Below are positions 1 to 64,000 of a DNA stretch of 64,000 nt, in pieces. The DNA lies in contig NZ_JAUETR010000001.1 in the NCBI RefSeq assembly GCF_032484785.1, positions 1,987,501-2,051,500 of the forward strand, read 5' to 3'. Origin of the DNA: Bradyrhizobium sp. SZCCHNS1050 (GTDB lineage: Bacteria > Pseudomonadota > Alphaproteobacteria > Rhizobiales > Xanthobacteraceae). Position 1 is the stretch's first letter, and every line of letters starts with the position of its first letter. The translations under genes and the position numbers were made by a program. The notes beneath the pieces were generated by a model. That model was not told the DNA's origin. It saw nothing but the letters and a program-made list of their open reading frames with translations, and did not search any database.

Positions 1-1824
1 GCCGTCGGCGATCTTCTTGATCGTGCCGCGCAGGATCTTGCCGGAGCGCGTCTTCGGCAACCGGCCGACGGTGATGGCGAGCTTGAACGCAGCGACCGGT
101 CCGAGCTTGTCGCGTACCAGCGCCACGATCTCCTTTTCGATCTGCGACGGGCTGCGCGAGACACCGGCCTTGAGCACGATGAAGCCGCACGGCACCTCGC
201 CCTTGATCGCATCCTTGATGCCGAGCACGGCGCATTCCGCGACGTCGGGATGCGAGGCCAATATCTCTTCCATGCCGCCGGTCGACAGCCTGTGGCCGGC
301 GACATTGATGATGTCGTCGGTGCGGCCCATCACGAAGACATAGCCGTCCTCATCCTTGTAGCCGGCGTCTGAGGTCTTGTAGTAGCCGGGGAATTCGCTG
401 AGATAGGATTCCTTGAAGCGGTCCTCCTGCTGCCACAGGGTCGGCAGGCAGCCGGGCGGCATCGGCAGCTTGATCACGATCGAGCCCATGGTGTTGGCGG
501 GCACGGGCTTGGCGGCCTCGTCGACGATGTCGACCTGGTAGCCCGGCATCGGCACCGTCGGCGAGCCGTGCTTCACGGGCAACAGGCCAAGGCCGACCGG
601 ATTGCCGGCGATGCACCAGCCGGTCTCGGTCTGCCACCAATGATCGATCACCGGCACCTTCAATTGCTGCTCGGCCCATTCCACCGTCGGCGGATCGGCG
701 CGCTCGCCGGCCAGGAACAGGGTGCGGAAATGCGATAGATCGTATTTGCGCAAGAAAGTACCTTCCGGATCCTCCTTGCGGATGGCGCGGAATGCCGTGG
801 GCGCGGTAAACAGAGCGACCGCCTTATGATCGCTGATGACGCGCCAGAACGCGCCGGCATCGGGCGTTCCGACCGGCTTGCCCTCGTACATCACCGAGGT
901 CGCGCCATGGATCAGCGGGCCGTAGATGATGTAGCTGTGGCCAACCACCCAGCCGATGTCGGAGGCGCACCACCAGACCTCACCCGGCTTGATGCCGTAG
1001 AGATTCTCCATCGACCATTTCAGCGCGACGAGGTGCCCGCCATTGTCCCGCACCACGCCCTTCGGCTTGCCGGTCGTGCCGGAGGTATAGAGGATGTAGA
1101 GCGGATCGGTCGCCAGCACCGGCACGCACGGCGCCAGCTTGCCATTGGCGAGCGCAGACTTGCGCAGCGCCGCCCAGTCGTAATCGCGGCCGGGCTTCAG
1201 CTCGCAGACATGCTCGGGACGCTGCAGGACGATGCAGGCCTTGGGCCTGTTGTCGGCGAGCTCGATCGCCTGATCGAGCAGAGGCTTGTATTGCACGATG
1301 CGGCCGGGCTCGATGCCGCAGCTCGCCGACAGCACGAGCTTGGGCGTGGCGTCGTCGATGCGGGTCGCGAGCTCCTTGGCCGCGAAGCCGCCGAACACCA
1401 CCGAATGCACCGCGCCGATGCGCGCGCAGGCCAGCATCGCGACCATCGCCTCGGGCACCATGGGCATATACAGGATGACGCGGTCGCCCTTGCCGACGCC
1501 GAAATCCTGCATGATCGCGGCGAGCGTCTGCACCTCCTTCAGCATCTCGGCATAGGTGAGCTTCGTGACCGAGCTGGCGAGCGGCGAATCGTGGATCAGC
1601 GCCAGTTGATCGCCGCGGCCGGCGGCGACGTGGCGGTCGAGCGCGTTGTAGCAGGTATTGACGACGGCCCCCGCAAACCAGCGGCCGTAGGCGCCCATCG
1701 CGGGATCGAAGATGGTCTTGGCCGGCTCGATCCAGTCGATCGCGCGGGCGGCCTCGGCCCAGAACCCTTCCGGGTCCTGCAGCGACCGTGCATGGACCTC
1801 GTGATAGCGGCTCGCAGCGCTCAT
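1..1824 (-). CDS. prpE: Propionyl-CoA synthetase, C-terminus cut by window edge
   Basis: ATP-dependent acyl-CoA ligase of the acetyl/propionyl-CoA synthetase family; it activates propionate (or a similar short acid) to the CoA thioester in the cytoplasm through an acyl-AMP. The frame read from ATG at 1824 runs 608 codons to base 1 without a stop. It shows the AMP-binding P-loop YTSGTTGKPKG near residue 243, the WWQTETG motif, and KTRSGKILRGTIKK close to the end, which holds the catalytic lysine of the swivelling C-terminal domain. Only some 20-30 residues should be missing. The N-terminus (RYHEVHARSLQDPEGFWAEA) and the GHSYIIYGPL segment fit PrpE better than Acs. It appears to be transcribed alone, with a 120-base gap to the next gene upstream. 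Confidence 0.93.
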   Translation of the reverse strand, partial: MSAASRYHEVHARSLQDPEGFWAEAARAIDWIEPAKTIFDPAMGAYGRWFAGAVVNTCYNALDRHVAAGRGDQLALIHDSPLASSVTKLTYAEMLKEVQTLAAIMQDFGVGKGDRVILYMPMVPEAMVAMLACARIGAVHSVVFGGFAAKELATRIDDATPKLVLSASCGIEPGRIVQYKPLLDQAIELADNRPKACIVLQRPEHVCELKPGRDYDWAALRKSALANGKLAPCVPVLATDPLYILYTSGTTGKPKGVVRDNGGHLVALKWSMENLYGIKPGEVWWCASDIGWVVGHSYIIYGPLIHGATSVMYEGKPVGTPDAGAFWRVISDHKAVALFTAPTAFRAIRKEDPEGTFLRKYDLSHFRTLFLAGERADPPTVEWAEQQLKVPVIDHWWQTETGWCIAGNPVGLGLLPVKHGSPTVPMPGYQVDIVDEAAKPVPANTMGSIVIKLPMPPGCLPTLWQQEDRFKESYLSEFPGYYKTSDAGYKDEDGYVFVMGRTDDIINVAGHRLSTGGMEEILASHPDVAECAVLGIKDAIKGEVPCGFIVLKAGVSRSPSQIEKEIVALVRDKLGPVAAFKLAITVGRLPKTRSGKILRGTIKKIADG

Positions 1825-1947
1825 GACGTTTCCCCAAGATCTGTGTTTATTCCCGAGTATTGTCACGGGACAAAGCGACAGTTCAAGCCGTCATGAATTG
1901 ATCCAGATCAGGCAGGCCCGGACGTCCGCGCCATTTTCCGGGCCGGA

Positions 1948-3336
1948 TCAATGCGCTCCATCGCGGAGGGTATCCAGGCGACGCTGCAGGTCTAGACGAA
2001 GGTCGTAGCCGGGCTTGCCGAACCGGGCATTGCGCTCCGCGATGAAGTCACGCTGCGTTCCGCGCAGCTCGGCAGCGGCGCGGCCGCGGGAGGACTTCAA
2101 GCGCCGGGCATAGCTTTCGGAAATGCCGAGATCGAGCACCGAGAGCTGCGGGTCGGCGCAGATGACCTTCTCGACCTCGCGCGCGGCCGTGGCGCAATCG
2201 AACGACGGACCGCTTCGCTCTGACGGCGCGTTCAACGGACGCGGCGGCTCGGCGCCGAACTTCTTGATCTCGGCCAGCATGACGCGCCGGCCGGCGATGG
2301 CATTGTCGTTGCCGGGATCCAGCCGCAGCGCGGCCTCGTAGTCGGCCAGCGCCTTGGCGCGCTCGCCCATCTTCTTGTACAGCACCGCCCGGTTGTTGTA
2401 GGCGAGCGCGAAATTCGGATCGAGCCGCAGCGCGGCGTCGTAGTCGCTGAGCGCCGCGCCGAGCTCGCCCTTGAACTGATGGGAATCGCCGCGGTTGGTG
2501 AAGAAATTTGCCCGCTGCTCCATCCTGATCGCCTGATCATAATCGGCGATCGCCTTGTCGTACTCCTTCATGGCGGCGTAGGTGAGGCCACGATTGTCGT
2601 AATATTCCGACACCTTCGGATCGCGCCGGATCGCCTCATCGTCATCGGCCAGCGCCTTGTCCATCTGGCCGAGCTTCTTGTAGGCCGCGGCACGGTTGGT
2701 GAATGTGCGCGGCCGTTTCGGGTCGAGCCGGATCGCCTCGTCATAGTCGCGCACGGCCTTCTCGTTGTCGCCGCGCAGGTAGAAGGCGACGCCGCGGTCG
2801 GCAAAGGCCTGCGCGTAGTCGGGCTTCAGCCGGATCGCCTGGTCGTAGTCGGCCAGAGCGCGATCAAGACGGCGCTGCTCGGTATAGACAACGCCACGCA
2901 GCTCATAGGCTTCGGCGTCATTCGGATCGAGCGAGATCGCCATGCTCAGATCGGCCGCCGCCCTGCCGGCATCGCCACCGGCTTCGCGCATCAGGTCGCC
3001 ACGCAGCCGATAGGCGCGCGCATTCTTGCCGTCGAGCGCGATGGCACGGTCGAGGTCCTTCAGGGCCTGGGTCAGGCCGCCCGAGATACGCGCACGGGCA
3101 TCGGCGCGGGCAACCAAGGCGATGGATTGATCCTTCGGCGAACTCGATGCCTGCTCGATTGCGGTCGAGCAGGCGGTGATGAGCTCGGACGGGGGCGCCT
3201 TGCTGCCCAAAGCGCATTCGGGGTCCGCGGCGAATGCAGGCTGGGCCCCGAGGCCAAGGACAAGACCGGCTGCAAGACCCAGCGCGAGGTAGGATGAGCA
3301 GGATGAAATCGAACGAATGAAAGCGTGCATCGGCAT
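1948..3336 (-). CDS. Secreted TPR protein with LprI-like C-terminal module
   Basis: A 462-residue exported protein. Residues 1-36 form a signal peptide (hydrophobic LGLAAGLVLGLGAQPAFA, cleavage after AFA). Residues about 75-350 are a run of roughly eight tetratricopeptide repeats with the usual LDPxxAxAYxNRG and ALADYDxAI consensus. The last ~85 residues (FDCATAAREVEKVICADPQLSVLD..) match the cysteine-paired DUF1311/LprI-type module. Such modules occur in periplasmic proteins including lysozyme inhibitors, so a periplasmic scaffold role is likely but the actual job is unknown. It is followed downstream in the same orientation of the chromosome by prpE and preceded by a shorter paralogue, so this looks like a tandem duplication with repeat expansion. 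Confidence 0.85.
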   Translation of the reverse strand: MPMHAFIRSISSCSSYLALGLAAGLVLGLGAQPAFAADPECALGSKAPPSELITACSTAIEQASSSPKDQSIALVARADARARISGGLTQALKDLDRAIALDGKNARAYRLRGDLMREAGGDAGRAAADLSMAISLDPNDAEAYELRGVVYTEQRRLDRALADYDQAIRLKPDYAQAFADRGVAFYLRGDNEKAVRDYDEAIRLDPKRPRTFTNRAAAYKKLGQMDKALADDDEAIRRDPKVSEYYDNRGLTYAAMKEYDKAIADYDQAIRMEQRANFFTNRGDSHQFKGELGAALSDYDAALRLDPNFALAYNNRAVLYKKMGERAKALADYEAALRLDPGNDNAIAGRRVMLAEIKKFGAEPPRPLNAPSERSGPSFDCATAAREVEKVICADPQLSVLDLGISESYARRLKSSRGRAAAELRGTQRDFIAERNARFGKPGYDLRLDLQRRLDTLRDGAH

Positions 3337-3431
3337 GGACTCGGCTCGAATTTCGACTGTTGCGGGTGAGACGCTGATCTCCCCCGTTGTCGTCTCCGGC
3401 CGGAACCCGGTTCAAGCGGCCACGCCGATGG

Positions 3432-4181
3432 TTAATAGCCGTCGACGCCGTTCAGCCGCCGCAGGCGGTCCTCCATCGCCTTCTTGAGATCGTAGCCGGG
3501 CTTGCCAAAGCCGGCGTTGCGCCGCGCGATGAACGCGTCCTGCTCGCGCTGCAGGGCGCGGGCTGCGGCGGGGCCGGCCGCCTCGCGAACGACGCGGGCC
3601 TGCGCGCCGTCGATCTCGCGATCGAGATTGGCGAGCTCCGGATCGGCGCAGATCGCCTTCTCCACGGCGCGACGCGCCGTGGCGCAATTGAAGCTCGGCC
3701 GCCCCGCGACGGCCATCTGCGCGCCCAGGCGCTCGAGCTCCACAGCGAGTGCGTGGTAGTTGCTGCGGGCGCTGGCGTGATCCGGATTGAGCCGCAGCGC
3801 CGCGGCGAAATCGGCCAGCGCCTTCGGACGGTCGCCCTTCTTGCGATGCAGTTCGCCGCGCGCGTTGAAGATGCTGGCGAGGGTCGGGTCGAGCTGCAAG
3901 GTCACGCCGTAATCGGCGATGGCGCGATCGATCTCACCCCTGGTGATGAAGATCGAGGCGCGCGCGATCAGTGCGTTGATGCGATCGACCCTCGCGGCCT
4001 TGGGATTGTCGATCACGGCGCCGCATTCGGTGAGCACCTTGTCGCCATCGTGCGCCTCCGAGGCCGCGATGCAGGCACCGGCATCCACCGCCGGCTCCTT
4101 GCCGGGCTCGGCCGCGCCGACCGCATGGGCCTGGGTCGAGACCAGCCATCCGAGCGTGACCAGCGCGGCCAGGCGCAGCAC
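3432..4181 (-). CDS. Secreted TPR protein with LprI-like module (short paralogue)
   Basis: Paralogue of the adjacent 462-residue protein: fewer TPR units (about three, e.g. LDPTLASIFNARGELHRKKGD) followed by the same C-terminal module (FNCATARRAVEKAICADPELANLD, ending RFGKPGYDL-like). The open frame extends upstream to a TTG at 4304, but that would add an arginine-rich tail before the export signal. I chose GTG at 4181, which gives VLRLAALVTLGWLVSTQAHA as a clean 20-residue signal peptide with an AHA cleavage site. The start is therefore a judgement; the product is about 249 residues. Function unknown; presumably periplasmic. Confidence 0.75.
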   Translation of the reverse strand: MLRLAALVTLGWLVSTQAHAVGAAEPGKEPAVDAGACIAASEAHDGDKVLTECGAVIDNPKAARVDRINALIARASIFITRGEIDRAIADYGVTLQLDPTLASIFNARGELHRKKGDRPKALADFAAALRLNPDHASARSNYHALAVELERLGAQMAVAGRPSFNCATARRAVEKAICADPELANLDREIDGAQARVVREAAGPAAARALQREQDAFIARRNAGFGKPGYDLKKAMEDRLRRLNGVDGY

Positions 4182-4506
4182 CCCATCCCGGCGATCGGCA
4201 GCAGCCCACGAGGAGACGGATGCGGTCAAGGCAGATGGCTCTCTCAGGTCGTGGGCGATCCGGCACGGCGCGCGGGGGGCGCAATCGCCGCCGCGGCACT
4301 TCAACTATACAGCGGCAGCAGCGGTGCGACAGTCCCTTTCCGGGAGAAGGCGACCTTTGCGAACGGGAGCTCGCGAGTGGATTGCGGCCTCGACTGAAAT
4401 GCGCGTGATCGTGCCGCGCATTCCCCTCAAGATGTTGTGGATGCGCACCCCGGCGACGTCCTCGGTCGCCATTTGAACCTGTTGCGGTCCCCGCAGACAC
4501 AACCGC

Positions 4507-5277
4507 ATGACTATTCTGACCGACAATTCGCGCGCACGCGGCGTCGTTGCGTCCCCTGCGCGCTATTTCTATTTCAACATGGCTCTGGCCTGCATGGCCA
4601 TTGCGATCATCGGCTTCGCACCGACCTACTGGCTGCCACTGGCCCGCCGCTCATTCTCCGGCGCGCCCGTGATTCATTTCCATGGCTTCCTGTTCTTCGC
4701 CTGGACTCTGTATTTCGCGCTGCAGAGCTGGCTTGCCGCATCCGGACGCACGGCGCGGCACCGCTCGCTCGGCATCTTCGGCGTATCGCTCGCCACGGCG
4801 ATGACGATCTTTGGCTTCCTCGTTGCCATCGAGGCGATGAAGCGCTCCGCGGCGATGGGTCAGGCCAACGAGGGCATCGCCTTTGCCATCGTGCCCCTCA
4901 GCGGCATCGCCTTCTTCGCCGTGGTCTTTGCGCTCGCGGTTGTCCATCTGCGCCGGCCGGAAACGCACAAGCGGCTGATGCTGCTCGCCGGCATCTCGCT
5001 GCTCGACGCCGCCGTGGCGCGCTGGTTCCTGACATTCCTGGCGCCGCCCGGCCCGCTCGGCCCGCCGCCGGTGTTCGTGACGATCCCACCGGCCTTCGTC
5101 GCCTACCTGCTGCTCGTCGTCGCGATCGTCCACGACCGCCGCACGTTCGGACGCGTCCACCGGGTCTACGTCTATGGCGGGCTGGCGCTGATCGCCGTGA
5201 AGCTCCTGAACTGGCCGATCAGCATGACCTCGACGTGGCATGCGATTGCAGGCGGCATGCTGGCGATGGCGCAATAG
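4507..5277 (+). CDS. Multi-pass membrane protein of unknown function
   Basis: 256 residues with about seven hydrophobic segments (for example FNMALACMAIAIIGFAPTYWL, FHGFLFFAWTLYFALQSWL, GIAFFAVVFALAVVHL, AFVAYLLLVVAIVH, VYVYGGLALIAVKLL). Histidines recur at membrane edges: HFHGF near residue 57, ARHRSLG near 84 and HRVYVYGG near 218. That arrangement recalls haem-binding cytochrome b561-like or DUF2306-type proteins, but I cannot assign a family. It diverges from the TPR gene at 4181 and converges on the SDR at 5425; a dispersed palindromic repeat lies between the two convergent stops. Confidence 0.7.
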   Translation: MTILTDNSRARGVVASPARYFYFNMALACMAIAIIGFAPTYWLPLARRSFSGAPVIHFHGFLFFAWTLYFALQSWLAASGRTARHRSLGIFGVSLATAMTIFGFLVAIEAMKRSAAMGQANEGIAFAIVPLSGIAFFAVVFALAVVHLRRPETHKRLMLLAGISLLDAAVARWFLTFLAPPGPLGPPPVFVTIPPAFVAYLLLVVAIVHDRRTFGRVHRVYVYGGLALIAVKLLNWPISMTSTWHAIAGGMLAMAQ

Positions 5278-5304
5278 CCGCAGCGCTGATCTCTCCTGTA
5301 ACAC

Positions 5305-5413
5305 GCGTCATTGCGAGGAGCCGAAGGCGACGAAGCAATCCAGGGCTTCCTGGAGACTTCCGCCTTCGCTCTTCGAGCGACGGCGGACACATCGCGTTGC
5401 TCGCAATGACGCG
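5305..5413. repeat. Dispersed palindromic repeat, copy 1
   Basis: Imperfect ~110-base palindrome that begins GTCATTGCGAGGAGCCGAAG and ends GCTCGCAATGAC, with inner CGAAGCAATCCAG/CTGG.. arms. The same element recurs at 13369, 18388 and 39361. This copy sits between convergent genes and could act as a bidirectional transcript end. It resembles REP/BIME-like elements typical of bradyrhizobial intergenic DNA. Confidence 0.85.
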
Positions 5414-5424
5414 CGCGGCGAGAC

Positions 5425-6225
5425 CTAACTCCGGCAGGTCAGCCCGCCATCCACCACCAGCATGGTGCCGGTGACATAGCGCGACTCGTCGGAGGCGAGG
5501 AACAAGGCGGCATTGGCGACGTCGAAGGCGTCGCCCATGTGCCCCATCGGCACCTGCGCATCACGCTTGCGCCACATCTCCTCGACATCGCCCTTGGCGT
5601 AGCTCGCGGCCAGCCCCGCTGAGTGCTCGACCATCGGCGTCTTCATGAGCCCGGGCAGGATCGCATTGACGCGGACGTGCTTCGGCGCGAACTCGACCGC
5701 GGTCGTGCGCGTCATCTGGTTCATCGCCGCCTTGCTGGCGCCATAGCTGACATAGAAGATGCCGACCTGGCGGATCGAGGCGACAGAAGAGATGTTGATG
5801 ATGGAGCCGCCGCCCTGCCCGATCATCACCGGAATGACGTGCTTCATGGCGAGATAGGCGCTCTTGAGGTTGACCGCGAACACGCGATCCCACTCGGCCT
5901 CCTCGACATCGACGACGCTGCCCATCTCGGCGATGCCGACATTGTTGTCGAGCACGTCGATACGGCCATAGGCGGCAACGCAAGCCTTCACCATCGCCTC
6001 GACCTCGACGGCCTTCGAGACGTCGGCGGTGAACGCCTCGGCCTGCCCGCCTTCGCCTGAAATGATCGAGGCGGTCTCCGCGGCGGCGTCCTTGTTGCGG
6101 TCGACGCAGAACACCTTGGCGCCCTGCCGCGCAAAGGTCACGGCCGTGGCCTTGCCGTTGCCCCAGCCCGGCCCGATCGAGCCCGCACCGACCACCAGCG
6201 CCACCTTGCCCCTGAGACGATCCAT
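5425..6225 (-). CDS. Short-chain dehydrogenase/reductase
   Basis: 266-residue SDR, NAD(P)-dependent oxidoreductase of unknown substrate. The catalytic triad is visible: Ser in NISSVAS, YGASK with Tyr-X3-Lys near residue 160, and the NNVG motif near 92. The N-terminal cofactor motif is an unusual variant, GAGSIGPGWGNGKA, instead of TGxxxGIG. It ends MLVVDGGLTCRS, typical of classical SDRs. ATG at 6225 has GGGAGA upstream. It lies 23 bases downstream of the DUF1850 gene in the same direction, so it may be cotranscribed with the TRAP transporter and act on the imported compound. Confidence 0.88.
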   Translation of the reverse strand: MDRLRGKVALVVGAGSIGPGWGNGKATAVTFARQGAKVFCVDRNKDAAAETASIISGEGGQAEAFTADVSKAVEVEAMVKACVAAYGRIDVLDNNVGIAEMGSVVDVEEAEWDRVFAVNLKSAYLAMKHVIPVMIGQGGGSIINISSVASIRQVGIFYVSYGASKAAMNQMTRTTAVEFAPKHVRVNAILPGLMKTPMVEHSAGLAASYAKGDVEEMWRKRDAQVPMGHMGDAFDVANAALFLASDESRYVTGTMLVVDGGLTCRS

Positions 6226-6248
6226 CGTGTTCTCCCGTCGCTTATTCG

Positions 6249-6623
6249 TTATTCGGTACAGGCGCTCATCGTGATGGTCGCTGCGCCGATGTCATGGCCG
6301 AAGATGTCCGACAGCGTCCGGCATTGCCCGTCCGCGCAGATGCGCCACTCGCCGGCCGCGCCGGAATTGGCGAGCACGATCCGCGACAGCGGCCCCCGCT
6401 GGGTCTGCCACTGGAACCAGCCGTCGACCAGCCGCGCCTCCGGCGGCGGCTCCATGCCCGCGCCGGAGCCCTTGACGCGCGCCTGCACCAGTTCGAGACC
6501 GTCAGACGTGACGCGCCAGTCCTCCTGCCACGCGGTCTTCTCGACCGAGTGGGTCCAGGCCAAGGTGAAGCCGGCGAGGGTCAGCGCCTTCACCACACCT
6601 GATGAGGCGAGGCAGAGGCTCAA
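6249..6623 (-). CDS. DUF1850 protein, TRAP-TAXI accessory
   Basis: About 124 residues matching DUF1850 (HSVEKTAWQEDWRV, GSGAGMEPPPEARLVDGWF). This family is regularly encoded next to fused TRAP permeases of the TAXI class; its role is unknown. The first residues form a hydrophobic segment, so it is membrane-anchored or exported. I place the start at TTG 6623, which overlaps the permease stop as TTGA and indicates translational coupling; the frame could be read 15 codons further upstream inside the permease gene, which seems less likely. Confidence 0.78.
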   Translation of the reverse strand: MSLCLASSGVVKALTLAGFTLAWTHSVEKTAWQEDWRVTSDGLELVQARVKGSGAGMEPPPEARLVDGWFQWQTQRGPLSRIVLANSGAAGEWRICADGQCRTLSDIFGHDIGAATITMSACTE

Positions 6624-8734
6624 GCGGACGCCGCCACGGCAGCCGGCGGCCGCTGCCGCCACTGCCACGCCACGATCACCACCGCCAGGGCAAATCCCAG
6701 CACGTCACTGTAGGGAAATTCGCCGAGTAGGCAGACGGACGCGACAAACGCCAGCAGGCGCTCGACCAGGGTCATGCGCACGTACAGGAAGCCGATCGCC
6801 ACCATGCCGAACAGGCCGATCGAGATCAGCGCCTTGACGGAAGCATACGCCACCGCGCCGATGAAGCCGAGTTGCGTCTCCATCGGGTCACCCGGCTGCA
6901 GCATCAGCGCGGGCGAGTAGACGAACAGGAACGGAATGACGTAGCCGGCGAGCGCGATCCGCATCGCCTCCCAGCCGATCTTGTCGGGATTCTCCTTGGC
7001 GATCGGGGCGGCCGCCAGCGCGGCCAGCGCGACCGGCGGCGAAAGGTCGGCCATGATGCCGTAGTAGAACGCGAACATGTGGCTCGCGATCAGGGGCACG
7101 CCCAGCTTGGCGAGCGCGGGGGCCGCCAGTGCCGCGGTGATGATGTAGGTCGGGATGGTCGGGATGCCGGTGCCGAGCAGGATCGACAGCAGCATGGTCA
7201 TGATCAGCGCCGCGAACAGGCTGGTCTTGCCGAGGCCGATCACCCAGCTTCCGAAGATCGAGCCGACGCCGGTCTGCGTCATCATGCCGATGATGACGCC
7301 GACGATCGCGCAGGCCATGCCGACGGTCAGCGCCGACTTCGCACTTTCAGCCAGGGAATCGCGGCAGGCGTGCAAGGTGCCCATTCCGCCGCGCACGAAG
7401 CCGGTGATGACGATGAGCGCAACGACGACGGAGGCGACGGGAATGATCTGCAGGCCGTTGCGCGACAGCGCGCCGACGACGAGCGCGAGCCCGATCCAGA
7501 AGACGTAGCGCAGCACCTGGTTGGAGAAGCCCATGGTGATCGAGGTGCCCAGGATCAGCGCCACCGTCAGCGCGAGTCCCATCGAGCCCGCATACAGCGG
7601 CGTGAAACCCTCGAACAGCATGTAGACCAGCGCGGCGAGCGGCAGCACGAGATACCAGCGCGCCACCAGCGCCTTCCAGGCGCTCGGGATCTCCGACGGC
7701 TTCATGCCGGTCAGGCCGTGCTTGCCGGCCTCCAGATGCACCATCCAGAACGCCGAGGCGAAATAGAGAATGGCTGGAATGACCGCCGCCTTGACGATCA
7801 CCGAGTAGTCGACGCCCAGGGTTTCGGCCATGATGAAGGCGACCGCGCCCATCACGGGCGGCATGATCTGTCCGCCCATCGACGCGGTGGCTTCGACGCC
7901 GGCCGCAAAGGCGCGGCGGTAGCCGAACCTGATCATCAGCGGAATCGTGAACTGGCCGACAGTGACGACGTTGGCGACGCCCGAGCCGGAGATCGTGCCC
8001 ATCATGCCGGAGGCGAACACCGCGACCTTGGCAGGACCGCCGCGGGTGCGACCGAACAGGCCGAGCGAGACGTCGGTGAACAGCTGGATCATGCCGGCAT
8101 GCTCGAGGAACGAGCCGAACAGGATGAACAGGAAGATGTAGGTCGCCGAGACGTAGATCGGCACGCCGTAGAAGCCCTCGGTGCCGAAGGAGAGGTGTGT
8201 AATCACCTGATCGAAATCATAGCCGCGATGGTTGAGCGGCGCCGGCAGATACTGGCCGAAGAACCAGTACAACAGGCAGGCGCCGCACATCAGCGGCAGC
8301 GCGAGCCCCATCAGCCGGCGCGTGCCCTCGAAGATCAGTACCGCCAGCAGGGTTCCGACCACGAGATCGGTGCGCGTCGGATCGCCGTCGCGCGCGATCA
8401 GGTCGGCATAGAAAATCCACTGATAGAGGCCGCACAGGAAGCCGATGGCGCCGATGGTCCAGCCCGCGATGCGCCCGGCGTCGGTCCTGGCGGTGAAGTT
8501 GCCGATCAGGCCGAAGGTCAGCAGCAGTAGGAAGCCGACATGGACGCCGCGCACGACCTGGCTCGGCAGATAGTTGAAGGCGGCGACGTAGAGCTGGAAT
8601 ATCGCAAAGGCGAGCCCGATGCCGTAGGCGAGATAGCCCCAGCGGCCGGGGCCGAAGCCTTCCGGAAAGCCGTGCTCGAAATTGTCGAACTCGACCTTGA
8701 CCGGCGTTTCCATGTTCACGGCTTCGATCGTCAT
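6620..8734 (-). CDS. TRAP-TAXI transporter, fused 4TM/12TM permease
   Basis: A 704-residue integral membrane protein joining the small (DctQ-like) and large (DctM-like) TRAP permease subunits, which drive uptake with an ion gradient. An N-terminal cytoplasmic stretch is followed by four helices, then the DctM part with motifs such as GMMGTISGSGVANVVTVGQFTIPLM and ASMGGQIMPPVMGAVAFIMAE, and GTGIPTIPTYIITAALAAPAL later. The start is ATG 8734 with GGGGGG just upstream, rather than a non-consensus codon 45 bases earlier. It forms an operon with the binding-protein gene upstream and DUF1850 downstream. The substrate is not deducible. Confidence 0.93.
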   Translation of the reverse strand: MTIEAVNMETPVKVEFDNFEHGFPEGFGPGRWGYLAYGIGLAFAIFQLYVAAFNYLPSQVVRGVHVGFLLLLTFGLIGNFTARTDAGRIAGWTIGAIGFLCGLYQWIFYADLIARDGDPTRTDLVVGTLLAVLIFEGTRRLMGLALPLMCGACLLYWFFGQYLPAPLNHRGYDFDQVITHLSFGTEGFYGVPIYVSATYIFLFILFGSFLEHAGMIQLFTDVSLGLFGRTRGGPAKVAVFASGMMGTISGSGVANVVTVGQFTIPLMIRFGYRRAFAAGVEATASMGGQIMPPVMGAVAFIMAETLGVDYSVIVKAAVIPAILYFASAFWMVHLEAGKHGLTGMKPSEIPSAWKALVARWYLVLPLAALVYMLFEGFTPLYAGSMGLALTVALILGTSITMGFSNQVLRYVFWIGLALVVGALSRNGLQIIPVASVVVALIVITGFVRGGMGTLHACRDSLAESAKSALTVGMACAIVGVIIGMMTQTGVGSIFGSWVIGLGKTSLFAALIMTMLLSILLGTGIPTIPTYIITAALAAPALAKLGVPLIASHMFAFYYGIMADLSPPVALAALAAAPIAKENPDKIGWEAMRIALAGYVIPFLFVYSPALMLQPGDPMETQLGFIGAVAYASVKALISIGLFGMVAIGFLYVRMTLVERLLAFVASVCLLGEFPYSDVLGFALAVVIVAWQWRQRPPAAVAASA

Positions 8735-8869
8735 GATCCCCCCAACGCGCCCATCAGGCGCTGCTGACCATGGCCGCAATCACCTGAACGACAAGACTGC
8801 GCGGAATGTTTCCCACGCAGCCGGTTGCGAATGATCCGGCCTACAAGGCAGGCCGGGCGAGCAGCGTCC

Positions 8870-9832
8870 TTATTTCAGGATGCCCTTTTCCTTGTAGTAG
8901 CGGATCGCGCCGGGGTGCAGCGGCACCGGGCTGTCCTGCGCCGCCGTCTCCAGCTTGATCTCCTTGCCGGCGGCATGCGCATTGGCGAGCTCCGGCAGCG
9001 ACTCGAAGATCAGCTTGGTCATCTGGTAGGCGAGATCGTCGGATACCGCCGAGCTGGTGACGAGATAGTTGATCACGGCCGCGGTCGGCACGTCCTTGTC
9101 CTGGCCGGTATAGGTGTTGGCCGGGATGGTCGCCGCGACGAACGGGGGCCCGATCTTGTCGACGACCTCCTTCGGCACCGACACCACGGTGATCGGCGAC
9201 GAGGTCGATAGATCCTTCAACGATGCGACGCCAAGGCCAGCCGACTGCAAGGTGGCGCCGAGCTGCCGGTTCTTCATCAGGTCGACCGATTCGGCGAACG
9301 GCAGATACTCCACCTTGCCGAGATCCTTGTAGCTCATGCCGGCGGCGGCGAGGATCGCGCGCGAGTTGAGCTCGGTGCCGGACTTCGGCGCGCCGACCGA
9401 CAGACTCTTGCCCTTGAGATCCGCCAGCGTCTTGATGCCGGACTCTGCCGTCGCGACGATCTGGATGTAGTTCGGATAGATCGCGCCGATCGTGCGCAGC
9501 TTGTCCAGCTTGGACTTGAAACCGGCCTCCTCCTCGCCGTTCCAGGCGGCCTTCAGGGAGTCGCCGAGCGCGAAGGCGAGTTCGCCGCGTCCCTGCTGCA
9601 GCAGGATCAGGTTCTCGACGGAGGCCTTGGTCGCCTGCACCTGGGTTTTCACATTGGGGATCTTGTCGCCGTAGATCTTCCCGATCGCGACACCGAGCGG
9701 ATAGTAGACGCCCGACGTGCCGCCGGTGAGCACGTTGATGAAGCTCTGGGCCTGCGCCGCTGGCGCCGCGAGCAGGCAGGCGGCTGCCAGAATGAAACCG
9801 GTTGCAGTGCCAGAGATTTTCGAGAAGCGCAT
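8870..9832 (-). CDS. TAXI-family TRAP substrate-binding protein
   Basis: A 320-residue periplasmic receptor that captures substrate for the adjoining TRAP permease. Signal peptide residues 1-28 (ILAAACLLAAPAAQAQ). The mature part begins FINVLTGGTSGVYYPLGVAIGKIY, the hallmark of TAXI receptors, and has the conserved LQQGRGELAFALGDS, GKSLSVGAPKSGTELNSRAIL and LHPGAIRYYKEKG segments. Start ATG 9832 is preceded by GGGAGGATC. It is first in the operon, 135 bases upstream of the permease, the usual place for the most highly expressed component. Confidence 0.93.
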   Translation of the reverse strand: MRFSKISGTATGFILAAACLLAAPAAQAQSFINVLTGGTSGVYYPLGVAIGKIYGDKIPNVKTQVQATKASVENLILLQQGRGELAFALGDSLKAAWNGEEEAGFKSKLDKLRTIGAIYPNYIQIVATAESGIKTLADLKGKSLSVGAPKSGTELNSRAILAAAGMSYKDLGKVEYLPFAESVDLMKNRQLGATLQSAGLGVASLKDLSTSSPITVVSVPKEVVDKIGPPFVAATIPANTYTGQDKDVPTAAVINYLVTSSAVSDDLAYQMTKLIFESLPELANAHAAGKEIKLETAAQDSPVPLHPGAIRYYKEKGILK

Positions 9833-10040
9833 GGATCCTCCCATTGATTTTGCCGCAAATTGGACGGCTGCGGGCGCGGGGTCAACCCATCCGAAAGACT
9901 GGCGCACCAGCCTCTCCCGCTCCCACGGCGCGAGGCCGGGACCGATGCGCCCCGCGTTCAATCTTACATTGACAGCACCACCAGCTTGAACCGCAGGTGC
10001 AGCCCAGAGGAGCGGGCCGCCTCGCTCGCAAGGCCGCCGG

Positions 10041-10517
10041 TCACTGGAACGTCATGTCGAGGCACTTGGAGATGTCCGAGCCGAGCCCGGACGAGATCGT
10101 CATGCAGCCGCGCACCTTCTGCTGGGTCGTATCCGCCACCCAGATCGAATAGCCGCCATTGCCGAAGAAGGAATTGGTGTTCGCCGGCTCGGTCTCGGTG
10201 GCGTCGAACTCATATTTGGAATCGGTGTCGAACACGCGCGGCTTCCTGGTGCAGCCGCCGTCGGTCTGGACGTTGATGACTTCCTTGTTGTCCCTGGTCA
10301 GCGACAGTGAGACCTGGCAGCGGAAATATTCCGAGGTCTTCACGTTGAAGAGGTAGGCGTAGGACTTGCAGACGGCCGTATTGAGCTTGCCGGCGGAGAG
10401 ACCGCGGCTGCAGGCGATGCGCTGGTTGTTGGACAGCTTGAAGTCGTCGGCCCGGGCGGATGCCAACGTCACCAGCGACAACGCCGCAACCCAACCGATC
10501 TTCGTGACAAGGCTCAT
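10041..10517 (-). CDS. Secreted protein of unknown function
   Basis: About 158 residues. Signal peptide MSLVTKIGWVAALSLVTLASARA, then a soluble domain with five cysteines (RIACSRG, AVCKSY, FRCQVS, GGCTRK, RGCMTI, SKCLDM) that could form disulfides in the periplasm. No family recognised. ATG 10526 or ATG 10517 are both possible; I prefer 10517 because GGGG lies nine bases before it but directly abuts the other. It diverges from the small secreted protein at 10691 with a 173-base gap. Confidence 0.65.
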   Translation of the reverse strand: MSLVTKIGWVAALSLVTLASARADDFKLSNNQRIACSRGLSAGKLNTAVCKSYAYLFNVKTSEYFRCQVSLSLTRDNKEVINVQTDGGCTRKPRVFDTDSKYEFDATETEPANTNSFFGNGGYSIWVADTTQQKVRGCMTISSGLGSDISKCLDMTFQ

Positions 10518-10690
10518 CCGAATCATCCCCAAATTGTTTTCTTGGCCTATGTTTCTAAACCACGCTGCAGGATAATCGCGAGATCGGCGAATGGAAAATC
10601 CGCCCAACGATCACTGCACTGCGACGGGGCGACGTTGACGTCGCGTCAGCGTTCGTGATTTGTTCGAGACGACATCGATTGGAGGAGGAC

Positions 10691-10993
10691 ATGAAGAGCT
10701 TGGTTCTGAAAGCCCTGATCGCCCTCGGTGCGCTGGGTGCACTGACCAGCGCGGTGCGCGCGGCACCACCGGAGCCGTGGGAGCTGAAGCCCGACATGGG
10801 CTACGCCTATGGCAAGGATGGCCGGACGCTCGCCTACAAGATGGGCACCAAGAACGCCGACATGCTGCTCAAGGGCGCCAAGAAGGTACCGAAGGGCACG
10901 CTGTTCTTCGTCGGCCAGAACGGTCAGCTCTACATGCGGACGGCCCCCTATCTCGACGGCGACGGCAGCTTCTCGTTCGGCGCGGATGAGTAA
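10691..10993 (+). CDS. Small secreted protein
   Basis: 100 residues with a signal peptide (VLKALIALGALGALTSAVRA) and a short mature part, APPEPWELKPDMGYAYGKDGR.., rich in Lys and Gly, with no cysteine. No family recognised. ATG 10691 is preceded by a strong ribosome site, GGAGGAGGAC, which supports real expression despite the small size. It ends 19 bases before the convergent gene at 11012. Confidence 0.7.
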   Translation: MKSLVLKALIALGALGALTSAVRAAPPEPWELKPDMGYAYGKDGRTLAYKMGTKNADMLLKGAKKVPKGTLFFVGQNGQLYMRTAPYLDGDGSFSFGADE

Positions 10994-11011
10994 GGGCGAG
11001 CGAGCGCAGCC

Positions 11012-12193
11012 TCAGAACGCGGCCGCCAGCTCCTTGGCGCCGGGCAGGCTGCTGAGCGAGTCCATCCTGGAATCCGTCACCGCAAGCAGCTTCGCCACGG
11101 TGTTGTGGCGAACGGCGACCGGATTGCGCTCGTAGCCGCCGCGCTGGAAGAAGTTGGCGGTCGGAACCTGATCGCGCATCTCGAGCGGCATCGTCACCAT
11201 GTCGAAGCCCGTGCCGTCGCCGGTGAGATTCATCATCTCGAGCTCGGCGGCCGAAAGCGGCCGCGTGTAGCCCTTGGCGCGTGCGAACAGCACCGAGGTC
11301 AAGAGCTTGTGGGTCTGCAGCATCGGCCCGACGTCGATGTCGAGCACCATCGCATGCATGGCCCAGCCTTGCGGCGTGTTGCCGATCTTCTCATGCGCCG
11401 ACCAGTCGTCCGGCACGGAGCGCGCGATCGCGACCATCTTCTTCAGGACCGCGAGCTTGTGCTCCATCGCGCCGCGTGCCGGGCCGGACGTCCGCGCCAC
11501 GCGTTCGCCGAGCAGGCGGATGAACAGCGGGCCCTGCTCGGCCAGCAGCTCGACGCTGTTGGTGGTCAAGAGCTGATTGTAGCCGATCGCGGTCGAGATC
11601 GCGCGGTTGCCCTTGAAGCCCGATTGCGAGTCGTGCTTGCCGTTGCCGCCGGTCTCGAAGGCATAGACGCGCACCGCCTGCTCGCGCGTCAGTCCCGACG
11701 CCGCGGCGAAGCGCCCATAGGCGCGTTTGAAATCGATGTCGTTGGCAGGGCGCTGCGGCGACCATTGGAAATGCTCCTGTGCCGCCTTCACGAGGTCGGC
11801 GACCACGGGGATGTACTTGCGCTCGCGCGGCTCGCCCTCAGGTTCCGGCTCGGGGTTCACCGGCCGCTTCGGCCCCGTGTAGACCGGCGGCTGCTCCAGC
11901 ACGTAGTCGTCGAGCCCGATCGGCTGGCGGTCGCGGCGCTTGGCGTTGCGGATGCGGCGCTTATCCGAGATCGCCTTCCAGTAGGCGCCCGCCTCCTGGT
12001 CGAACACCGCCCGCGCCTGCTGATATTCGGCGAGCCTGCGTTGGTACTCCGCGATCGCGGCGGGCGAGGCCATCTGGGCCAAGGCATCGCGCGGAGCTGC
12101 GACTGGCGCGGGTTCCACGGCCAGCAATGGCGGTGCGCCCGCGACCGCGCAGGCGAGAATCAGGACAAGCGTGCGAATCGGCTGATGAAGCAT
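11012..12193 (-). CDS. Exported protein of unknown function
   Basis: 393 residues. A signal peptide (TLVLILACAVAGAPPLLAVEP) is followed by a coiled-coil-prone charged stretch (AIAEYQRRLAEYQQARAVFDQ) and a proline-rich linker (RPVNPEPEPEGEPRE). The C-terminal half from about residue 150 (HFQWSPQRPANDIDFKRAYGRFAAASGLTREQAVRVYAFETGGNGKHDSQSG) has the look of a lysozyme-like or lytic-transglycosylase fold with a candidate catalytic Glu in FETGG; this is a guess. Start ATG 12193 is preceded by AAGGGCGG and avoids overlap with the Nudix gene. Confidence 0.72.
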   Translation of the reverse strand: MLHQPIRTLVLILACAVAGAPPLLAVEPAPVAAPRDALAQMASPAAIAEYQRRLAEYQQARAVFDQEAGAYWKAISDKRRIRNAKRRDRQPIGLDDYVLEQPPVYTGPKRPVNPEPEPEGEPRERKYIPVVADLVKAAQEHFQWSPQRPANDIDFKRAYGRFAAASGLTREQAVRVYAFETGGNGKHDSQSGFKGNRAISTAIGYNQLLTTNSVELLAEQGPLFIRLLGERVARTSGPARGAMEHKLAVLKKMVAIARSVPDDWSAHEKIGNTPQGWAMHAMVLDIDVGPMLQTHKLLTSVLFARAKGYTRPLSAAELEMMNLTGDGTGFDMVTMPLEMRDQVPTANFFQRGGYERNPVAVRHNTVAKLLAVTDSRMDSLSSLPGAKELAAAF

Positions 12194-12218
12194 GCCGCCC
12201 TTGTAGCCGAAACGGCGG

Positions 12219-12848
12219 CTACTTCCAGGCAAACACCGGCTGTTCCAGCTCATGCACCCGGGTGTCGCGGCCGGACAGCACCTCGCGGAACTGATAGATC
12301 AGCGCTGCGGTGGGCGCGTGAATGAGGCCCTCGCGGGCGTGAAAGCGGATCACGCGCCGCGTGCTCTCTGGGATCACGGTGAAGTCGAACGCGTCATCCG
12401 CCGTGATCGCATCCAGGCCGATCCGGTGCACCGAGGAGACCTCGTCCGGATTCGGTCGCAGCGTGCGGCCATCGCCCGCCCATACCACGACCGGGGTAAT
12501 CAGATAGCCCGACCGTGTCGGGTAGTCGTCGAGCAGGCCCAGCACCGCATCCGGCGCCAGGATCAGCCCGAGCTCCTCTGCGAGCTCGCGCAGGGCGGCC
12601 TCGACCGTGGTTTCGCCGGCGTCGCAGCGTCCGCCCGGCAGCGCCCATTGCCCGCCATGGCTGCGCAGCCCTGCGGCACGCAGAGTGAGCAGCAGCGCCG
12701 TGTTGCCGGTCTCGTGGTGGGGGGCCAGCGCGATCACCACCGCCGCGCGCTTCAGCGAGGCCGCCGCCGCAGTCGCCTCCAACCGCACGAAGCCCGCGCA
12801 GCAGCTTGCGATTTTCCGCCTGGTGGCATCGTCGAACGGCATCGGCAT
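12219..12848 (-). CDS. Nudix hydrolase, CoA-pyrophosphatase type
   Basis: 209 residues. The Nudix box GX5EX7REUXEEXGU is intact: it begins GGRCDAGE near residue 72 and ends RELAEELGL, the magnesium-binding site for hydrolysing nucleoside diphosphates linked to another moiety. The flanking [25 protein letters not shown] resembles the CoA pyrophosphatase (NudL-like) subfamily, so CoA or acyl-CoA may be the substrate. It reads divergently from the hotdog thioesterase gene, another CoA-related enzyme, 80 bases away. Confidence 0.88.
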
Positions 12849-12928
12849 GCAGCTTGACTACACCAGGCCGGCGACAGATGAAACGACCTCCAGGCCGGCT
12901 CGGGCCACAACGGGAAGGGTCTTCAGCG

Positions 12929-13351
12929 ATGACGAAATCGGCCGCGGCCAGGATGACGTCCGACGGCTGGGAGATCGTCGACACCTCCGGTTTCCTGCAT
13001 CTGATCGGCCCGCTGTGGCAGCGGGTCGTCGGCGGTGTCCACGAGTACGCCATCGTCACCGAGGACAAGCACCACAACCGCCGCGGCCTGGTCCAGGGCG
13101 GCGTGATCATGACGCTGGCCGACCGCAGTTGCGGCATGACGGCCCGCTACGCCGCAGGCAAGGAGCACATGGCGACGATCCAGTTCGACACGCATTTCGT
13201 CGAGTCCGGCAAGATCGGCGAGACCCTGGTGTCGCGGCCGCATGTGGTGCGGATCACCCGCAGCCTGGTGTTCATCACCACCGAGGTCACGGCCGGACCT
13301 CGCGTGATCGCGATGGCCTCGGGCGTGTTCAAGATCTTGAAGAGCGAATAG
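12929..13351 (+). CDS. PaaI-type hotdog thioesterase
   Basis: About 140 residues with the single hotdog fold of the PaaI/4HBT family, which hydrolyses acyl-CoA thioesters in the cytoplasm. The recognisable region is NRRGLVQGGVIMTLADRSCG (residues ~51-70), where Asp is the usual catalytic or base residue, followed by TIQFDTHFVESGKIGE. The start is ATG 12929 with GGGAAGGG upstream; ATG 12953 is also possible. A dispersed palindromic repeat begins 18 bases after the stop. Confidence 0.85.
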   Translation: MTKSAAARMTSDGWEIVDTSGFLHLIGPLWQRVVGGVHEYAIVTEDKHHNRRGLVQGGVIMTLADRSCGMTARYAAGKEHMATIQFDTHFVESGKIGETLVSRPHVVRITRSLVFITTEVTAGPRVIAMASGVFKILKSE

Positions 13352-13368
13352 GGGTCACTCGCTCCGCC

Positions 13369-13484
13369 GTCATCGCGAGGAGCGCAGCGACGAAGCAATC
13401 CAGGGTGGCGGAAAGGACTCTGGATTGCTTCCGCCTACGCCCCAAGGGCTTCGGCGGACACGTCGCTGCGCTCGCAATGACGCG
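13369..13484. repeat. Dispersed palindromic repeat, copy 2
   Basis: Same element as at 5305: it starts CGTCATCGCGAGGAGCGCAG, contains CGAAGCAATCCAGGG and CTCTGGATTGCTTC, and ends CTCGCAATGACGCG. It lies between two co-oriented genes, 58 bases before the aldo/keto reductase start. Confidence 0.85.
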
Positions 13485-13542
13485 TTGATGGGTTTATCGT
13501 CCTATCAAACCCATGCGCGCGTGTGGCAAGAATGAGGCATCA

Positions 13543-14553
13543 ATGAACTATCGCCAGCTCGGCCGTTCCGGCCTGAAAGTGTCGCCGATCTGCCTGGGCA
13601 CGATGATGTTCGGCGGTCCCACCGACGAGCCGGCATCCGCCCGCATCATCGCCAAAGCGCGCGACGCCGGCATCAACTTCATCGACACCGCGGATGCCTA
13701 CAACAAGGGCGTCTCGGAAGAGGTGGTCGGCCGCGCCATCGCGCGCGAGCGCGACCGCTGGATCGTCGCCACCAAGCTCGCCAACCCGATGGGCGACGAT
13801 CCCAACCGCGCCGGCCTGTCGCGGCGCTGGGTGCTGCAGGCCGCGGACGAAAGCCTGCGGCGGCTCGGCACCGGGCACATCGACATCTACTACCTGCACA
13901 AGGAAGATCACGCGACGCCGCTCGAGGAAACCGTGCGCGCGATCGGCGATCTCATCCGTGCCGGCAAGATCCGCTATTTCGGCGTCTCCAACTACCGCGC
14001 CTGGCGGCTCGCCGAGATCTGCAATCTCTGCGACACCATCGGCATCGACCGCCCTGTCGTCAGCCAGCCCTACTACAACGCGATGAACCGGATGCCCGAG
14101 GTCGAGCACCTGCCGGCCTGCGGCTATTACGGCCTCGGCGTCGTGCCCTACAGCCCGCTGGCGCGCGGCGTGCTCACCGGAAAATACAGCCCCGATGCGC
14201 CGCCGGACATGGACACCCGCGCCGGCCGCAACGATACGCGAATGATGCAGACCGAGTGGCGGCCCGAATCGTTGAAGCTGGCGCAGGAGATCAAGCGTCA
14301 CGCCGAGGCGAAGGGCTTCACGCCGGGACAGTTCGCCGTGTCCTGGGTGCTCAACTCCGCCTTCATCAGCTCCGTGATCGCGGGTCCGCGCACCGAGGCG
14401 CAATGGGACGACTACATCCGCGCGCTCGACTATCCCTTTGCCGCCGACGACGAGGCGCTGATCGACCGGCTGGTCGTGACCGGTCACGCCTCGACGCCCG
14501 GCTACAACGATCCGGCCTATCCGATCGAGGGCCGCAGGCCGCGGGTGGGCTAG
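13543..14553 (+). CDS. Aldo/keto reductase
   Basis: 336 residues, a (beta/alpha)8-barrel NADPH-dependent reductase of aldehydes or ketones. The active-site set is present: Asp in FIDTADAYNKG (~50), Tyr in the same segment (~55), Lys in VATKLANP (~85) and His in YYLHKED (~118). The NADP-binding end is SSVIAGPRTEAQWDDYI. MNYRQLGRSGLKVSPICLGTM is the standard family opening; ATG 13543 has GAGG five bases before. Substrate unknown. Confidence 0.92.
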   Translation: MNYRQLGRSGLKVSPICLGTMMFGGPTDEPASARIIAKARDAGINFIDTADAYNKGVSEEVVGRAIARERDRWIVATKLANPMGDDPNRAGLSRRWVLQAADESLRRLGTGHIDIYYLHKEDHATPLEETVRAIGDLIRAGKIRYFGVSNYRAWRLAEICNLCDTIGIDRPVVSQPYYNAMNRMPEVEHLPACGYYGLGVVPYSPLARGVLTGKYSPDAPPDMDTRAGRNDTRMMQTEWRPESLKLAQEIKRHAEAKGFTPGQFAVSWVLNSAFISSVIAGPRTEAQWDDYIRALDYPFAADDEALIDRLVVTGHASTPGYNDPAYPIEGRRPRVG

Positions 14554-14675
14554 CACTCTTACAGGAGCCCGTAGAACAACAGCTTCAACCGAAAGGAAAA
14601 AGATATACTCAATAGATATTGATGAGGCGACGTGGCATGCTCCGCATCCCAACTCAATCGATGCTATGATTGGTG

Positions 14676-15914
14676 ATGTCGATGACCGAACCGTCGTTGC
14701 CCGAACCTATTGTCCAGGCCCCCCTCTATCCGCCCTTTTCCGAAATCGCTCATGCGATTCGGCTGCTCGAAGGTGAGCCTGTCCAACGGGTGCGCGATAT
14801 GCTCAGCGCAATCGCGGCGCAAATGGGCAGCCCCCAGAACCCCGTTGATTGGTCAACTCCAGACTCCTGGATTGCCGAGCGCCTTACTGGCGACCTCGAA
14901 ATTCTGGCCCGGAAGATATGGGAAGGTAGCAATAAGGAATTGAATCCCCGCTACCTGAATGGTTGCTACCTGTTCATAAATCGCATGAATTTACTGGATC
15001 AGATTCATGGGATCTACAAATTGGGCGAGCGAGGAAGAAAGTTCCTAGCCCAGAACGAAGGGCTTTTCCAGGAATTGGACGCTGCGGAAGGCATCCCAAA
15101 ATTACTATCGCTTGTCGCCGAGCGTTCACCCTGCAAACGCGGAGACATTTTGCCGGCATGGTCAGATTATCTCAAAGCTGTATCCCAATTTTCAACTCCA
15201 AACACCTTCGCAGACACTCTCAGACGCCGACTGATAGCAGCTGTGGAGCGCGGTCTAATCTCCCGAGAAGGCAACTTCTATGCAATCACCGATCTTGGCC
15301 TTCGCTGGCTGAAAGGGTTTTCTGCGCCGGTTGACAGCGCTCCAATCGCGGCTCCTTCACCCAAGCGAACCACAGTAGCCGAAGCTGCCCACGCACACAA
15401 CGAGGAGCAATTGTCTGCATTTCGAACTCGTTTAATGCAGCTCGAGCCGGTTCAATTTGAACATTTCGTCAAGGAGCTCCTTGATGCCATGGACTACGAG
15501 GATGTCCGCGTCACGAAATTTAGTGGCGACAAGGGAGTTGACGTTGTTGCACGCGTACAATTTGGCATCACCGAGATTACTGAAGTTGTGCAGGTAAAGC
15601 GAACGGAAGGGACGATAGTCCGGCCAAAGATTGATGAGCTCCGAGGAGCGCTACCTTATCATAAAGCCATCCGAGGAACCATTATCAGTCTTGGCAGCTT
15701 TGCAAAGGGCGCACAGGAAGGAGCCTTGTTTCCCGGCGCGGCACCGATAACACTGATCGATGGAAAGCGACTGCTAGACCTCTGTATCAAGCATCAGGTA
15801 GGAATTCGTCGTCGCCCCGTGGAAATCTATGAAATAGACGATTCCTTCTTTTTGAGAAAATTCAATCGGGAAGATGTTGAGGAGGCTACGCCTATTCTCG
15901 ACGAGACTGACTAG
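14676..15914 (+). CDS. Mrr-like restriction endonuclease
   Basis: About 412 residues. The N-terminal half (winged-helix Mrr_N-like, AAVERGLISREGNFYAITDLGLRWL near 185-210) is a DNA-reading region, and residues ~240-370 form an Mrr_cat PD-(D/E)XK nuclease: FEHFVKELLDAMDYEDVRVTKFSGDKGVDVVARVQ then VVQVKR, giving the catalytic Asp and the Q-X-K triad. Such enzymes usually cut methylated foreign DNA (type IV restriction). No methyltransferase is adjacent. The gene and its flanks are clearly less G+C-rich and use more A/T-ending codons than neighbours, so it is probably acquired. TTG 14670, ATG 14676 and ATG 14682 are all possible starts. Confidence 0.85.
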   Translation: MSMTEPSLPEPIVQAPLYPPFSEIAHAIRLLEGEPVQRVRDMLSAIAAQMGSPQNPVDWSTPDSWIAERLTGDLEILARKIWEGSNKELNPRYLNGCYLFINRMNLLDQIHGIYKLGERGRKFLAQNEGLFQELDAAEGIPKLLSLVAERSPCKRGDILPAWSDYLKAVSQFSTPNTFADTLRRRLIAAVERGLISREGNFYAITDLGLRWLKGFSAPVDSAPIAAPSPKRTTVAEAAHAHNEEQLSAFRTRLMQLEPVQFEHFVKELLDAMDYEDVRVTKFSGDKGVDVVARVQFGITEITEVVQVKRTEGTIVRPKIDELRGALPYHKAIRGTIISLGSFAKGAQEGALFPGAAPITLIDGKRLLDLCIKHQVGIRRRPVEIYEIDDSFFLRKFNREDVEEATPILDETD

Positions 15915-16069
15915 CTGCTGTGGATTAGGACGCCTTCGATGAAGATGGATATCGATACGCCTGTAGCCAGACGTATGACTACGTCATTTCATCTAGACGC
16001 GCATCAAGTGCTCCGGCTGCGCCCTCGCTCATACCTGATATCTGATCGCAGGCATCGGGTGGGCTAAAG

Positions 16070-17383
16070 ATGGAGGAGGATCGCTACGGCCTGCCACTGT
16101 CGACGGCCTCCACTGACGCGGCCGCAGCCTATCGCGAGGGCATGGATCTGCTGCTCGCATTCTGGCCCGGGGCCATTGACGCGTTCGAGCGGGCGATCAT
16201 GCTCGATCCGGAGTTCGCGCTGGCGCACGCGGCGCGTGCTCGCATCCACGCGATCTACATGCAGCGCGAGGCGGCGCTGCAGACCATCGCGCGCGCCCGC
16301 GACCTCGCTGCCAAGCGCGGCACCCCGCGCGAGCAGAGCCATGTCGCGACCCTGGTGCTCGCCATCGAAGGACGCGGCACTGACGCTCTGACATCGACCC
16401 TGGCGCATCTGGCGAACTGGCCGCGGGACGCCATGATCATGGCGCTCCCGCTCGGCGCTTTCGGCCTGCTCGCCTTCTCCGGCCGCGCCGATCACGATGC
16501 CGCCCGCCGCGACCTCTGCGACCGCTTCGCCGCTGATTATGGCGAGGACTGGTGGTTCATGTCCAACCATGGCTGGGCCCTGACCGAGGCCGGCGAGTTG
16601 GCGAAGGGCCGCGCCGTCACCGAGCGCAGCTTCGCGCTGCGCCGGCACAACGCCTATGCCGTGCATGCGCTGCTGCATGCGATGTTCGAGGAAGGCGCGG
16701 TGGACGAGGCCGATGCGCTCGTCGAGGGGTGGATCGGCGACTATGATCGCACGGGAATGCTGCATGGCCATATCTGCTGGCACCAGGCGCTCGGCGCGCT
16801 GGACCGGGGCGATGCCGACAAGGCGCGGGCGGTCTATACCGACGTGCTGGTGCCGACGATGGACTCGGCGCCCCCGCTCAACACCCTGTCCGACTGCGCC
16901 TCGCTGCTGTGGCGGCTGATGGCTGACGAGCAACCGGTGCCGCCCAACGCATGGGCCGACACGGCGGCCTATGCGAGCACGCGCTTCACGGGTTCGACCC
17001 TCGCCTTCGCCGAGATGCATCTGGTGATGATCGCGGCAGCAACGCATGACAGCGCCGCGCTCAAGGGACGCCTTGCCGCGATCGAGCGGCGGCAGGCCGA
17101 GGGCAGGCTGCCGGCCGGGCGCATCGTGCCGCACATGTTGCGGGCACTGCGTGCGTTCGCCGATGACAATTGGCGCGGATGCGCGCGCGAGCTTGCGCCC
17201 GTCATCGGCGATCTCCCCCGCATCGGCGGCAGCCACGCCCAGCGCGAGGTGATCGAGGACACCTACATCCTGGCGCTGATCCGCAGCGGCGCGCTGGCCC
17301 AGGCGCGAGACCTGCTCGATGCCCGCCTGCACCGCCGCCCCTCCGCGCGCGACACCCGCTGGCGGGCGCTCACCGCGAGCTGA
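16070..17383 (+). CDS. TPR protein of the TTC38 family
   Basis: 437 residues, entirely alpha-helical with degenerate tetratricopeptide motifs from the N-terminus (REGMDLLLAFWPGAIDAFERAIMLDPEFALAHAARA) to the end. The segments SNHGWALTEAGELAKG, NAYAVHALLHAMFEEG and HGHICWHQALGALDRGD are typical of the TTC38-like group found in bacteria and animals, whose function is unknown. No signal peptide, so cytoplasmic. It ends seven bases from the convergent dehydrogenase gene. Confidence 0.85.
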   Translation: MEEDRYGLPLSTASTDAAAAYREGMDLLLAFWPGAIDAFERAIMLDPEFALAHAARARIHAIYMQREAALQTIARARDLAAKRGTPREQSHVATLVLAIEGRGTDALTSTLAHLANWPRDAMIMALPLGAFGLLAFSGRADHDAARRDLCDRFAADYGEDWWFMSNHGWALTEAGELAKGRAVTERSFALRRHNAYAVHALLHAMFEEGAVDEADALVEGWIGDYDRTGMLHGHICWHQALGALDRGDADKARAVYTDVLVPTMDSAPPLNTLSDCASLLWRLMADEQPVPPNAWADTAAYASTRFTGSTLAFAEMHLVMIAAATHDSAALKGRLAAIERRQAEGRLPAGRIVPHMLRALRAFADDNWRGCARELAPVIGDLPRIGGSHAQREVIEDTYILALIRSGALAQARDLLDARLHRRPSARDTRWRALTAS

Positions 17384-17389
17384 GCCGGA

Positions 17390-18355
17390 TTATCCCTCGG
17401 TCTCCAGCCCGGTCGGCATCGGCACATTCTCGGGCTGCAGCTTGAGGCCGGCGGCGAGCGCCACGGTCTCCAGCAGTGCCGCAAAATCCTTCTCCAGATA
17501 GGCGGCGGGATCCGATTGCAGCGAGGCCGCGCCGACATGGGCCTGCAATGCCTCGCGCGTCGCGGCCGTCACCGGCATCGCGACGTCGAGCTGGCGCGCC
17601 GCCGACAGGCCGAGATCGAGATCCTTGCGCAGCAGCGGCGGCGTGAAGGTCGTGGTCCAGTCGAGATTGACCAGCGCGTTGCTCTTGTACTTCGTGAAAG
17701 TCGAGCCCATGACGCTGGCGTTCATGAAATTCAGGAAGGCATGGCGCGGCACGCCGGCCTTCTGCGCCAGGATGGTGATCTCGGCGAGGTTCTGGATCAC
17801 GACGCCGAGGAAGACATTGTGCGCGATCTTGCAGATGCGCGCGAGCTCGCCCTCGCCGACATAGGACACGCCGGAGACAGCGATCTTCGCCAGATAGGGT
17901 GCGATGACCTCGAATGCGGCCTTGGGGCCGGAGACGACCGACGACAGCTTGCCGGCCTTGACGCATTTGCCGTTGCCGGACACCGGCGCGCGCACGAACT
18001 CACAGCCCAGTCGAACGAGCTTGGCGGCGATCGCCTCCGACTGCTCGATGCCGATCGAGGAGCAGTCCACCAGGATCCGGGGACGCGATCCGGAACTGGC
18101 AGCCACCAGGCCGTTGTCGCCGAAATAGACCTGCTCGAGATCCTTGCCCGTCGACACCATCGTGAACACGATGTCGCACGCGGCGAGATCACGGGGATGA
18201 TCGACGATCACGCCGCCTTTCGCCGCCAGCGGCTCGGCCTTGGCACGGGTGCGATTGTAGATCGACACCTTGTGGTCGGCCTTGAGCAGGCGCTCGGCCA
18301 TCGGATAGCCCATGCGCCCCATGCCGATCCAGCCGAGCGAATGCGTCGTGGTCAT
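17390..18355 (-). CDS. 3-hydroxyisobutyrate dehydrogenase-like oxidoreductase
   Basis: 321 residues of the beta-hydroxyacid dehydrogenase family. The N-terminal Rossmann motif is GWIGMGRMGYPMAERLLKA, the substrate loop is FVRAPVSGNGKCVKAGKLSSVVSG and the helix IAHNVFLGVVIQNLAEI corresponds to the family region, although the usual catalytic lysine of KLxxN appears as His in CKIAHN (residue ~172). That substitution makes the substrate and even the activity uncertain. ATG 18355 has ACGAGGAGACGAC upstream. It is separated from the M24 gene by a palindromic repeat. Confidence 0.85.
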   Translation of the reverse strand: MTTTHSLGWIGMGRMGYPMAERLLKADHKVSIYNRTRAKAEPLAAKGGVIVDHPRDLAACDIVFTMVSTGKDLEQVYFGDNGLVAASSGSRPRILVDCSSIGIEQSEAIAAKLVRLGCEFVRAPVSGNGKCVKAGKLSSVVSGPKAAFEVIAPYLAKIAVSGVSYVGEGELARICKIAHNVFLGVVIQNLAEITILAQKAGVPRHAFLNFMNASVMGSTFTKYKSNALVNLDWTTTFTPPLLRKDLDLGLSAARQLDVAMPVTAATREALQAHVGAASLQSDPAAYLEKDFAALLETVALAAGLKLQPENVPMPTGLETEG

Positions 18356-18387
18356 TGTCGTCTCCTCGTCCTACTTATCACGGATGC

Positions 18388-18468
18388 CGTCATTGCGAGG
18401 AGCGAAGCGACGAAGCAATCCAGAGTCACGGATGCCGCCCTGGATTGCTTCGCTTCGCTCGCAATGAC
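18388..18468. repeat. Dispersed palindromic repeat, copy 3
   Basis: The shortest, cleanest copy: GTCATTGCGAGGAGCGAAGC and GCTTCGCTCGCAATGAC arms with inner GAAGCAATCCAG/CTGGATTGCTTC arms around a ~20-base centre. It forms a long hairpin between two genes read leftward. Confidence 0.88.
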
Positions 18469-18510
18469 GAAAACACGAAGACCACTCTCCTGGTCGCACC
18501 GTCCGTTCGC

Positions 18511-19812
18511 TCAATAGCGGTTGGCGATCGGCAATTCCTCGGCCGGGAACAGCGTGATCACCTGACAGCCCTTGTCGGTGACCACCACCTCCTCCTCGAT
18601 CCGCGCGGCCGAGAAGCCGTCGGTCGCCGGACAGTAGGTCTCGAGCGCGAACACCATCCCGGTCTTGATCTCCATCGGATTGTCCAGCGAGACCAGCCGC
18701 GAGATGATCGGGCGCTCATGCAGCGCGAGCCCGAGGCCGTGGCCGAACTGCAGGCCGAAGGCGGCCATCTCCGAGGGAAAGCCGAACTCCTCGGCCTTAG
18801 GCCAGACCTTGGCGACGGTGTCGGTCGAGACGCCCGGCTTGATCAGCGCGATCGCATGATCGAGCCATTCGCGGCACTGCTTGTAGGCGTCGTGCTGCGC
18901 CGGCGTGGCGCGGCCGACGTTGAAAGTGCGGTAGTAGCAGGTCCGGTAGCCCTGATAGGACTGCAGGATGTCGAAGAACGCCTGGTCGCCCGGACGCAGG
19001 ATGCGGTCGGTGAAATTATGCGGATGCGGATTGCAGCGCTCACCGGAGATGGCATTGATCGCCTCGACGTCGTCGGAGCCCATCTCGTAGAGCATCTTGT
19101 TGGCAAGCGCGACGATGTCGTTCTCACGCACGCCCGGCTTCAGGTGCTCGTAGATCGAATGATAGACGCCGTCGACCATGGCCGCGGCCTGGTTGAGCAG
19201 CATGATCTCGTCGATGTTCTTGATCTCGCGCGCGTCCAGCATGACCTGCTGGCCATCGACCACCTTCATGCCGGCCTTCTGCAGCTCGAAGAACATCGCA
19301 GTTTCCGCAAGGTCGACACCGACCGGCATGTCGGCAACACCTGCAGCGCGCAAAAGGCTCATGACCTCCTCGGCATGCGCCTTCATCAGCCCGACCGCGG
19401 GCGGCACGGTGCCGCGCATCCCGAGCATGCCGGCGCGGCAGTTCTCCGGCGCCAGCCAGTCGCAGAACAGACGATGGTGGACGGCTGCCGAACCGAAATC
19501 CCACACGATCGGCTCGCCGTCGCCGGCCAGCAGCGCGAAACGGCACAGCTTGTCGCGCTCCCATTCGCCGATCTTGGTGCCGGACACGTAGCGAATATTG
19601 TTGACGTCGAACAGCAGCAGCGCACCATAGCCCGACGCCTTCAGCGCCGCGCGCGCCCGCGCCAGTCGGTAGCGCCGCAACCTGTCGAAATCGACGCGGC
19701 GCTCGAAATCCACCGAGACATGGCCATGCGACGGAATCGCCCGCCCCCAGCGCCAATGCGGATCGAGATGCTCCGGACTGACCAGATGCGGCTTCAACGC
19801 GCTGGCTGTCAT
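18511..19812 (-). CDS. M24 metallopeptidase-family protein with altered metal site
   Basis: 433 residues with the creatinase/aminopeptidase-P-like layout: an N-terminal domain (LLLFDVNNIRYVSGT, PIVWDFGS) and a C-terminal pita-bread domain. Of the five metal ligands, Asp281 (FFDI), His358 (FGHGLGLALHERP), Glu391 (LETYCP) and Glu406 (RIEEE) are visible, but the second Asp of the usual SDxTRT motif is replaced in YRTCYYRTF (Cys292). The overall shape is also reminiscent of the DMSP lyase DddP, an M24 relative. So it is peptidase-like in fold but the reaction is open. ATG 19812 has GGGAAACG upstream; ATG 19827 is an alternative. It faces away from the LacI-type regulator and shares its operator region. 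Confidence 0.8.
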   Translation of the reverse strand: MTASALKPHLVSPEHLDPHWRWGRAIPSHGHVSVDFERRVDFDRLRRYRLARARAALKASGYGALLLFDVNNIRYVSGTKIGEWERDKLCRFALLAGDGEPIVWDFGSAAVHHRLFCDWLAPENCRAGMLGMRGTVPPAVGLMKAHAEEVMSLLRAAGVADMPVGVDLAETAMFFELQKAGMKVVDGQQVMLDAREIKNIDEIMLLNQAAAMVDGVYHSIYEHLKPGVRENDIVALANKMLYEMGSDDVEAINAISGERCNPHPHNFTDRILRPGDQAFFDILQSYQGYRTCYYRTFNVGRATPAQHDAYKQCREWLDHAIALIKPGVSTDTVAKVWPKAEEFGFPSEMAAFGLQFGHGLGLALHERPIISRLVSLDNPMEIKTGMVFALETYCPATDGFSAARIEEEVVVTDKGCQVITLFPAEELPIANRY

Positions 19813-19835
19813 GTGGACGTTTCCCATTGTGCTGT

Positions 19836-19849
19836 TGCAATCGATTGCA
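19836..19849. promoter_or_regulatory. LacI-family operator, perfect palindrome
   Basis: TGCAATCGATTGCA is a perfect 14-base palindrome with the central CG characteristic of LacI/GalR operators. It lies in the 122-base gap between the divergent M24 gene (start 19812) and the LacI-type regulator (start 19935), so one site could control both and autoregulate the regulator. Confidence 0.75.
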
Positions 19850-19934
19850 GAGCCGGATTTATTGCACGCACACAAAATGTGTCAAGGTACCGCGCGATCA
19901 AAACGTCGTTGCGCTGCGGCATCGGGGAGCGGGG

Positions 19935-20996
19935 ATGAAACGGACGTCGCCATCGACAAGGAGCCCGCGCGCAACGGCGTCCTCACGCCCGACGATCAAG
20001 GACGTCGCCGCGCGCTGCGACGTGCATCCCTCCACGGTGTCGCGCGCGCTCAGCCCGGCCATGAAGCATCTGGTGGCGGGCGATGTCGTGGAGCGGATCC
20101 AGGCCGCCGCCAACGCGCTCGGCTATCGGCTGAACATGGCCGCCAAGGGCCTGCGCACCGGGCGCAGCGGCCTGATCGGTGTGCTCGCGCCCGATATCGC
20201 CGATCCCGGCTTCCCGCCCGTGCTGTCCGGCATCGCCGATCATCTCAACGCCGAGGGCTATGCGACGATCGTCGTCGACGTCGGCAGCAAGGGCTCGGAG
20301 CAGGATCTGGTCGACCGGCTGATTGCCCGCGGCGTCGACGGTCTGGTGCTGGCGACGGTGAGCTTGCGCGACGATGTCGTGAAGCACTGCCTGGACGCGG
20401 CGCTACCGGTGGTGCTGGTCAATCGCGTCGATGCCGCCGGACTCCTGCCCTCGGCAGCCAGCGACGATGCCGCCGGCATGCGTCTCGCCGTCCAGCATCT
20501 CGTCGCGCTCGGCCACCGCTGCATCGGTCACGTCGCGGGCCCGCAGCACATCTCGACCGGTGCACGGCGCCGCGCCGGCTTCGAGGCCAGCATCAGGGTC
20601 GCGGGACTGTCCGCCCGCCATGCGCCGGTCGAAGCCGTCGAAGCCTATACGCGGGCGGCGGGTCGCGAGGCTGCGCTGCGCCTGCTCGCGCGGCGGACGC
20701 GTCCGACCGCGATCGTCGCCGCCAATGATCTGCTGGCGCTCGGCGTCTATGACGCGCTCGCCGCGCGCGGCCTGACCTGCCCCGGTGATATCTCCGTGGT
20801 CGGCCACAACGACATGCCGTTCGTCGACATGGTCGCGCCGCCGCTGACCACGGTGCGGATCGCCCAGCGCGACATGGGGGAAGCCGCGGCGCGGCTGCTG
20901 CTCGACCGCCTTGCCGGGCGCGAGGCAGCGACCGACCACATCGTCCTGGCGCCGGAGCTCATCATCCGCGGCTCGACGATCGCATACCAGCACTGA
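19935..20996 (+). CDS. LacI/GalR-family transcriptional regulator
   Basis: 353 residues. The N-terminal helix-turn-helix is PTIKDVAARCDVHPSTVSRAL (from residue ~19) followed by the hinge helix region ALGYRLNMAAKGLRTGRSGLIGVLAPDIADP. The remaining ~270 residues are a periplasmic-binding-protein-like effector domain (TAIVAANDLLALGVYDALAARG, PGDISVVGHNDMPF). ATG 19935 is preceded by GGGGAGCGGGG. It probably represses the divergent M24 gene and perhaps the downstream CoA-transferase genes, which begin 57 bases after its stop. Effector unknown. Confidence 0.92.
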   Translation: MKRTSPSTRSPRATASSRPTIKDVAARCDVHPSTVSRALSPAMKHLVAGDVVERIQAAANALGYRLNMAAKGLRTGRSGLIGVLAPDIADPGFPPVLSGIADHLNAEGYATIVVDVGSKGSEQDLVDRLIARGVDGLVLATVSLRDDVVKHCLDAALPVVLVNRVDAAGLLPSAASDDAAGMRLAVQHLVALGHRCIGHVAGPQHISTGARRRAGFEASIRVAGLSARHAPVEAVEAYTRAAGREAALRLLARRTRPTAIVAANDLLALGVYDALAARGLTCPGDISVVGHNDMPFVDMVAPPLTTVRIAQRDMGEAAARLLLDRLAGREAATDHIVLAPELIIRGSTIAYQH

Positions 20997-21053
20997 CAGG
21001 TCCGCGGGGCATCGCTAAACTGCGCGGCAAAGCAACAACGGGAGGATACGCCG

Positions 21054-21872
21054 ATGACGGAGATGGTCGGTCTGGAGGCGCTCGTCGCATCCATCGCACC
21101 GGGGCAATCGATCGCGATCCCGGTCGACCGTGCCGGCGTCTCGATGGCGGCGACGGCGGCCATGATCGAGGCCGGCCTCACCGGACTGCATCTCGTCTGC
21201 GTGCCGATATCAGGCCTCCAGGCCGATCTGCTGATCGGCGCCGGCGTGGCCGCGGTGGTGGAAACCAGTGCCGTCTCGCTCGGCGAGGCCGGCGGCGCAC
21301 CGCGCTTCGTCTCGGCCGTGCGCGACGGCAGCATCCGCCTGCGCGATGCCACCTGCCCTGCGATCCATGCCGGCCTGCTGGCCGGGCAGAAGGGCGTGCC
21401 GTTCATGCCGATCGCAGGCATCATCGGCAGCGATCTGCTGCAGGTCCGCCCCGATTGGAAGGTGATCGACAGTCCGGTCGGCGAGCCCGGCAAGGTGGTC
21501 GTGGTGCCGGCGATCACGCCCGACGTGGCGCTGTTTCATGCTCCCGAGGCCGACCGCTTCGGCAATGTCCGCATCGGTCGCTACCGCGAGCTGGCGACGA
21601 TGGCCTATGCGGCGAAGCGCACGCTGGTCACCGTCGAGCGCATCGTCGATCGCGATTTGATGGCAACCGAAGACTCGGCGGCCGGCGTGCTGCCGGCGCT
21701 GTATGTCGATGCCATCGCGGTGGCCGCGAACGGGGCCTGGCCGCTGCCGCTGTGGGATGAATACGAGACCGATGGCGCAGAGCTGGCGCGCTACGCCGCG
21801 ATGGCGCGCACCGACGAGGGCTTTCGCAGCTATCTCTCCGCCTTCCTGACCCGCTGCAAGGAGGTGGCATGA
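21054..21872 (+). CDS. CoA-transferase family, subunit A
   Basis: 272 residues of the family I CoA-transferase alpha subunit (GctA/IpdA-like). Recognisable parts are AAMIEAGLTGLHLVCVPISG, GKVVVVPAITPDVALFHAPEADRFGNVRIG and the C-terminal acidic end. Together with subunit B it should transfer CoA between carboxylic acids, or, as known for the IpdAB relatives, hydrolyse a cyclic CoA intermediate. Its start overlaps nothing; the stop overlaps the B start as ATGA, so the two are translationally coupled. Confidence 0.85.
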   Translation: MTEMVGLEALVASIAPGQSIAIPVDRAGVSMAATAAMIEAGLTGLHLVCVPISGLQADLLIGAGVAAVVETSAVSLGEAGGAPRFVSAVRDGSIRLRDATCPAIHAGLLAGQKGVPFMPIAGIIGSDLLQVRPDWKVIDSPVGEPGKVVVVPAITPDVALFHAPEADRFGNVRIGRYRELATMAYAAKRTLVTVERIVDRDLMATEDSAAGVLPALYVDAIAVAANGAWPLPLWDEYETDGAELARYAAMARTDEGFRSYLSAFLTRCKEVA

Positions 21873-22618
21873 CCATGCACGATGAACGCGCGCGCAAGGA
21901 GCTGCTGATCACCACCATCGCCGACCTGCTCGATGGCATCCGCCATGTCGCTGTCGGCGCCTCGTCGCCGATCCCGGCGGCCGGCGCGATGCTGCTGCGC
22001 GCACGGAACGCGCAAGCGGGCAAGCCGCCGGTCCGCATCTCGATCCTCGGCTCGAGCCGGCACAATTTCTTCACCAATGGTGGCGTCGAGCTGTTCGACT
22101 GCGCCGCGCAGGGCCGCGTCGACGCGTTCTTTCTCGGCGGCGGTCAGATCGACGGCAGCGGCAACATCAACCTGGTCGGCACCGGCGACTATCCGCGGAT
22201 GGATGTGCGCTGGCCGGGCTCGTTCGGCTCGGCCTATCTCTACCATCTCATTCCGCGGGTGATCCTGTTTCGCGAAGAGCATTCGCCGCGCGTGTTGGTG
22301 CCGAAGGTGGATTTCGTCAGCGCCGCCGCGACCACGCCGGAGGTGAAGCGGCGCGGCGGCCCGCAGGCGCTGCTGACCAATCTGGCGCTGTTCGATTTCG
22401 ACCGCGAGCGCGGCAGCTTCCGGCTGCGCTCGGTGCACCCGGGCTACTCCGCCGACGACGTGCGCGATCGCACCGGATTCGATTATACGGTGCCGGAGAT
22501 CGTGCCGCCCACGCCCGCGCCGGACCGGGCGACGGTCGAGCTGATCCGCGGCCGGATCCTCGACGAGCTCGCCGAATGCTATCCGGAATTCGCGCGCGCG
22601 ATGGCTGCAGCGGCTTAG
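21869..22618 (+). CDS. CoA-transferase family, subunit B
   Basis: 249 residues, beta-subunit partner of the preceding gene (ATGA overlap). GASSPIPAAGAMLLRARNA, GGVELFDCAAQGRVDAFFLGGGQIDGSGNINLVGTG and RVLVPKVDFVSAAA are typical. The glutamate of GGVELFD is a possible catalytic position, but I cannot align it with certainty to the acyl-enzyme Glu of GctB, and IpdB-type members lack that residue, so transferase versus hydrolase is unresolved. Confidence 0.85.
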   Translation: MTMHDERARKELLITTIADLLDGIRHVAVGASSPIPAAGAMLLRARNAQAGKPPVRISILGSSRHNFFTNGGVELFDCAAQGRVDAFFLGGGQIDGSGNINLVGTGDYPRMDVRWPGSFGSAYLYHLIPRVILFREEHSPRVLVPKVDFVSAAATTPEVKRRGGPQALLTNLALFDFDRERGSFRLRSVHPGYSADDVRDRTGFDYTVPEIVPPTPAPDRATVELIRGRILDELAECYPEFARAMAAAA

Positions 22619-22976
22619 CTAGCGATCCAGGCTACGCCTGTTCATGCTGGTGCCGACGCCAAAATTGGATCGCCAATTGGATGGATAGGCCACCGCGCGC
22701 CGCGGGGCGGGCATTTTGAACTCGGCAAATCCGCCAAGGCTCAAATGGACGAACGAGTAAGAAAACTCAGGCCCATCGCCATTCCGCTGAGCTATGCTGC
22801 GACCGGAACGGTTTGCCGCCACTGGTAGCGGCGGGTCTGGCGCACGCGCCGTCCACGATGCCCGGGGGGCCAAAGCCGCCCGTCGACTCGGTCGGCATCA
22901 TGCGATGCCGCGCCGGTGAAACCGGCGCACGGGCAAGCCGCGCGCCGCCTTCAGCGTTGATCAGTTTCACTGTTGA
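22619..22976. other. Gene-free stretch before the radical SAM block
   Basis: 358 bases with no credible gene; a short open frame on the minus strand has no ribosome site and no recognisable content. The first ~180 bases are less G+C-rich than the surroundings. GTTGATCAGT occurs twice at the end (near 22955 and 22972), the second copy overlapping the stop of the next gene. Confidence 0.6.
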
Positions 22977-23435
22977 TCAGTGACGTGCCGCCGCAGCACC
23001 GGCATAGACACCGGCAATGAAGGCCGCCGCCGCTCCGGCAACGGGCGCCAGCGCCGGAACGAACTTCGCGCCTGCCGCAGTATCGATGATCTGCTGCAGC
23101 GCATTGCCGTCCTTGGCCTGGGCGGACTCCTGGTAGATGCGCGTTGCGGCTGCTTCGATCTCGGCGAAGGTCGCCGTGCAGATCACCTTGTCGATGCCCT
23201 GATACGATACAGGTCCGGCTTTGCTGTCGTGAAGGTATTGATGCGTGAGTTGCAGGCCACCGCCGATGATCGCTCCTGCGGCTGCAGCGCCGAGCGCCAG
23301 CACGGCGGGCGCGATCTTCGGCCCGAATTCCTTCGCGCCCGCTGCTCCTGCTTCAGCGAACGCCAGAGCCGGCATGTGCAGCCAGGACACGGGAATGTTC
23401 GCCAGCGCGGCTCTGACGTCTTCATTTGCATTCAT
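22977..23435 (-). CDS. Gly/Ala-rich small protein of the radical SAM block
   Basis: 152 residues, unrecognised. Two Gly/Ala-rich hydrophobic segments are present, residues ~43-63 (AVLALGAAAAGAIIGGGLQL) and ~128-150 (ALAPVAGAAAAFIAGVYAGA), separated by a polar region with one cysteine (VICTATF). The composition resembles small membrane-active or bacteriocin-like peptides, but this is only a resemblance. ATG 23435 has GAGGAGAGTATCCC upstream. It follows the maturase gene in the same direction with a 112-base gap, so it may be a third substrate, an export or immunity factor, or unrelated. Confidence 0.65.
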   Translation of the reverse strand: MNANEDVRAALANIPVSWLHMPALAFAEAGAAGAKEFGPKIAPAVLALGAAAAGAIIGGGLQLTHQYLHDSKAGPVSYQGIDKVICTATFAEIEAAATRIYQESAQAKDGNALQQIIDTAAGAKFVPALAPVAGAAAAFIAGVYAGAAAARH

Positions 23436-23547
23436 GGGATACTCTCCTCGGTTGGGTTTGATTGGACCAGACGACTTTCGCCAGCGCCTTCCCGCGGCCG
23501 CAGGTACCGACGAACGACTCCGCTCAACCTGCGGAGGCGCCCTTCGG

Positions 23548-25020
23548 TCAGGCGGGCGCCGCGATACGGCGCAGGATTTGTTCGATCTCGTTGTGGTGGT
23601 GCATGACGCGTTGCACGACCCGCACGTGATCATCGGCACTGTTCGTTGCGTCCGCGCCTGCGTGGCAATGCGGGCATTCCGGCTCTCCCTGATAGAAGAA
23701 GTGCTTGCAGGACTCGCAGAGCAGCAGCTGGTCCAGCCTCGCCGCCGCGTCAGGCGCGAGATCCTGGAACTCGTCGCTCGCGTACACTTCCTGGCCGTAT
23801 CGGCGGCCGTGGGCGTCCTCGATCATGATGTCGAAGCAGCCATGGTCGAACGGCTGTCGTCCCGATGGCCTCGTCCGCTGCACGATCACCTCGCGCCAGC
23901 CGCGTTCGGCCAGCCGCAATACCCGGTAGTGGCAGAACGGATTGTTGCCAGGCCGTCCCGACAGCACGTGCGTGGTCCAACTGCACCCGGCGCGGCACAT
24001 CGGACCGTAGTAGCATTTGGCGCAGAACCCCCAGCGGCGCCCGCGGCTCTCGTCGAGATCGCGCATGAAACGCAGTTCGGCGCTGTCGTTCCAGATGTCG
24101 GTAAATGATCGATCGCGGATATTGCCGCCGACATAGGCGGCCGTGGGGAGCGACGGGCAGCCCTTGATGGCGCCGTCAGCCTCGATTCCCAGGCCAGCCC
24201 GTCCGGCCTGGCAGCCGCCGTAGTATTCGAATCGTCCGGAGGTACTGCGCCAAGCCGCTTCGTATGGGCCAAAATACCCGATGTTGTTACCGGGCATAAG
24301 CTGCAGGCCGCGATCGAGGCCCTCTTCGAACAGTGCAAACAGCTCCGGCATCAGCGCAGCGAGATCGAAGGGCTGCAGCAGCAAGGATGGAGCATCGGCC
24401 GCATTGCCCATGGGCACGGTGAGCTGAATCTGCCAGGCGGAGGCCCCGGCGTCGATGATCGTATCGAAAATGTCGCGCAGGCCGCCCAGGGTAAGACGAT
24501 TGACCTGCGAGTTGGCGGTCGCCATCAGCCCATGCTTTCGCGCGTTCCGGATCGCGGCCACCGCTTGGCCGTGGCTGCCCTTGATACCGCGGAGCCGATC
24601 ATGTGTAGCGGCCGGGCCGTCGATGGAAACGCCGACGGTCTTGAGTCCGGCGCGCGCGGCTGCTTCGATCTTCGCTTCCGTGAGTGCCCGGGCGCCGGTC
24701 TGCAGGCCGCAGACAATGCCGTTGCGAGTGATCTCCTCGACGAGGACCAGCCAATCGGGGCGGAGGTAAGCTTCGCCGCCGATCAGAACGATCTCCTTGG
24801 TGCCAGCGCGCGCAAGTTCGCCAATCAGAGCGATGCATTCCGCGGTGGTCAGCTCGTCATTGCGAGGTGCGCCGGCCCGGGACCCGCAATGGCTGCACTT
24901 CAGGTTGCAGAGGAGCGTGATCTCCCAGACCACATAGCGCGGTTGAGCGGTAGGCAAGCCGCCGGAAGGGATTGATCGGACCGGCATCTCGGTATCGGCG
25001 TGGGGTACACGAGAGAACAT
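23548..25020 (-). CDS. Radical SAM/SPASM peptide maturase with zinc-ribbon tail
   Basis: 490 residues. The radical SAM CX3CX2C motif is CNLKCSHC (Cys38, 42, 45), which binds the SAM-cleaving [4Fe-4S] cluster. A full seven-cysteine SPASM domain follows (Cys270, 288, 333, 336, 342, 346, 363, with CAKCYYGPMCRAGC as CX2CX5CX3C) for two auxiliary clusters; SPASM enzymes typically modify ribosomal peptides. Beyond it lies an extra ~110-residue tail with CESC..CPHC (Cys435, 438, 449, 452), a zinc-ribbon pattern, then a helix with MHHHNEIEQIL. The sequence resembles the maturases associated with GDL-motif/DUF1843 peptides, and two such proteins are encoded divergently 79 bases away. ATG 25020 lacks a clear Shine-Dalgarno; ATG 24987 is possible. 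Confidence 0.9.
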   Translation of the reverse strand: MFSRVPHADTEMPVRSIPSGGLPTAQPRYVVWEITLLCNLKCSHCGSRAGAPRNDELTTAECIALIGELARAGTKEIVLIGGEAYLRPDWLVLVEEITRNGIVCGLQTGARALTEAKIEAAARAGLKTVGVSIDGPAATHDRLRGIKGSHGQAVAAIRNARKHGLMATANSQVNRLTLGGLRDIFDTIIDAGASAWQIQLTVPMGNAADAPSLLLQPFDLAALMPELFALFEEGLDRGLQLMPGNNIGYFGPYEAAWRSTSGRFEYYGGCQAGRAGLGIEADGAIKGCPSLPTAAYVGGNIRDRSFTDIWNDSAELRFMRDLDESRGRRWGFCAKCYYGPMCRAGCSWTTHVLSGRPGNNPFCHYRVLRLAERGWREVIVQRTRPSGRQPFDHGCFDIMIEDAHGRRYGQEVYASDEFQDLAPDAAARLDQLLLCESCKHFFYQGEPECPHCHAGADATNSADDHVRVVQRVMHHHNEIEQILRRIAAPA

Positions 25021-25035
25021 GAAATTTGCCGCGAC

Positions 25036-25066
25036 ATCGTTGACGATTGGTATCGTAAAATACTAA
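25036..25066. promoter_or_regulatory. Divergent promoter/operator candidate
   Basis: In the 79-base gap between the maturase and the first DUF1843-like gene, ATCGT (25036), ACGAT (25043) and ATCGT (25052) form two overlapping inverted repeats. TTGACG at 25040 could be a rightward -35 element, with TACTAA at 25061 as a weak -10 (15-base spacing). The gap is strikingly AT-rich. Confidence 0.45.
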
Positions 25067-25099
25067 CCTTAGATTGTATAGAGGACGAGGGAGGCGAAT

Positions 25100-25561
25100 T
25101 TGGCGAAGGAAGGCGTTCCAGGCGGAGTGGTGCCTCTGTACGGCCTTGCGATCGGCAATGCGCTCGCAAGTGGCGGTATCACTCTGGACGAGTTGGTCAC
25201 ATTGCGCTCGCACGCGAAGGCGATCGTCGACGCTCAAGGCGATCTGGTTTCTGCGGTGAACGCGCTCGACGAGGAAATCGTCAAGCGCGGCGGACAGGCG
25301 GCCGCCAAGGGCGCGGCGCCTGCCGAGGTCGTGCCATCCGAACGCTTCACCGTGCAGATCACCGGCCTTCCGATCGAGCCACAGGCGAGACAGAGCATCG
25401 AGCAGGCCGTCAATAATGCGGTGAAGGCTGCCATTGCCGCTCACGATAGCGGCGGCGACCTGAAGATCACGGCGTTGTCTCAAATCCAATCGTTCGGGGG
25501 AACGCACGGCGGCGCCACTGCGGGTCTGATCGCCACGATCGATCTTCAGTCAGCGCCTTGA
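25100..25561 (+). CDS. DUF1843-like candidate precursor protein A
   Basis: 153 residues, no cysteines. The N-terminal VPLYGLAIGNALASGGITLDELVTLRSHAKAI (residues 11-42) matches the YGxAIxxA..GDL..M pattern of DUF1843 peptides, the known partners of this maturase type. It is followed by a helical stretch, a Lys-Arg-Gly-Gly site (62-65), an Ala/Pro linker and a second domain ending SQIQSFGGTHGGATAGLIATIDLQSAP. The start is TTG at 25100 with GAGGGAGGCGAA directly upstream. Its paralogue follows after 19 bases. I infer that the N-terminal part is a recognition leader; no modification site can be named. Confidence 0.75.
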   Translation: MAKEGVPGGVVPLYGLAIGNALASGGITLDELVTLRSHAKAIVDAQGDLVSAVNALDEEIVKRGGQAAAKGAAPAEVVPSERFTVQITGLPIEPQARQSIEQAVNNAVKAAIAAHDSGGDLKITALSQIQSFGGTHGGATAGLIATIDLQSAP

Positions 25562-25580
25562 AGGTCTGGAGGAGGACATC

Positions 25581-26051
25581 ATGACCGAGAAGAGTACAGC
25601 TGGCGGAATCGCATCCTTCGCCGGTGGAGCAATCATGGTCTATGGCGTTGCCATTGGCAACGCGTTGGCGGCGGCCGTCAAAGGGCCCGCATCCATCGAC
25701 GATCTGGTGTCGTTGCGCGACCATGCGCGCCAGATCGTCGGCGTCCAGGGTGATCTTGTCGCTGCGCTGGCCGCTTTGGACGCTGAGATTGCGAAGCGTG
25801 GAGGCGCCAAGGCGGCGCCGGCGCCGGAGATGGAGCGCTTCGTCGCTCAGATCGATGGCGGTCCGCTCTCCGGCCAGTTGAAGTCTGAGATCGAGCAAGC
25901 CATTCAGAAGGCGGTGACGGCTGAAATCGCAAAGCTCGATACGCGCGGCGACATGGTTGCGACGCCGCTGTCGCAGATCAAGGCGTTCGGAGCGGGACCT
26001 GGCTCCCACATTTACGGAGCTGTCTATCGACCGAAGCTGGATAATCCCTGA
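25581..26051 (+). CDS. DUF1843-like candidate precursor protein B
   Basis: 156 residues, clear paralogue of protein A over its whole length: MVYGVAIGNALAAAVKGPASIDDLVSLRDHAR.., QGDLVAALAALDAEIAKRGG, a linker, and a C-terminal half with KSEIEQAIQKAVTAEIAKLDTRGDM and PLSQIKAFGAGPGSHIYGAVYRPKLDNP. The Lys-Arg-Gly-Gly junction is at 72-75. The two tails differ most after SQI(Q/K), so the variable ends may be the parts that are modified or exposed. ATG 25581 has GGAGGAGGAC upstream, stronger than that of protein A. Confidence 0.75.
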   Translation: MTEKSTAGGIASFAGGAIMVYGVAIGNALAAAVKGPASIDDLVSLRDHARQIVGVQGDLVAALAALDAEIAKRGGAKAAPAPEMERFVAQIDGGPLSGQLKSEIEQAIQKAVTAEIAKLDTRGDMVATPLSQIKAFGAGPGSHIYGAVYRPKLDNP

Positions 26052-26145
26052 GTGCGGTCGAATGCCCGGCACACGTTCGGATCACGGCGATGTCCAGACC
26101 AAGCAAGCCGGGCGAGGCGAGAGCTAATCGAGAGGCGTTCAGGCG

Positions 26146-26574
26146 ATGTCCGATGCAGCATCCGTGAAGCCGAAGTCGGTGCCGATGTGCCCGAGTTCGC
26201 GCTGCGCCGACGGCAACACGCTGCTCGGCATCGTCAATGCCGAGGGCCGGATCGATTTCATTCCCGAGCGCTTCGAGGTCGACGCCGCCTTCGTCGCGAT
26301 CGCCCGGCAGGGACGTCCGCCGGAACAGCGCTTCCGCTTCTCGTCGCCGTGCCTCGCGCGCGGCTGCGGAAAGTGGGACGGTAAGCGCTGTGGCGTCGCC
26401 AAGATCCTGAACGAGCACGGGCTGGAGCTCTTGCCGAATGAGCGGACCGTGGCGCTGCCGCGGTGTTCGATCCGCGCGAACTGCCGTTGGCACGGCGACT
26501 ACGGCGATGCGATCTGCGCGGTCTGCGCCTGGGTGGTCACGGAAAGCGGCAATCGGCTCGAACCGCCGGCTTGA
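26146..26574 (+). CDS. Nine-cysteine protein of the radical SAM block
   Basis: 142 residues, not recognised. Cysteines at 15, 20, 69, 74, 82, 107, 113, 124 and 127 (SPCLARGCGKWDGKRCG, PRCSIRANCRWHG, ICAVCAWV) suggest a metal or iron-sulfur site; no signal peptide. By position it sits between the candidate precursors and the metacaspase, 94 bases after protein B. It could be an electron donor, a scaffold or a metal-sensing component; none is demonstrated. ATG 26146 has GAGAGGCG upstream. Confidence 0.65.
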   Translation: MSDAASVKPKSVPMCPSSRCADGNTLLGIVNAEGRIDFIPERFEVDAAFVAIARQGRPPEQRFRFSSPCLARGCGKWDGKRCGVAKILNEHGLELLPNERTVALPRCSIRANCRWHGDYGDAICAVCAWVVTESGNRLEPPA

Positions 26575-26606
26575 TGTTTGCGAGCCGAGACATCAGGGGG
26601 ACGGAA

Positions 26607-27485
26607 ATGGCCAAGGGCATTTCGCTGCATATCGGTCTCAATCGGCTGGATCCGAAGCACTATGCTGGGTGGGACGGCAAGCTGAACGCCTGTGAGAATG
26701 ATGCGCGCGCAATGGAGGCGATTGCGAAGACGGCGGGCTATCGGACCGGCATTCTGCTCAGCGAGCAGGCCACGCGCGGCGCCGTGACCGACATGCTGAC
26801 GATGGCCGCCCGCGACTTGAACAGCGGAGACATTCTGCTGCTGACCTATTCGGGCCACGGCAGCCAGGTTCCGGACCTCGATGGTGACGAGATCGACGCA
26901 CTCGATGAGACCTGGTGCCTCTATGACGGACAGATGATCGATGATGAACTCTATCGCGTGTACGGCGCGATCTCCGATGGTGTTCGTGTTCTGATTCTCT
27001 CCGATTCCTGCCATAGCGGCACTGTGGCCAAGGTGAGCTACTACGAGATGGCGCAGGCCGCCGGCTTCGCCGGGAATTTGGATATCGCCGTGGCCGGCAG
27101 GGCCGCGACGAAAGGGATCAGCTATGCGCCCAAGTTCTTGCCGCAGGATATCGCCCTTCGTACTTATGAGCAGAACCGCGCATTTTATGAAGCCATCGGC
27201 CGGGCCGCAAAGGGCGCGCCGGGTGCGAAGTCGAGCGATGTCGCCAAGGCCAGCATCCGTCTGATCTCGGGCTGCCAGGACAATCAGGTGTCATTCGATG
27301 GCGCCATCAACAGCGTCTTCACCGCGGCGCTGCTGCTGGTCTGGGCGAACGGTCAATTCAAGGGCAACTACAACGATTTCCACCTTCAGATTCAGCGCAA
27401 GATGCTGCCGACGCAATCGCCGAACCATTACAGGACCGGCAAGGAAGATCGTGAGTACGACAGCCAGCGCCCGTTCACGATCTAG
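26607..27485 (+). CDS. Metacaspase-like C14 cysteine peptidase
   Basis: 292 residues of the caspase/metacaspase clan. The catalytic dyad is visible: His84 in LLTYSGHGSQVPD and Cys135 in LILSDSCHSGT. The metacaspase-specific LDGDEIDALDETWCLYD segment (91-107) and the N-terminal ISLHIGLNRLDPKHYAGWDGKLNACENDA fit bacterial type I enzymes with a bare peptidase domain (no signal peptide, no partner domain). Metacaspases cleave after Arg or Lys, usually with calcium. It starts 32 bases after the cysteine-rich gene at ATG 26607 (GGGGGACGGAA before it) and is the last gene of the rightward set; it probably processes or is controlled by the products of the block. Confidence 0.88.
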   Translation: MAKGISLHIGLNRLDPKHYAGWDGKLNACENDARAMEAIAKTAGYRTGILLSEQATRGAVTDMLTMAARDLNSGDILLLTYSGHGSQVPDLDGDEIDALDETWCLYDGQMIDDELYRVYGAISDGVRVLILSDSCHSGTVAKVSYYEMAQAAGFAGNLDIAVAGRAATKGISYAPKFLPQDIALRTYEQNRAFYEAIGRAAKGAPGAKSSDVAKASIRLISGCQDNQVSFDGAINSVFTAALLLVWANGQFKGNYNDFHLQIQRKMLPTQSPNHYRTGKEDREYDSQRPFTI

Positions 27486-27490
27486 CTAGA

Positions 27491-28963
27491 TCACCGCCGT
27501 GATCCGCGCGTGATCACCTGCCCCGCACGCGCCTTCTGGTGCGTGCCCTGCCACCAGGTCAGCGCGCCATTGACGATGACGGCCTCGATGCCGGCGGCCG
27601 GCACGCAGGGGGCATCATAGGTCGCGCTGTCCCGGACGCTGGCGGCATCGAAGATCGTGATGTCGGCATGGTTGCCGACCGCGATCGTGCCGCGTCCCTC
27701 GACGCCGAAATTCCGCGCGGTCAGCCCGCTCATCTTCCACACCGCGGTCTCCAGCGAGAACAGCTCGAGCTCGCGGCAGTAGTAGCCGAGCACGCGCGGG
27801 AACGTGCCCCAGAGCCGCGGATGCGGACGCTCGCCGAACGGCAGCCCGTCGGAGCCGATCATGGTCGGCTCGAAGGCGAGGATGGTCTGCACGTCGGCCT
27901 CGTCCATCGCGAAGTAGATCGCCGACGCCGGCTGCAGCCGCTTGGCGGCTTCGAGCCGGTCGACGCCCCAGCCCGCGGCGATGTCGGCGAGATCCCGACC
28001 CGCCATTTCCGGATGGGGTCCGGAGGCCGCGACGACGACCTTGACCTGCAGCTTGGCCGGGTCGGTGTGCAGCATGGTCGACGAGGCGTTGTAGGGATAG
28101 CAGTCGAGTGCGACGCATTGGCAGCTCATCGCCTTCGTGATCAGCGGCAGCGTCTCCCTGGTGCGGCCGAAATTCGCTGGCCCCACCACCTTGTGATGCG
28201 AGATCACGACCTGGACGTCGAGCGCCTTGCCGATGGCAAAGCTCTCCTCCAGCGACTGGATCACCTCGTTCGCCTCGTTGCGCATATGCGTGGCATAGAC
28301 GCCGCCGCTGCCTGTGAGCGGACGGCACACCTCGATGATCTCCTCGGTCGGCGCCGCCTCCGCCGGCGGATAGAACGTCCCGGTCGAGACGCCGATGGCG
28401 CCGGCGTCGAGCGCCTCCTGCACATGCGCGCGCATCTCGGCGATCTCCACGTCCGTCGCGGCCCGGCCGAGGTCGCTCACGACCGACGCACGCAGCGCGG
28501 TGTGGCCGACCATGGGCGCCACGTTGACCGCCGCGGGCGCCGTGCGCAGCGCGGCGACGTAGTCGGCGAACGCGGCATACTCGACCACCTGTCCCTCGCT
28601 CGGCGATAGCAAGCCGAGCGGCATCGGCCGCGGCGAGCCCGGCTTCAGCGGCGCGATGCTGACGCCGCAATTGCCGGTCACGACGGAGGTCACGCCCTGC
28701 GAGACCTTGCAGGTCATGTCGGGATCGACCAGCACGGCGCTGTCGTCATGGGTGTGGGAGTCGATGAAGCCCGGAGCAACGATGAGGCCGGTGGCGTCGA
28801 TCTCCCGCCTGGCTCGCCGGCCGTCAAGCCCGCCGATGGCGACGATGCGGCCGTCCTTGATGCCGACATCCGCCTCGAAGCGTGGCGCACGCGTGCCGTC
28901 GATGACGGTGCCGCCGCGGATGATCAGGTCGAAGGACTCGGACGAAGGCTGGTTGTCGGTCAT
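27491..28963 (-). CDS. N-acyl-D-amino-acid deacylase family amidohydrolase
   Basis: 490 residues of the metal-dependent D-aminoacylase group, which removes the acyl chain from N-acyl-D-amino acids. Metal ligands are seen in PGFIDSHTHDDSAVL (residues ~60-75), and the family motif GSDGLPFGERPHPRLWGTFPRVLGYY lies near 365-390. The N-terminal IIRGGTVIDGTRAPRFEADVGIKDGRI and the C-terminal ITIFDAASVRDSATYDAP complete a urease-like barrel. It converges on the metacaspase gene, with a GATCACcgccGTGATC hairpin between the stops. Confidence 0.9.
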   Translation of the reverse strand: MTDNQPSSESFDLIIRGGTVIDGTRAPRFEADVGIKDGRIVAIGGLDGRRARREIDATGLIVAPGFIDSHTHDDSAVLVDPDMTCKVSQGVTSVVTGNCGVSIAPLKPGSPRPMPLGLLSPSEGQVVEYAAFADYVAALRTAPAAVNVAPMVGHTALRASVVSDLGRAATDVEIAEMRAHVQEALDAGAIGVSTGTFYPPAEAAPTEEIIEVCRPLTGSGGVYATHMRNEANEVIQSLEESFAIGKALDVQVVISHHKVVGPANFGRTRETLPLITKAMSCQCVALDCYPYNASSTMLHTDPAKLQVKVVVAASGPHPEMAGRDLADIAAGWGVDRLEAAKRLQPASAIYFAMDEADVQTILAFEPTMIGSDGLPFGERPHPRLWGTFPRVLGYYCRELELFSLETAVWKMSGLTARNFGVEGRGTIAVGNHADITIFDAASVRDSATYDAPCVPAAGIEAVIVNGALTWWQGTHQKARAGQVITRGSRR

Positions 28964-29218
28964 GAAATCTCACGCGGAATTGTAGGAAGCCGGGAGACTA
29001 TCCGCGAGCCGCACCGATGCGTCCAGAGCGATGCGCATGTGATCCGAGCCGGGCTGGACTGCATTGGAGGCGCGACGCGCGTCCGCCGTCGCCTTTCGTC
29101 CTGGCCACCCGGGACACACGATAGTGATAGGGACTCTGGCCAGGATTGATACGCCTCAACGGCGCGCGACCTCTCTGGCGCCATCCATCCTCCGGGAAGC
29201 AACCTGCGGAGGTACGTC

Positions 29219-30256
29219 ATGAAAGCCCTGGTCTATCATGGTCCCGGCCAGAAATCTCTCGACGAGCGCCCGAAGCCGACCATCATCGAGCCTGGCGATG
29301 CGGTGGTCAAAATCCTGAAGACGACGATCTGCGGCACCGACCTTCACATTCTCAAGGGTGACGTGCCGACATGTACACCGGGCCGCATTCTCGGCCACGA
29401 GGGCGTCGGCGTGGTCGACGCGGTTGGCAGCGCCGTGCGCGCGTTCAAGCCGGGCGACCACGTCATCATCTCCTGCATCTCGGCCTGCGGAACCTGCGAC
29501 TATTGCCGGCGCGGCATGTATTCGCATTGCCGCCATGGCGGCTGGATCCTCGGCAACAAGATCGACGGCACGCAGGCCGAGTATGTTCGCACGCCTCACG
29601 CCGACACCAGCCTCTACCACGTGCCTCCTGGGACTGAGGAGGATGCGCTGGTGATGTTGAGCGACATCCTGCCGACCGGTTTCGAATGCGGCGTGCTCAA
29701 CGGCAAGGTCGAGCCGGGATCGGCGGTGGCGATCGTCGGCGCCGGCCCGATCGGATTGGCGGCGCTGCTGACGGCACAGTTCTATTCGCCGGCCGAGATC
29801 ATCATGATCGACCTCGACGACAACCGGCTCGAGGTCGCCACCCGCTTCGGCGCCACCAGCGTCGTCAACAACGCCGACGGCAAGGCCGTCGAGAAGGTCC
29901 TGGCGCTGACGAATGGCCGCGGCGTCGACACCGCGATCGAGGCAGTCGGCATGCCCGCCACGTTCGTGACCTGCGAGGACATCATCGCCCCCGGCGGCAC
30001 CATTGCCAATGTCGGCGTGCATGGGGTCAAGGCCGACCTGCATCTGGAGAAGCTGTGGGACCGCAACATCGCGATCACGACGCGGCTGGTCGATACGGTG
30101 ACGACGCCGATGCTGCTGAAGACGGTGCAGTCGCGCAAGCTCGAACCGAAGCGGCTGATCACCCATCGCTTCAGGCTTGATCAGATCCTCGATGCCTACG
30201 AGACGTTCGGCGCCGCGGCCAAGACCCATGCGTTGAAGGTTCTCATCGAGGCATAG
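29219..30256 (+). CDS. Zinc-dependent alcohol dehydrogenase
   Basis: 345 residues of the MDR superfamily. Catalytic zinc ligands are expected at Cys38 (TTICGTDLH) and in GHEGVG, with the structural zinc site CGTCDYCRRGMYSHC (near 94-108). The nucleotide fold is VAIVGAGPIGLAALLTAQFY. ATG 29219 is preceded by TGCGGAGGTACGTC. It oxidises an alcohol or reduces an aldehyde with NAD(P); the substrate is not evident. The following gene is convergent. Confidence 0.92.
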   Translation: MKALVYHGPGQKSLDERPKPTIIEPGDAVVKILKTTICGTDLHILKGDVPTCTPGRILGHEGVGVVDAVGSAVRAFKPGDHVIISCISACGTCDYCRRGMYSHCRHGGWILGNKIDGTQAEYVRTPHADTSLYHVPPGTEEDALVMLSDILPTGFECGVLNGKVEPGSAVAIVGAGPIGLAALLTAQFYSPAEIIMIDLDDNRLEVATRFGATSVVNNADGKAVEKVLALTNGRGVDTAIEAVGMPATFVTCEDIIAPGGTIANVGVHGVKADLHLEKLWDRNIAITTRLVDTVTTPMLLKTVQSRKLEPKRLITHRFRLDQILDAYETFGAAAKTHALKVLIEA

Positions 30257-30282
30257 GCCTCCCGACCCGTACGCCGCGGCGC

Positions 30283-31749
30283 TCAGCCTGCCGGACGCCG
30301 CTGCGCGACGATCTGCCGGTAGAGTTCGGCGTAACGGCCGGCGCGGTGGCGCCAGGAGACGTCGGTCAGCATCGCATTGAGCTGCATGCGGGTCCAGTTC
30401 GAGGCGTTGCTGCGCGCGGCGTAGAAGGCCGCCGCGGCGCGGCGCAGGGTCTGATCGAGCGCCTCCGCTGTCACGGACGCGCACTTGAACCCGGTTGCGG
30501 CGACGCCTGCCTCGGTCTCGTCAATGACGGTGTCGGCGAGACCGCCCACCGCAGTGACGATCGGCAGCGCGCCGTAGCGCAGGGCGCAGAGCTGCGTCAG
30601 CCCGCACGGCTCGAACCGCGACGGCACGACCAGCGCATCGCAGCCGGCCTGGATGAGATGCGCCAAGCCCTCGTCGTAGCCGATGACGACGCCGATCTTT
30701 CCGGGATCGTTCGCGGCCGCGGCACGGAACGCGTCGCGCAGCTCGGCCTCGCCGTCGCCGAGCAGCGCCAGCTGGATGCCGCTACTGGTCAAGGTCGGCA
30801 GGCAGGACAGCAGCAGGTCGAGCCCCTTCTGCGAGGTCAACCGGCTGACGACGCCGAGCAGGAACGTCTCCGGCGCCACCTGCAGGCCCATGCGCGTCTG
30901 CAGCGCGGCCTTGTTGGGCGCCCGCGCCTCGATCCGGTCGATGCCGAAATGCGAGGCGATCGCCGGATCGCTGCCGGGATCCCACACCGCCGTGTCGATG
31001 CCGTTGAGGATGCCGACGAGGTCCGACGCACGCTGACGCAGCAGGCCGCCGAGGCCCATGCCCTGCTCGTCGCTCTGGATTTCCCGCGCATAGGTCGGCG
31101 ACACCGTCGTGATCTTGTCGGCGAACTGCAGACCCGCCTTGAGGAAGCTGATGTCGCCGTAATATTCGAGGCCGTAGATCGAGAAGGATTCCGGCGGCAG
31201 GCCGAGCGGCGGCAGGAAGTGGCGCGGAAAGCGGCCCTGGAACGCCAGATTGTGCACGGTCACGACCGTGCCGGGATGCGGCCGGTGGCTGTACAGCAGA
31301 TAGGCCGGCACCAGCCCAGCCTGCCAGTCGTGGCCGTGGACGACATCGGGCACGAAGGCCGGCACCGCGCCGAGCCCGATATAGGACGCCGCGCGGGCCA
31401 GTGCCGCGAAGCGGAACGCATTGTCCGGCCAGTCCTTGCCGTCGGGCCCCAGATACGGGTTGCCCTCGCGGTCGTAGAGATGCGGCGCGTCGAGCACGAA
31501 CAGGTCGAGCGCGCCATGGCTGCCGCCGAGCAGCCTGGCGTTGCCGCCAAAGAAGTTCGGCAGCGAGCTGATCTCGCTGGCCTGCTCCAGCGCCTTCATG
31601 ACCGCGGGATAGCCGGGAATCAGCGTGCGGACCTCGACGTCCTCCGCCAGCAGCGCCCACGGCAGGGCGCCGACGACATCGGCGAGGCCGCCCGTCTTGA
31701 CGATGGGATAGACCTCGGAGGCAACCGACAGAACGCGCAGTGGCGTCAT
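30283..31749 (-). CDS. glgA: Glycogen synthase
   Basis: 488 residues, GT5 family glycosyltransferase that elongates alpha-1,4-glucan from ADP-glucose. The N-terminal KTGGLADVV (Lys18) binds the donor, [15 protein letters not shown] and [13 protein letters not shown] follow, and the C-terminal [31 protein letters not shown] holds the catalytic E-X7-E. Its start overlaps the glgC stop as ATGA, so the two glycogen genes are translationally coupled. Confidence 0.96.
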
Positions 31750-33011
31750 GAATTGAGCCCGTCGATCATCGGCTGGGTAATCAAGGTCACGCCGTTCTCC
31801 GTGGTCCTGAACCGCTTGGCGTCGAACTCCGGATCCTCGCCGACCACGAGCCCCTCCGGAATCTGCACGCCGCGATCGACGACCACGTTGGTCAGGCGCG
31901 CATGGCGCGCGACGTTGACGTAGGGCAGCAGCACCGCGTTCTGCAGCTTGGCGTAGGAATGCAGATGCGCTCCCGTGAACAGCAGCGAGCGCTGCACCTG
32001 GGCGCCGGAGACGATGCAGCCCCCGGACACCAGCGAGCAGGTCGCCTCGCCGCGGCGGCCGTCCGTGTCGTGAACGAACTTGGCCGGCGGCGTGATCTCA
32101 GAATAGGTCCAGAGCGGCCAGGAGCGATCGTAGAGATCGAGCTCGGGCACGACGTCCGTCAGATCCAGATTGGCCGCCCAATAGGCGTCCACCGTTCCGA
32201 CGTCGCGCCAGTAGCTGCCCTGATCGTGGGCGGCGCGGACACAGGAGCGCGAGAACTGGTGCGCCACGGCGCGGCCGTTTCTGACGATGTAGGGAATGAT
32301 GTCGCGACCGAAATCATGGTTGGAATTCGGGTCCGCTGCGTCGCGCTTCAGCTCCTCGAACAGGAATTTGGCGTCGAACACGTAGATGCCCATGCTCGCG
32401 AGCGACTTGTCGGGCTTGCCCGGCATCGGCGGCGGATCGGCCGGCTTCTCGATGAAGTCGCGGATCGTGTCGTCCTCATTGATGTGCATGACGCCGAAGC
32501 CTGAGGATTCCTCGCGCGGCATCTCCAGGCAGCCGACGGTGACGTCGGCGCGCTGGTCGACATGCTGCTGCAGCATCAGCTCGTAGTCCATCTTGTAGAT
32601 GTGGTCGCCGGCCAGCACGACGATGTATTTCGTGTTGTAGGTCTCGAGAATGTCGATGTTCTGGTACACGGCGTCGGCCGTGCCGACGTACCACATCGTC
32701 TCGGAGACGCGCTGGCTCGCCGGCAGGATGTCGAAGCTCTCGTTGCGCTCGGGGCGGAAGAAGTTCCAGCCCATCTGCAGATGCCGGATCAGGCTGTGCG
32801 CCTTGTACTGTGTCGCCACGGCGATGCGCCGGATGCCGGAATTGACGGCGTTCGACAGCGCGAAATCGATGATGCGCGACTTGCCGCCGAAATAGACGGC
32901 GGGCTTGGCGCGCCGGTCGGTCAGCTCCAGCAGCCGGCTGCCGCGTCCGCCAGCCAACACGAAGGCCAGCGCGTGACGGGACAGCGGCTCGGTCCGTGCG
33001 GCGGGTGCCAT
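31746..33011 (-). CDS. glgC: Glucose-1-phosphate adenylyltransferase
   Basis: 421 residues making ADP-glucose, the committed and allosterically controlled step of glycogen synthesis. [38 protein letters not shown] carries the nucleotide-binding loop, and [15 protein letters not shown] and SMGIYVF belong to the sugar-phosphate site. The C-terminus is a left-handed beta-helix. ATG 33011 has AGGGAGGAGAACC before it; a start 33 bases further upstream is not supported. Confidence 0.95.
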
Positions 33012-33155
33012 GGTTCTCCTCCCTGCAACTCTTTGTCGCGTCAAGATTTCCGCGGCCCGGGCAGAGGAGTCTCGCGATCGCGCTTCCTCGTCCGGTACTC
33101 ACATATGACGGGGGAACAGCCAACCAGTTCCCAATGACGAGTGCAATGGGGAGCT

Positions 33156-34103
33156 TCAGCCCAGGCGATCCCAGGTTGCAGCCACGTCGTCCCAGCGCGG
33201 CGGGTCGGCGCCCTCGCGGGTGCAGGTGACGGCCGCACAGGCTGCGGCAAAGGCGAGCGCCTTGCGCATTTCGGTCTGGCTCAATCCTCTCAGGGCCTCC
33301 CGGTCGATGCGGCCGAGCTTGCGCAGCGCGAACAACAGCCCCGCCTGGAAGGAGTCGCCGGCGCCGATCGTATCGACCACCTCGATCGCGGGGACCGCAA
33401 CCTCGACCGCGCCGGCCTGCGCATGCCAGCCGAGCGCCCCCTTGGGACCCCGCGTGACGACGACCAGGCTGGTGCCGCGCGCCAGCAGCGCGCCCGCCCA
33501 CGCAGCGTAGTCGTCGTGGCCATGCAGATAGTCGAAATCGACATCCGACATCTTGATCAGGTCGGCGCTCGCGGCGAACCCATCCATGTCAGCGCGATAG
33601 CCGGCCTTATCAGTCACCAGATTCGGACGGCAGTTCGGGTCGAAGGAGATCGTCACCGCGCCCTGCGTGGCGGCGATCAGTGCACGGGTCTCCGCGGCAC
33701 CGAGATCGTGGATCAGCGTGGTCGATCCGACATGGATGGCGTCGATGTCTGCAAAGGCAATACTGCCCGGCCGGAACGTCCACTTCCGCGCGGCGGTCTC
33801 GGCGTCGTAGAAGGCATACTGCGCCTCGCTGCCGACATGGCGCACGAAAGCGAGCGTGGTCTGGTCCGGGCTGCGCGTGGCGTAGCCGAGGTCGACGTTC
33901 GAGCCTTGGGCATGCGCCGCGATCATGGTGCCGAACAGATCGGTCGAGATGCCACCGACGAAGCCCGTGGGCGCGCCGAGCCGCGCCACGCCGACGGCGA
34001 CGTTCAGGCAGGAGCCGCCGACCACTGGCCGCAAGGCATCGCGCCCGTCGGCCAATCTGGCCGGGACGAAATCGATCAGCGCGTCGCCGCAGCTCAGGAT
34101 CAT
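33156..34103 (-). CDS. PfkB-family sugar kinase, fructokinase-like
   Basis: 315 residues. Both PfkB signatures are present: GGSCLNVAVGVARLGAPTGFVGGISTDLFG near residue 30 and DTIGAGDSFQAGLLFALRKLG near 242, with the catalytic Asp of GAGD. In a polyol operon it most likely phosphorylates the ketose (fructose) made by the neighbouring dehydrogenase. Start overlaps the kinase gene stop as TGATG. It is the last gene of the operon. Confidence 0.9.
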   Translation of the reverse strand: MILSCGDALIDFVPARLADGRDALRPVVGGSCLNVAVGVARLGAPTGFVGGISTDLFGTMIAAHAQGSNVDLGYATRSPDQTTLAFVRHVGSEAQYAFYDAETAARKWTFRPGSIAFADIDAIHVGSTTLIHDLGAAETRALIAATQGAVTISFDPNCRPNLVTDKAGYRADMDGFAASADLIKMSDVDFDYLHGHDDYAAWAGALLARGTSLVVVTRGPKGALGWHAQAGAVEVAVPAIEVVDTIGAGDSFQAGLLFALRKLGRIDREALRGLSQTEMRKALAFAAACAAVTCTREGADPPRWDDVAATWDRLG

Positions 34104-35752
34104 CAGCGTGCCTCCTCATCGACACCATGCATCACGGAACGGCTCTCGCGATCAAGCGTCCGCAGCATGCCGTGGATGCGCCGCTTGCGGCGATGGAAGG
34201 CCGCGATGTTCGGATCGGTCGGGTCGCTGAGACGCCCGAGCGAGGACATCGAGGCCATCGTATCGCCGATCGAGCGGAAAGCGCCGCTGGCGACCGCGCC
34301 GAGCATGGCCGCACCGAGCAGCACCGGCTCCTGGGTGCCCGGCAGCGCCACCGCCATCCCGGTCGTATCTGCCATGATCTGGCGTACCAGCGGGCTGCGT
34401 GAGGCGCCACCCGCCATGACCAGCGTCCGGCTGGTAACACCGTTGACGGCGAAGGCATCGATGACGTCGGCAAGGCCGTAGGCGAGCCCGCACAACCCGG
34501 CCATGAACAGCCGCTCCATCGCGGAGACGTCGGCATCGAGATCGAGGCCGGCAATGACGGCGCGCGAGTCCGGATCGGCATAGGGCGAGCGGTTGCCGAG
34601 AAATTCCGGGAGAATGTGAAGATCACGCGCCAGCAGCGCCGCGCTGCCGGCATTCGGCACCCGCGCCATGATCCGTTTTTCGAGCAGGGTGATCAGGTCG
34701 AGCCCTTCCGCGCGCGCCGCAGCGGTCGCCTCGGCCGCGGCCGGGTGCGAGCGCAGCAGATGATCGATCGCCGCCCCCGCGGCAGACTGGCCACCCTCGT
34801 TGAGCCAGAACCCAGGCACCATGCCCTGATAATACGGTCCCCACACGCCGGACACGAAGGACGGCACCCGCGTCGTCGCCATGATGCAGGCCGAAGTCCC
34901 CATGATGTAGGCGAGCCGGTCGCAGACATCGACCTCCCCGCCGTCAGCCGCGCGGCCACCGATGGCGCCGATGCCGCCGGCATGGGCATCGATCAGCGCG
35001 GCTCCGACCGGCGTACCCGCGACGAGCCCGAGTTGTTCGGCCGCGTCCTGCGACAGCCCACGGCCGAGCGGCGTACCGGGCGCGACGATCTCGGTGCCGA
35101 TCCGCGCGTAATCCTCGCGGACGAAATCCTCCAGCCCGATACGGCGAAAGAAGGCCGCGCTCCAGCGCGTCTCGTGCGCCAGATAATTCCATTTGCAGGT
35201 GACGGTGCACATCGAGCGCGCCAGAGAGCCTGACGCACGCCAGGTGAGGAAGTCGGCGAGATCGAAGAAATGGCCGGCCGCATCGAAACTCTTGCGCAGA
35301 TGCCGCTTCAGCCACAGCAGCTTCGGCATCTCCATCTCCGGCGAGATCGAGCCGCCGACATAGCGCAGCACCTCGTCTTGGGTCGCATTGATGTCGCGGG
35401 CCTCGGCCAGAGCGCGATGATCCATCCACACGATGACATTGCGGCCGGCGTCGCCGGAGCCGCTGACGGTGACCGGCGCGCCCTGGCGGTCCAGCACCAC
35501 CAGCGAGCAGGTGGCATCGAAGCCGATCCCCTTGATCAGCTCCGGCGCGATCGCGGCTTCCGCTAGCGCGGCTTTGACCGACGCGCAGCACGCACGCCAG
35601 ATGTCGTCGGACGACTGCTCGACGACATCGCCGGCCTCGTGCCAAGTCTGGATCGGATGCCGCGCCGCGGCAAGCAGCCGGCCGTTGCCGTCAAAAATCC
35701 CGGCGCGCGTGCTGGTTGTGCCGACATCGACACCGATGAACGCCTGCCGCAT
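34103..35752 (-). CDS. FGGY-family pentulose/ribulo-kinase
   Basis: 549 residues of the FGGY carbohydrate kinase family. Opens FIGVDVGTTSTRAGIFDGNG, the ATP-phosphate loop, with IKGIGFDATCSLVVLD and WMDHRALAEARDIN typical of the ribulokinase/D-ribulokinase subgroup and VMAGGASRSPLVRQIMADTTG near 410. It phosphorylates a ketose in the cytoplasm; ribulose or xylulose are likely from the subgroup, and the operon context (polyol uptake and oxidation) agrees. It starts 29 bases after the SDR stop. Confidence 0.9.
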   Translation of the reverse strand: MRQAFIGVDVGTTSTRAGIFDGNGRLLAAARHPIQTWHEAGDVVEQSSDDIWRACCASVKAALAEAAIAPELIKGIGFDATCSLVVLDRQGAPVTVSGSGDAGRNVIVWMDHRALAEARDINATQDEVLRYVGGSISPEMEMPKLLWLKRHLRKSFDAAGHFFDLADFLTWRASGSLARSMCTVTCKWNYLAHETRWSAAFFRRIGLEDFVREDYARIGTEIVAPGTPLGRGLSQDAAEQLGLVAGTPVGAALIDAHAGGIGAIGGRAADGGEVDVCDRLAYIMGTSACIMATTRVPSFVSGVWGPYYQGMVPGFWLNEGGQSAAGAAIDHLLRSHPAAAEATAAARAEGLDLITLLEKRIMARVPNAGSAALLARDLHILPEFLGNRSPYADPDSRAVIAGLDLDADVSAMERLFMAGLCGLAYGLADVIDAFAVNGVTSRTLVMAGGASRSPLVRQIMADTTGMAVALPGTQEPVLLGAAMLGAVASGAFRSIGDTMASMSSLGRLSDPTDPNIAAFHRRKRRIHGMLRTLDRESRSVMHGVDEEAR

Positions 35753-35781
35753 GTTTCGCTCCCGTCAATTTTGACGCGAGC

Positions 35782-36555
35782 TTACCAGCAAGTGTAGCCG
35801 CCATCGACAACGACGACGCTGCCGGTCATCAAACTTGCGGCTTCCGAGGCCAGGAACAGCACCACCGAGGCGATCTCCTCGACCTGCCCCATCCGTGCCA
35901 TCGGGGTTCCACCGATCCAGGCGTCGTACATCCGCGGATTGCTCTTCACGAAGGCGTTCAGCGGAGTCTCGATATAGGTCGGCGCGACCGCGTTGACGCG
36001 GATGCCCCGCGCGCCCCATTCGGCCGCCAGCGACTTGGTCAGATGGTGCACCGCAGCCTTGGACGCGTTGTAGAAGCACTGCTCCTGCGGCTTGTTGACG
36101 ATGAAGCCGGACATCGAGCCGATGTTGACGATGGCGCCACTGTTGGCCGCCAGCATGTGCTTGCCGAAGGCGCGGCAGCACCAGAAGGTGCCGTTGAGAT
36201 TGACGTCCAGCACGTTCAGCCAGTGCTCGTCGGTGACGGTCTCGGCCGGCGTCTCGCTGCGCGCGATGCCGGCATTGTTGACGAGGATGTCGATGCCGCC
36301 GTAGCGCGCGACCAGATCGTCGGCCACCTCGTTGACCTGAGCCGAGTTGGTGACGTCCATCAGCGCGGTCTCGGTGTCATAGCCCTTGGCCTTCATCGCC
36401 GCCTGCCCGTCCGCCGCCGCCTTGGCGTCGCGATCGGCGATCACGACATGCGCGCCCGCCTCCGCCAGCGCCTCGACGCAAGCCAGGCCAATGCCCTGCC
36501 CGCCGCCGGTGACCAACGCGGTCTTGCCGTTCAGTTTGAATTTTTCGAGGTACAT
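35782..36555 (-). CDS. Polyol-dehydrogenase-type SDR
   Basis: 257-residue SDR: TGGGQGIG cofactor motif at ~16, NNAGIA at ~95, catalytic Ser in NIGSMSG and YNASK (Tyr-X3-Lys) at ~160, ending SVVVVDGGYTCW. From its place between an ABC sugar/polyol importer and two ketose kinases it probably oxidises the imported polyol to a ketose, as SmoS does in sorbitol/mannitol operons; that is inference. ATG 36555 has only a weak ribosome site. Confidence 0.88.
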   Translation of the reverse strand: MYLEKFKLNGKTALVTGGGQGIGLACVEALAEAGAHVVIADRDAKAAADGQAAMKAKGYDTETALMDVTNSAQVNEVADDLVARYGGIDILVNNAGIARSETPAETVTDEHWLNVLDVNLNGTFWCCRAFGKHMLAANSGAIVNIGSMSGFIVNKPQEQCFYNASKAAVHHLTKSLAAEWGARGIRVNAVAPTYIETPLNAFVKSNPRMYDAWIGGTPMARMGQVEEIASVVLFLASEAASLMTGSVVVVDGGYTCW

Positions 36556-36602
36556 CGTCGTGGTCCGTTGTTGTCGTTGACGCCCGAAGGGGACGTCACC
36601 TC

Positions 36603-37610
<1,008 letters not shown>

Positions 37611-37624
37611 GGTCAGCCCTTTCG

Positions 37625-38455
37625 TTACTTCACTGCGCCGAAGGTCAGCCCGCGCACGAGCTGCTTCTGGCTGAACCAGCCGATGATCAGGATCGGCGCG
37701 ATCGCGAGCGTGGACGCCGCCGACAGCCGCGCCCAGAACAGGCCTTCCGGGCTCGAATAGGAGGCGATGAAGGTCGTCAGCGGCGCCGCATTCAATGTCG
37801 ACAGGTTCAAGGTCCAGAACGCCTCGTTCCAGGCGAGGATCAGGTTCAGGAGAAGGGTCGAGGCCAGCCCCGGGATCGCCATCGGCGTCAGCACGTAGAT
37901 CAGCTCGCGCCCGATCGTGGCGCCGTCCATCCGCGCCGCCTCGAGGATGTCCTTCGGGATCTCCTTGAAGTAGGTGAACAGCATCCAGATCACGATCGGC
38001 AAATTGCCGAGGCACAGGATGAAGACCAGCCCGGTGCGGGTGTCCAGCAGACCGAAATTCTTGTAGATGAGATAGATCGGCACGAGCACGCCGACCGGCG
38101 GCATCATCTTGGTCGAGAGCATCCAGAGCAGGATGTCCTTGGTGCGCTTGGTCGGCGCAAACGCCATCGACCACGCCGCAGGGATCGCGATCAGCATCGC
38201 GATCAGGGTCGAACCGCCGGCGATGATCAGCGAGTTCAGCGCGTGGTGCAGATAGTCGCTGCGCTCCTGCACGGTGACGTAGTTCTCGGTGGTCCAGTGG
38301 AAGAACAGGAACGACGGCGGCGTCGCGAACGCCTCCAGCTCGGTCTTGAAGCTCGCCAGCACCATCCACAGGATCGGGAAGAAGATCACGAAGCCGGCCA
38401 GCCACGCGGCCACGGTCGAGATCGCGACATGACGTCCGGTGACCTTGCGCGCCAT
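37625..38455 (-). CDS. ABC sugar/polyol permease, second subunit
   Basis: 276 residues, MalG-like inner-membrane permease with six helices. The EAA loop that docks on the ATPase is [28 protein letters not shown] (~180-205). It pairs with the permease encoded two bases upstream. ATG 38455. It ends 14 bases before the ATPase start. Confidence 0.93.
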
Positions 38456-38457
38456 GG

Positions 38458-39330
38458 TCAGGCCTCCAGATTGCGGCCGACGATGCGGACCAGGAAGAAG
38501 GCGACGATGTTGGCGATGACCACCGCGACGAGGCCGCCGGCCGAGGCGGTACCGACGTCGAACTGGATCAGCGCCTGAGAATAGACCAGGAAGGCGATGT
38601 TGGTGGTCTGCAACCCCGGCCCGCCGCCGGTGGTGACGAAGATCTCGGCGAACACCGTGAGCAGGAAGATGGTCTCGATCAGGATCACCACCGTGATCGG
38701 GCGCGCCAGATGCGGCACGGTCAGATAGATGAAGCGCGACAGCGCGCCGGCGCCATCCATCTCGGCGGCTTCCTTCTGCTCCTCGTCGAGCGACTGCAGC
38801 GCGGTCAGCAGGATCAGGGTCGCGAACGGCAGCCACTGCCAGGCGACGATGAAGATGACCGCGAGCAGCGGCGCGTCGGTGAACCAGTCGATCGGCGTCA
38901 GCCCCAGCGAGGTCGCGATCCAGGCAAACAGGCCGGACACCGGATGCATCAGCAGGTTCTTCCACACCAGCGCGCTGACCGTCGGCATCACGAAGAACGG
39001 CGCGATCACCATCAGGCGGATGATGTTGCGGCCAATCACGGGCTGGTCGAGCAGGATCGCGAGGGGAATGCCGAGACCGATGGTCAGCAGCAGCACCGAG
39101 CCGACCAGCACCAGCGTATTCTGCAGCGAGGCGAGGAAGGCGGGATCGGTGAGGAAGTAGGTGAAGTTCTCGAAGCCGACGAAGCTCTCCGAGCCGGGAT
39201 CGAGCAGGCTGTAATGCAGGGTCGAGAAGTAGATCGTCAGCGCCAGCGGCACGATCATCCAGATGAACAGCAGGATGACCGCCGGCGACATCAGCGCGCG
39301 GGCGAGGAGTTGCGTCTGCCTGGTGGCCAT
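38458..39330 (-). CDS. ABC sugar/polyol permease, first subunit
   Basis: 290 residues, MalF-like permease with six helices and a short N-terminus. The EAA loop is [29 protein letters not shown] (~185-213). It forms the membrane channel with the next-encoded permease. A dispersed palindromic repeat and a terminator-like hairpin separate it from the binding-protein gene upstream, so permease levels are probably lower than those of the receptor. Confidence 0.93.
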
Positions 39331-39360
39331 TGCCGCTGTCCATTTGCTCGATGAACACTG

Positions 39361-39441
39361 CCGTCATTGCGAGCGAAGCGAAGCAATCCACAATCACGGG
39401 GGACTCTGGATTGCTTCGTCGCCTTCGGCTCCTCGCAATGA
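39361..39441. repeat. Dispersed palindromic repeat, copy 4
   Basis: CCGTCATTGCGAGCGAAGCG and CCTCGCAATGACCACG arms with AAGCAATCCA/TGGATTGCTT inner arms; same family as at 5305, 13369 and 18388. It lies inside the polyol operon between binding-protein and permease genes. Confidence 0.85.
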
Positions 39442-39553
39442 CCACGCCGCCGTGAGAATAAAAGCCTCGGGCACGGTGCACCTCGCCCCGCAAGCGGGGA
39501 GAGGGAGCGCACCGTCGTCCGGGCAAGAGCTCGAACAACGTTGGAGAGAAAAT

Positions 39554-39583
39554 GCGGCCATCCCTGTGGGGAGGGATGGCCGC
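39554..39583 (-). terminator. Stem-loop after the binding-protein gene
   Basis: GCGGCCATCCCT (39554-39565) and AGGGATGGCCGC (39572-39583) form a perfect 12-base-pair stem with a six-base loop. On the minus strand it is followed by ATTTTCTC. It lies 51 bases beyond the binding-protein stop, the usual place for an intercistronic attenuating terminator or mRNA-stabilising hairpin. Confidence 0.75.
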
Positions 39584-39633
39584 CAGTGATCAGCTCGGGA
39601 GGAGTTTCGTGTCGAGCTGATAACTTTGCGCGC

Positions 39634-40965
39634 CTATTTGATGTAGCCGGCGCGCTTCATCTCGCGTTCGGTGGAGGACTGTGCCGCCGCGAGCGCCGCA
39701 TCGACGGTCATCGAGCCGGCGAGTGCCGCCGAGAACTGCTGCCCCACCGCGGTGCCGATGCCCTGGAATTCAGGAATCGCGGCGTATTGCACGCCGACGT
39801 AAGGCACCGGCTTGACCGTCGGCTTGTTCGGATCGGCGGCATCGATCGAGGCCAGGGTCAGCTTGGCGAACGGCGCGACCTTCAGGTACTCCTCGTTCTT
39901 GTAGAGCGAGGTGCGGGTGCCCGGCGGCACGTTGGCCCAGCCGTCCTTCGACGCGACGAGCTTCAGATAGTCCTTGCTGGTCGCCCAGGCGATGAACTTC
40001 TCCGCCGCCTCGACCTTCTGCGAGCCGGCGGGCACCGCGAGGCTCCACGCCCACAGCCAGTTGGCGTTCTTGCCGAGGCCGGTGTTCGGCGCCAGCGCGA
40101 AGCCGACCTTGTCGGCGACCTTCGACTCCTTCGGGTTGGTCACGAACGAGGCCGCCACGGTCGCGTCGATCCACATCGCGCATTTGCCGGAGTTGAACAG
40201 CGCGAGGTTTTCGTTGAAGCCGTTCGAACTGGCGCCGGGAGGGCCTGCCTCCTTCATCAGCTCGACATACGTCGTCAGCGTCTTCTTCCATTCCGGCGTG
40301 TTGAACTGCGGCTGCCATTTCTCGTCGAACCAGCGCGCGCCGAACGAATTCGACATCGCGGTCAGGAACGCCATGTTCTCGCCCCAGCCGGCCTTGCCGC
40401 GCAGGCAGATGCCGTACACGCCGGCCTGCTTGTCGGTGAGCTTCTTGGCGGCGTCGACGACGAAGTCCCAGGTCGGGCTTTCCGGCATCTTCAGCCCGGC
40501 CTTGTCGAACAGGTCGGTGCGGTACATCACGAACGAGCTCTCGCCGTAGAACGGCGCGGCATAGAGCTTGGCGTCGACCGATACCGCGTCCTTGATCTTG
40601 GGCAGGATGTCGCCCGCGTCATAGTCGGCGCCGAGCTTGTCGAGCGGCACCAGCCAGTTCTTCTTGGCCCAGATCGGCACCTCATAGGTGCCGATGGTGA
40701 GGATGTCGAACTGGCCGCCCTTGGTGGCGATGTCCGTCGTCACGCGCTGGCGCAGCACGTTCTCTTCCAGCGTCACCCATTTCACGGAGATGTCGGGGTT
40801 GGCCTTGGTGAACTCGCTGGTTAGGCCCTGCATCCGGATCATGTCACCGTTGTTGACGGTGGCGATCGTCAGACTCGTCTCCGCCAGTGCGGGCGCATGT
40901 GTCAGCAGCGTGGCGGCGCCCAGCAGGGCGGCAAGCGTGCTCGTCCGAGTGAAGATGGTCTTCAC
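39634..40965 (-). CDS. ABC sugar/polyol-binding protein
   Basis: 443 residues, family 1 extracellular solute-binding protein. Signal peptide to about residue 28 (LAALLGAATLLTHAPALAE). The mature protein has VNNGDMIRMQGLTSEFTKANPDISVKWVTLEENVLRQRV, the typical sorbitol/mannitol-receptor opening. The start is GTG at 40965, preceded by GGGAGGAGACC. It is the first structural gene of the operon, 26 bases downstream of a candidate operator, and should deliver polyol or sugar to the two permeases. Confidence 0.92.
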   Translation of the reverse strand: MKTIFTRTSTLAALLGAATLLTHAPALAETSLTIATVNNGDMIRMQGLTSEFTKANPDISVKWVTLEENVLRQRVTTDIATKGGQFDILTIGTYEVPIWAKKNWLVPLDKLGADYDAGDILPKIKDAVSVDAKLYAAPFYGESSFVMYRTDLFDKAGLKMPESPTWDFVVDAAKKLTDKQAGVYGICLRGKAGWGENMAFLTAMSNSFGARWFDEKWQPQFNTPEWKKTLTTYVELMKEAGPPGASSNGFNENLALFNSGKCAMWIDATVAASFVTNPKESKVADKVGFALAPNTGLGKNANWLWAWSLAVPAGSQKVEAAEKFIAWATSKDYLKLVASKDGWANVPPGTRTSLYKNEEYLKVAPFAKLTLASIDAADPNKPTVKPVPYVGVQYAAIPEFQGIGTAVGQQFSAALAGSMTVDAALAAAQSSTEREMKRAGYIK

Positions 40966-40990
40966 GGTCTCCTCCCATTCCCGCGGTTAT

Positions 40991-41023
40991 TGAATATATG
41001 CTCACGGGCTGAGCTGATGTTCA
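40991..41023. promoter_or_regulatory. Candidate operator for the SorC-type regulator
   Basis: TGAATATATGCTCA and TGAGCTGATGTTCA are inverted (11 of 14 positions match) around CGGGC. The site lies between the regulator gene and the binding-protein start codon. Its size and spacing suit a SorC/DeoR-type multimer; assignment is by position only. Confidence 0.55.
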
Positions 41024-41128
41024 CAACACTGATCGGGCTTTGTCAAGCATGCGCCGGCGCCCACAGGTTGTGCGGCGCGACAGGAATCCGATCTTTGATA
41101 GAACAATGCGCAGCAGCGCCGCGGGCCT

Positions 41129-42076
41129 TCACGCCAGGATGGCGCGCGCCGTGGCCTCGTCGGTAATCAGGCCGTTGACGAGCCGCCCGGTCAGCGCGGC
41201 GCGGATGGCCGGGATCTTCGCCGGTCCCAGCGCCGCCGCGATCGTCATCGCGCGGGCCGGCACCTCGGGCGGAATGCTGGTGAGTCTGCGGTTGGTGCCG
41301 CCGGCGATCACCCTGCCGTTGGCGTCATAGGCCCACCCGGTGATCTCGCCGATGGCCCCGAGCCGCATCATCTCGGTGAGCTCGTCGCGGGTGACGAAGC
41401 CGTCGACATGCATCTGCGCCTTCTGGTCCATCTGGCCGATGCCGACCAGCTTGAGGTCGGCCTTGTCGGCGACCGCCTTGACCTTGGCGATGGCATCGAG
41501 CCGGACCATGCGGTCGCGCTCGTCCTCGGTGCCCATCAGGAACGGCAGCGGCATCGGATAATGCCGCGCGCCGGTGCGGTCGGCGAGCCGGCCGACGGTG
41601 TCGAAGAAGCTGGCGGAGCCGTCGGCCAGGATGTTGCCGACCAGCGAGACGATCTGGTGCTCGGGCCGGTCGACCGGCGAGACGCGCTCGACGGCGGCGC
41701 GCACCGCCCGGCCCGTGCCGAGCGCGATGATGACCGGCGTCTCGGCGCGCAGCGTCGTCTCCAGCAGGTTGGCGCAGCGTTCGGCGATCCCCGCTGCGCC
41801 GGCCGGCGCGGCCGGATCGGTCGGGACCACCTCGCAGTGCACCAGCGCGAAGCGCTCCTTGAGCTGCGCGGCCAGCGCCATGCACGAGGCGATCGGATGC
41901 TCGAGCCGGAACGTGATCAGCCGCTCGGCAAGGCACAGCGACACCAGCCGCTGCGCCGAGGCGCGCGACACCTGCAGCATCCGGGCGATCTCGTCCTGGG
42001 TATGGCCCGCGATGAAGTACAGCCAGCCGGCGCGAGCGGCATCGTCGAGCCGTGATTTGTCGCTGTCGCCCGCCAT
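41129..42076 (-). CDS. SorC/DeoR-type sugar-responsive regulator
   Basis: 315 residues. N-terminal helix-turn-helix TQDEIARMLQVSRASAQRLVSLCLAERLITF (~27-58), then a SorC-type sugar-phosphate-binding domain (VIIALGTGRAVRAAVERV, VGNILADGSASFFDTVGRLAD, DLKLVGIGQMDQKAQMHVDGFVT). It probably senses a phosphorylated intermediate of the operon it heads and controls the binding-protein promoter. ATG 42076. Confidence 0.9.
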   Translation of the reverse strand: MAGDSDKSRLDDAARAGWLYFIAGHTQDEIARMLQVSRASAQRLVSLCLAERLITFRLEHPIASCMALAAQLKERFALVHCEVVPTDPAAPAGAAGIAERCANLLETTLRAETPVIIALGTGRAVRAAVERVSPVDRPEHQIVSLVGNILADGSASFFDTVGRLADRTGARHYPMPLPFLMGTEDERDRMVRLDAIAKVKAVADKADLKLVGIGQMDQKAQMHVDGFVTRDELTEMMRLGAIGEITGWAYDANGRVIAGGTNRRLTSIPPEVPARAMTIAAALGPAKIPAIRAALTGRLVNGLITDEATARAILA

Positions 42077-42362
42077 GACGCCGAGCCGGCCTCCCTTTCA
42101 GAACACGTCTTCCCGGCCGAGCGCGGCCCGACGCTGATCGGCCTACACTATGCCATGGCGCTCACGGCGCCGGGAACCGAGGCGCGCCACCATCCCCAGG
42201 AGGAACGCGGCAGGGTCATCCAGACCAGATCATATGCTCTGATCGTGGGCAATAGCCCAATCTCGGCAGGTTGCGCCCAGCGTCGCGGACCCTCGCTCGG
42301 CGCACGACGGCTGCGCATCCCCGAGGGATGCGGCGGCTCGGCCGGCCGCTTAGCTCGGGGGC

Positions 42363-42698
42363 ATGGCCCTCCCCTCTCTCGTCCGCCCCCGCCGCGCCGC
42401 TCCGGTGTTCGTCTGCCGCAAATGCCTGAAGCGCAGCGATGACCCCAAAGCATTGAACAAGGCCTTGAAGAAGGCCATCAGGCACGCGCTGGAATCCCAC
42501 GACAGCCCCGGCAACCGCGCAGGCGAGAAGCCGGCCCGCGTCATCGCGACGAGCTGCTTCGGCCTCTGCCCGAAGCGGGCGGTCGTGGTCACCGGCGGCG
42601 TCCACGCGGCACGCGGCGAATATGTGCTCGTCTCCGCAGCCGGGGATGTGCCCACCGCCCTGGCGATGCTGCGCGACGATCCAGACCGGCCGCGTTGA
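42363..42698 (+). CDS. Thioredoxin-fold [2Fe-2S] ferredoxin-like protein
   Basis: 111 residues. Cysteines are arranged as FVCRKCLKR (18, 21) and TSCFGLCPKRAV (~64, 68), matching the C-X2-C..C-X3-C ligands of thioredoxin-like ferredoxins, so a small electron carrier is likely. No partner enzyme adjacent. ATG 42363 has GGGGGC immediately upstream. The preceding 285 bases to the regulator gene hold no recognised feature. Confidence 0.78.
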   Translation: MALPSLVRPRRAAPVFVCRKCLKRSDDPKALNKALKKAIRHALESHDSPGNRAGEKPARVIATSCFGLCPKRAVVVTGGVHAARGEYVLVSAAGDVPTALAMLRDDPDRPR

Positions 42699-42814
42699 GT
42701 TCGTGATGGTGAACAAAACCTTGAGCCGGACGCTCGAGTCTCATCGGCGGTCTTGACACTTGCTTGGTGCGCCGCGGGCTTAGCTGGCGCATCACGTCAT
42801 CAGCAAGCGCCGCC

Positions 42815-43225
42815 ATGAGTCCCACCGCCACCATCGCAGTCTCCGGCATGCAAGCCGCCTCGCGCCGGCTCGAGGTGTCCGCCTCGAACGTCGCCAATGC
42901 CAGGAGCACGGGCGCGCTGCCCAATGCCGACGGCACGCTGCCGGCCGGTGCGCCGAAGGCCTACGACCCGCTCGAGCTGGTGCAGAGCGACGTCGCCGGC
43001 GGCGGCACGCAGACGACCATCACGCGTTCGAGCTCGGGTACGTCCGCGAGCTACGATCCCACCGCGCCGTTCGCCAACAAGGATGGCCTCGTCGCCGCGC
43101 CCAATGTCGATCTCGCGCAGGAGATGATCAGCCAGCTCGTCGCCAAATACAGCTTCGCCGCGAACGCGAAAGTGCTGAAGGCGAGCGACGAGATGAGCCG
43201 CACCGTGATCGACATGAAGGTGTAG
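42815..43225 (+). CDS. Orphan FlgC-like flagellar rod protein
   Basis: 136 residues. The N-terminal rod motif AVSGMQAASRRLEVSASNVANARSTG and the C-terminal VAAPNVDLAQEMISQLVAKYSFAANAKVLKASDEMSRTVIDMKV are those of FlgC/FlgB-type proximal rod proteins. No other flagellar gene is nearby, so this is either a solitary paralogue or a relocated part. ATG 42815 was chosen over a further upstream codon because the family starts here. Confidence 0.82.
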   Translation: MSPTATIAVSGMQAASRRLEVSASNVANARSTGALPNADGTLPAGAPKAYDPLELVQSDVAGGGTQTTITRSSSGTSASYDPTAPFANKDGLVAAPNVDLAQEMISQLVAKYSFAANAKVLKASDEMSRTVIDMKV

Positions 43226-43255
43226 GCCGGCCTCGATAGCCCGGCGACTCCCGCG

Positions 43256-43441
43256 TCAGCGCGAGAATACGGCGACTAGCCAGTGGATCAGCGTGGCACC
43301 GCCAATAGGCGCGACCATAAGCAGCATCATGTTGAAGCCGATCAGCACGAGCAGCAGCTTTTCACACCGCGGCGACAGCCGTCGCTTCAGCGGCTCCGGC
43401 TTCGGATCATGCGGCCAGTGGCCGGGCAAGTCGACGAACAT
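43256..43441 (-). CDS. Small single-helix membrane protein
   Basis: 61 residues, not recognised: a polar N-terminus (MFVDLPGHWPHDPKPEPLKRR) and hydrophobic helices LLLVLIGFNMMLLMVAPIGGATLIHWLV. ATG 43441 with GTGAGGGCCGC upstream is better supported than the longer reading from 43510. Confidence 0.55.
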   Translation of the reverse strand: MFVDLPGHWPHDPKPEPLKRRLSPRCEKLLLVLIGFNMMLLMVAPIGGATLIHWLVAVFSR

Positions 43442-43561
43442 TGCGGCCCTCACCTGTCGCTGCAGAACGCCGGAGCGGGCGGACCGGATGCCCCTGCGGA
43501 CGACGAGCATCGTAGCACGGCGAGATCATGGAGACGGCCGACAGCGCGTCCTGCGCCGTGC

Positions 43562-43945
43562 TCACGCGGTGTCCTGACCCAGCTCGGCCAGCACCCCTGG
43601 CTCCACCAGCAGCCCCTGCCGCTCATAGCGCCCGCGCGTCCGGCTGAAGCGCACCACCACCGCATGGCGTTTGCTCTTCGCCTTGGCCCGCCGCGACAGC
43701 AGCGCGTTGCCGGCGGGCAGAAACACGAGATCGCCGAGACCGACGCATGAGAGACACGCCGGACCGCCATCCTCCATCATGAGGACATCGCCGGTCCCGC
43801 CGCAGCGATGACAGCTCCAGCCGTCCCGCGCCGGCACGATCGCCACCAGCTCCGGCACCCGGCTCGCCTTCGCTGCCACACGCTCGCGCTTCTTCTCGGA
43901 GAGCGCCGGCGAGACCCAAAATCGTGCACGCTGACAAGGCGCGCA
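43562..43945 (-). pseudogene. DUF2293-like gene remnant
   Basis: The frame reads RFWVSPALSEKKRERVAAKAS, a CHRCGGTG..CLSC zinc pattern, then GDLVFLPAGNALLSRRAKAKSKRHAVVVRFSRTRGRYERQGLLVEPGVLAELGQDTA. This resembles the middle of larger DUF2293-type proteins, which continue beyond the LLVE segment. Here it stops right after, no ATG precedes the conserved part, and a TAA cuts the frame at 43946. A GTG at 43879 could still give a 105-residue product, so a short functional form is not excluded. Confidence 0.55.
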
Positions 43946-44040
43946 TTATCCAACAGAGCCGGCGGCGATCAAGAGCGGCGCGACCGCGGCATCGGGCCAC
44001 GCGGTGACGCGGCCCGATTCAACCGCGTGAAGAGATCTTC

Positions 44041-44793
44041 CTAGGCGCTTTTCGCGACCGCGCCCTGCCCCGTCCGCTCGCCGGTCACCTCGCCGGCCGG
44101 CTCCGGGCTCAGCCAGCGATAGATGAAGCCGCCGGCCGCGCCGCCGAGCAGCGGCGCCACCCAGAACAGCCAGAGCTGCGCCAGCGCCCAGCCGCCGACG
44201 AACAGCGCCGGCCCGGTGCTGCGCGCCGGGTTCACCGAGGTGTTGGTGACGTGGATGCTGATGAGGTGAATGAGCGTCAGCGCCAGCCCGATCGCCAGCG
44301 GCGCAAATCCCACCGGCGCCTTGCCATGGGTCGCGCCCATGATCACGAACAGGAACATCATCGTCAGCACGAACTCGCTGAGCAGGCAGGCCCCGAGCCC
44401 ATATTTGCCGGGCGAATGCTCCGCATAGCCATTGGCGGCAAAGCCGCTCGCCGTGCTGAAGTCCGGCGCCCCGCTGGCGATCGCATACAGCACGGCCGCG
44501 CCAACGATGGCGCCGACCACCTGCGCGATGATGTAGGGCACGATCAGCCCGGTCGGGAACCGCCCGCCACACGCCAGTCCCACGGTGACAGCCGGATTGA
44601 GATGGCAGCCCGAGATGTGCCCGATCGCATAGGCCATGGTCACCACGGTGAGCCCGAACGCGAGCGCCACGCCGAGCATGCCGATCCCGACATCCGGCAC
44701 GCCGGCTGCGATCACCGCACTGCCGCAACCGCCGAAGGTCAGCCAGAACGTCCCGATCGCCTCCGCCACGAGCTTGTTGTTGTTGCCGTTCAT
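44041..44793 (-). CDS. aqpZ: Aquaporin Z-type water channel
   Basis: 250 residues, MIP family. Two NPA boxes are present: GCHLNPAVT near residue 63 and NTSVNPARS near 185, the latter with the Arg of the selectivity filter. Six helices plus two half-helices are predictable. The Thr-Ser and Arg surroundings suit a water channel rather than a glycerol facilitator. ATG 44793 is five bases after GGGAGG; the neighbouring ATG 44796 is too close to it. Confidence 0.92.
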
Positions 44794-44950
44794 CATCGCC
44801 TCCCTGGGTGCGTGTGATTGGCTGGAGCCCGCCTCTCCCGTCAATGGAGAAGATGATCACTTCGACAACCTGGAGTCAAAGGCGGATTCGCGGTCGGCCG
44901 TGGGATGCCAGTGACTTTGAGTCAGAAAGAGTCCGACCGTTCGTAGTTCG

Positions 44951-45147
44951 TAGGGCGGATGAACGAAGCGTCATCCGCCAGCTTACGCTGCTTGCCAACA
45001 GCCGTCGGCGCTCATTCCTGGAGGAAGCTCGTTCCTTCCGTGAACCAGCTTGATCGGCGAGAGGCTGCTCATCGAGCTTGCGGCCGACGGTCCAAGCCGA
45101 CATCGATGATCCCGCATGGCGGATGATGCTCCGCTCATCCGCCCTAC
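44951..45147. repeat. MITE-like element with terminal inverted repeats
   Basis: TAGGGCGGATGA at 44951 and its inverse TCATCCGCCCTA at 45135-45146 form ends about 195 bases apart. Each end is itself a hairpin: GGCGGATGA/TCATCCGCC at 44954-44979 and again at 45118-45143. No gene inside. The structure is that of a miniature element or of two inverted copies of a dispersed palindrome. Confidence 0.65.
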
Positions 45148-45150
45148 GTG

Positions 45151-45384
45151 CTATCGATTTTGCTGACATGCCGGCGAGAGCATCGGCACGTTCGCCCACG
45201 GCCAATTGTGCCAGCGCCCGTCTTCGCCGACGCAAGCGGAGGATGTCGGAGACGGGCTCGTTGTCGCAGCCGCGGATGCTTCAAGCGCGGCAAACCGGTG
45301 GTCGACATAGGTCGTGGACAGGTACCCCGCGACGGTCACCACCAGGACGACCGCAAATCCCTTGGCTGAGTCACTCCAGCGCAT
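45151..45384 (-). CDS. Small membrane-anchored protein
   Basis: 77 residues, not recognised: MRWSDSAKGF then one transmembrane helix AVVLVVTVAGYLSTTYV and a periplasmic-side tail with two cysteines (SSACVGEDG, SPACQQ). ATG 45384 follows GGGATG. It abuts the MITE-like element, so its 3' end may derive from it. Confidence 0.5.
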   Translation of the reverse strand: MRWSDSAKGFAVVLVVTVAGYLSTTYVDHRFAALEASAAATTSPSPTSSACVGEDGRWHNWPWANVPMLSPACQQNR

Positions 45385-45744
45385 GTCATCACATCCCTTG
45401 TTCGGCGTGCCAGGAACACACGGGAATACTTTGACGCGCAATCGTGCAGCGGGCTGTGAGAGAGGTCACATCGACATCAAGCCGTTATGTCGGCTCCTGA
45501 TCGGCCGGCTTGTTCGCGGGGGTGGGTCTCGGCGTGACGGATGCCTCGGCGTTAGTGGAGCGTCACCGTAATCCTACGAGCCGCGCGCAACGAAGTATCC
45601 GTGGCCCCGCTGGAGATTCAAAACTCATCATCGAAAATATTTCCAACAATCCTTACAATTTCGATTGACATGTAAGGATGTTTGGGATATACATTTATTA
45701 CGCTACGGATCGGCCGAGCGATTTCAGAACGAAAGGAATATCGA
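45385..45744. other. Gene-free AT-rich stretch
   Basis: 360 bases without a credible gene. The second half (from about 45600) is markedly AT-rich, with TTGACATGTAAGG near 45664 offering a possible -35 element for the HTH gene that follows. AGCGTCACCGTAATCC at 45559 recurs twice near 55655. Confidence 0.5.
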
Positions 45745-46128
45745 ATGGATTTTGACCCCAGGTATCAGGACGAGAAGAATGGTCCCTTGAAAAAGGAAGT
45801 ACGAGATCGACTGAGACGCTTCCGCAGCCTCTTCACGCTGGCTGAGATTGGCGAAACCCTCAAATTCAGTGGGCCGTTCGTCAGCCAATTGCTGAACGAG
45901 AAGAACCCTGCGCGCGTGGACAGCAAGCATATTGAGCGCATCGTCCGCGCTATCGAGGAAGGCGAAGTGAAGCACGCGAAAAAGCTGGGACTGAACAAGC
46001 CCCCGCCTCAAAATGGCTCAGCGCCACACGCCCCTGCTTCTGACGAGAAGCAGACGCTAGACTACCACCTTGCCGCAATTGACGCGCTTGGATGGAAAAT
46101 TACCGGACTTCAGCGCAAAGAAGTTTAA
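45745..46128 (+). CDS. Small helix-turn-helix protein
   Basis: 127 residues. RSLFTLAEIGETLKFSGPFVSQLLNEKNPARVDSKHIERIVRAIEEGE (from about residue 25) is an XRE-like helix-turn-helix; the C-terminal third (YHLAAIDALGWKITGLQRKEV) is of unknown fold. ATG 45745 has GAAAGGAATATCG before it. Its lower G+C content compared with neighbouring genes suggests recent arrival. It could be a phage- or plasmid-type regulator; no partner is adjacent. Confidence 0.65.
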   Translation: MDFDPRYQDEKNGPLKKEVRDRLRRFRSLFTLAEIGETLKFSGPFVSQLLNEKNPARVDSKHIERIVRAIEEGEVKHAKKLGLNKPPPQNGSAPHAPASDEKQTLDYHLAAIDALGWKITGLQRKEV

Positions 46129-46490
46129 GCACCTAACAAACGCGGCGGGTTCACATTAAGAGCCCGCCGTTTTCGTTGCAGACTGCCGGCGAGTGATACA
46201 TTTCGCGACCTGCCCATTTCTGAAGGACGACAAAGTACGTCTTGTAGCTTCGCCCGACACGCTGAGGACTACGGTGACGCTGCAGTTTTCTCGCCGCGTG
46301 GCGAGCACCAAGCAATGATTTGTCGCGCTCGGGCAGCAGTACCATCCGTACGCTCTACGTCCGGCGATCGATATGCGAGGCAAGACAGCACGCAGGCCGC
46401 AAATTCTGAATACCAGAATATTTATTGACACCACCCCCAAATCAGTGATTTTATTCCCGCCATCCTGCTTCGCCGAGAGGGGCGTATCGC
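46129..46490. other. Gene-free AT-rich stretch
   Basis: About 360 bases less G+C-rich than the average. Only short open frames without ribosome sites; no recognised product. Confidence 0.5.
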
Positions 46491-46495
46491 GATCG

Positions 46496-46885
46496 TCACG
46501 GCACGTGAGGCGGGGATGCGGTGGCCGCTACTTCGTCTGGCGCTTTTTGCGCGACGACTGATGAGGTGCGGACGGCGAAGTCGCGTGGTCCTGGCGCCCC
46601 GATGCTGGCGTCAAGGTCGCGGCGTTCATGACGAGCGCAGCGGGCGACGGGGGCAACACAGCCGGTCCCCGGGGAGATCGCGTATAAGCCGTAAAGCCAT
46701 CGCGCGGGGAAGGCCGGATGTTCGGCCGTACCTGTGGTTCTGCCGCGTGCTTTCTTGCTGCACGCGGACCGCGGGTGCGACCAGCACCCGGCCTTCCCCG
46801 CGCCCTCTCGTCTGACGAGGACGCCAACGGCAGCAGAGCTCGGGCCGACGCGGCCGCGAGAATGCGGCGGCATGGCTGTGAGCAA
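46496..46885 (-). repeat. Dispersed repeat-family copy near tRNA-Phe
   Basis: The minus strand can be read as a 129-codon frame (EGAGKAGCWSHPRSACSKK, PARWLYGLYAISPGTGCVAPV, GAPGPRDFAVR) that matches, segment by segment, a region at 55150-55450 read on the plus strand (GAGKAGRWPRPWPACRKR, RNGFTTYTRSPWGPGFVAPI, GRPGPRDFTVR). Low complexity, the poor codon pattern and frame changes argue for a repeated DNA family, not a gene. Confidence 0.65.
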
Positions 46886-47000
46886 GGCTGCGATGAGCGG
46901 CAGGCTGTTTGACAGGTTTGATCGGGATCAGAGAGCGTGGCTCAAGGCGCGAGCAGAGGGGGCTCAAACGCCCGGCTTCGCCAAGAGGCTTCGCCGGGCA

Positions 47001-47058
47001 CGCTTCGCCCGTTGGACTACAGCGCGGCTGCGCCACGCGTAGCCCAACGGGCGAAGCG
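47001..47058. repeat. Large inverted repeat abutting tRNA-Phe
   Basis: CGCTTCGCCCGTTGGACTAC (47001-47020) and GTAGCCCAACGGGCGAAGCG (47039-47058) pair at 19 of 20 positions around an 18-base centre. The second arm ends at the base next to the CCA end of the tRNA gene, so it would form a strong hairpin just downstream of the mature tRNA. Confidence 0.85.
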
Positions 47059-47134
47059 TGGTGCCCAGGGGCGGAATCGAACCACCGACACTGCGATTTT
47101 CAGTCGCATGCTCTACCAACTGAGCTACCTGGGC
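47059..47134 (-). tRNA. tRNA-Phe (GAA)
   Basis: On the minus strand the sequence folds into a full cloverleaf: acceptor GCCCAGG/CCTGGGC, D-stem GCTC/GAGC, anticodon stem TGCGA/TCGCA with loop CTGAAAA (anticodon GAA), T-stem GGTGG/CCGCC with TTCGATT, discriminator A and encoded CCA. Confidence 0.97.
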
Positions 47135-47150
47135 AGGTCTCTTGAGGGGC

Positions 47151-47174
47151 AAAAAAGCCCGGCGAGCCGGCGGG
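47151..47174 (-). terminator. Intrinsic terminator of the murA-yacG operon
   Basis: On the minus strand CCCGCCGG-CTC-GCCGGGC is followed by TTTTTTG, a G+C-rich hairpin with a six-T run, 135 bases after the yacG stop. It overlaps the start region of tRNA-Phe transcription. Confidence 0.7.
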
Positions 47175-47202
47175 TTATAGTCAGAGCGGGCGGCGCTGTC
47201 TA
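47174..47202 (-). promoter_or_regulatory. Promoter of tRNA-Phe
   Basis: Minus strand TAGACA (47197-47202) and TATAAC (47174-47179) are separated by exactly 17 bases, a good housekeeping sigma promoter, about 40 bases upstream of the tRNA 5' end. Transcription would begin inside the terminator hairpin, so the tRNA transcript escapes it. Confidence 0.7.
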
Positions 47203-47308
47203 CCGCCCTGAGGCGAAGTTTTCACATTCCTTTCGCAGTTGCGCGGAAGGCCCCGGGACCGCCGCCGGACGGCCGGCTGCGCTGGGGCAAAGCCATGAAA
47301 ACACGGCC

Positions 47309-47506
47309 CTATTCGACGTCGTCCTCGTCGCCCTCGGTGGCCGGGATGACATAGGAGCCGCTGAGCCAGCGATGCAGGTCGACGTCGCGGCAGCGCGGCG
47401 AGCAGAATGGGCGGACGGCCGCGGCTGCGGGCCGGCGGCAGATCGGACAGCGGCCGGCGGGCTTGGCGGAGGCGGCGGATGGGGAGCTGGTCGATTCGTC
47501 GGACAT
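47309..47506 (-). CDS. yacG: DNA gyrase inhibitor YacG
   Basis: 65 residues with the YacG zinc finger: Cys20, 23, 35 and 39 in RCPICRRP..RPFCSPRCRDVDLHRWLSGSYVIP. In other bacteria it binds GyrB and blocks DNA binding by gyrase. Acidic tail EGDEDDVE. It is 51 bases downstream of maf and ends the operon. Confidence 0.93.
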   Translation of the reverse strand: MSDESTSSPSAASAKPAGRCPICRRPAAAAVRPFCSPRCRDVDLHRWLSGSYVIPATEGDEDDVE

Positions 47507-47557
47507 GGCCGCTATCTAGGCGCCCGCGACGCGCGATGCACCTCCTCAAGGATGGCG

Positions 47558-48187
47558 TCAGACGCCGACGGTGTTGAGCCAGCCGAAGCGGATCGGAAAC
47601 CCCTCGCCGGCGAGGAGCGTCGTGGTCTCGTAGAGCGGCAGGCCGACGACGTTGGTGTAGGAGCCGACCATCTTGACCACGAACGAGCCGGCGATGCCCT
47701 GCACGGCGTAGCCGCCGGCCTTCCCCCGCCATTCGCCGGAGCCGATATAGGCCTGGATGTCGTCCTCGCTGAGCCGCTTGAAGCGGACGCGGGTCTCGAC
47801 CAGGCGCTGGCGGAACGCCTCCTTCGGCGTCACCAGGGTGATTGCGGTGTAGACGCGATGGTTGCGGCCGGACAGGAGGCGCAGGCACTGCGAGGCCTCG
47901 TCGACCAGATTGGCCTTCGGCAGGATGCGGCGGCCGACCGCGACCACCGTGTCGGCGGAGATGATGAAGGCGCCGCGCAGCTCGTCGTCGAGCTGGACCG
48001 ATTTGAGCGCGGCATCGGCCTTGGCGCGGGCCAGCCGGTTGGCGCAGGCGCGCGGCAGCTCGCCACGCTTCGGCGTCTCATCGACGTCGGCCGGGCGCAG
48101 CGCGTCGGGCTCGATGCCGGCCTGATTGAGCAGCGCCAGACGCCGCGGCGAGCCGGATGCAAGAACGATTTTGGGACGGCCGAGCAT
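47558..48187 (-). CDS. Maf-like nucleotide pyrophosphatase
   Basis: 209 residues. N-terminal [11 protein letters not shown] loop (10-20), DVDET and [19 protein letters not shown] contain the family residues, including the Asp that acts in hydrolysis of non-canonical or dTTP/UTP nucleotides. It is thought to limit misincorporation and to be linked to septum control. ATG 48187. Confidence 0.93.
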
Positions 48188-48367
48188 GCTGATTTCGCTG
48201 GGGGATTCGGAAGCGGCGGGGCGTGCGCGCGGAACCTATCGGAAGGGCTGCCATTCCACAACCCGAAGGCTGCGACAAGCTGCGACGGGCCTGCTCTACG
48301 GCCCGAATTTGAGCGGGGGACGACGTTGGTATTTCGGTTCGATGACACCTGCGGTGGAACCGGGAAC

Positions 48368-48838
48368 CTACAGGCCCGCCGGACCGGGCTTGCCGAAACG
48401 CTTGCGGATCCGCGTGAACAGCCCGTCGCAGACCTCGCGATAGGCCGCGAGCTTCTGCTCGCGATTGCCGTCGGTGCCGGTCGGGTCGGGCGTCGGCCAG
48501 TATTCGACGTCGGCGGCGATGGTGCGGGTCAGCTCCAGGGCCTTGTGATGGGCCTCGGGCGAGAGGGTGATGATGAGGTCGAAATTCAGCCCCTCCCAGT
48601 CCTCGAGCTCCTCGAAGGTGGTCGGCTTGTGCTGCGAGATGTCCTGGCCGAGCTCGGCCATCACCGACACCGCGAACGGATCGAGCTCACCCTTCTTGAC
48701 GCCGGCGGAGCGGACATAGAGCGCCTGCGGATACATCTGGCGCAGCAGGCTCTCGGCCATCGGCGAGCGGACGCTGTTCTGGCCGCAGGCGAACAGCACC
48801 GCCTGCGGCTGGCGCGCGCGCGGCGGCCCCTCGGCCAT
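48368..48838 (-). CDS. Low-molecular-weight phosphatase/ArsC-like protein
   Basis: 156 residues. The CX5R phosphate loop is FACGQNSVRSPMAE (Cys18, Arg24) and the general-acid Asp is in TPDPTG (~115). It belongs to the LMW tyrosine phosphatase/arsenate reductase fold; in this conserved operon context the true substrate is not established. The 180-base gap to maf is too short to hold infA, which I recall at this place in some relatives. Confidence 0.9.
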   Translation of the reverse strand: MAEGPPRARQPQAVLFACGQNSVRSPMAESLLRQMYPQALYVRSAGVKKGELDPFAVSVMAELGQDISQHKPTTFEELEDWEGLNFDLIITLSPEAHHKALELTRTIAADVEYWPTPDPTGTDGNREQKLAAYREVCDGLFTRIRKRFGKPGPAGL

Positions 48839-48892
48839 GCGCCTAGGCGCCCTTGGCCGAAAGCTGGGACGCGCGCGTGGCGGCCCGCGGCA

Positions 48893-49399
48893 TCACTGGC
48901 CCTCGCCCTTCCAGTGCAGCACCGTGATCAAAGTGAACAGCCGGCGCGAGGTCTCGAAATCGACCCGCACCTTGCCCTTCAGCCGCTCCTGAAGGGTGCG
49001 CGAGCCCTCGTCGTGGATGCCGCGGCGGCCCATGTCGATGGCCTCGATCTTGTCCGGCGTCGCGGTGCGGATCGCCTGGTAGTAGCTGTCGCAGATCATG
49101 AAGTAGTCCTTCACGATCCGCCGGAACGGCGACAGCGACAACAGATGCGTCACGACCGGCGTGCCGTCCTCCTTGCGGATGTCGAACATCAGCCGGTTGG
49201 CGGTGATACCGAGATGCAGGGTGAAGGGACCGGCGCCGTCGGCACCCTCGGGCGCGAACAGGTTCTCCTCGACGAGGTCGTAGATCGCGATCGCCCGCTC
49301 ATGCTCGATGTCCGGACCGGAGCGGCCGATCGACTCCTCGTCGAGCGTCACCGCCACGATGCGATTGGTCCGGTCGTCGCCTGGCGGGTGCTGGGTCAT
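48893..49399 (-). CDS. UPF0262 family protein
   Basis: 168 residues. [51 protein letters not shown] and [35 protein letters not shown] are the conserved blocks of this alphaproteobacterial family of unknown function. ATG 49399 overlaps the hisD stop as ATGA, so it is translationally coupled to histidine synthesis. Confidence 0.92.
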
Positions 49400-50691
49400 G
49401 GCAGATTGAGGCGTATTCCCACGGAGCGTGAATGGGCGTCGAGACCCTCGGCCTTGCCCAGTGTCATCGCCGCTGGCCCCAGCGCGCGCAACTGCTCGGG
49501 GCCGCATTTCAACAGCGACGTGCGCTTCATGAAGTCGAGCACGCCGAGACCTGAGGAGAACCGCGCCGAGCGCGCGGTCGGCAGCACGTGATTGGAGCCG
49601 CCGACATAGTCGCCGATCGCCTCCGGCGTGTGCGCGCCCAGGAAGATGGCGCCGGCATTGCGGACACGGGCCGCGAACGCGTCGGGATCGGCCGTCATGA
49701 TCTCCAGATGCTCGGCGGCGATGGCGTCCGCCAGCGGCACGGCCTGGTCGAGATAATCCACCTCGATGATGGCGCCGAAATCGGCCCACGACGCGCCGGC
49801 GATCGCGGCACGCGGCAGGGTCTTGAGCTGGCCCTCGACGGCGCGGGCGACATCATCGGCCAGGCGGCGGCTGTCGGTGATCAGGATCGATTGCGCGCTG
49901 GCGTCATGCTCGGCCTGGGCGAGCAGATCGGCGGCGATCCAGTCGGCATTGCCGCTGTCGTCGGCGATGACCAGCACCTCGGAGGGGCCGGCGATCATGT
50001 CGATGCCGACCTTGCCGAACACCAGCCGCTTGGCGGCGGCGACATAGGCGTTGCCCGGGCCGACGATCTTGGCGACCGGGGCGATCGTCGCGGTGCCATG
50101 CGCCAGCGCGGCCACGGCCTGGGCGCCGCCGACGCGGTAGATCTCGGAGACGCCGCCGAGATGGGCGGCGGCCAGCACCAGCGGATTGAGCTTGCCGTCC
50201 GGCGTCGGCACCACCATCACGAGCCGGTCGACGCCGGCGACCTTGGCGGGAATGGCATTCATCAGCACCGAGGACGGATAGGCCGCGGTGCCGCCGGGGA
50301 CGTAGAGACCGGCGGATTCGATCGCGCTCCAGCGCCAGCCGAGCTCGACGCCGGCTTCGTCGGTGAAGCGCTGGTCGGCCGGCAGCTGCTTGAGATGAAA
50401 GGCCTCGATGCGGCCGCGGGCGAATTTCAGCGCATCCAAGGTCGCGGCGTCACAGGCCTTGAAGGCGGCCTCGATCTCGGCGGCCGTCACGCGCAGCGAG
50501 GAGGCATCGAGCTCCAGCCGGTCGAACTTGCGCGTCGCCTCGAGCAGCGCCGCATCGCCGCGCCGGGCGACGTCGTCGACGATGGCGCGGGCGGCGGCTT
50601 CGACGTCGGCGGAGGTCTCGCGCTTGGCGGCGAGAAACTGCCGAAACTGAGTGTCGAAATCGGTGCTGGCGCGGGACAGGCGAATGGGCAT
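49396..50691 (-). CDS. hisD: Histidinol dehydrogenase
   Basis: 431 residues, catalysing the final two oxidations of histidinol to histidine with NAD and a zinc ion. The zinc-site segments [17 protein letters not shown] (~250) and [27 protein letters not shown] (~340) are intact. ATG 50691 gives the family N-terminus MPIRLSR. It overlaps the UPF0262 start by four bases. Confidence 0.96.
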
Positions 50692-50778
50692 CTCTGGCAC
50701 TTTCCGAAGGGGTGGCTGCCCCCGACCCCCTGCTCAATGGCGCGGCAGCGCGGGGCCGTCAACCCTTTGAACCGGCGC

Positions 50779-51228
50779 CTACCCGGTCAGCGGCGGACCG
50801 CCATCGATATCGCTGGTGCCGAGATCGTCCTCGCCAAGATCGGTCAGCTCGCATTCGAGACATTCGACATCGAGCCGCAATGCGCCGCCATGGGAGAACA
50901 GCAGCAGCGCGCTGCCGGCGGGCGGCTCGGCGCCGGCATGGAATTCGATGCCGATCAGCTCCAGCACGGCCGCGGGCGCGGCGAGGTCGATGCGGCGCGA
51001 CTTGCAGGCCAGCACCCGGTCGAACCGCAACGCCGCGAGCAGCCGGCGCGGCTCGCTCTCACCATGCAGCGCCTGATCCCAGTCGAGCCGGTTCATGCCG
51101 ATCACCAGCCGCTTCTCGGCCTGGCGCCAGATGATGTCGGCCGCCTGCACCCGCGCGTCCTGTACATGGGCCGAGATGACGGCGAGATCGTCGGCATCGA
51201 GCGCGATCAGTTTGAGCCGGTCGGTCAC
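50779..51228 (-). CDS. DUF2948 family protein
   Basis: 149 residues: LKLIALDADDLAVISAHVQDARVQAADIIWRQAEKRLVIGMNRLDWD is the family hallmark, with LRLDVECLECELTDLG near the end. Function unknown; found next to hisD or murA in many rhizobia. The start is GTG 51228 with GAGGATGAGACC before it; the nearby ATG is out of frame. Confidence 0.9.
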   Translation of the reverse strand: MTDRLKLIALDADDLAVISAHVQDARVQAADIIWRQAEKRLVIGMNRLDWDQALHGESEPRRLLAALRFDRVLACKSRRIDLAAPAAVLELIGIEFHAGAEPPAGSALLLFSHGGALRLDVECLECELTDLGEDDLGTSDIDGGPPLTG

Positions 51229-51252
51229 GGTCTCATCCTCTTGGCAGCGCCT

Positions 51253-52542
51253 TCACTCGCGGATGCGCTCGATCGTGGCGCCGCAGGCCTTCAGCTTGTC
51301 CTCCAGCCGCTCGAAGCCGCGATCGAGATGGTAGACGCGATTGATCATGGTTTCGCCTTCCGCAGCAAGCCCGGCAATGACCAGCGACACCGAGGCGCGC
51401 AGATCGGTCGCCATCACGGGCGCGCCGCGCAAATGAGAGGTGCCCTCGATCCGCGCGGTCTCGCCGTCGAGACTGATACGCGCGCCGAACCGTGCGAGTT
51501 CCTGCACATGCATGAAACGGTTCTCGAAGATGGTCTCGGTGATCGCCGAGGCGCCCTGCGCGCAGACCATCAGCGCCATCAGCTGGGCCTGCAGGTCGGT
51601 CGGAAAGCCGGGGAACGGCGCGGTCGTCACCTGCACCGGGCGGATGCCGTGGCCGTTCCTGACGACACGGATGCCCTCGGCGTCGCTCGAGATCTCGGCG
51701 CCGGCCTCGGTCAGCACGTCGAGCGCGGACTGCAACAGCTCCGGGCGCGCGCCGGCGAGCCGGACATCGCCGCCGGTCATCGCCGCGGCGATCGCATAGG
51801 TGCCGGCCTCGATGCGGTCGGGCAACACGGTGTGACGCGCGCCGTGCAGCGACACCACGCCCTCGATCTCGATGCGTGGCGTGCCGGCGCCAGAGATGCG
51901 CGCGCCCATCTTGTTGAGACATTCGGCGAGATCGGTGATCTCCGGCTCGCAGGCGGCGTTGGTGATGACGGTCGCGCCCTTGGCGAGGCTCGCGGCCATG
52001 ACCGCGACATGGGTGCCGCCGACGGTGACCTTGGGGAAATCGATCGTGCCGCCGCGCAGGCCGCCCGGCGCCTTGGCGACGACATAGCCGGCATCGATCT
52101 CGATGCTGGCGCCGAGCTTTTCCAGCGCCATGATCAGGAGATCGACCGGCCGCGTGCCGATGGCGCAGCCGCCGGGCAGGGACACCCGCGCCTCGTGCAT
52201 CCGCGCGAGCAGCGGCGCGATCACCCAGAAGCTGGCGCGCATCCGCGACACCAGCTCATAGGGCGCCGTGGTGTCGATGATGTTGGCCGCCGAGATCTGC
52301 AAGGTCTGCCCCTGGTATTGGCCATCGCCGGGACGCTTGCCGACCGACATGATGTCCACGCCGTGATTGCCGAGGATGCGCTGCAGCTGCGCGACGTCGG
52401 CGAGGCGGGGGACGTTGTCCAGGATCAGCGTCTCCGGCGTCAAAAGACCCGCGATCATCAGCGGCAGGGCGGCGTTCTTCGCGCCCGAAATCGGGATGGT
52501 GCCGCGAAGTGGGTTGCCGCCGACGATGCGAATGCGATCCAT
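51253..52542 (-). CDS. murA: UDP-N-acetylglucosamine 1-carboxyvinyltransferase
   Basis: 429 residues, first committed step of peptidoglycan synthesis. The [13 protein letters not shown] lysine (~22), the active-site cysteine in [15 protein letters not shown] (~115-120), which is the fosfomycin target, and [11 protein letters not shown] are visible. Because Cys is present, not Asp, the enzyme should be fosfomycin-sensitive in principle. It heads the leftward operon. Confidence 0.96.
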
Positions 52543-52691
52543 GCTGGTCCTGTGGGGCTGGCCGGGAAATTGGGCTAAGGTCGGCGCAACAGGACCGACA
52601 TTACGGCGATTTGATGAGTTCGCAACGGCAGGTCGCAGCCGCCGGGAATTCATCCCCTGACGGTACGGCCCCCGCGGCGGAAAGGCGCGAA

Positions 52692-54431
52692 TCAGACCGG
52701 CGGGACCAGCGCATCGGCCAGAAACCCGTGCAGCGCGGCGACGACCTGGGCCCCCTCGCCGATCGCACCGCCGACGCGCTTGACCGAGCCGGAGCGGACG
52801 TCGCCGACCGCATAGACGCCGGGCACCGAGGTCTCGAGCGGCGACACCATCCGCCCGGCATTCTGCTCCGACTGCGCCCCGGTGACGACGAAGCCGGCGC
52901 GATCGAGCGTGATGCCGCAGCCGTCGAGCCAGCCGGTGGCGGGATCGGCGCCGACGAACAGAAACAGATTGCTGATGTCGGCCGGCGTCTCTTCGCCGGA
53001 CAGCCGGCTCTTCAAGGTGATGCGTTCGAGGCCGGTGTCGGCCCCGCCATCGAGCGCGACGACCTCGGTGTTGAACAACAGCTCGATGTTCGGCGTCGCC
53101 TCGATGCGCTCGATGAGATAGCGCGACATCGACGCGGCAAGCCCGCCGCCACGGATGATCATCCGCACCTTCTTGACGTGCCCCGACAGAAACACCGCGG
53201 CCTGCCCCGCGGAATTGCCGCCGCCGACGAGGGCGACCTCCTGCCCCGCGCACAGCCGCGCCTCGATCGGCGAGGCCCAGTACCACACGCCGCGCCCCTC
53301 GAACTCCTTGAGCCGGGCAAGATCAGGCCGGCGATAGCGCGCGCCGCTGGCGACCACCACCGAGCGCGCCCGCACCTCGTCGCCGCCCTCGAGCGCCAGC
53401 ACGAAGGCGCCGGCCTTGCGCTCGCAGTCGAGCGCATTGACCGACACCGGGATCATGATCTCGGCGCCGAACTTCTGCGCCTGGTTGAAGGCGCGCGCGG
53501 TCAGCGCGAGGCCGGTGATGCCGGTCGGGAAGCCGAAATAGTTCTCGATGCGCGCGCTGGCGCCGGCCTGGCCGCCGAACGCACGCGAGTCCAGCACCGC
53601 GACGGAAAGACCTTCGGAGGCGCCATACACCGCCGTGGCAAGGCCCGCCGGCCCGCAGCCGACGACCGCGACATCGTAGATCTTCTCGCCGCGCGGCCCG
53701 CCGATCATCCCGACGGCACGCGCCAGCTCGGTCTCGCTGGGATTGCGCAGCACGCTGCCGTCGGACACCACCACCAGCGGCAGCTCGGCCGGGGTCGGCG
53801 AATAGCGCGCGATCAGGTCGGCGGCGTCGTGATCGACGGCGGGATCGAGCAGATGGTGCGGAAAGCCGTTGCGGGTGAGGAAGCTCTGCAGCCGCGCGAT
53901 CGCCGCCGATTGCGGCGGCCCGATCATGACCGGGCCGCCGGCGCCGCCCTGAATGAGATTCACACGGCGCAGGATCAGCGCCCGCATGATGCGCTCACCG
54001 AGCTCGGCCTCGGCGATCAACAGCGCGCGCAACCGTTCGGGGCGAATCAGGATGACCTCGACGTCGCCCTCGGCATGGCCATCGACCAGCGCGACGCGGC
54101 CGGAGAGCTGGGCGATCTCGGCCAGAAACTGCCCTGGCCCCTGGTCGATCACCGGGGTGACGTGACCGAGGCCGTCACGCTGGGTGATCGCGACATGGCC
54201 TTTGAGGATGACGAACATGCCGGGGCCGGGCTTGCCGGTCTCGAACAGCAGCTCGCCGTCACGATAGGTCTGGATCTCGCCGAAGCCGCGCAGGCGCGCG
54301 ATCTCCTGGGGCGTCAGCTCCGGAAAAGTCTGGTCGAAGCGCGGCAGCGTCTTCGCGAGCTCCGCCCGTTGTGCCGCCGCATCCGCCGTCATCCCTTCAT
54401 CCGCTGCCATCACGCCCACCCCGCCTGCCAT
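52692..54431 (-). CDS. Thioredoxin-reductase-like flavoprotein with cNMP-binding domain
   Basis: About 579 residues. Residues ~25-150 form a cyclic-nucleotide-binding (CRP-like) domain ([35 protein letters not shown]). After a linker, a two-dinucleotide-fold oxidoreductase follows: [20 protein letters not shown] (FAD) and [18 protein letters not shown] (NADPH), with YAVGDVR near the end. Where thioredoxin reductases have CxxC, this protein reads [11 protein letters not shown] (~380), so it cannot do the normal dithiol relay. ATG 54431 or 54410 are both possible; the latter has GGGGTGGG. It lies four bases after the small basic-protein gene. Confidence 0.85.
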
Positions 54432-54435
54432 CTGC

Positions 54436-54618
54436 TCAATGCTTCGAATCGTCCCGGCCGTCGGCAGCGGCCTCGTCCAAGCCGTCCTTCTCGACCGTCA
54501 CCGCCTGGCTGCGCTCGCGGCTCTGCGCCTTGCGCCGCTTCAGGTTCTCGCGCAGCGCCTGCTTCAGCCGCTCCTCGCGCGCGCCCTTCGGCGCCGCCTT
54601 CCCGGTCTTATCGGTCAT
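54436..54618 (-). CDS. Small charged protein, conserved-looking
   Basis: 60 residues, rich in Lys, Arg and Asp (REERLKQALRENLKRRKAQSRERSQ), likely a short helix. Starts at ATG 54618 with GGAGGAAGGGG, which supports translation. It precedes the flavoprotein gene by four bases and may be cotranscribed. Not recognised beyond that. Confidence 0.6.
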   Translation of the reverse strand: MTDKTGKAAPKGAREERLKQALRENLKRRKAQSRERSQAVTVEKDGLDEAAADGRDDSKH

Positions 54619-54971
54619 CCCCTTCCTCCGGTCACCCCATACCAGAGGCACAATTGGGGCCGCAGGTGCGAAAGCCAAGAGGCGTTGGCGATGCAGACGG
54701 TAGGGTTCCGCCCGGCCGGCCGTCGCCTGCCCGGATGGGGAGTTGCCGCTGCGCCCCGGGCATTGGGGACGCCAAGGGCGACCAACCGCGAAAATCCGCC
54801 GCGAAAGGGCGATTTCGTTCCGATTCGGAGGTCTTTCGCTCCGTTTCGATACATCACGCTGACGTCTTTCCCGGAAAACCGGGCGAGCCGCGCTTGCGCA
54901 GGCGGGGACCTTGTGGCAAGAACCGCCCGCGTTCGGTCGCGGCTTTCGGGCCGGTCCCCGCCAGTCCCTTT
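54619..54971. other. Gene-free stretch before tRNA-Thr
   Basis: 353 bases. No credible gene; it should carry the leftward promoter of the 54618 gene and the rightward promoter of the tRNA, but I see no confident -35/-10 pair. A CCCGGaaaaCCGGG hairpin lies near 54870. Confidence 0.45.
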
Positions 54972-55046
<75 letters not shown>

Positions 55047-55079
55047 GGGCGTTCTTCCCCAAACATGATCTTCGGCGAC

Positions 55080-55500
55080 GCCTCGGGACCACAGGCCACG
55101 CGCAGATGCACGTCGTCGGCCTCGCGGCGCAATTTGCGTCCGAGCTCTGCTGCAGCACCGCCCTCTCCGGAAATCGAGGGCGCAGGGAAGGCCGGGCGCT
55201 GGCCGCGCCCGTGGCCCGCCTGCAGAAAAAGAATGCAGGCGGCAGTCACCACAGGTCTGGCCGAACACACCCGGCCCTCCCTGCGCAATGGCTTTACGAC
55301 TTATACGCGCTCTCCCTGGGGACCGGGCTTTGTTGCCCCCATCACCCGCGATGCACTGACGCACATCAGCGAGCTTGACCTCAGCATCGGGAGGCCAGGA
55401 CCACGCGACTTCACCGTCCGTATCGAAGTTGTTCGTCCGCTCGCGAATGCGCGCTGCAACTCCGACCCGGCCATCGCATCCCACACCCAACGCTCGTGAC
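55080..55500 (+). repeat. Dispersed repeat-family copy near tRNA-Thr
   Basis: Counterpart of 46496-46885 in opposite orientation: plus-strand reading gives GAGKAGRWPRPWPACRKR and RPGPRDFTVRIEVVRPL. It starts within 35 bases of the tRNA-Thr 3' end. No stable gene structure, so probably repeated DNA. Confidence 0.6.
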
Positions 55501-55652
55501 GACTCGCGAACGCCCCTCTTCGATGAGCACGGGACGGCCGGAAATGTGCAGGTGATTTGCCCGACGGCACAAGGGGAATGGGTGCGGCAGAGTGGCACGA
55601 CGGGCAGTTTCAGCAGAGCTGGGATACGGGCGGCGGAGGGGGCTTTGTTTGG

Positions 55653-55685
55653 TGCAGCGTCACCGTAATCCCAGCGTCACCGTAA
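55653..55685 (+). repeat. Tandem AGCGTCACCGTAATCC repeat
   Basis: AGCGTCACCGTAATCC occurs twice back to back (near 55654 and 55670), and a third copy is at 45559, ten kilobases away. Probably a remnant of a dispersed family. Confidence 0.6.
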
Positions 55686-55688
55686 TCC

Positions 55689-55922
55689 CCGGACGGGACC
55701 GTCCTCGACCGCGCCGGCTTCCTGCGGCAAGTCGCCCGGAAGTCGCCGGTCACCGAGATTTCCGGCAGCGACATCCAGATCAGGGTCCTTGGAGACATCG
55801 GTGTCGTGAATGCACGCACGCACTTCACCAAACCCGACGGAAGCCGGGGGACTGGCTGCTACACGGACGTCTAATGGAAGCGTGGCGACCGCTGGCGTTG
55901 CATTTCCGTTTCGCGCAACTGA
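55689..55922 (+). pseudogene. SnoaL/NTF2-like gene remnant
   Basis: In one frame the DNA reads PDGTVLDRAGFLRQVARKSP, then ISGSDIQIRVLGDIGVVNARTHFTKPDG and GTGCYTDV, a TAA at 55872, then WKRGDRWRCISVSRN and a TGA at 55920. The GxYTDVWxKRxGRWxCV pattern is the C-terminal end of SnoaL/DUF4440-type NTF2-fold proteins. With the stop in the middle of the last strand and no start, it is a decayed copy. Confidence 0.7.
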
Positions 55923-56312
55923 CGTGGAAGCACGGCGGTCGTACCTTGCGGTCGGGCGCCCGCGAGACAGATCGAGATTGGTTTGATCTTGCCTGTCATG
56001 AGATTGCCTCAACAGAGTTGCCGAGGCGATCAATCATGAATGAGGATAAACCCGCTGCCCGCTATTCAACGCCTGTGAGACCTTCACCTCACGTCCACAT
56101 TTCATGCGTATGGAAGCTGCAAGGCTCAGCGTCCACTGACTCATGCTAGCGTCGGGAAAGACGGCGAATGGCGGCGCGGTGTTCTCCGTCGACGCGATGA
56201 GCTTCATCGACGCCCTGCCGATCGACAATTACAACGGTGCGGCGCGTAGCTTTAATGTACATAAAGTTATGCGGTTTAAATCGATCTTTGAAGTTGACTC
56301 GATCATACTGCT
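55923..56312. other. Gene-free stretch before the histidine kinase
   Basis: About 390 bases, less G+C-rich toward the right. No credible gene. It ends in a TTGACT-containing AT-rich promoter-like region at 56294. Confidence 0.45.
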
Positions 56313-56333
56313 GATACATCCTAAGGGTGTATC
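56313..56333. promoter_or_regulatory. Palindromic site upstream of the histidine kinase
   Basis: GATACA and TGTATC are perfect inverted arms around TCCTAAGGG, and the full 21 bases are palindromic apart from one mismatched pair and the centre. The site lies 30 bases before the kinase ATG and 14 bases after TTGACT, a placement that suits a repressor or autoregulator. Confidence 0.55.
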
Positions 56334-56363
56334 TTAGTCACGAGAAAACCTGGCTGGTCTTCG

Positions 56364-57098
56364 ATGCAACGGGAGCAGATCGAAGCCATAACTCGCGATA
56401 TTGGGCAACAAGAAATTCTTGAACGTGAAATTCTTGCGATTGCCTCTCGCGAGAGACAGCGCATTGGGCGTGAACTCCACGACGGGCTCTGCCAATCGCT
56501 CGCCGGCTTAGCGGCGCTAGCTGCGGCGCTGTGGCGAAGTTTGGCGGCGAGCGGCCAACCGGGTCCCGCCGCGGCCGCGGCCGAACTCGTACGATTGCTG
56601 AACGAGACCATCGGCGAGGCGCGTGACCTCGCTCGTGGGCTCAGCTCGATCGGTCTGAATAGCGCGGATCTTGTCGGCTCCCTTGAGAGCCTCGCCCGCA
56701 ACGTCAGCGCCGCTCATGGCGCCTTTTGTGCGTTTGTGGAAGATACCCCTTGTCCCGATCTTGGCCGCGAAACCACGAGCCACCTCGTGCGTATCGCCCA
56801 AGAAGCCGTCCGCAATGCGGTCAGCCACGGCCGAGCCGACGAAATCGAGATCCGTCTGGCGTGCACTGCAGGCTCGGGACTATTGAGCATCCGGGACAAC
56901 GGTGTCGGGCTTCCCGAAAAATGGCGCGATCATGACGGCATCGGGCTTTATACCATGGACTACCGCGCGCGGGCGATCGGCGGTTCTCTTACTGTGGAGC
57001 CGCAGGCCCGTCGCGGCGTCATGGTTGCGTGCGCGTTTCCGCTGTTATCGAATTACGAACGGCAGGAAAGTATCGGCGATGCCCACTTGCCTGGCTGA
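56364..57098 (+). CDS. NarL-class sensor histidine kinase without sensor domain
   Basis: 244 residues. A short coiled coil is followed by the HisKA_3 dimerisation/phosphoacceptor region RQRIGRELHDGLCQSLAGL (His39) and a HATPase domain with EAVRNAVSHG, LSIRDNGVGLP and GIGLYTMDYRARAIGGSL. No transmembrane or PAS domain, so it is soluble and either takes its signal from another protein or has lost its input part. Its 3' end overlaps the response-regulator gene by 20 bases. Confidence 0.9.
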   Translation: MQREQIEAITRDIGQQEILEREILAIASRERQRIGRELHDGLCQSLAGLAALAAALWRSLAASGQPGPAAAAAELVRLLNETIGEARDLARGLSSIGLNSADLVGSLESLARNVSAAHGAFCAFVEDTPCPDLGRETTSHLVRIAQEAVRNAVSHGRADEIEIRLACTAGSGLLSIRDNGVGLPEKWRDHDGIGLYTMDYRARAIGGSLTVEPQARRGVMVACAFPLLSNYERQESIGDAHLPG

Positions 57099-57765
57099 AG
57101 CCGCGGACGCGGTGCGGAAGAGGCTGCTTGTCGTCGACGATCATCCCGTGCTGTGCCGCGGGTTGATCGCCCTCATCGAGGCGGAAAACGGCCTCGCCGT
57201 TCACGGCGCGGTCGGTACGCGCGTGGCCGCGCTCAAGACCATCGCGATCAGTCGCCCTGATCTGGTGATCGTAGACCTTGCTCTCGGCGACGAGGACGGC
57301 CTAGATCTCGTCAAGGAAATCAAAGCGCGTCATCCCGGCGTTCGCTCGCTGGTGCTTTCGATGTACGACGAAGAGGTGTTCGCCGAGCGCGCGCTTTGCG
57401 CCGGCGCCCTCGGCTATGTCACCAAACAACAGCTCGAATCGACCGTGATCGCTGCCATTCGTCGGGTGCTTGCAGGCGAGACCTACATGAGCGAGGCTCT
57501 GCAGCGGCGGCTGGCTGAACGATGCGTCGGCGCGCGACCGCTCGAGACCGCCTCGCCGGTGCGCACGCTGAGCGATCGGGAATTGCAGGTATTTCGGCTC
57601 GTTGGTCAGGGCCGAACCACGCGGCAGATCGCTGGTCTACTGAACCGCAGCGTCAAAACGGTAGAATCCCATCTTGAGCACATCAAGAATAAGCTGGCGA
57701 TCGAATCGGCTGCTGAACTCGCCCAACGCGCGGCTCAATGGGTTACAATCGGCCGATTGGGTTGA
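57079..57765 (+). CDS. NarL/FixJ-family response regulator
   Basis: 228 residues. Receiver domain with acidic pair Asp20/21 (LLVVDDHP), phosphorylation site Asp66 (VIVDLALGDEDG) and Lys in YVTKQQ; then a LuxR-type helix-turn-helix LSDRELQVFRLVGQGRTTRQIAGLLNRSVKTVESHLEHIKNKL. Partner of the overlapping kinase. ATG 57079 has GGCAGGAAAG upstream. Confidence 0.92.
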   Translation: MPTCLAEAADAVRKRLLVVDDHPVLCRGLIALIEAENGLAVHGAVGTRVAALKTIAISRPDLVIVDLALGDEDGLDLVKEIKARHPGVRSLVLSMYDEEVFAERALCAGALGYVTKQQLESTVIAAIRRVLAGETYMSEALQRRLAERCVGARPLETASPVRTLSDRELQVFRLVGQGRTTRQIAGLLNRSVKTVESHLEHIKNKLAIESAAELAQRAAQWVTIGRLG

Positions 57766-57812
57766 GTCATAAAGTTCGCCCAAGTGCGCGGCTAGTGTCA
57801 TACACGTCTGCC

Positions 57813-58315
57813 ATGCCGCCGATGACTTCTCGACCAAGCAGGCACAGCCCCTCTCCGGCAAGCGCGACGGCCGAACACGCGGTCTGGGCCATGGTGCTAA
57901 AGCGGACTGCGCAATCAGCACGGCGCACGCGGCGTCTGCTCATTGTGGACAGTCACCCCTGATGCGGCGCAGGCTGACCGCGCTGATCAATGCTGAGCCC
58001 GGTCTTGTCGTATGTGCCTTGGCGGCCACCCAACGGGATGCGCTCGTGGCCATCGCGGCCACGAAACCCGATCTAGGGATCGTCGATCTGTTCCTTGGCG
58101 ATAGCAATGGTTTGGATCTGGTGAGAGACGTTCGCGCGCGCTTTGTTCGTCTGCCGCTACCTGGATTGAGCAGGCATGATTCGCCGCAATACGTCCGCCG
58201 CGCTTTCGAATCCGGCACCGACGACTACGTCGCCAAGCAGGAGATGACAGAAGACCTTCTGGTGGCGATCCGCAGCGTGCTGCTCGGCGACCCTTACGGC
58301 GCACCGGCGCCTTGA
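57813..58315 (+). pseudogene. Frameshifted response-regulator receiver gene
   Basis: One frame ends RRLLIVDSHP followed by TGA at 57960, and the adjacent frame continues MRRRLTALINAEPGLVVCALAATQRDALVAIAATKPDLGIVDLFLGDSNGLDLVRDV, DYVAKQEM.. to 58315. One base lost in the CCCC run at 57956 explains the break: CACCCC(C)TGATG would restore HP-L-M. The domain otherwise has the phospho-Asp and Lys, but no output domain. The start at 57813 is a guess. Confidence 0.75.
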
Positions 58316-58538
58316 TCCATGCCCGTCTGCGTCCGGCAAGTTGACGCGTGCGAAGCTGGGCGGCCCATGGGGGATTCTCCCAATGCGAAAACGGGGTGCG
58401 ACCCCGATGTCAGTTTAAGTCTCCAGCGTTAGCATTGGTAGCTACCAATGCCGTGCCCGCTTTGACGACTGAAATGCTGGTCGAGCCCTTCGCTTATCGG
58501 CTCGATCGAGACCATCACCGCTTCAAATGGGAAAAACG

Positions 58539-58757
58539 ATGAGAAATATCTGCACCGCCGCCGCAATAGTCGCGATTGTTTTCATTCCTTGGACCGTCCA
58601 TGCGGGCACTTGCTACAAAAACTTAGGTTGCAAGGGCGCTACGTCGACCACTTCTTGCAAGACATGTCTTGGAAACCCCTCAAAGGGAGAGGGTTGGAAG
58701 CAAAACTCAAAGAGCACCTGTATCGGAAACTTCAACCATTGTCCGGCGGTCCGTTAA
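58539..58757 (+). CDS. Small secreted six-cysteine peptide
   Basis: 72 residues. Signal peptide RNICTAAAIVAIVFIPWTVHA, then a ~50-residue mature peptide GTCYKNLGCKG..SCKTCLGNP..STCIGNFNHCPAVR with six cysteines and many Lys, Gly and Ser. ATG 58539 has GGGAAAAACG before it; ATG 58527 lacks a ribosome site. No family recognised. It resembles disulfide-stabilised antimicrobial or effector-type peptides in size only. It lies directly before an insertion-sequence remnant. Confidence 0.6.
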   Translation: MRNICTAAAIVAIVFIPWTVHAGTCYKNLGCKGATSTTSCKTCLGNPSKGEGWKQNSKSTCIGNFNHCPAVR

Positions 58758-59435
58758 CGGTACTGGCGCTGGTCCCGCGCCCCGGCACCAGCAAGGCCGC
58801 CTCCGGCCACAAGATCCATCCCTATCTGCTGCGCGGCGTCAGCATCACCGATGCCCAATCACGTCTGGGCGGCCGACATCACCTACATTCCGATGGCGCA
58901 GGGGTTCCTGTATCTGGTGGCGATCATCGACTGGGCCACCCGGGCGGTGCTGGCGTGGCGCTTGTCGAACACGATGAATACGGGCTTTTGCATCGCTGCG
59001 CTCGACGAGGCGATGGCGCGTCACGGCCGGCCTAAGATCTTCAACACCGATCAGGGCGCGCAGTTCACCAGCTCAGCCTTCACCGGCAGGCTGGAGGCTG
59101 CAGGCATTGCGATTTCGATGGACGGACGCGGCCGTTTCATGGACAACATCTTCATCGAACGATTGTGGCGCTCGATCAAGTATGAGGAAGTGCATCTGAA
59201 AGCCTATGCTGACGGGCGCGAAGCGCGAGACGGCATCGGCTCATGGATGACCTTTTAAAATCATCGCCGCCCGCACCAGGCGATGAACAATCAGTTTCCC
59301 ATGGCGGTATGGCGCGCCGGCATGGATGTGATCGAGGCGGCCCAGACTGTGGATATGCCGCTTCGCTTGGACAACGCAAACGCGTTGCCCACATACCCAC
59401 AGCAGGCCCAGACGCAGCAGCAGGAAGCTGCTTGA
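58752..59435 (+). mobile_element. IS3-family transposase remnant
   Basis: Reads TVLALVPRPGTSKAASGHKIHPYLLRGVSIT, then shifts frame near 58850 to NHVWAADITYIPMAQGFLYLVAIIDWATRAVLAWRLSN. DDE catalytic residues are visible: Asp in ADITYIP, Asp in FNTDQGAQFTS and Glu in FIERLWRSIKYEEV. A TAA at 59256 interrupts WMTF-NHRRPHQAMNNQFPMAVW, and the frame then runs on to TGA at 59433. The 5' part (orfA and the start of orfB) is gone, so the element is dead. Confidence 0.88.
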
Positions 59436-59777
59436 TTTGAACGACAGGGCAGGCGCGATCACACCTTAATTTTCGGCGATCCATGGTCCCGTGCGTGGGG
59501 TCCACTTCAGTTGAACGTGTCTCGCAAGCTAACATCCGCCTGGGGTTATGGATTCCCGCGTTCGCGGGAGAACGGGGCAGCCGAGAAGAACAAAGGGCGC
59601 GATCGGTCCGATCGCGGAGCATCGGCAGCAGCGCAGATCTGAGTAGCTGTAGCCCGGATGAGCGGCACCGATATCTGAGGGGGCTGGCCCCGCATGTCGC
59701 TTGCGCTCATGCGGGCTATAGCTGCTGCGATCGGGTGGCGATGCGCGGCCCTCGTCGAGGCCACGCATAATGCACCC
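59436..59777. repeat. Intergenic repeats after the IS remnant
   Basis: No gene in 342 bases. AGCTGTAGCCCGGATGAGCG (59645-59664) and CGCTCATGCGGGCTATAGCT (59704-59723) pair at 18 of 20 positions. ATTCCCGCGTTCGCGGGAG near 59551 is a short hairpin. These are dispersed palindromic families. Confidence 0.7.
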
Positions 59778-61853
59778 TCACGCCGCGCGCACCGAGTCGA
59801 GGAAGCGGCTGACCTCGTCGCGGAGGCGGCTGCTCTGGCCGGACAGCGACTTCGCGGCGGACAGCACCTGCGAGGAGGCCGAGCCGGTCTCGTCGGCGCC
59901 ATGCCGGACGCTGGCGATGTTCGCCGACACCTGCTGCGTGCCGTGCGCCGCCTGCTGGACGTTGCGCGAGATTTCGCGCGTCGCCGAACTCTGCTCCTCG
60001 ACGGCGGAAGCGATGGCGGACGCGATCTCCGACATCCGGGCGATGGTTTCGCCGATCTCCTTGATCGAGCCGACCGACTCCTGGGTGGCCGCCTGGATGC
60101 CGCCGATCTGCTGGCCGATCTCGCCCGTCGCCTTGGCGGTCTGCTCGGCCAGCGCCTTCACCTCCGAGGCGACCACCGCGAAGCCGCGGCCGGCCTCGCC
60201 GGCGCGGGCGGCCTCGATGGTGGCATTGAGCGCGAGCAGGTTGGTCTGGCCGGCGATCGCGTTGATCAGCTCGACGACGTCGCCGATCCGGGCCGCGGCC
60301 TTGGCGAGCTCGGCGACGTTGTCGTTGGTCTTGCGCGCCTGCGCCAGCGCCTCGTTGGCGATGCGCGCGGAGTCCTGCACCTGGCGGCTGATCTCGTTGA
60401 CCGACGAGCTCATCTCCTCGGCGGCCGCGGCGACCGAATGCACGTTGGTCGAGGCTTCCTCGGACGCCGAGGTCACCACGGTGGCGAGCTCCAGCGAGCG
60501 GCCGGCGGTCGTCGTCAGCGTGGCGGCGGAGCGCTCCAGATCGGCCGACGCCGATGACACGATGCCGACGACCTCGCCGATCGCCATCTCGAACTCGCGC
60601 GTGAAGCGCTCGACACGCTGGCCGCGCTCGATCTTGGCCTGCGCGTCGGCCGCGGCCGCCTGCTCGGCGCGCTTCTTCTCCAGCAGCGCCTCCTTGAAGG
60701 TCTGCAGCGAGCCGGTCATCGCGGCGATCTCGTCGTCGCGATCGATCGTCGGGATCGCCACGTCGTCGTGGCCGGCCGCCATCTGGCCGATCAGGCCGGT
60801 CAGGTTCACGATCGGGTTGATCACGCGGCGGCGCAGCAGCATGGTGACGAACACGAGAATGCCGGCGAGGGCCGCGACCACCGCCGTCGCCAGCGCGAGC
60901 ATCAGATAGGCTGCATCGCGCGCCGCGACGGCGCGTTCGCGGGCCTCGGCGATCGCGGCGTCGCGCACGACGAAGAACTTCTGCACGGCCGGGACGACCG
61001 CCTCGGCCAGGCTGTCGGCGGTGAGTGCGTAGTTGAGATCGCCGAGCCCGGCTGCGATGTCCTTGTCGACGATCGGAACGGCGCGCCCGAAATAGGCGTC
61101 ACGGGCCTCCTTGAACGCCGTGAGCAGCCGCTCCGGATTGCCGAGTTGGTCGATGCCGGCATCCAGGCGCTCGCGGTCGGCTTCGGTGCGGCCCTGGGCG
61201 CGGTCCATCGCCGCCTTCTCGGCCGGTGCCACGGCGCGGCGGGCGCTGAGCGCCGGCGACAGCGCGGCAGCCCGGCCGCCGGCGGTCACGCGCAGGTCCT
61301 GCGCGGTGCGGGCGACGTCGAGCAGCGTCGTCAGCGATGCGTCGGCATTGGCGATGCGGTTCTGCAGCTGGTTCAGGATCGGCTCGATTGCCAGGGCGAC
61401 CTGGGTGACCCCGGGGAGAAAGCTCTTGATGACGGCCGGATCGCGCGCGTTCAGCGGCGCGGTCAGCGCGGGGTCCACCTTGGCGAGGATCTCGTTCAGC
61501 TTGGACGAGGCCTGGTCCAGGCTGCGCGTGATCGCCTCGCCGTTGGAGACGTTCGCCAGCTGCGCGCGCGCCCTGGCGAAGGATGCGTCGGCGGACTGCC
61601 TGATCTTGCGCACGCCTTCGAGCTGCGCGGGCGTGGCGGGAGCATCCTGGAAGATCGGCGTGATGTAGGGGGCGCGATGGCCGACCACGTCCTGCGCGTA
61701 GAGCAGCACGGCGCCGAACGCCTCGACCGTCTTGATCGCCTCGGCCTTGTGGCTGACAGCCCTGACCTGCTCGATCACGACTTGAACAGCAGGCAGGACG
61801 GCCAAAGCCGTCACCGACAACATGGAAATTGCGAAAAGTCGGCCGATCTTCAT
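59778..61853 (-). CDS. Methyl-accepting chemotaxis protein
   Basis: 691 residues. Membrane anchor [21 protein letters not shown], a ~300-residue periplasmic helical sensor, second helix [26 protein letters not shown], a HAMP domain ([22 protein letters not shown]) and a signalling coiled coil whose hairpin tip is [31 protein letters not shown]. It should relay ligand binding to CheA. ATG 61853 is preceded by GGGGGCAATA; the frame stays open far upstream but carries no family sequence there. Confidence 0.94.
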
Positions 61854-61983
61854 TATTGCCCCCGGATTGCGCGGGCTCACGCTAGGTTCCTTATGATTAA
61901 GGTTGCGCTTAATTCGATCCCCGTAGTTTCCCGGACTCATCGTCATACGCGGACGCTGTGAAGGCGGCAGCCTGGAACGGCCG

Positions 61984-62331
61984 TCAACCCGGCCATCGCA
62001 ACAGACTGCCCGAGCGAGCCAGAAGGCTTCGGCAACGGCTGTCTGCCACGTCGCGCGCCCAGCGCTGCGCGTCATCGATCGCCCCCTGCAGGTCGATCAG
62101 CGCTTGCGCCTGCCAGTGCTCGCGATCGCGGCCAAGCGGGAGCGCGTCCGTTTCGGAGTCGATTCCAACCAGGGGAAGAATGTCGACATCGGTCTCGAGC
62201 CGCGCGGTGAAGCGAAGCCTTGCGATGCTTCGCGCACCCTCGATCGGAGACACGGCGCCGGACAGGACATCCCGCGCCACTTGAAGGATGTCCTGGCGCG
62301 CGGCGATCACTTGGGGCTGATTCCAGCTCAT
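61984..62331 (-). CDS. Small soluble protein of unknown function
   Basis: 115 residues, unrecognised: [66 protein letters not shown]. Probably alpha-helical. It starts 16 bases after the ribitol-dehydrogenase-like gene, in the same direction, so it is probably cotranscribed. Confidence 0.6.
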
Positions 62332-62347
62332 GAAAATTTGGATGTCC

Positions 62348-63076
62348 CTACAGATCAAAATTCGTCGGCAGCATCACGACGTCGCGGATGGTCATGCCGC
62401 GCGGACGGGTCAGCATGAACATGATCACCTCGGCGACCTCCGAGGGCTCCAGCAGGCTGCCGGACTCGCGCGCCTCCTTCAGCTTCTCGGCCGGCCAGTC
62501 GGCGATCAGCGCGGTGACCACCGGGCCTGGCGAGATCGCGCCGACGCGGATGCCATGCTTGAAGACCTGGCGGCGCACCGTCTGCACGAAGCAGTCGATC
62601 GCCCATTTGGACGACGCATAGACCGGCTCCCACGGCGTCGGGTAATGGGCGGCGAGCGAGCTGGTGACGATGATGTCGCCGGACCCGCGCGCGATCATGT
62701 GCGGGAGCGCGTCGCGCACGTTCTTCATCACGACATTGACGTTGAGGTTCAGCATGCGGTCGATCGCGTCCGTCCTGGCGTCGACGAGATCGCCGCCGAG
62801 ATAGCTGCCGGCATTGGCGTGAAGGATGTCGAGCCGGCCGGCCGCATCGAGCACGCGCGGCAGCAGGGTGGCGCAATCCGTGGGATCGAGCAGGTCGATC
62901 ACCACGGGGATCACGGCCTCGCCGTGCCGCTCGCGCAGGCTCGCCAGCGCCGCGGCGTCGCGGTCGATCATGACGACGCGCGCGCCGGCGGCCAGCATCG
63001 CCGCGCTGCTGGCGAGGCCGATGCCCGACGCCGCCCCGGTGACCGCCGCCACCTTGCCTTCGAGTTCCCTGCCCAT
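62348..63076 (-). CDS. SDR resembling ribitol 2-dehydrogenase
   Basis: 242 residues. TGAASGIG cofactor motif (~14), HANAG, catalytic Ser in TSSLAAH and YASSK (~151-155). The extended match HANAGSYLGGDLVDA, WPAEKLKEARESGSLLEPSEVAE and RDVVMLPTNFDL is like rhizobial ribitol dehydrogenases as I remember them. It would oxidise ribitol or a similar polyol with NAD. ATG 63076 is preceded by AAGGAGGAGATGA. Confidence 0.85.
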   Translation of the reverse strand: MGRELEGKVAAVTGAASGIGLASSAAMLAAGARVVMIDRDAAALASLRERHGEAVIPVVIDLLDPTDCATLLPRVLDAAGRLDILHANAGSYLGGDLVDARTDAIDRMLNLNVNVVMKNVRDALPHMIARGSGDIIVTSSLAAHYPTPWEPVYASSKWAIDCFVQTVRRQVFKHGIRVGAISPGPVVTALIADWPAEKLKEARESGSLLEPSEVAEVIMFMLTRPRGMTIRDVVMLPTNFDL

Positions 63077-63184
63077 TCATCTCCTCCTTGTCCGGCCAGA
63101 CTACAGCAAACCGCGCGGCATTGCCGCACTCCGTTGGACCCATCGCAATCCCTGCGCGTTGCCTCCCGGCCGCCAGCATCACCC

Positions 63185-64000
63185 ATGAAGAGCCCGATGG
63201 AGACGATCGAAGCCTATCTCGCCCGCAAGCATCAGGAGCTGCAGCTCCTGAATTGCTGCCTGCGGAGACCGCATGCGCTGCCGGCGCCGCGCTCCGTGAT
63301 GGAGGTCGTCCGGCGCAAGTTTCAGCTCACGGCCGCGCTGAAGGCCGAGCACGCACTCAGCGACTGGACCGCGACCGAGACGGCCTGGGCGGATGCGGAC
63401 GATCATCGCGCCGGACCGTTCGCCTTCAGCTACGACTATCAGCGCGCCGATCTCGACGTGCGCGGGCCGTCGTTCTACGCGGCGGGCGAGAGCCGTCATG
63501 ACACCATCTACACCATCTCCGGCATGGCGGCGATCGCGGCACTGCTGCTGGCGACGCGGCCCGTTCTCGGTACGGCGGACCTGCTGATGCTGCCGGGCTC
63601 CTATGGCGAGACGCAGGAGCTGGTCGCGGCGCATGCGCGGCACCTGCGCCCGGTGACGCTGACCCGTGACCTTGCCGCCGCGCTGGCGCAGCCCGCGCCC
63701 GCGCCGCGGCTGCTGCTGATCGATTCCAGCGCGACCGCGCCGCGCTTCGAGGCCGTGCTGAATTGCGACCGCCCGGCGATCGATCTCCTGATCTTCGACA
63801 CCACCTGCTTTGCCAACGGCTCCGGCCGCGTTCGCCGCGTGCTGGCCTGGGCGCGACGCTGGGACGTGCCGGTCGTGATGGTGCGCAGCCACACCAAGCT
63901 CGACTCGCTCGGCGCTGAATATGGCCGGCTCGGCTCGGTCGCCTTCATCGATTGGAGCAAGGCCGGCGCCGCGGGCCGCGTTGTGCTTCAGACGCTGCCG
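63185..64000 (+). CDS. Possible PLP-fold protein, cut by window edge
   Basis: At least 272 residues, running off the right edge. GESRHDTIYTISGMAAIAALLLATRP resembles the cofactor phosphate-binding region of fold-type I PLP enzymes, LLIFDTTCF the aspartate that contacts the pyridine nitrogen, and MVRSHTKLDSLGAEYG the Schiff-base lysine segment (compare SxTKY in Cys/Met-metabolism enzymes). The similarity is by eye only and the substrate unknown. ATG 63185; divergent from the SDR. Confidence 0.65.
   Translation, partial: MKSPMETIEAYLARKHQELQLLNCCLRRPHALPAPRSVMEVVRRKFQLTAALKAEHALSDWTATETAWADADDHRAGPFAFSYDYQRADLDVRGPSFYAAGESRHDTIYTISGMAAIAALLLATRPVLGTADLLMLPGSYGETQELVAAHARHLRPVTLTRDLAAALAQPAPAPRLLLIDSSATAPRFEAVLNCDRPAIDLLIFDTTCFANGSGRVRRVLAWARRWDVPVVMVRSHTKLDSLGAEYGRLGSVAFIDWSKAGAAGRVVLQTLP

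Follow-up and report, generated by a model that had tools for sequence, protein, structure and literature searches.

What do a radical SAM/SPASM maturase, two paralogous DUF1843 proteins, a nine-cysteine protein and a metacaspase do side by side? This question is raised by a 64,000-nucleotide stretch of DNA from Bradyrhizobium sp. SZCCHNS1050 (hereafter the window), in which six genes occupy positions 22977-27485: m154 and the maturase gene on the reverse strand, and dA, dB, CYS and the metacaspase gene on the forward strand (Table 1). The proteins named in the original prediction are all present; Pfam recognized the maturase, the metacaspase and both DUF1843-like proteins, the latter with PF08898 scores above the cut-off and YGLAI or YGVAI motifs. 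The prediction had missed the sixth gene, m154, and had noted neither that the DUF1843 proteins consist of two domains nor that the maturase is close to spliceases.

Table 1. Features of the six-gene set, in window coordinates
Feature	Position	Strand	Description
m154	22977..23435	-	152 aa; Ala/Gly-rich; two hydrophobic stretches
Radical SAM/SPASM maturase	23548..25020	-	490 aa; Pfam Radical_SAM 80.9 bits and SPASM 36.6 bits, both above cut-off
Divergent spacer maturase/dA	25021..25099	.	79 bp; GC 0.43 vs 0.66 in the window
dA	25100..25561	+	153 aa; TTG start; DUF1843 + C-domain; PF08898 34.1 vs cut-off 23.3; YGLAI
Predicted splice site in dA	25139-25141 (Tyr codon)	+	Tyr14-Gly15; from alignments
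dA equivalent of dB Arg73	25286-25288 (codon)	+	from alignment
dB (dA paralogue)	25581..26051	+	156 aa; DUF1843 + C-domain; PF08898 25.8 vs cut-off 23.3; YGVAI
Predicted splice site in dB	25641-25643 (Tyr codon)	+	Tyr21-Gly22; from alignments
Candidate metacaspase cut site in dB	25797..25799	+	Arg73 of EIxxRGG; end of last DUF1843 helix
CYS (nine-cysteine protein)	26146..26574	+	142 aa; 7 Cys invariant in 30 aligned rows
Metacaspase	26607..27485	+	292 aa; ATG start; PF00656 76.5 bits, above cut-off; His84/Cys135 dyad

Conservation of the gene set in other genomes, proposed earlier as a check, was confirmed: the complete set, in which the number of d genes varies from one to three, occurs in identical order in three further genomes of the order (loci L133, L115 and L036). 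CYS and the metacaspase gene are separated by 5-32 bp in the window and in these loci, and m154 directly follows the maturase gene in the other complete sets. A decayed copy in a fourth additional genome, L134, consists of a C-terminal maturase fragment and a metacaspase broken across two frames; a search for a d gene in this locus found none. Occurrence of the individual components was limited. Within the family, Pfam detected PF08898 matches in 4 of 296 genomes; in L036 and L037 the d proteins are divergent and were missed by Pfam. Metacaspases of the window type were found in 6 of the 296 (E ≤1e-30). Homologues of CYS (E ≤1e-6) were present in 15 of 391 genomes and, in two further counts that include the centre genome, in 2 of 27 and 1 of 12. 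A comparable maturase was absent from the 88 same-genus genomes searched. The distribution of the cassette is patchy. Because PF08898, this metacaspase type and CYS are rare and the whole ordered set recurs in three other genomes, the set is no chance neighbourhood. Conserved order, short CYS-metacaspase gaps, joint decay in L134 and the domain fusion described below argue that the genes belong together, as had been predicted; the complete make-and-cut peptide pathway proposed with them is a possible reading of this set. The 79-bp spacer between the maturase gene and dA is likely a promoter region, and a simple sigma-70 scan listed no site in it.

The maturase contains a CxxxCxxC motif (C38, C42, C45), the cysteines of the SPASM domain and, towards the C-terminus, a CxxC...CxxC ribbon (C435, C438, C449, C452), features backed by invariant columns in the alignment. 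Among NCBIfam models it scored 482.1 bits with TIGR03913 (GDL) and 435.3 bits with TIGR04103 (nif11-class peptide radical SAM maturase 3, treated here as the PlpX family), the next family being at 149. A close copy from L133 scored 478.7 bits with TIGR03913, and a true TIGR04103 enzyme gave mirror-image values (808, 414 and, for the next family, 158 bits). Both scores of the window maturase are below the curated cut-offs (591.75 and 725 bits), and formally the maturase does not belong to the GDL family (482 against 592 bits). In addition, the window maturase is 50% identical over 377 aa to a TIGR04103 enzyme that adjoins four Nif11-type precursors, with cores including QPMYGIVI, IIAMYGVIL and AVAHYGVVM; one of these precursors was scored and reached 30.6 bits, just below the cut-off of 32.3. 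In the phylogenetic tree, the supported group containing the window maturase leaves out the sole TIGR04103 row, a long branch whose place is not resolved. PlpX works together with PlpY; no PqqD/RRE or PlpY-type partner was matched among the cassette proteins by Pfam or NCBIfam sequence models.

The sequence around YG in dA is VVPLYGLAIG. In the d-type alignment, whose 106 rows include some duplicates between loci and protein clusters, Tyr was present in 105 rows and Gly in 104, and the row lacking both has no DUF1843 domain. Since YG is retained by 104 of the 105 d-type sequences with this domain, excision of tyramine at this site is the best-supported candidate chemistry, judged from sequence. 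The preceding residue was Pro (41), Leu (30), Val (25), Ala (6) or Glu (3). The Y-X(10)-GDL motif is missing: dA has Y-X(10)-GGI, the insert is longer in dB, which has IDDL, and a later QGDL alone is kept. In the available FtsZ table for PlpXY, 2 of 16 inserted tags were modified, showing that a YG motif alone is insufficient, and GGPIRPLYGLPI, which resembles dA, was unmodified at the site tested. DUF1843 is the N-terminal domain of the d proteins, unlike the classical leader-core order.

Neither Pfam nor NCBIfam matched CYS, and a PDB search with its predicted fold gave no clear match. Elsewhere, a stand-alone C-domain is encoded upstream of CYS homologues. Across the 21 CYS loci outside the sets, its profile hit exactly one ORF in each of L136, L161, L162 and L163 (E 1.4e-5 to 1.7e-7), with no other hit at E ≤1, and the relation was recovered by hhalign (97.1%, E 4.8e-11). 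In the d proteins this domain is fused to DUF1843, which ties the partner of the maturase to the partner of CYS; CYS is thus predicted to be a partner of the C-domain. The 21 loci had no metacaspase or maturase match in the stretch examined, implying that CYS needs neither. The m154 protein matched nothing in Pfam or NCBIfam. Further copies are present in L133, L115, L036 and the decayed L134, and a PVSWLH motif was invariant in the alignment of five copies.

The metacaspase is predicted to have a caspase fold with a His/Cys dyad: all of its residues (1-292 of 292) aligned with PDB 3bij (GSU0716; E 3.7e-89), and His84 (SGHG) and Cys135 (SDSCHSG) are kept in all four complete sets. Cys29 and Asp32 align with GCINDA of the yeast metacaspase, and Ser82 and Asp133 are conserved. 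These residues may contribute to a putative S1 pocket for Arg/Lys, which metacaspases are thought to require at P1. The metacaspase may cut the d linker at a conserved Arg. Of the 106 rows, 96 have Arg at the column of dB Arg73 and 5 have a gap, and a low-confidence model of dB places this region in a coil between predicted helices 57-72 and 98-119. However, Arg86-Phe87 is kept in two stand-alone C-domains (L161 and L162) with no metacaspase nearby, so Arg conservation alone is no proof of a cut site. The RGG motif is retained in L037, which has maturase, d and CYS genes; its MAG (81% complete) yielded no metacaspase. Metacaspases of this type are also encoded at L190 and L191, away from any such set.

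We tentatively propose, at somewhat less than an even chance, that the cassette represents a splicease-type system for protein modification, extended by further partners. The two small proteins are probably made and then edited by a radical enzyme related to protein-splicing enzymes. The maturase would excise tyramine at YG of the d proteins, and CYS, as a putative metal-binding protein (Fe-S or Zn), would hold or modify their C-terminal domain. The metacaspase would cut the flexible inter-domain linker after the conserved Arg (EIxxR/GG), parting the modified N-terminal portion from the CYS-bound C-domain, and m154, with its hydrophobic stretches, might act at the membrane. It is rather unlikely that all of the following holds together: that the splicease-like enzyme puts a backbone ketoamide into two-domain DUF1843 proteins, that the caspase-type protease cuts between the domains, and that CYS is a general maturation partner, which in Alphaproteobacteria goes with small proteins of at least three unrelated kinds (C-domain proteins, a 100-115 aa family and double-glycine peptides).

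A different explanation, possible if somewhat doubtful, is a GDL-type radical SAM system that modifies DUF1843 other than by splicing, with the metacaspase as maturation protease and YG serving only as a turn in the structure where the first helix begins. TIGR03913 is indeed the best model (482 bits), the TIGR04103 row falls outside the supported group, and canonical GDL substrates carry YA or YG, contrary to a strict XYG rule: 100 regex matches in 62 of 76 canonical loci included LYA 49, PYG 29 and LYG 15. Ala thus follows Tyr as often as Gly does, and YG may reflect fold rather than chemistry. However, TIGR04103 is nearly as close (435 bits), the enzyme with 50% identity adjoins Nif11-type/MYG precursors, and YG is almost invariant in the window subfamily.

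It is distinctly unlikely that the set is a self-killing or signalling switch, with the metacaspase as effector, d converted by the maturase into a ketoamide inhibitor of the protease, and CYS as a releasing redox or metal sensor. Residues before YG (Pro, Leu, Val, Ala, Glu) are not the Arg/Lys of P1, L037 combines maturase, d and CYS with no metacaspase found, and the set contained no recognizable MoxR, vWA or VMAP gene. A figure legend in PMC7159879 also presents peptide-modifying and caspase variants as mutually exclusive, although, in the accessible text, bacterial conflict systems include caspase-like proteases and, for other subsets, genes for peptide processing by radical SAM/SPASM enzymes. 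Such a switch would fit the protease inhibition conferred by spliced beta-residues (Scott et al. 2022, as cited in PMC10373908) and weak matches of the metacaspase to the PADLOC caspase model (28 bits, E 2.6e-7) and the NCBIfam EACC1-caspase model (26 bits vs cut-off 140). Least probable, in our view, is that metacaspase and CYS are hitch-hikers on a mobile segment shared with an independent GDL maturase/DUF1843 pair. The patchy distribution is consistent with this idea, as are the 77 of 80 compared loci (all but L036, L037 and L115) that lack CYS, metacaspase and m154 within the DNA examined, and a transposase-type ORF (PF01527, 39.9 bits) ~1 kb past the metacaspase in L115. On the other hand, order is the same and gaps are near zero in four genomes, the d proteins fuse maturase-partner and CYS-partner domains, and the flanks of the set in the window hold a CoA-transferase pair and an amidohydrolase (Pfam), with mobile-element genes not among them.

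To our knowledge, no function has been published for DUF1843/GDL systems. The cassette shares with them (TIGR03913) a DUF1843 partner beside a maturase of the subfamily and the C-terminal CxxC...CxxC ribbon, but its maturase falls short of their cut-off, Y-X(10)-GDL is replaced by GGI/IDDL-type stretches, DUF1843 is fused to a new C-domain, and CYS, metacaspase and m154 are added. DUF1843 is described as uncharacterised in the accessible portions of PMC10994174 and PMC12114271; the former reports paralogous copies in one operon, as in the cassette, and the latter a Chromobacterium DUF1843-type operon upregulated with quorum sensing. The splicease-like features proposed above are the identity to a TIGR04103 (PlpXY) enzyme and an XYG motif in the putative substrate; unlike spliceases, the cassette has no Nif11 or nitrile-hydratase leader, no PlpY/RRE was seen, YG is N-terminal, and the maturase is below the TIGR04103 cut-off.

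With GSU0716, a single-domain bacterial metacaspase listed in the PDB as an uncharacterized protein, the metacaspase shares the end-to-end alignment and the SGHG and SDSCHSG motifs; it differs in being encoded by the last gene of a maturase set. Like C39/PCAT leader proteases of RiPPs, it is a cysteine protease with a proposed role in trimming a modified precursor, but it belongs to another clan and lacks a transporter domain. Caspase, C14 and clan CD are not mentioned in the main text, as accessible, of a review on the leader proteases of bacterial RiPPs (PMC10885120). FxSxx peptide-processing genes and the caspases of VMAP/EACC1 conflict systems, in the available text of PMC7159879, offer a further parallel: a radical SAM/SPASM enzyme, a small precursor and a protease share a neighbourhood, with caspases in sister systems. 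There, however, a zincin-like metallopeptidase cuts the peptide, and none of the core genes was recognized in the cassette.

We found no description of this combination of genes in the searchable literature. The chemistry that the cassette points to is concrete and testable: one Tyr-Gly is predicted to lose 135 Da. The cassette also has a protease whose cut site is predicted. If our reading is true, CYS would represent a new family of small-protein partners, and the metacaspase would be, among the matches listed in the literature, the first relative of caspases in bacteria to be linked with a maturase of GDL or splicease type.

The cassette in the window, consisting of a maturase, a metacaspase, the nine-cysteine protein CYS, the Ala/Gly-rich protein m154 and two two-domain proteins (dA and dB, type d; a DUF1843 part and a C-domain), has a recurrent but patchy distribution. 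A search with the GDL maturase model, TIGR03913, in 149 genomes (that of the window and those of relatives, up to nine candidates scored in each) detected no comparable maturase beyond the window genome, the next best score being 117 bits versus 482; among the candidates scored in 88 genomes of the same genus, the best reached 102 bits. Genome contigs were also scanned with an alignment of 36 maturases, and the best 80 of 413 loci were taken. CYS was present in three of these (L036, L037 and L115), and the metacaspase and m154 each in two (L036 and L115); all three proteins were absent from the other 77 within up to 10 kb on each side. A CYS-profile search of 391 family genomes added L133 (genome G353), which had three d genes together with CYS, metacaspase, maturase and m154; the start of its maturase resembles P0016, named Pseudolabrys taiwanensis. 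Because duplicates were merged (L119 and L135 with the L036 MAG, L120 and L147 with the L037 MAG, genomes G546 and G1182 with L115), complete sets numbered four: the window, G353, a Phreatobacter MAG and a Pseudorhodoplanes MAG. CYS and metacaspase were separated by 5-32 bp in all four.

Partial and decayed forms were also found. L037, from a Bradyrhizobiaceae MAG that is 81% complete, contained maturase, d and CYS; the metacaspase was found neither near this locus nor elsewhere in the MAG, and no m154 occurred near the locus. In the single-contig genome G286, a decayed set (L134) retained m154, CYS, a metacaspase split over two frames and, of the maturase, just a C-terminal fragment; no d gene was found there, and the genome lacked a maturase relative at E up to 1e-60. 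Of 27 genomes in the genus of G353, 2 had a CYS homologue, G353 among them and one as part of a complete set; of 12 genomes in the family of the Phreatobacter MAG, that MAG alone had one. About 1 kb past the L115 metacaspase there is a transposase-type ORF.

The host genome of the window (7.6 Mb) is Bradyrhizobium-like, and a d cluster named 'unclassified Bradyrhizobium' in the protein search was 94% identical to dB. GC content of the cassette (0.633) is slightly below that of its neighbours (0.69), and both tRNA genes in the window lie at a distance of about 20 kb or more. For the metacaspase, the most plausible start is the ATG at 26607, 32 bp past CYS; a GTG start from 26463 would give a longer frame but overlaps CYS.

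Coordinates of cassette genes, their flanks and features at other loci
Feature	Locus	Position	Strand	Remark
CoA-transferase pair	window	21054-22618		flanks six-gene cassette on one side
m154, maturase	window		minus	part of six genes between CoA-transferase pair and amidohydrolase
Divergent spacer	window			79 bp, separates minus- and plus-strand genes
dA, CYS, metacaspase	window		plus	same six-gene cassette
dB	window	25581-26051	plus	same six-gene cassette
Amidohydrolase	window	27491-28963		flanks six-gene cassette on other side
Decayed set	L134	9254-11208		
First extra radical SAM gene	L037	11859-13373	plus	
Second extra radical SAM gene	L037	13357-14448	plus	
DUF1843-only peptides	L038	2053-2244, 2364-2555	plus	
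d protein	L036	2580-3047	minus	
Calothrix set	L180	849-5041	minus	
Metacaspase and larger caspase-like protein	L191	6916-9018		
Double-glycine leader-type peptide	L137	10480-10695	minus	
Double-glycine leader-type peptide	L139	10514-10702	minus	
Double-glycine leader-type peptide	L141	10267-10506	minus	
Double-glycine leader-type peptide	L145			

Among NCBIfam models, the window maturase scored 482 bits with TIGR03913 (cut-off 592), 435 with the nif11_3 maturase model TIGR04103 (cut-off 725) and 149 with a third family. By alignment, it retains the radical SAM CxxxCxxC, the SPASM cysteines and a C-terminal CxxC...CxxC ribbon. In a 36-row tree it formed a supported group (98/96) with the L115 and L133 maturases and four proteins from the protein search. 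Canonical GDL maturases fell into an 18-row group with L038 (89/96, below the star threshold), the L036 and L037 maturases had no settled position, and the outgroup and the single TIGR04103 row had long branches. In L037 the maturase is followed by two more radical SAM genes. The YydG peptide-epimerase model gave the second of them 97 bits, under its cut-off of 300, so this variant might include an added epimerisation step.

Comparison with spliceases, the family taken here to be represented by TIGR04103, centred on the YG motif. A Calothrix genome encodes a TIGR04103 enzyme (808 bits, above cut-off) adjoining four Nif11-type precursors, with the cores QPMYGIVI, YQAMYGVVV, IIAMYGVIL, AVAHYGVVM and IAMYGAVI; this enzyme and the window maturase share 50% identity across 377 residues. 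The set, in L180, is spliceotide-type, with MYG/HYG cores. dA has GGVVPLYGLAIG. Loci supplied 9 and the protein search 97 of the 106 d-type sequences compared, some being the same protein twice; the motif Tyr was present in 105, the remaining one lacking the domain, and the Gly in 104. A regular expression matched 62 of 76 canonical GDL loci; the 100 matches, a few of them due to chance, included LYA (49), PYG (29) and LYG (15). That LYA is as frequent there as PYG or LYG counts against the argument from YG conservation. In one table of tags placed in FtsZ, PlpXY modified 2 of 16, and the dA-like tag GGPIRPLYGLPI was unmodified at the site tested, which slightly lowers the likelihood of the splicing explanation and of metacaspase-coupled splicing. 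dB has a second YG (HIYGAVY) close to its C-terminus; a YG past residue 80 occurred in only 5 of the 106 rows.

The d proteins consist of a DUF1843 part ending at EIxxRGG, a linker, a C-domain from ERFVAQI and a glycine-rich tail; in dB the linker (residues 73-97) is coil in a low-confidence model. Pfam called DUF1843 in dA and dB; the L036 d protein had no match and that of L037 scored 14.5 bits, under the cut-off of 23.3, and both were assigned by alignment. A profile from nine d proteins retrieved the 97 proteins, among 7998 candidates sharing most words; 92 had 137-170 aa and five 79-111 aa. L038, a 4.1-kb contig on which no CYS was found, encodes, next to its maturase, a pair of almost identical DUF1843-only peptides of 63 aa that probably represent the unfused state. 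The L036 C-domain touches PF14407 (Frankia ribosomal peptides) at E 0.024, far below cut-off and probably by chance.

Together, CYS and the C-domain make up a separate module. Homologues of CYS were detected in 15 of 391 family, 10 of 397 order and 7 of 398 phylum genomes, in samples that overlap. The 21 CYS loci considered here (L136-L146 and L161-L170; matches G085:C9 and G582 left out) belong to no set, whether complete, partial or decayed. In four of these, the gene upstream of CYS encodes a relative of the d C-domain that stands alone, with profile E values of 1.4e-5 (L136), 7e-7 (L161), 1.7e-7 (L162) and 2.3e-6 (L163, whose CYS has one in-frame stop); no other ORF in the 21 loci matched at E up to 1. 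The stand-alone group aligned with the d C-domain in hhalign at 97.1% (E 4.8e-11), and the large protein search yielded an 82-aa C-domain-only protein, P0283. In nine loci the upstream gene codes for a different type of protein, 100-115 aa long, and in three (L142, L167 and L170) it is of no clear kind. In five loci, all of the window's genus (L137, L138, L139, L141 and L145; the first two nearly one locus), a double-glycine leader-type peptide, called by eye and with only sub-threshold bacteriocin-model matches, lies 55-191 bp upstream. L139 has several further such peptides inside 20 kb. Metacaspase, maturase and m154 had no match in any of the 21 loci. Because the C-domain stands alone upstream of CYS elsewhere, d can be read as a maturase partner domain joined to a CYS partner domain, and this fusion argues that the two modules cooperate. 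Seven cysteines are invariant across 30 aligned CYS rows; the predicted structure is confident (pLDDT 86.6), and a fold search gave no convincing structural relative.

The metacaspase is single-domain and aligns end to end with GSU0716 (3bij). All four complete sets retain SGHG and SDSCHSG. In the alignment, Cys29 and Asp32 fall on GCINDA of the yeast enzyme, and Ser82 and Asp133 are likewise conserved among the copies; these four residues presumably agree with the basic-residue pocket of metacaspases. This type was present in 6 of 296 family genomes, four times in sets (one decayed) and twice elsewhere (L190 and L191), with neighbours different from those of the cassette. In L191, where no maturase, d or CYS matched in the surroundings, it follows a larger, weakly matching caspase-like protein interrupted after about 222 residues. 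Two candidate cut sites were conserved in the d-type rows, Arg73 (96 of 106, with 5 gaps) and Arg86 (101 of 106). Arg73 is the better guess because Arg86 persists in two stand-alone C-domains without metacaspase.

Our best, still tentative, explanation is a splicease-kind cassette with CYS, metacaspase and m154 as partners. The maturase would act at YG in the DUF1843 part, splicing being likelier than another change; CYS would hold or modify the C-domain, the metacaspase would cut between the two parts of d, and m154, which has two hydrophobic stretches, may work at the membrane. Among the matches listed, in a search lying mostly outside subscription journals, no paper described such a maturase-DUF1843-metacaspase set. 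The closest published parallel found (PMC7159879) is conflict systems combining FxSxx precursors, a SPASM enzyme and a metallopeptidase, with sister systems that have caspases. With rather low probability, the cassette would represent metacaspase-coupled protein splicing, and CYS a general maturation partner of small proteins.
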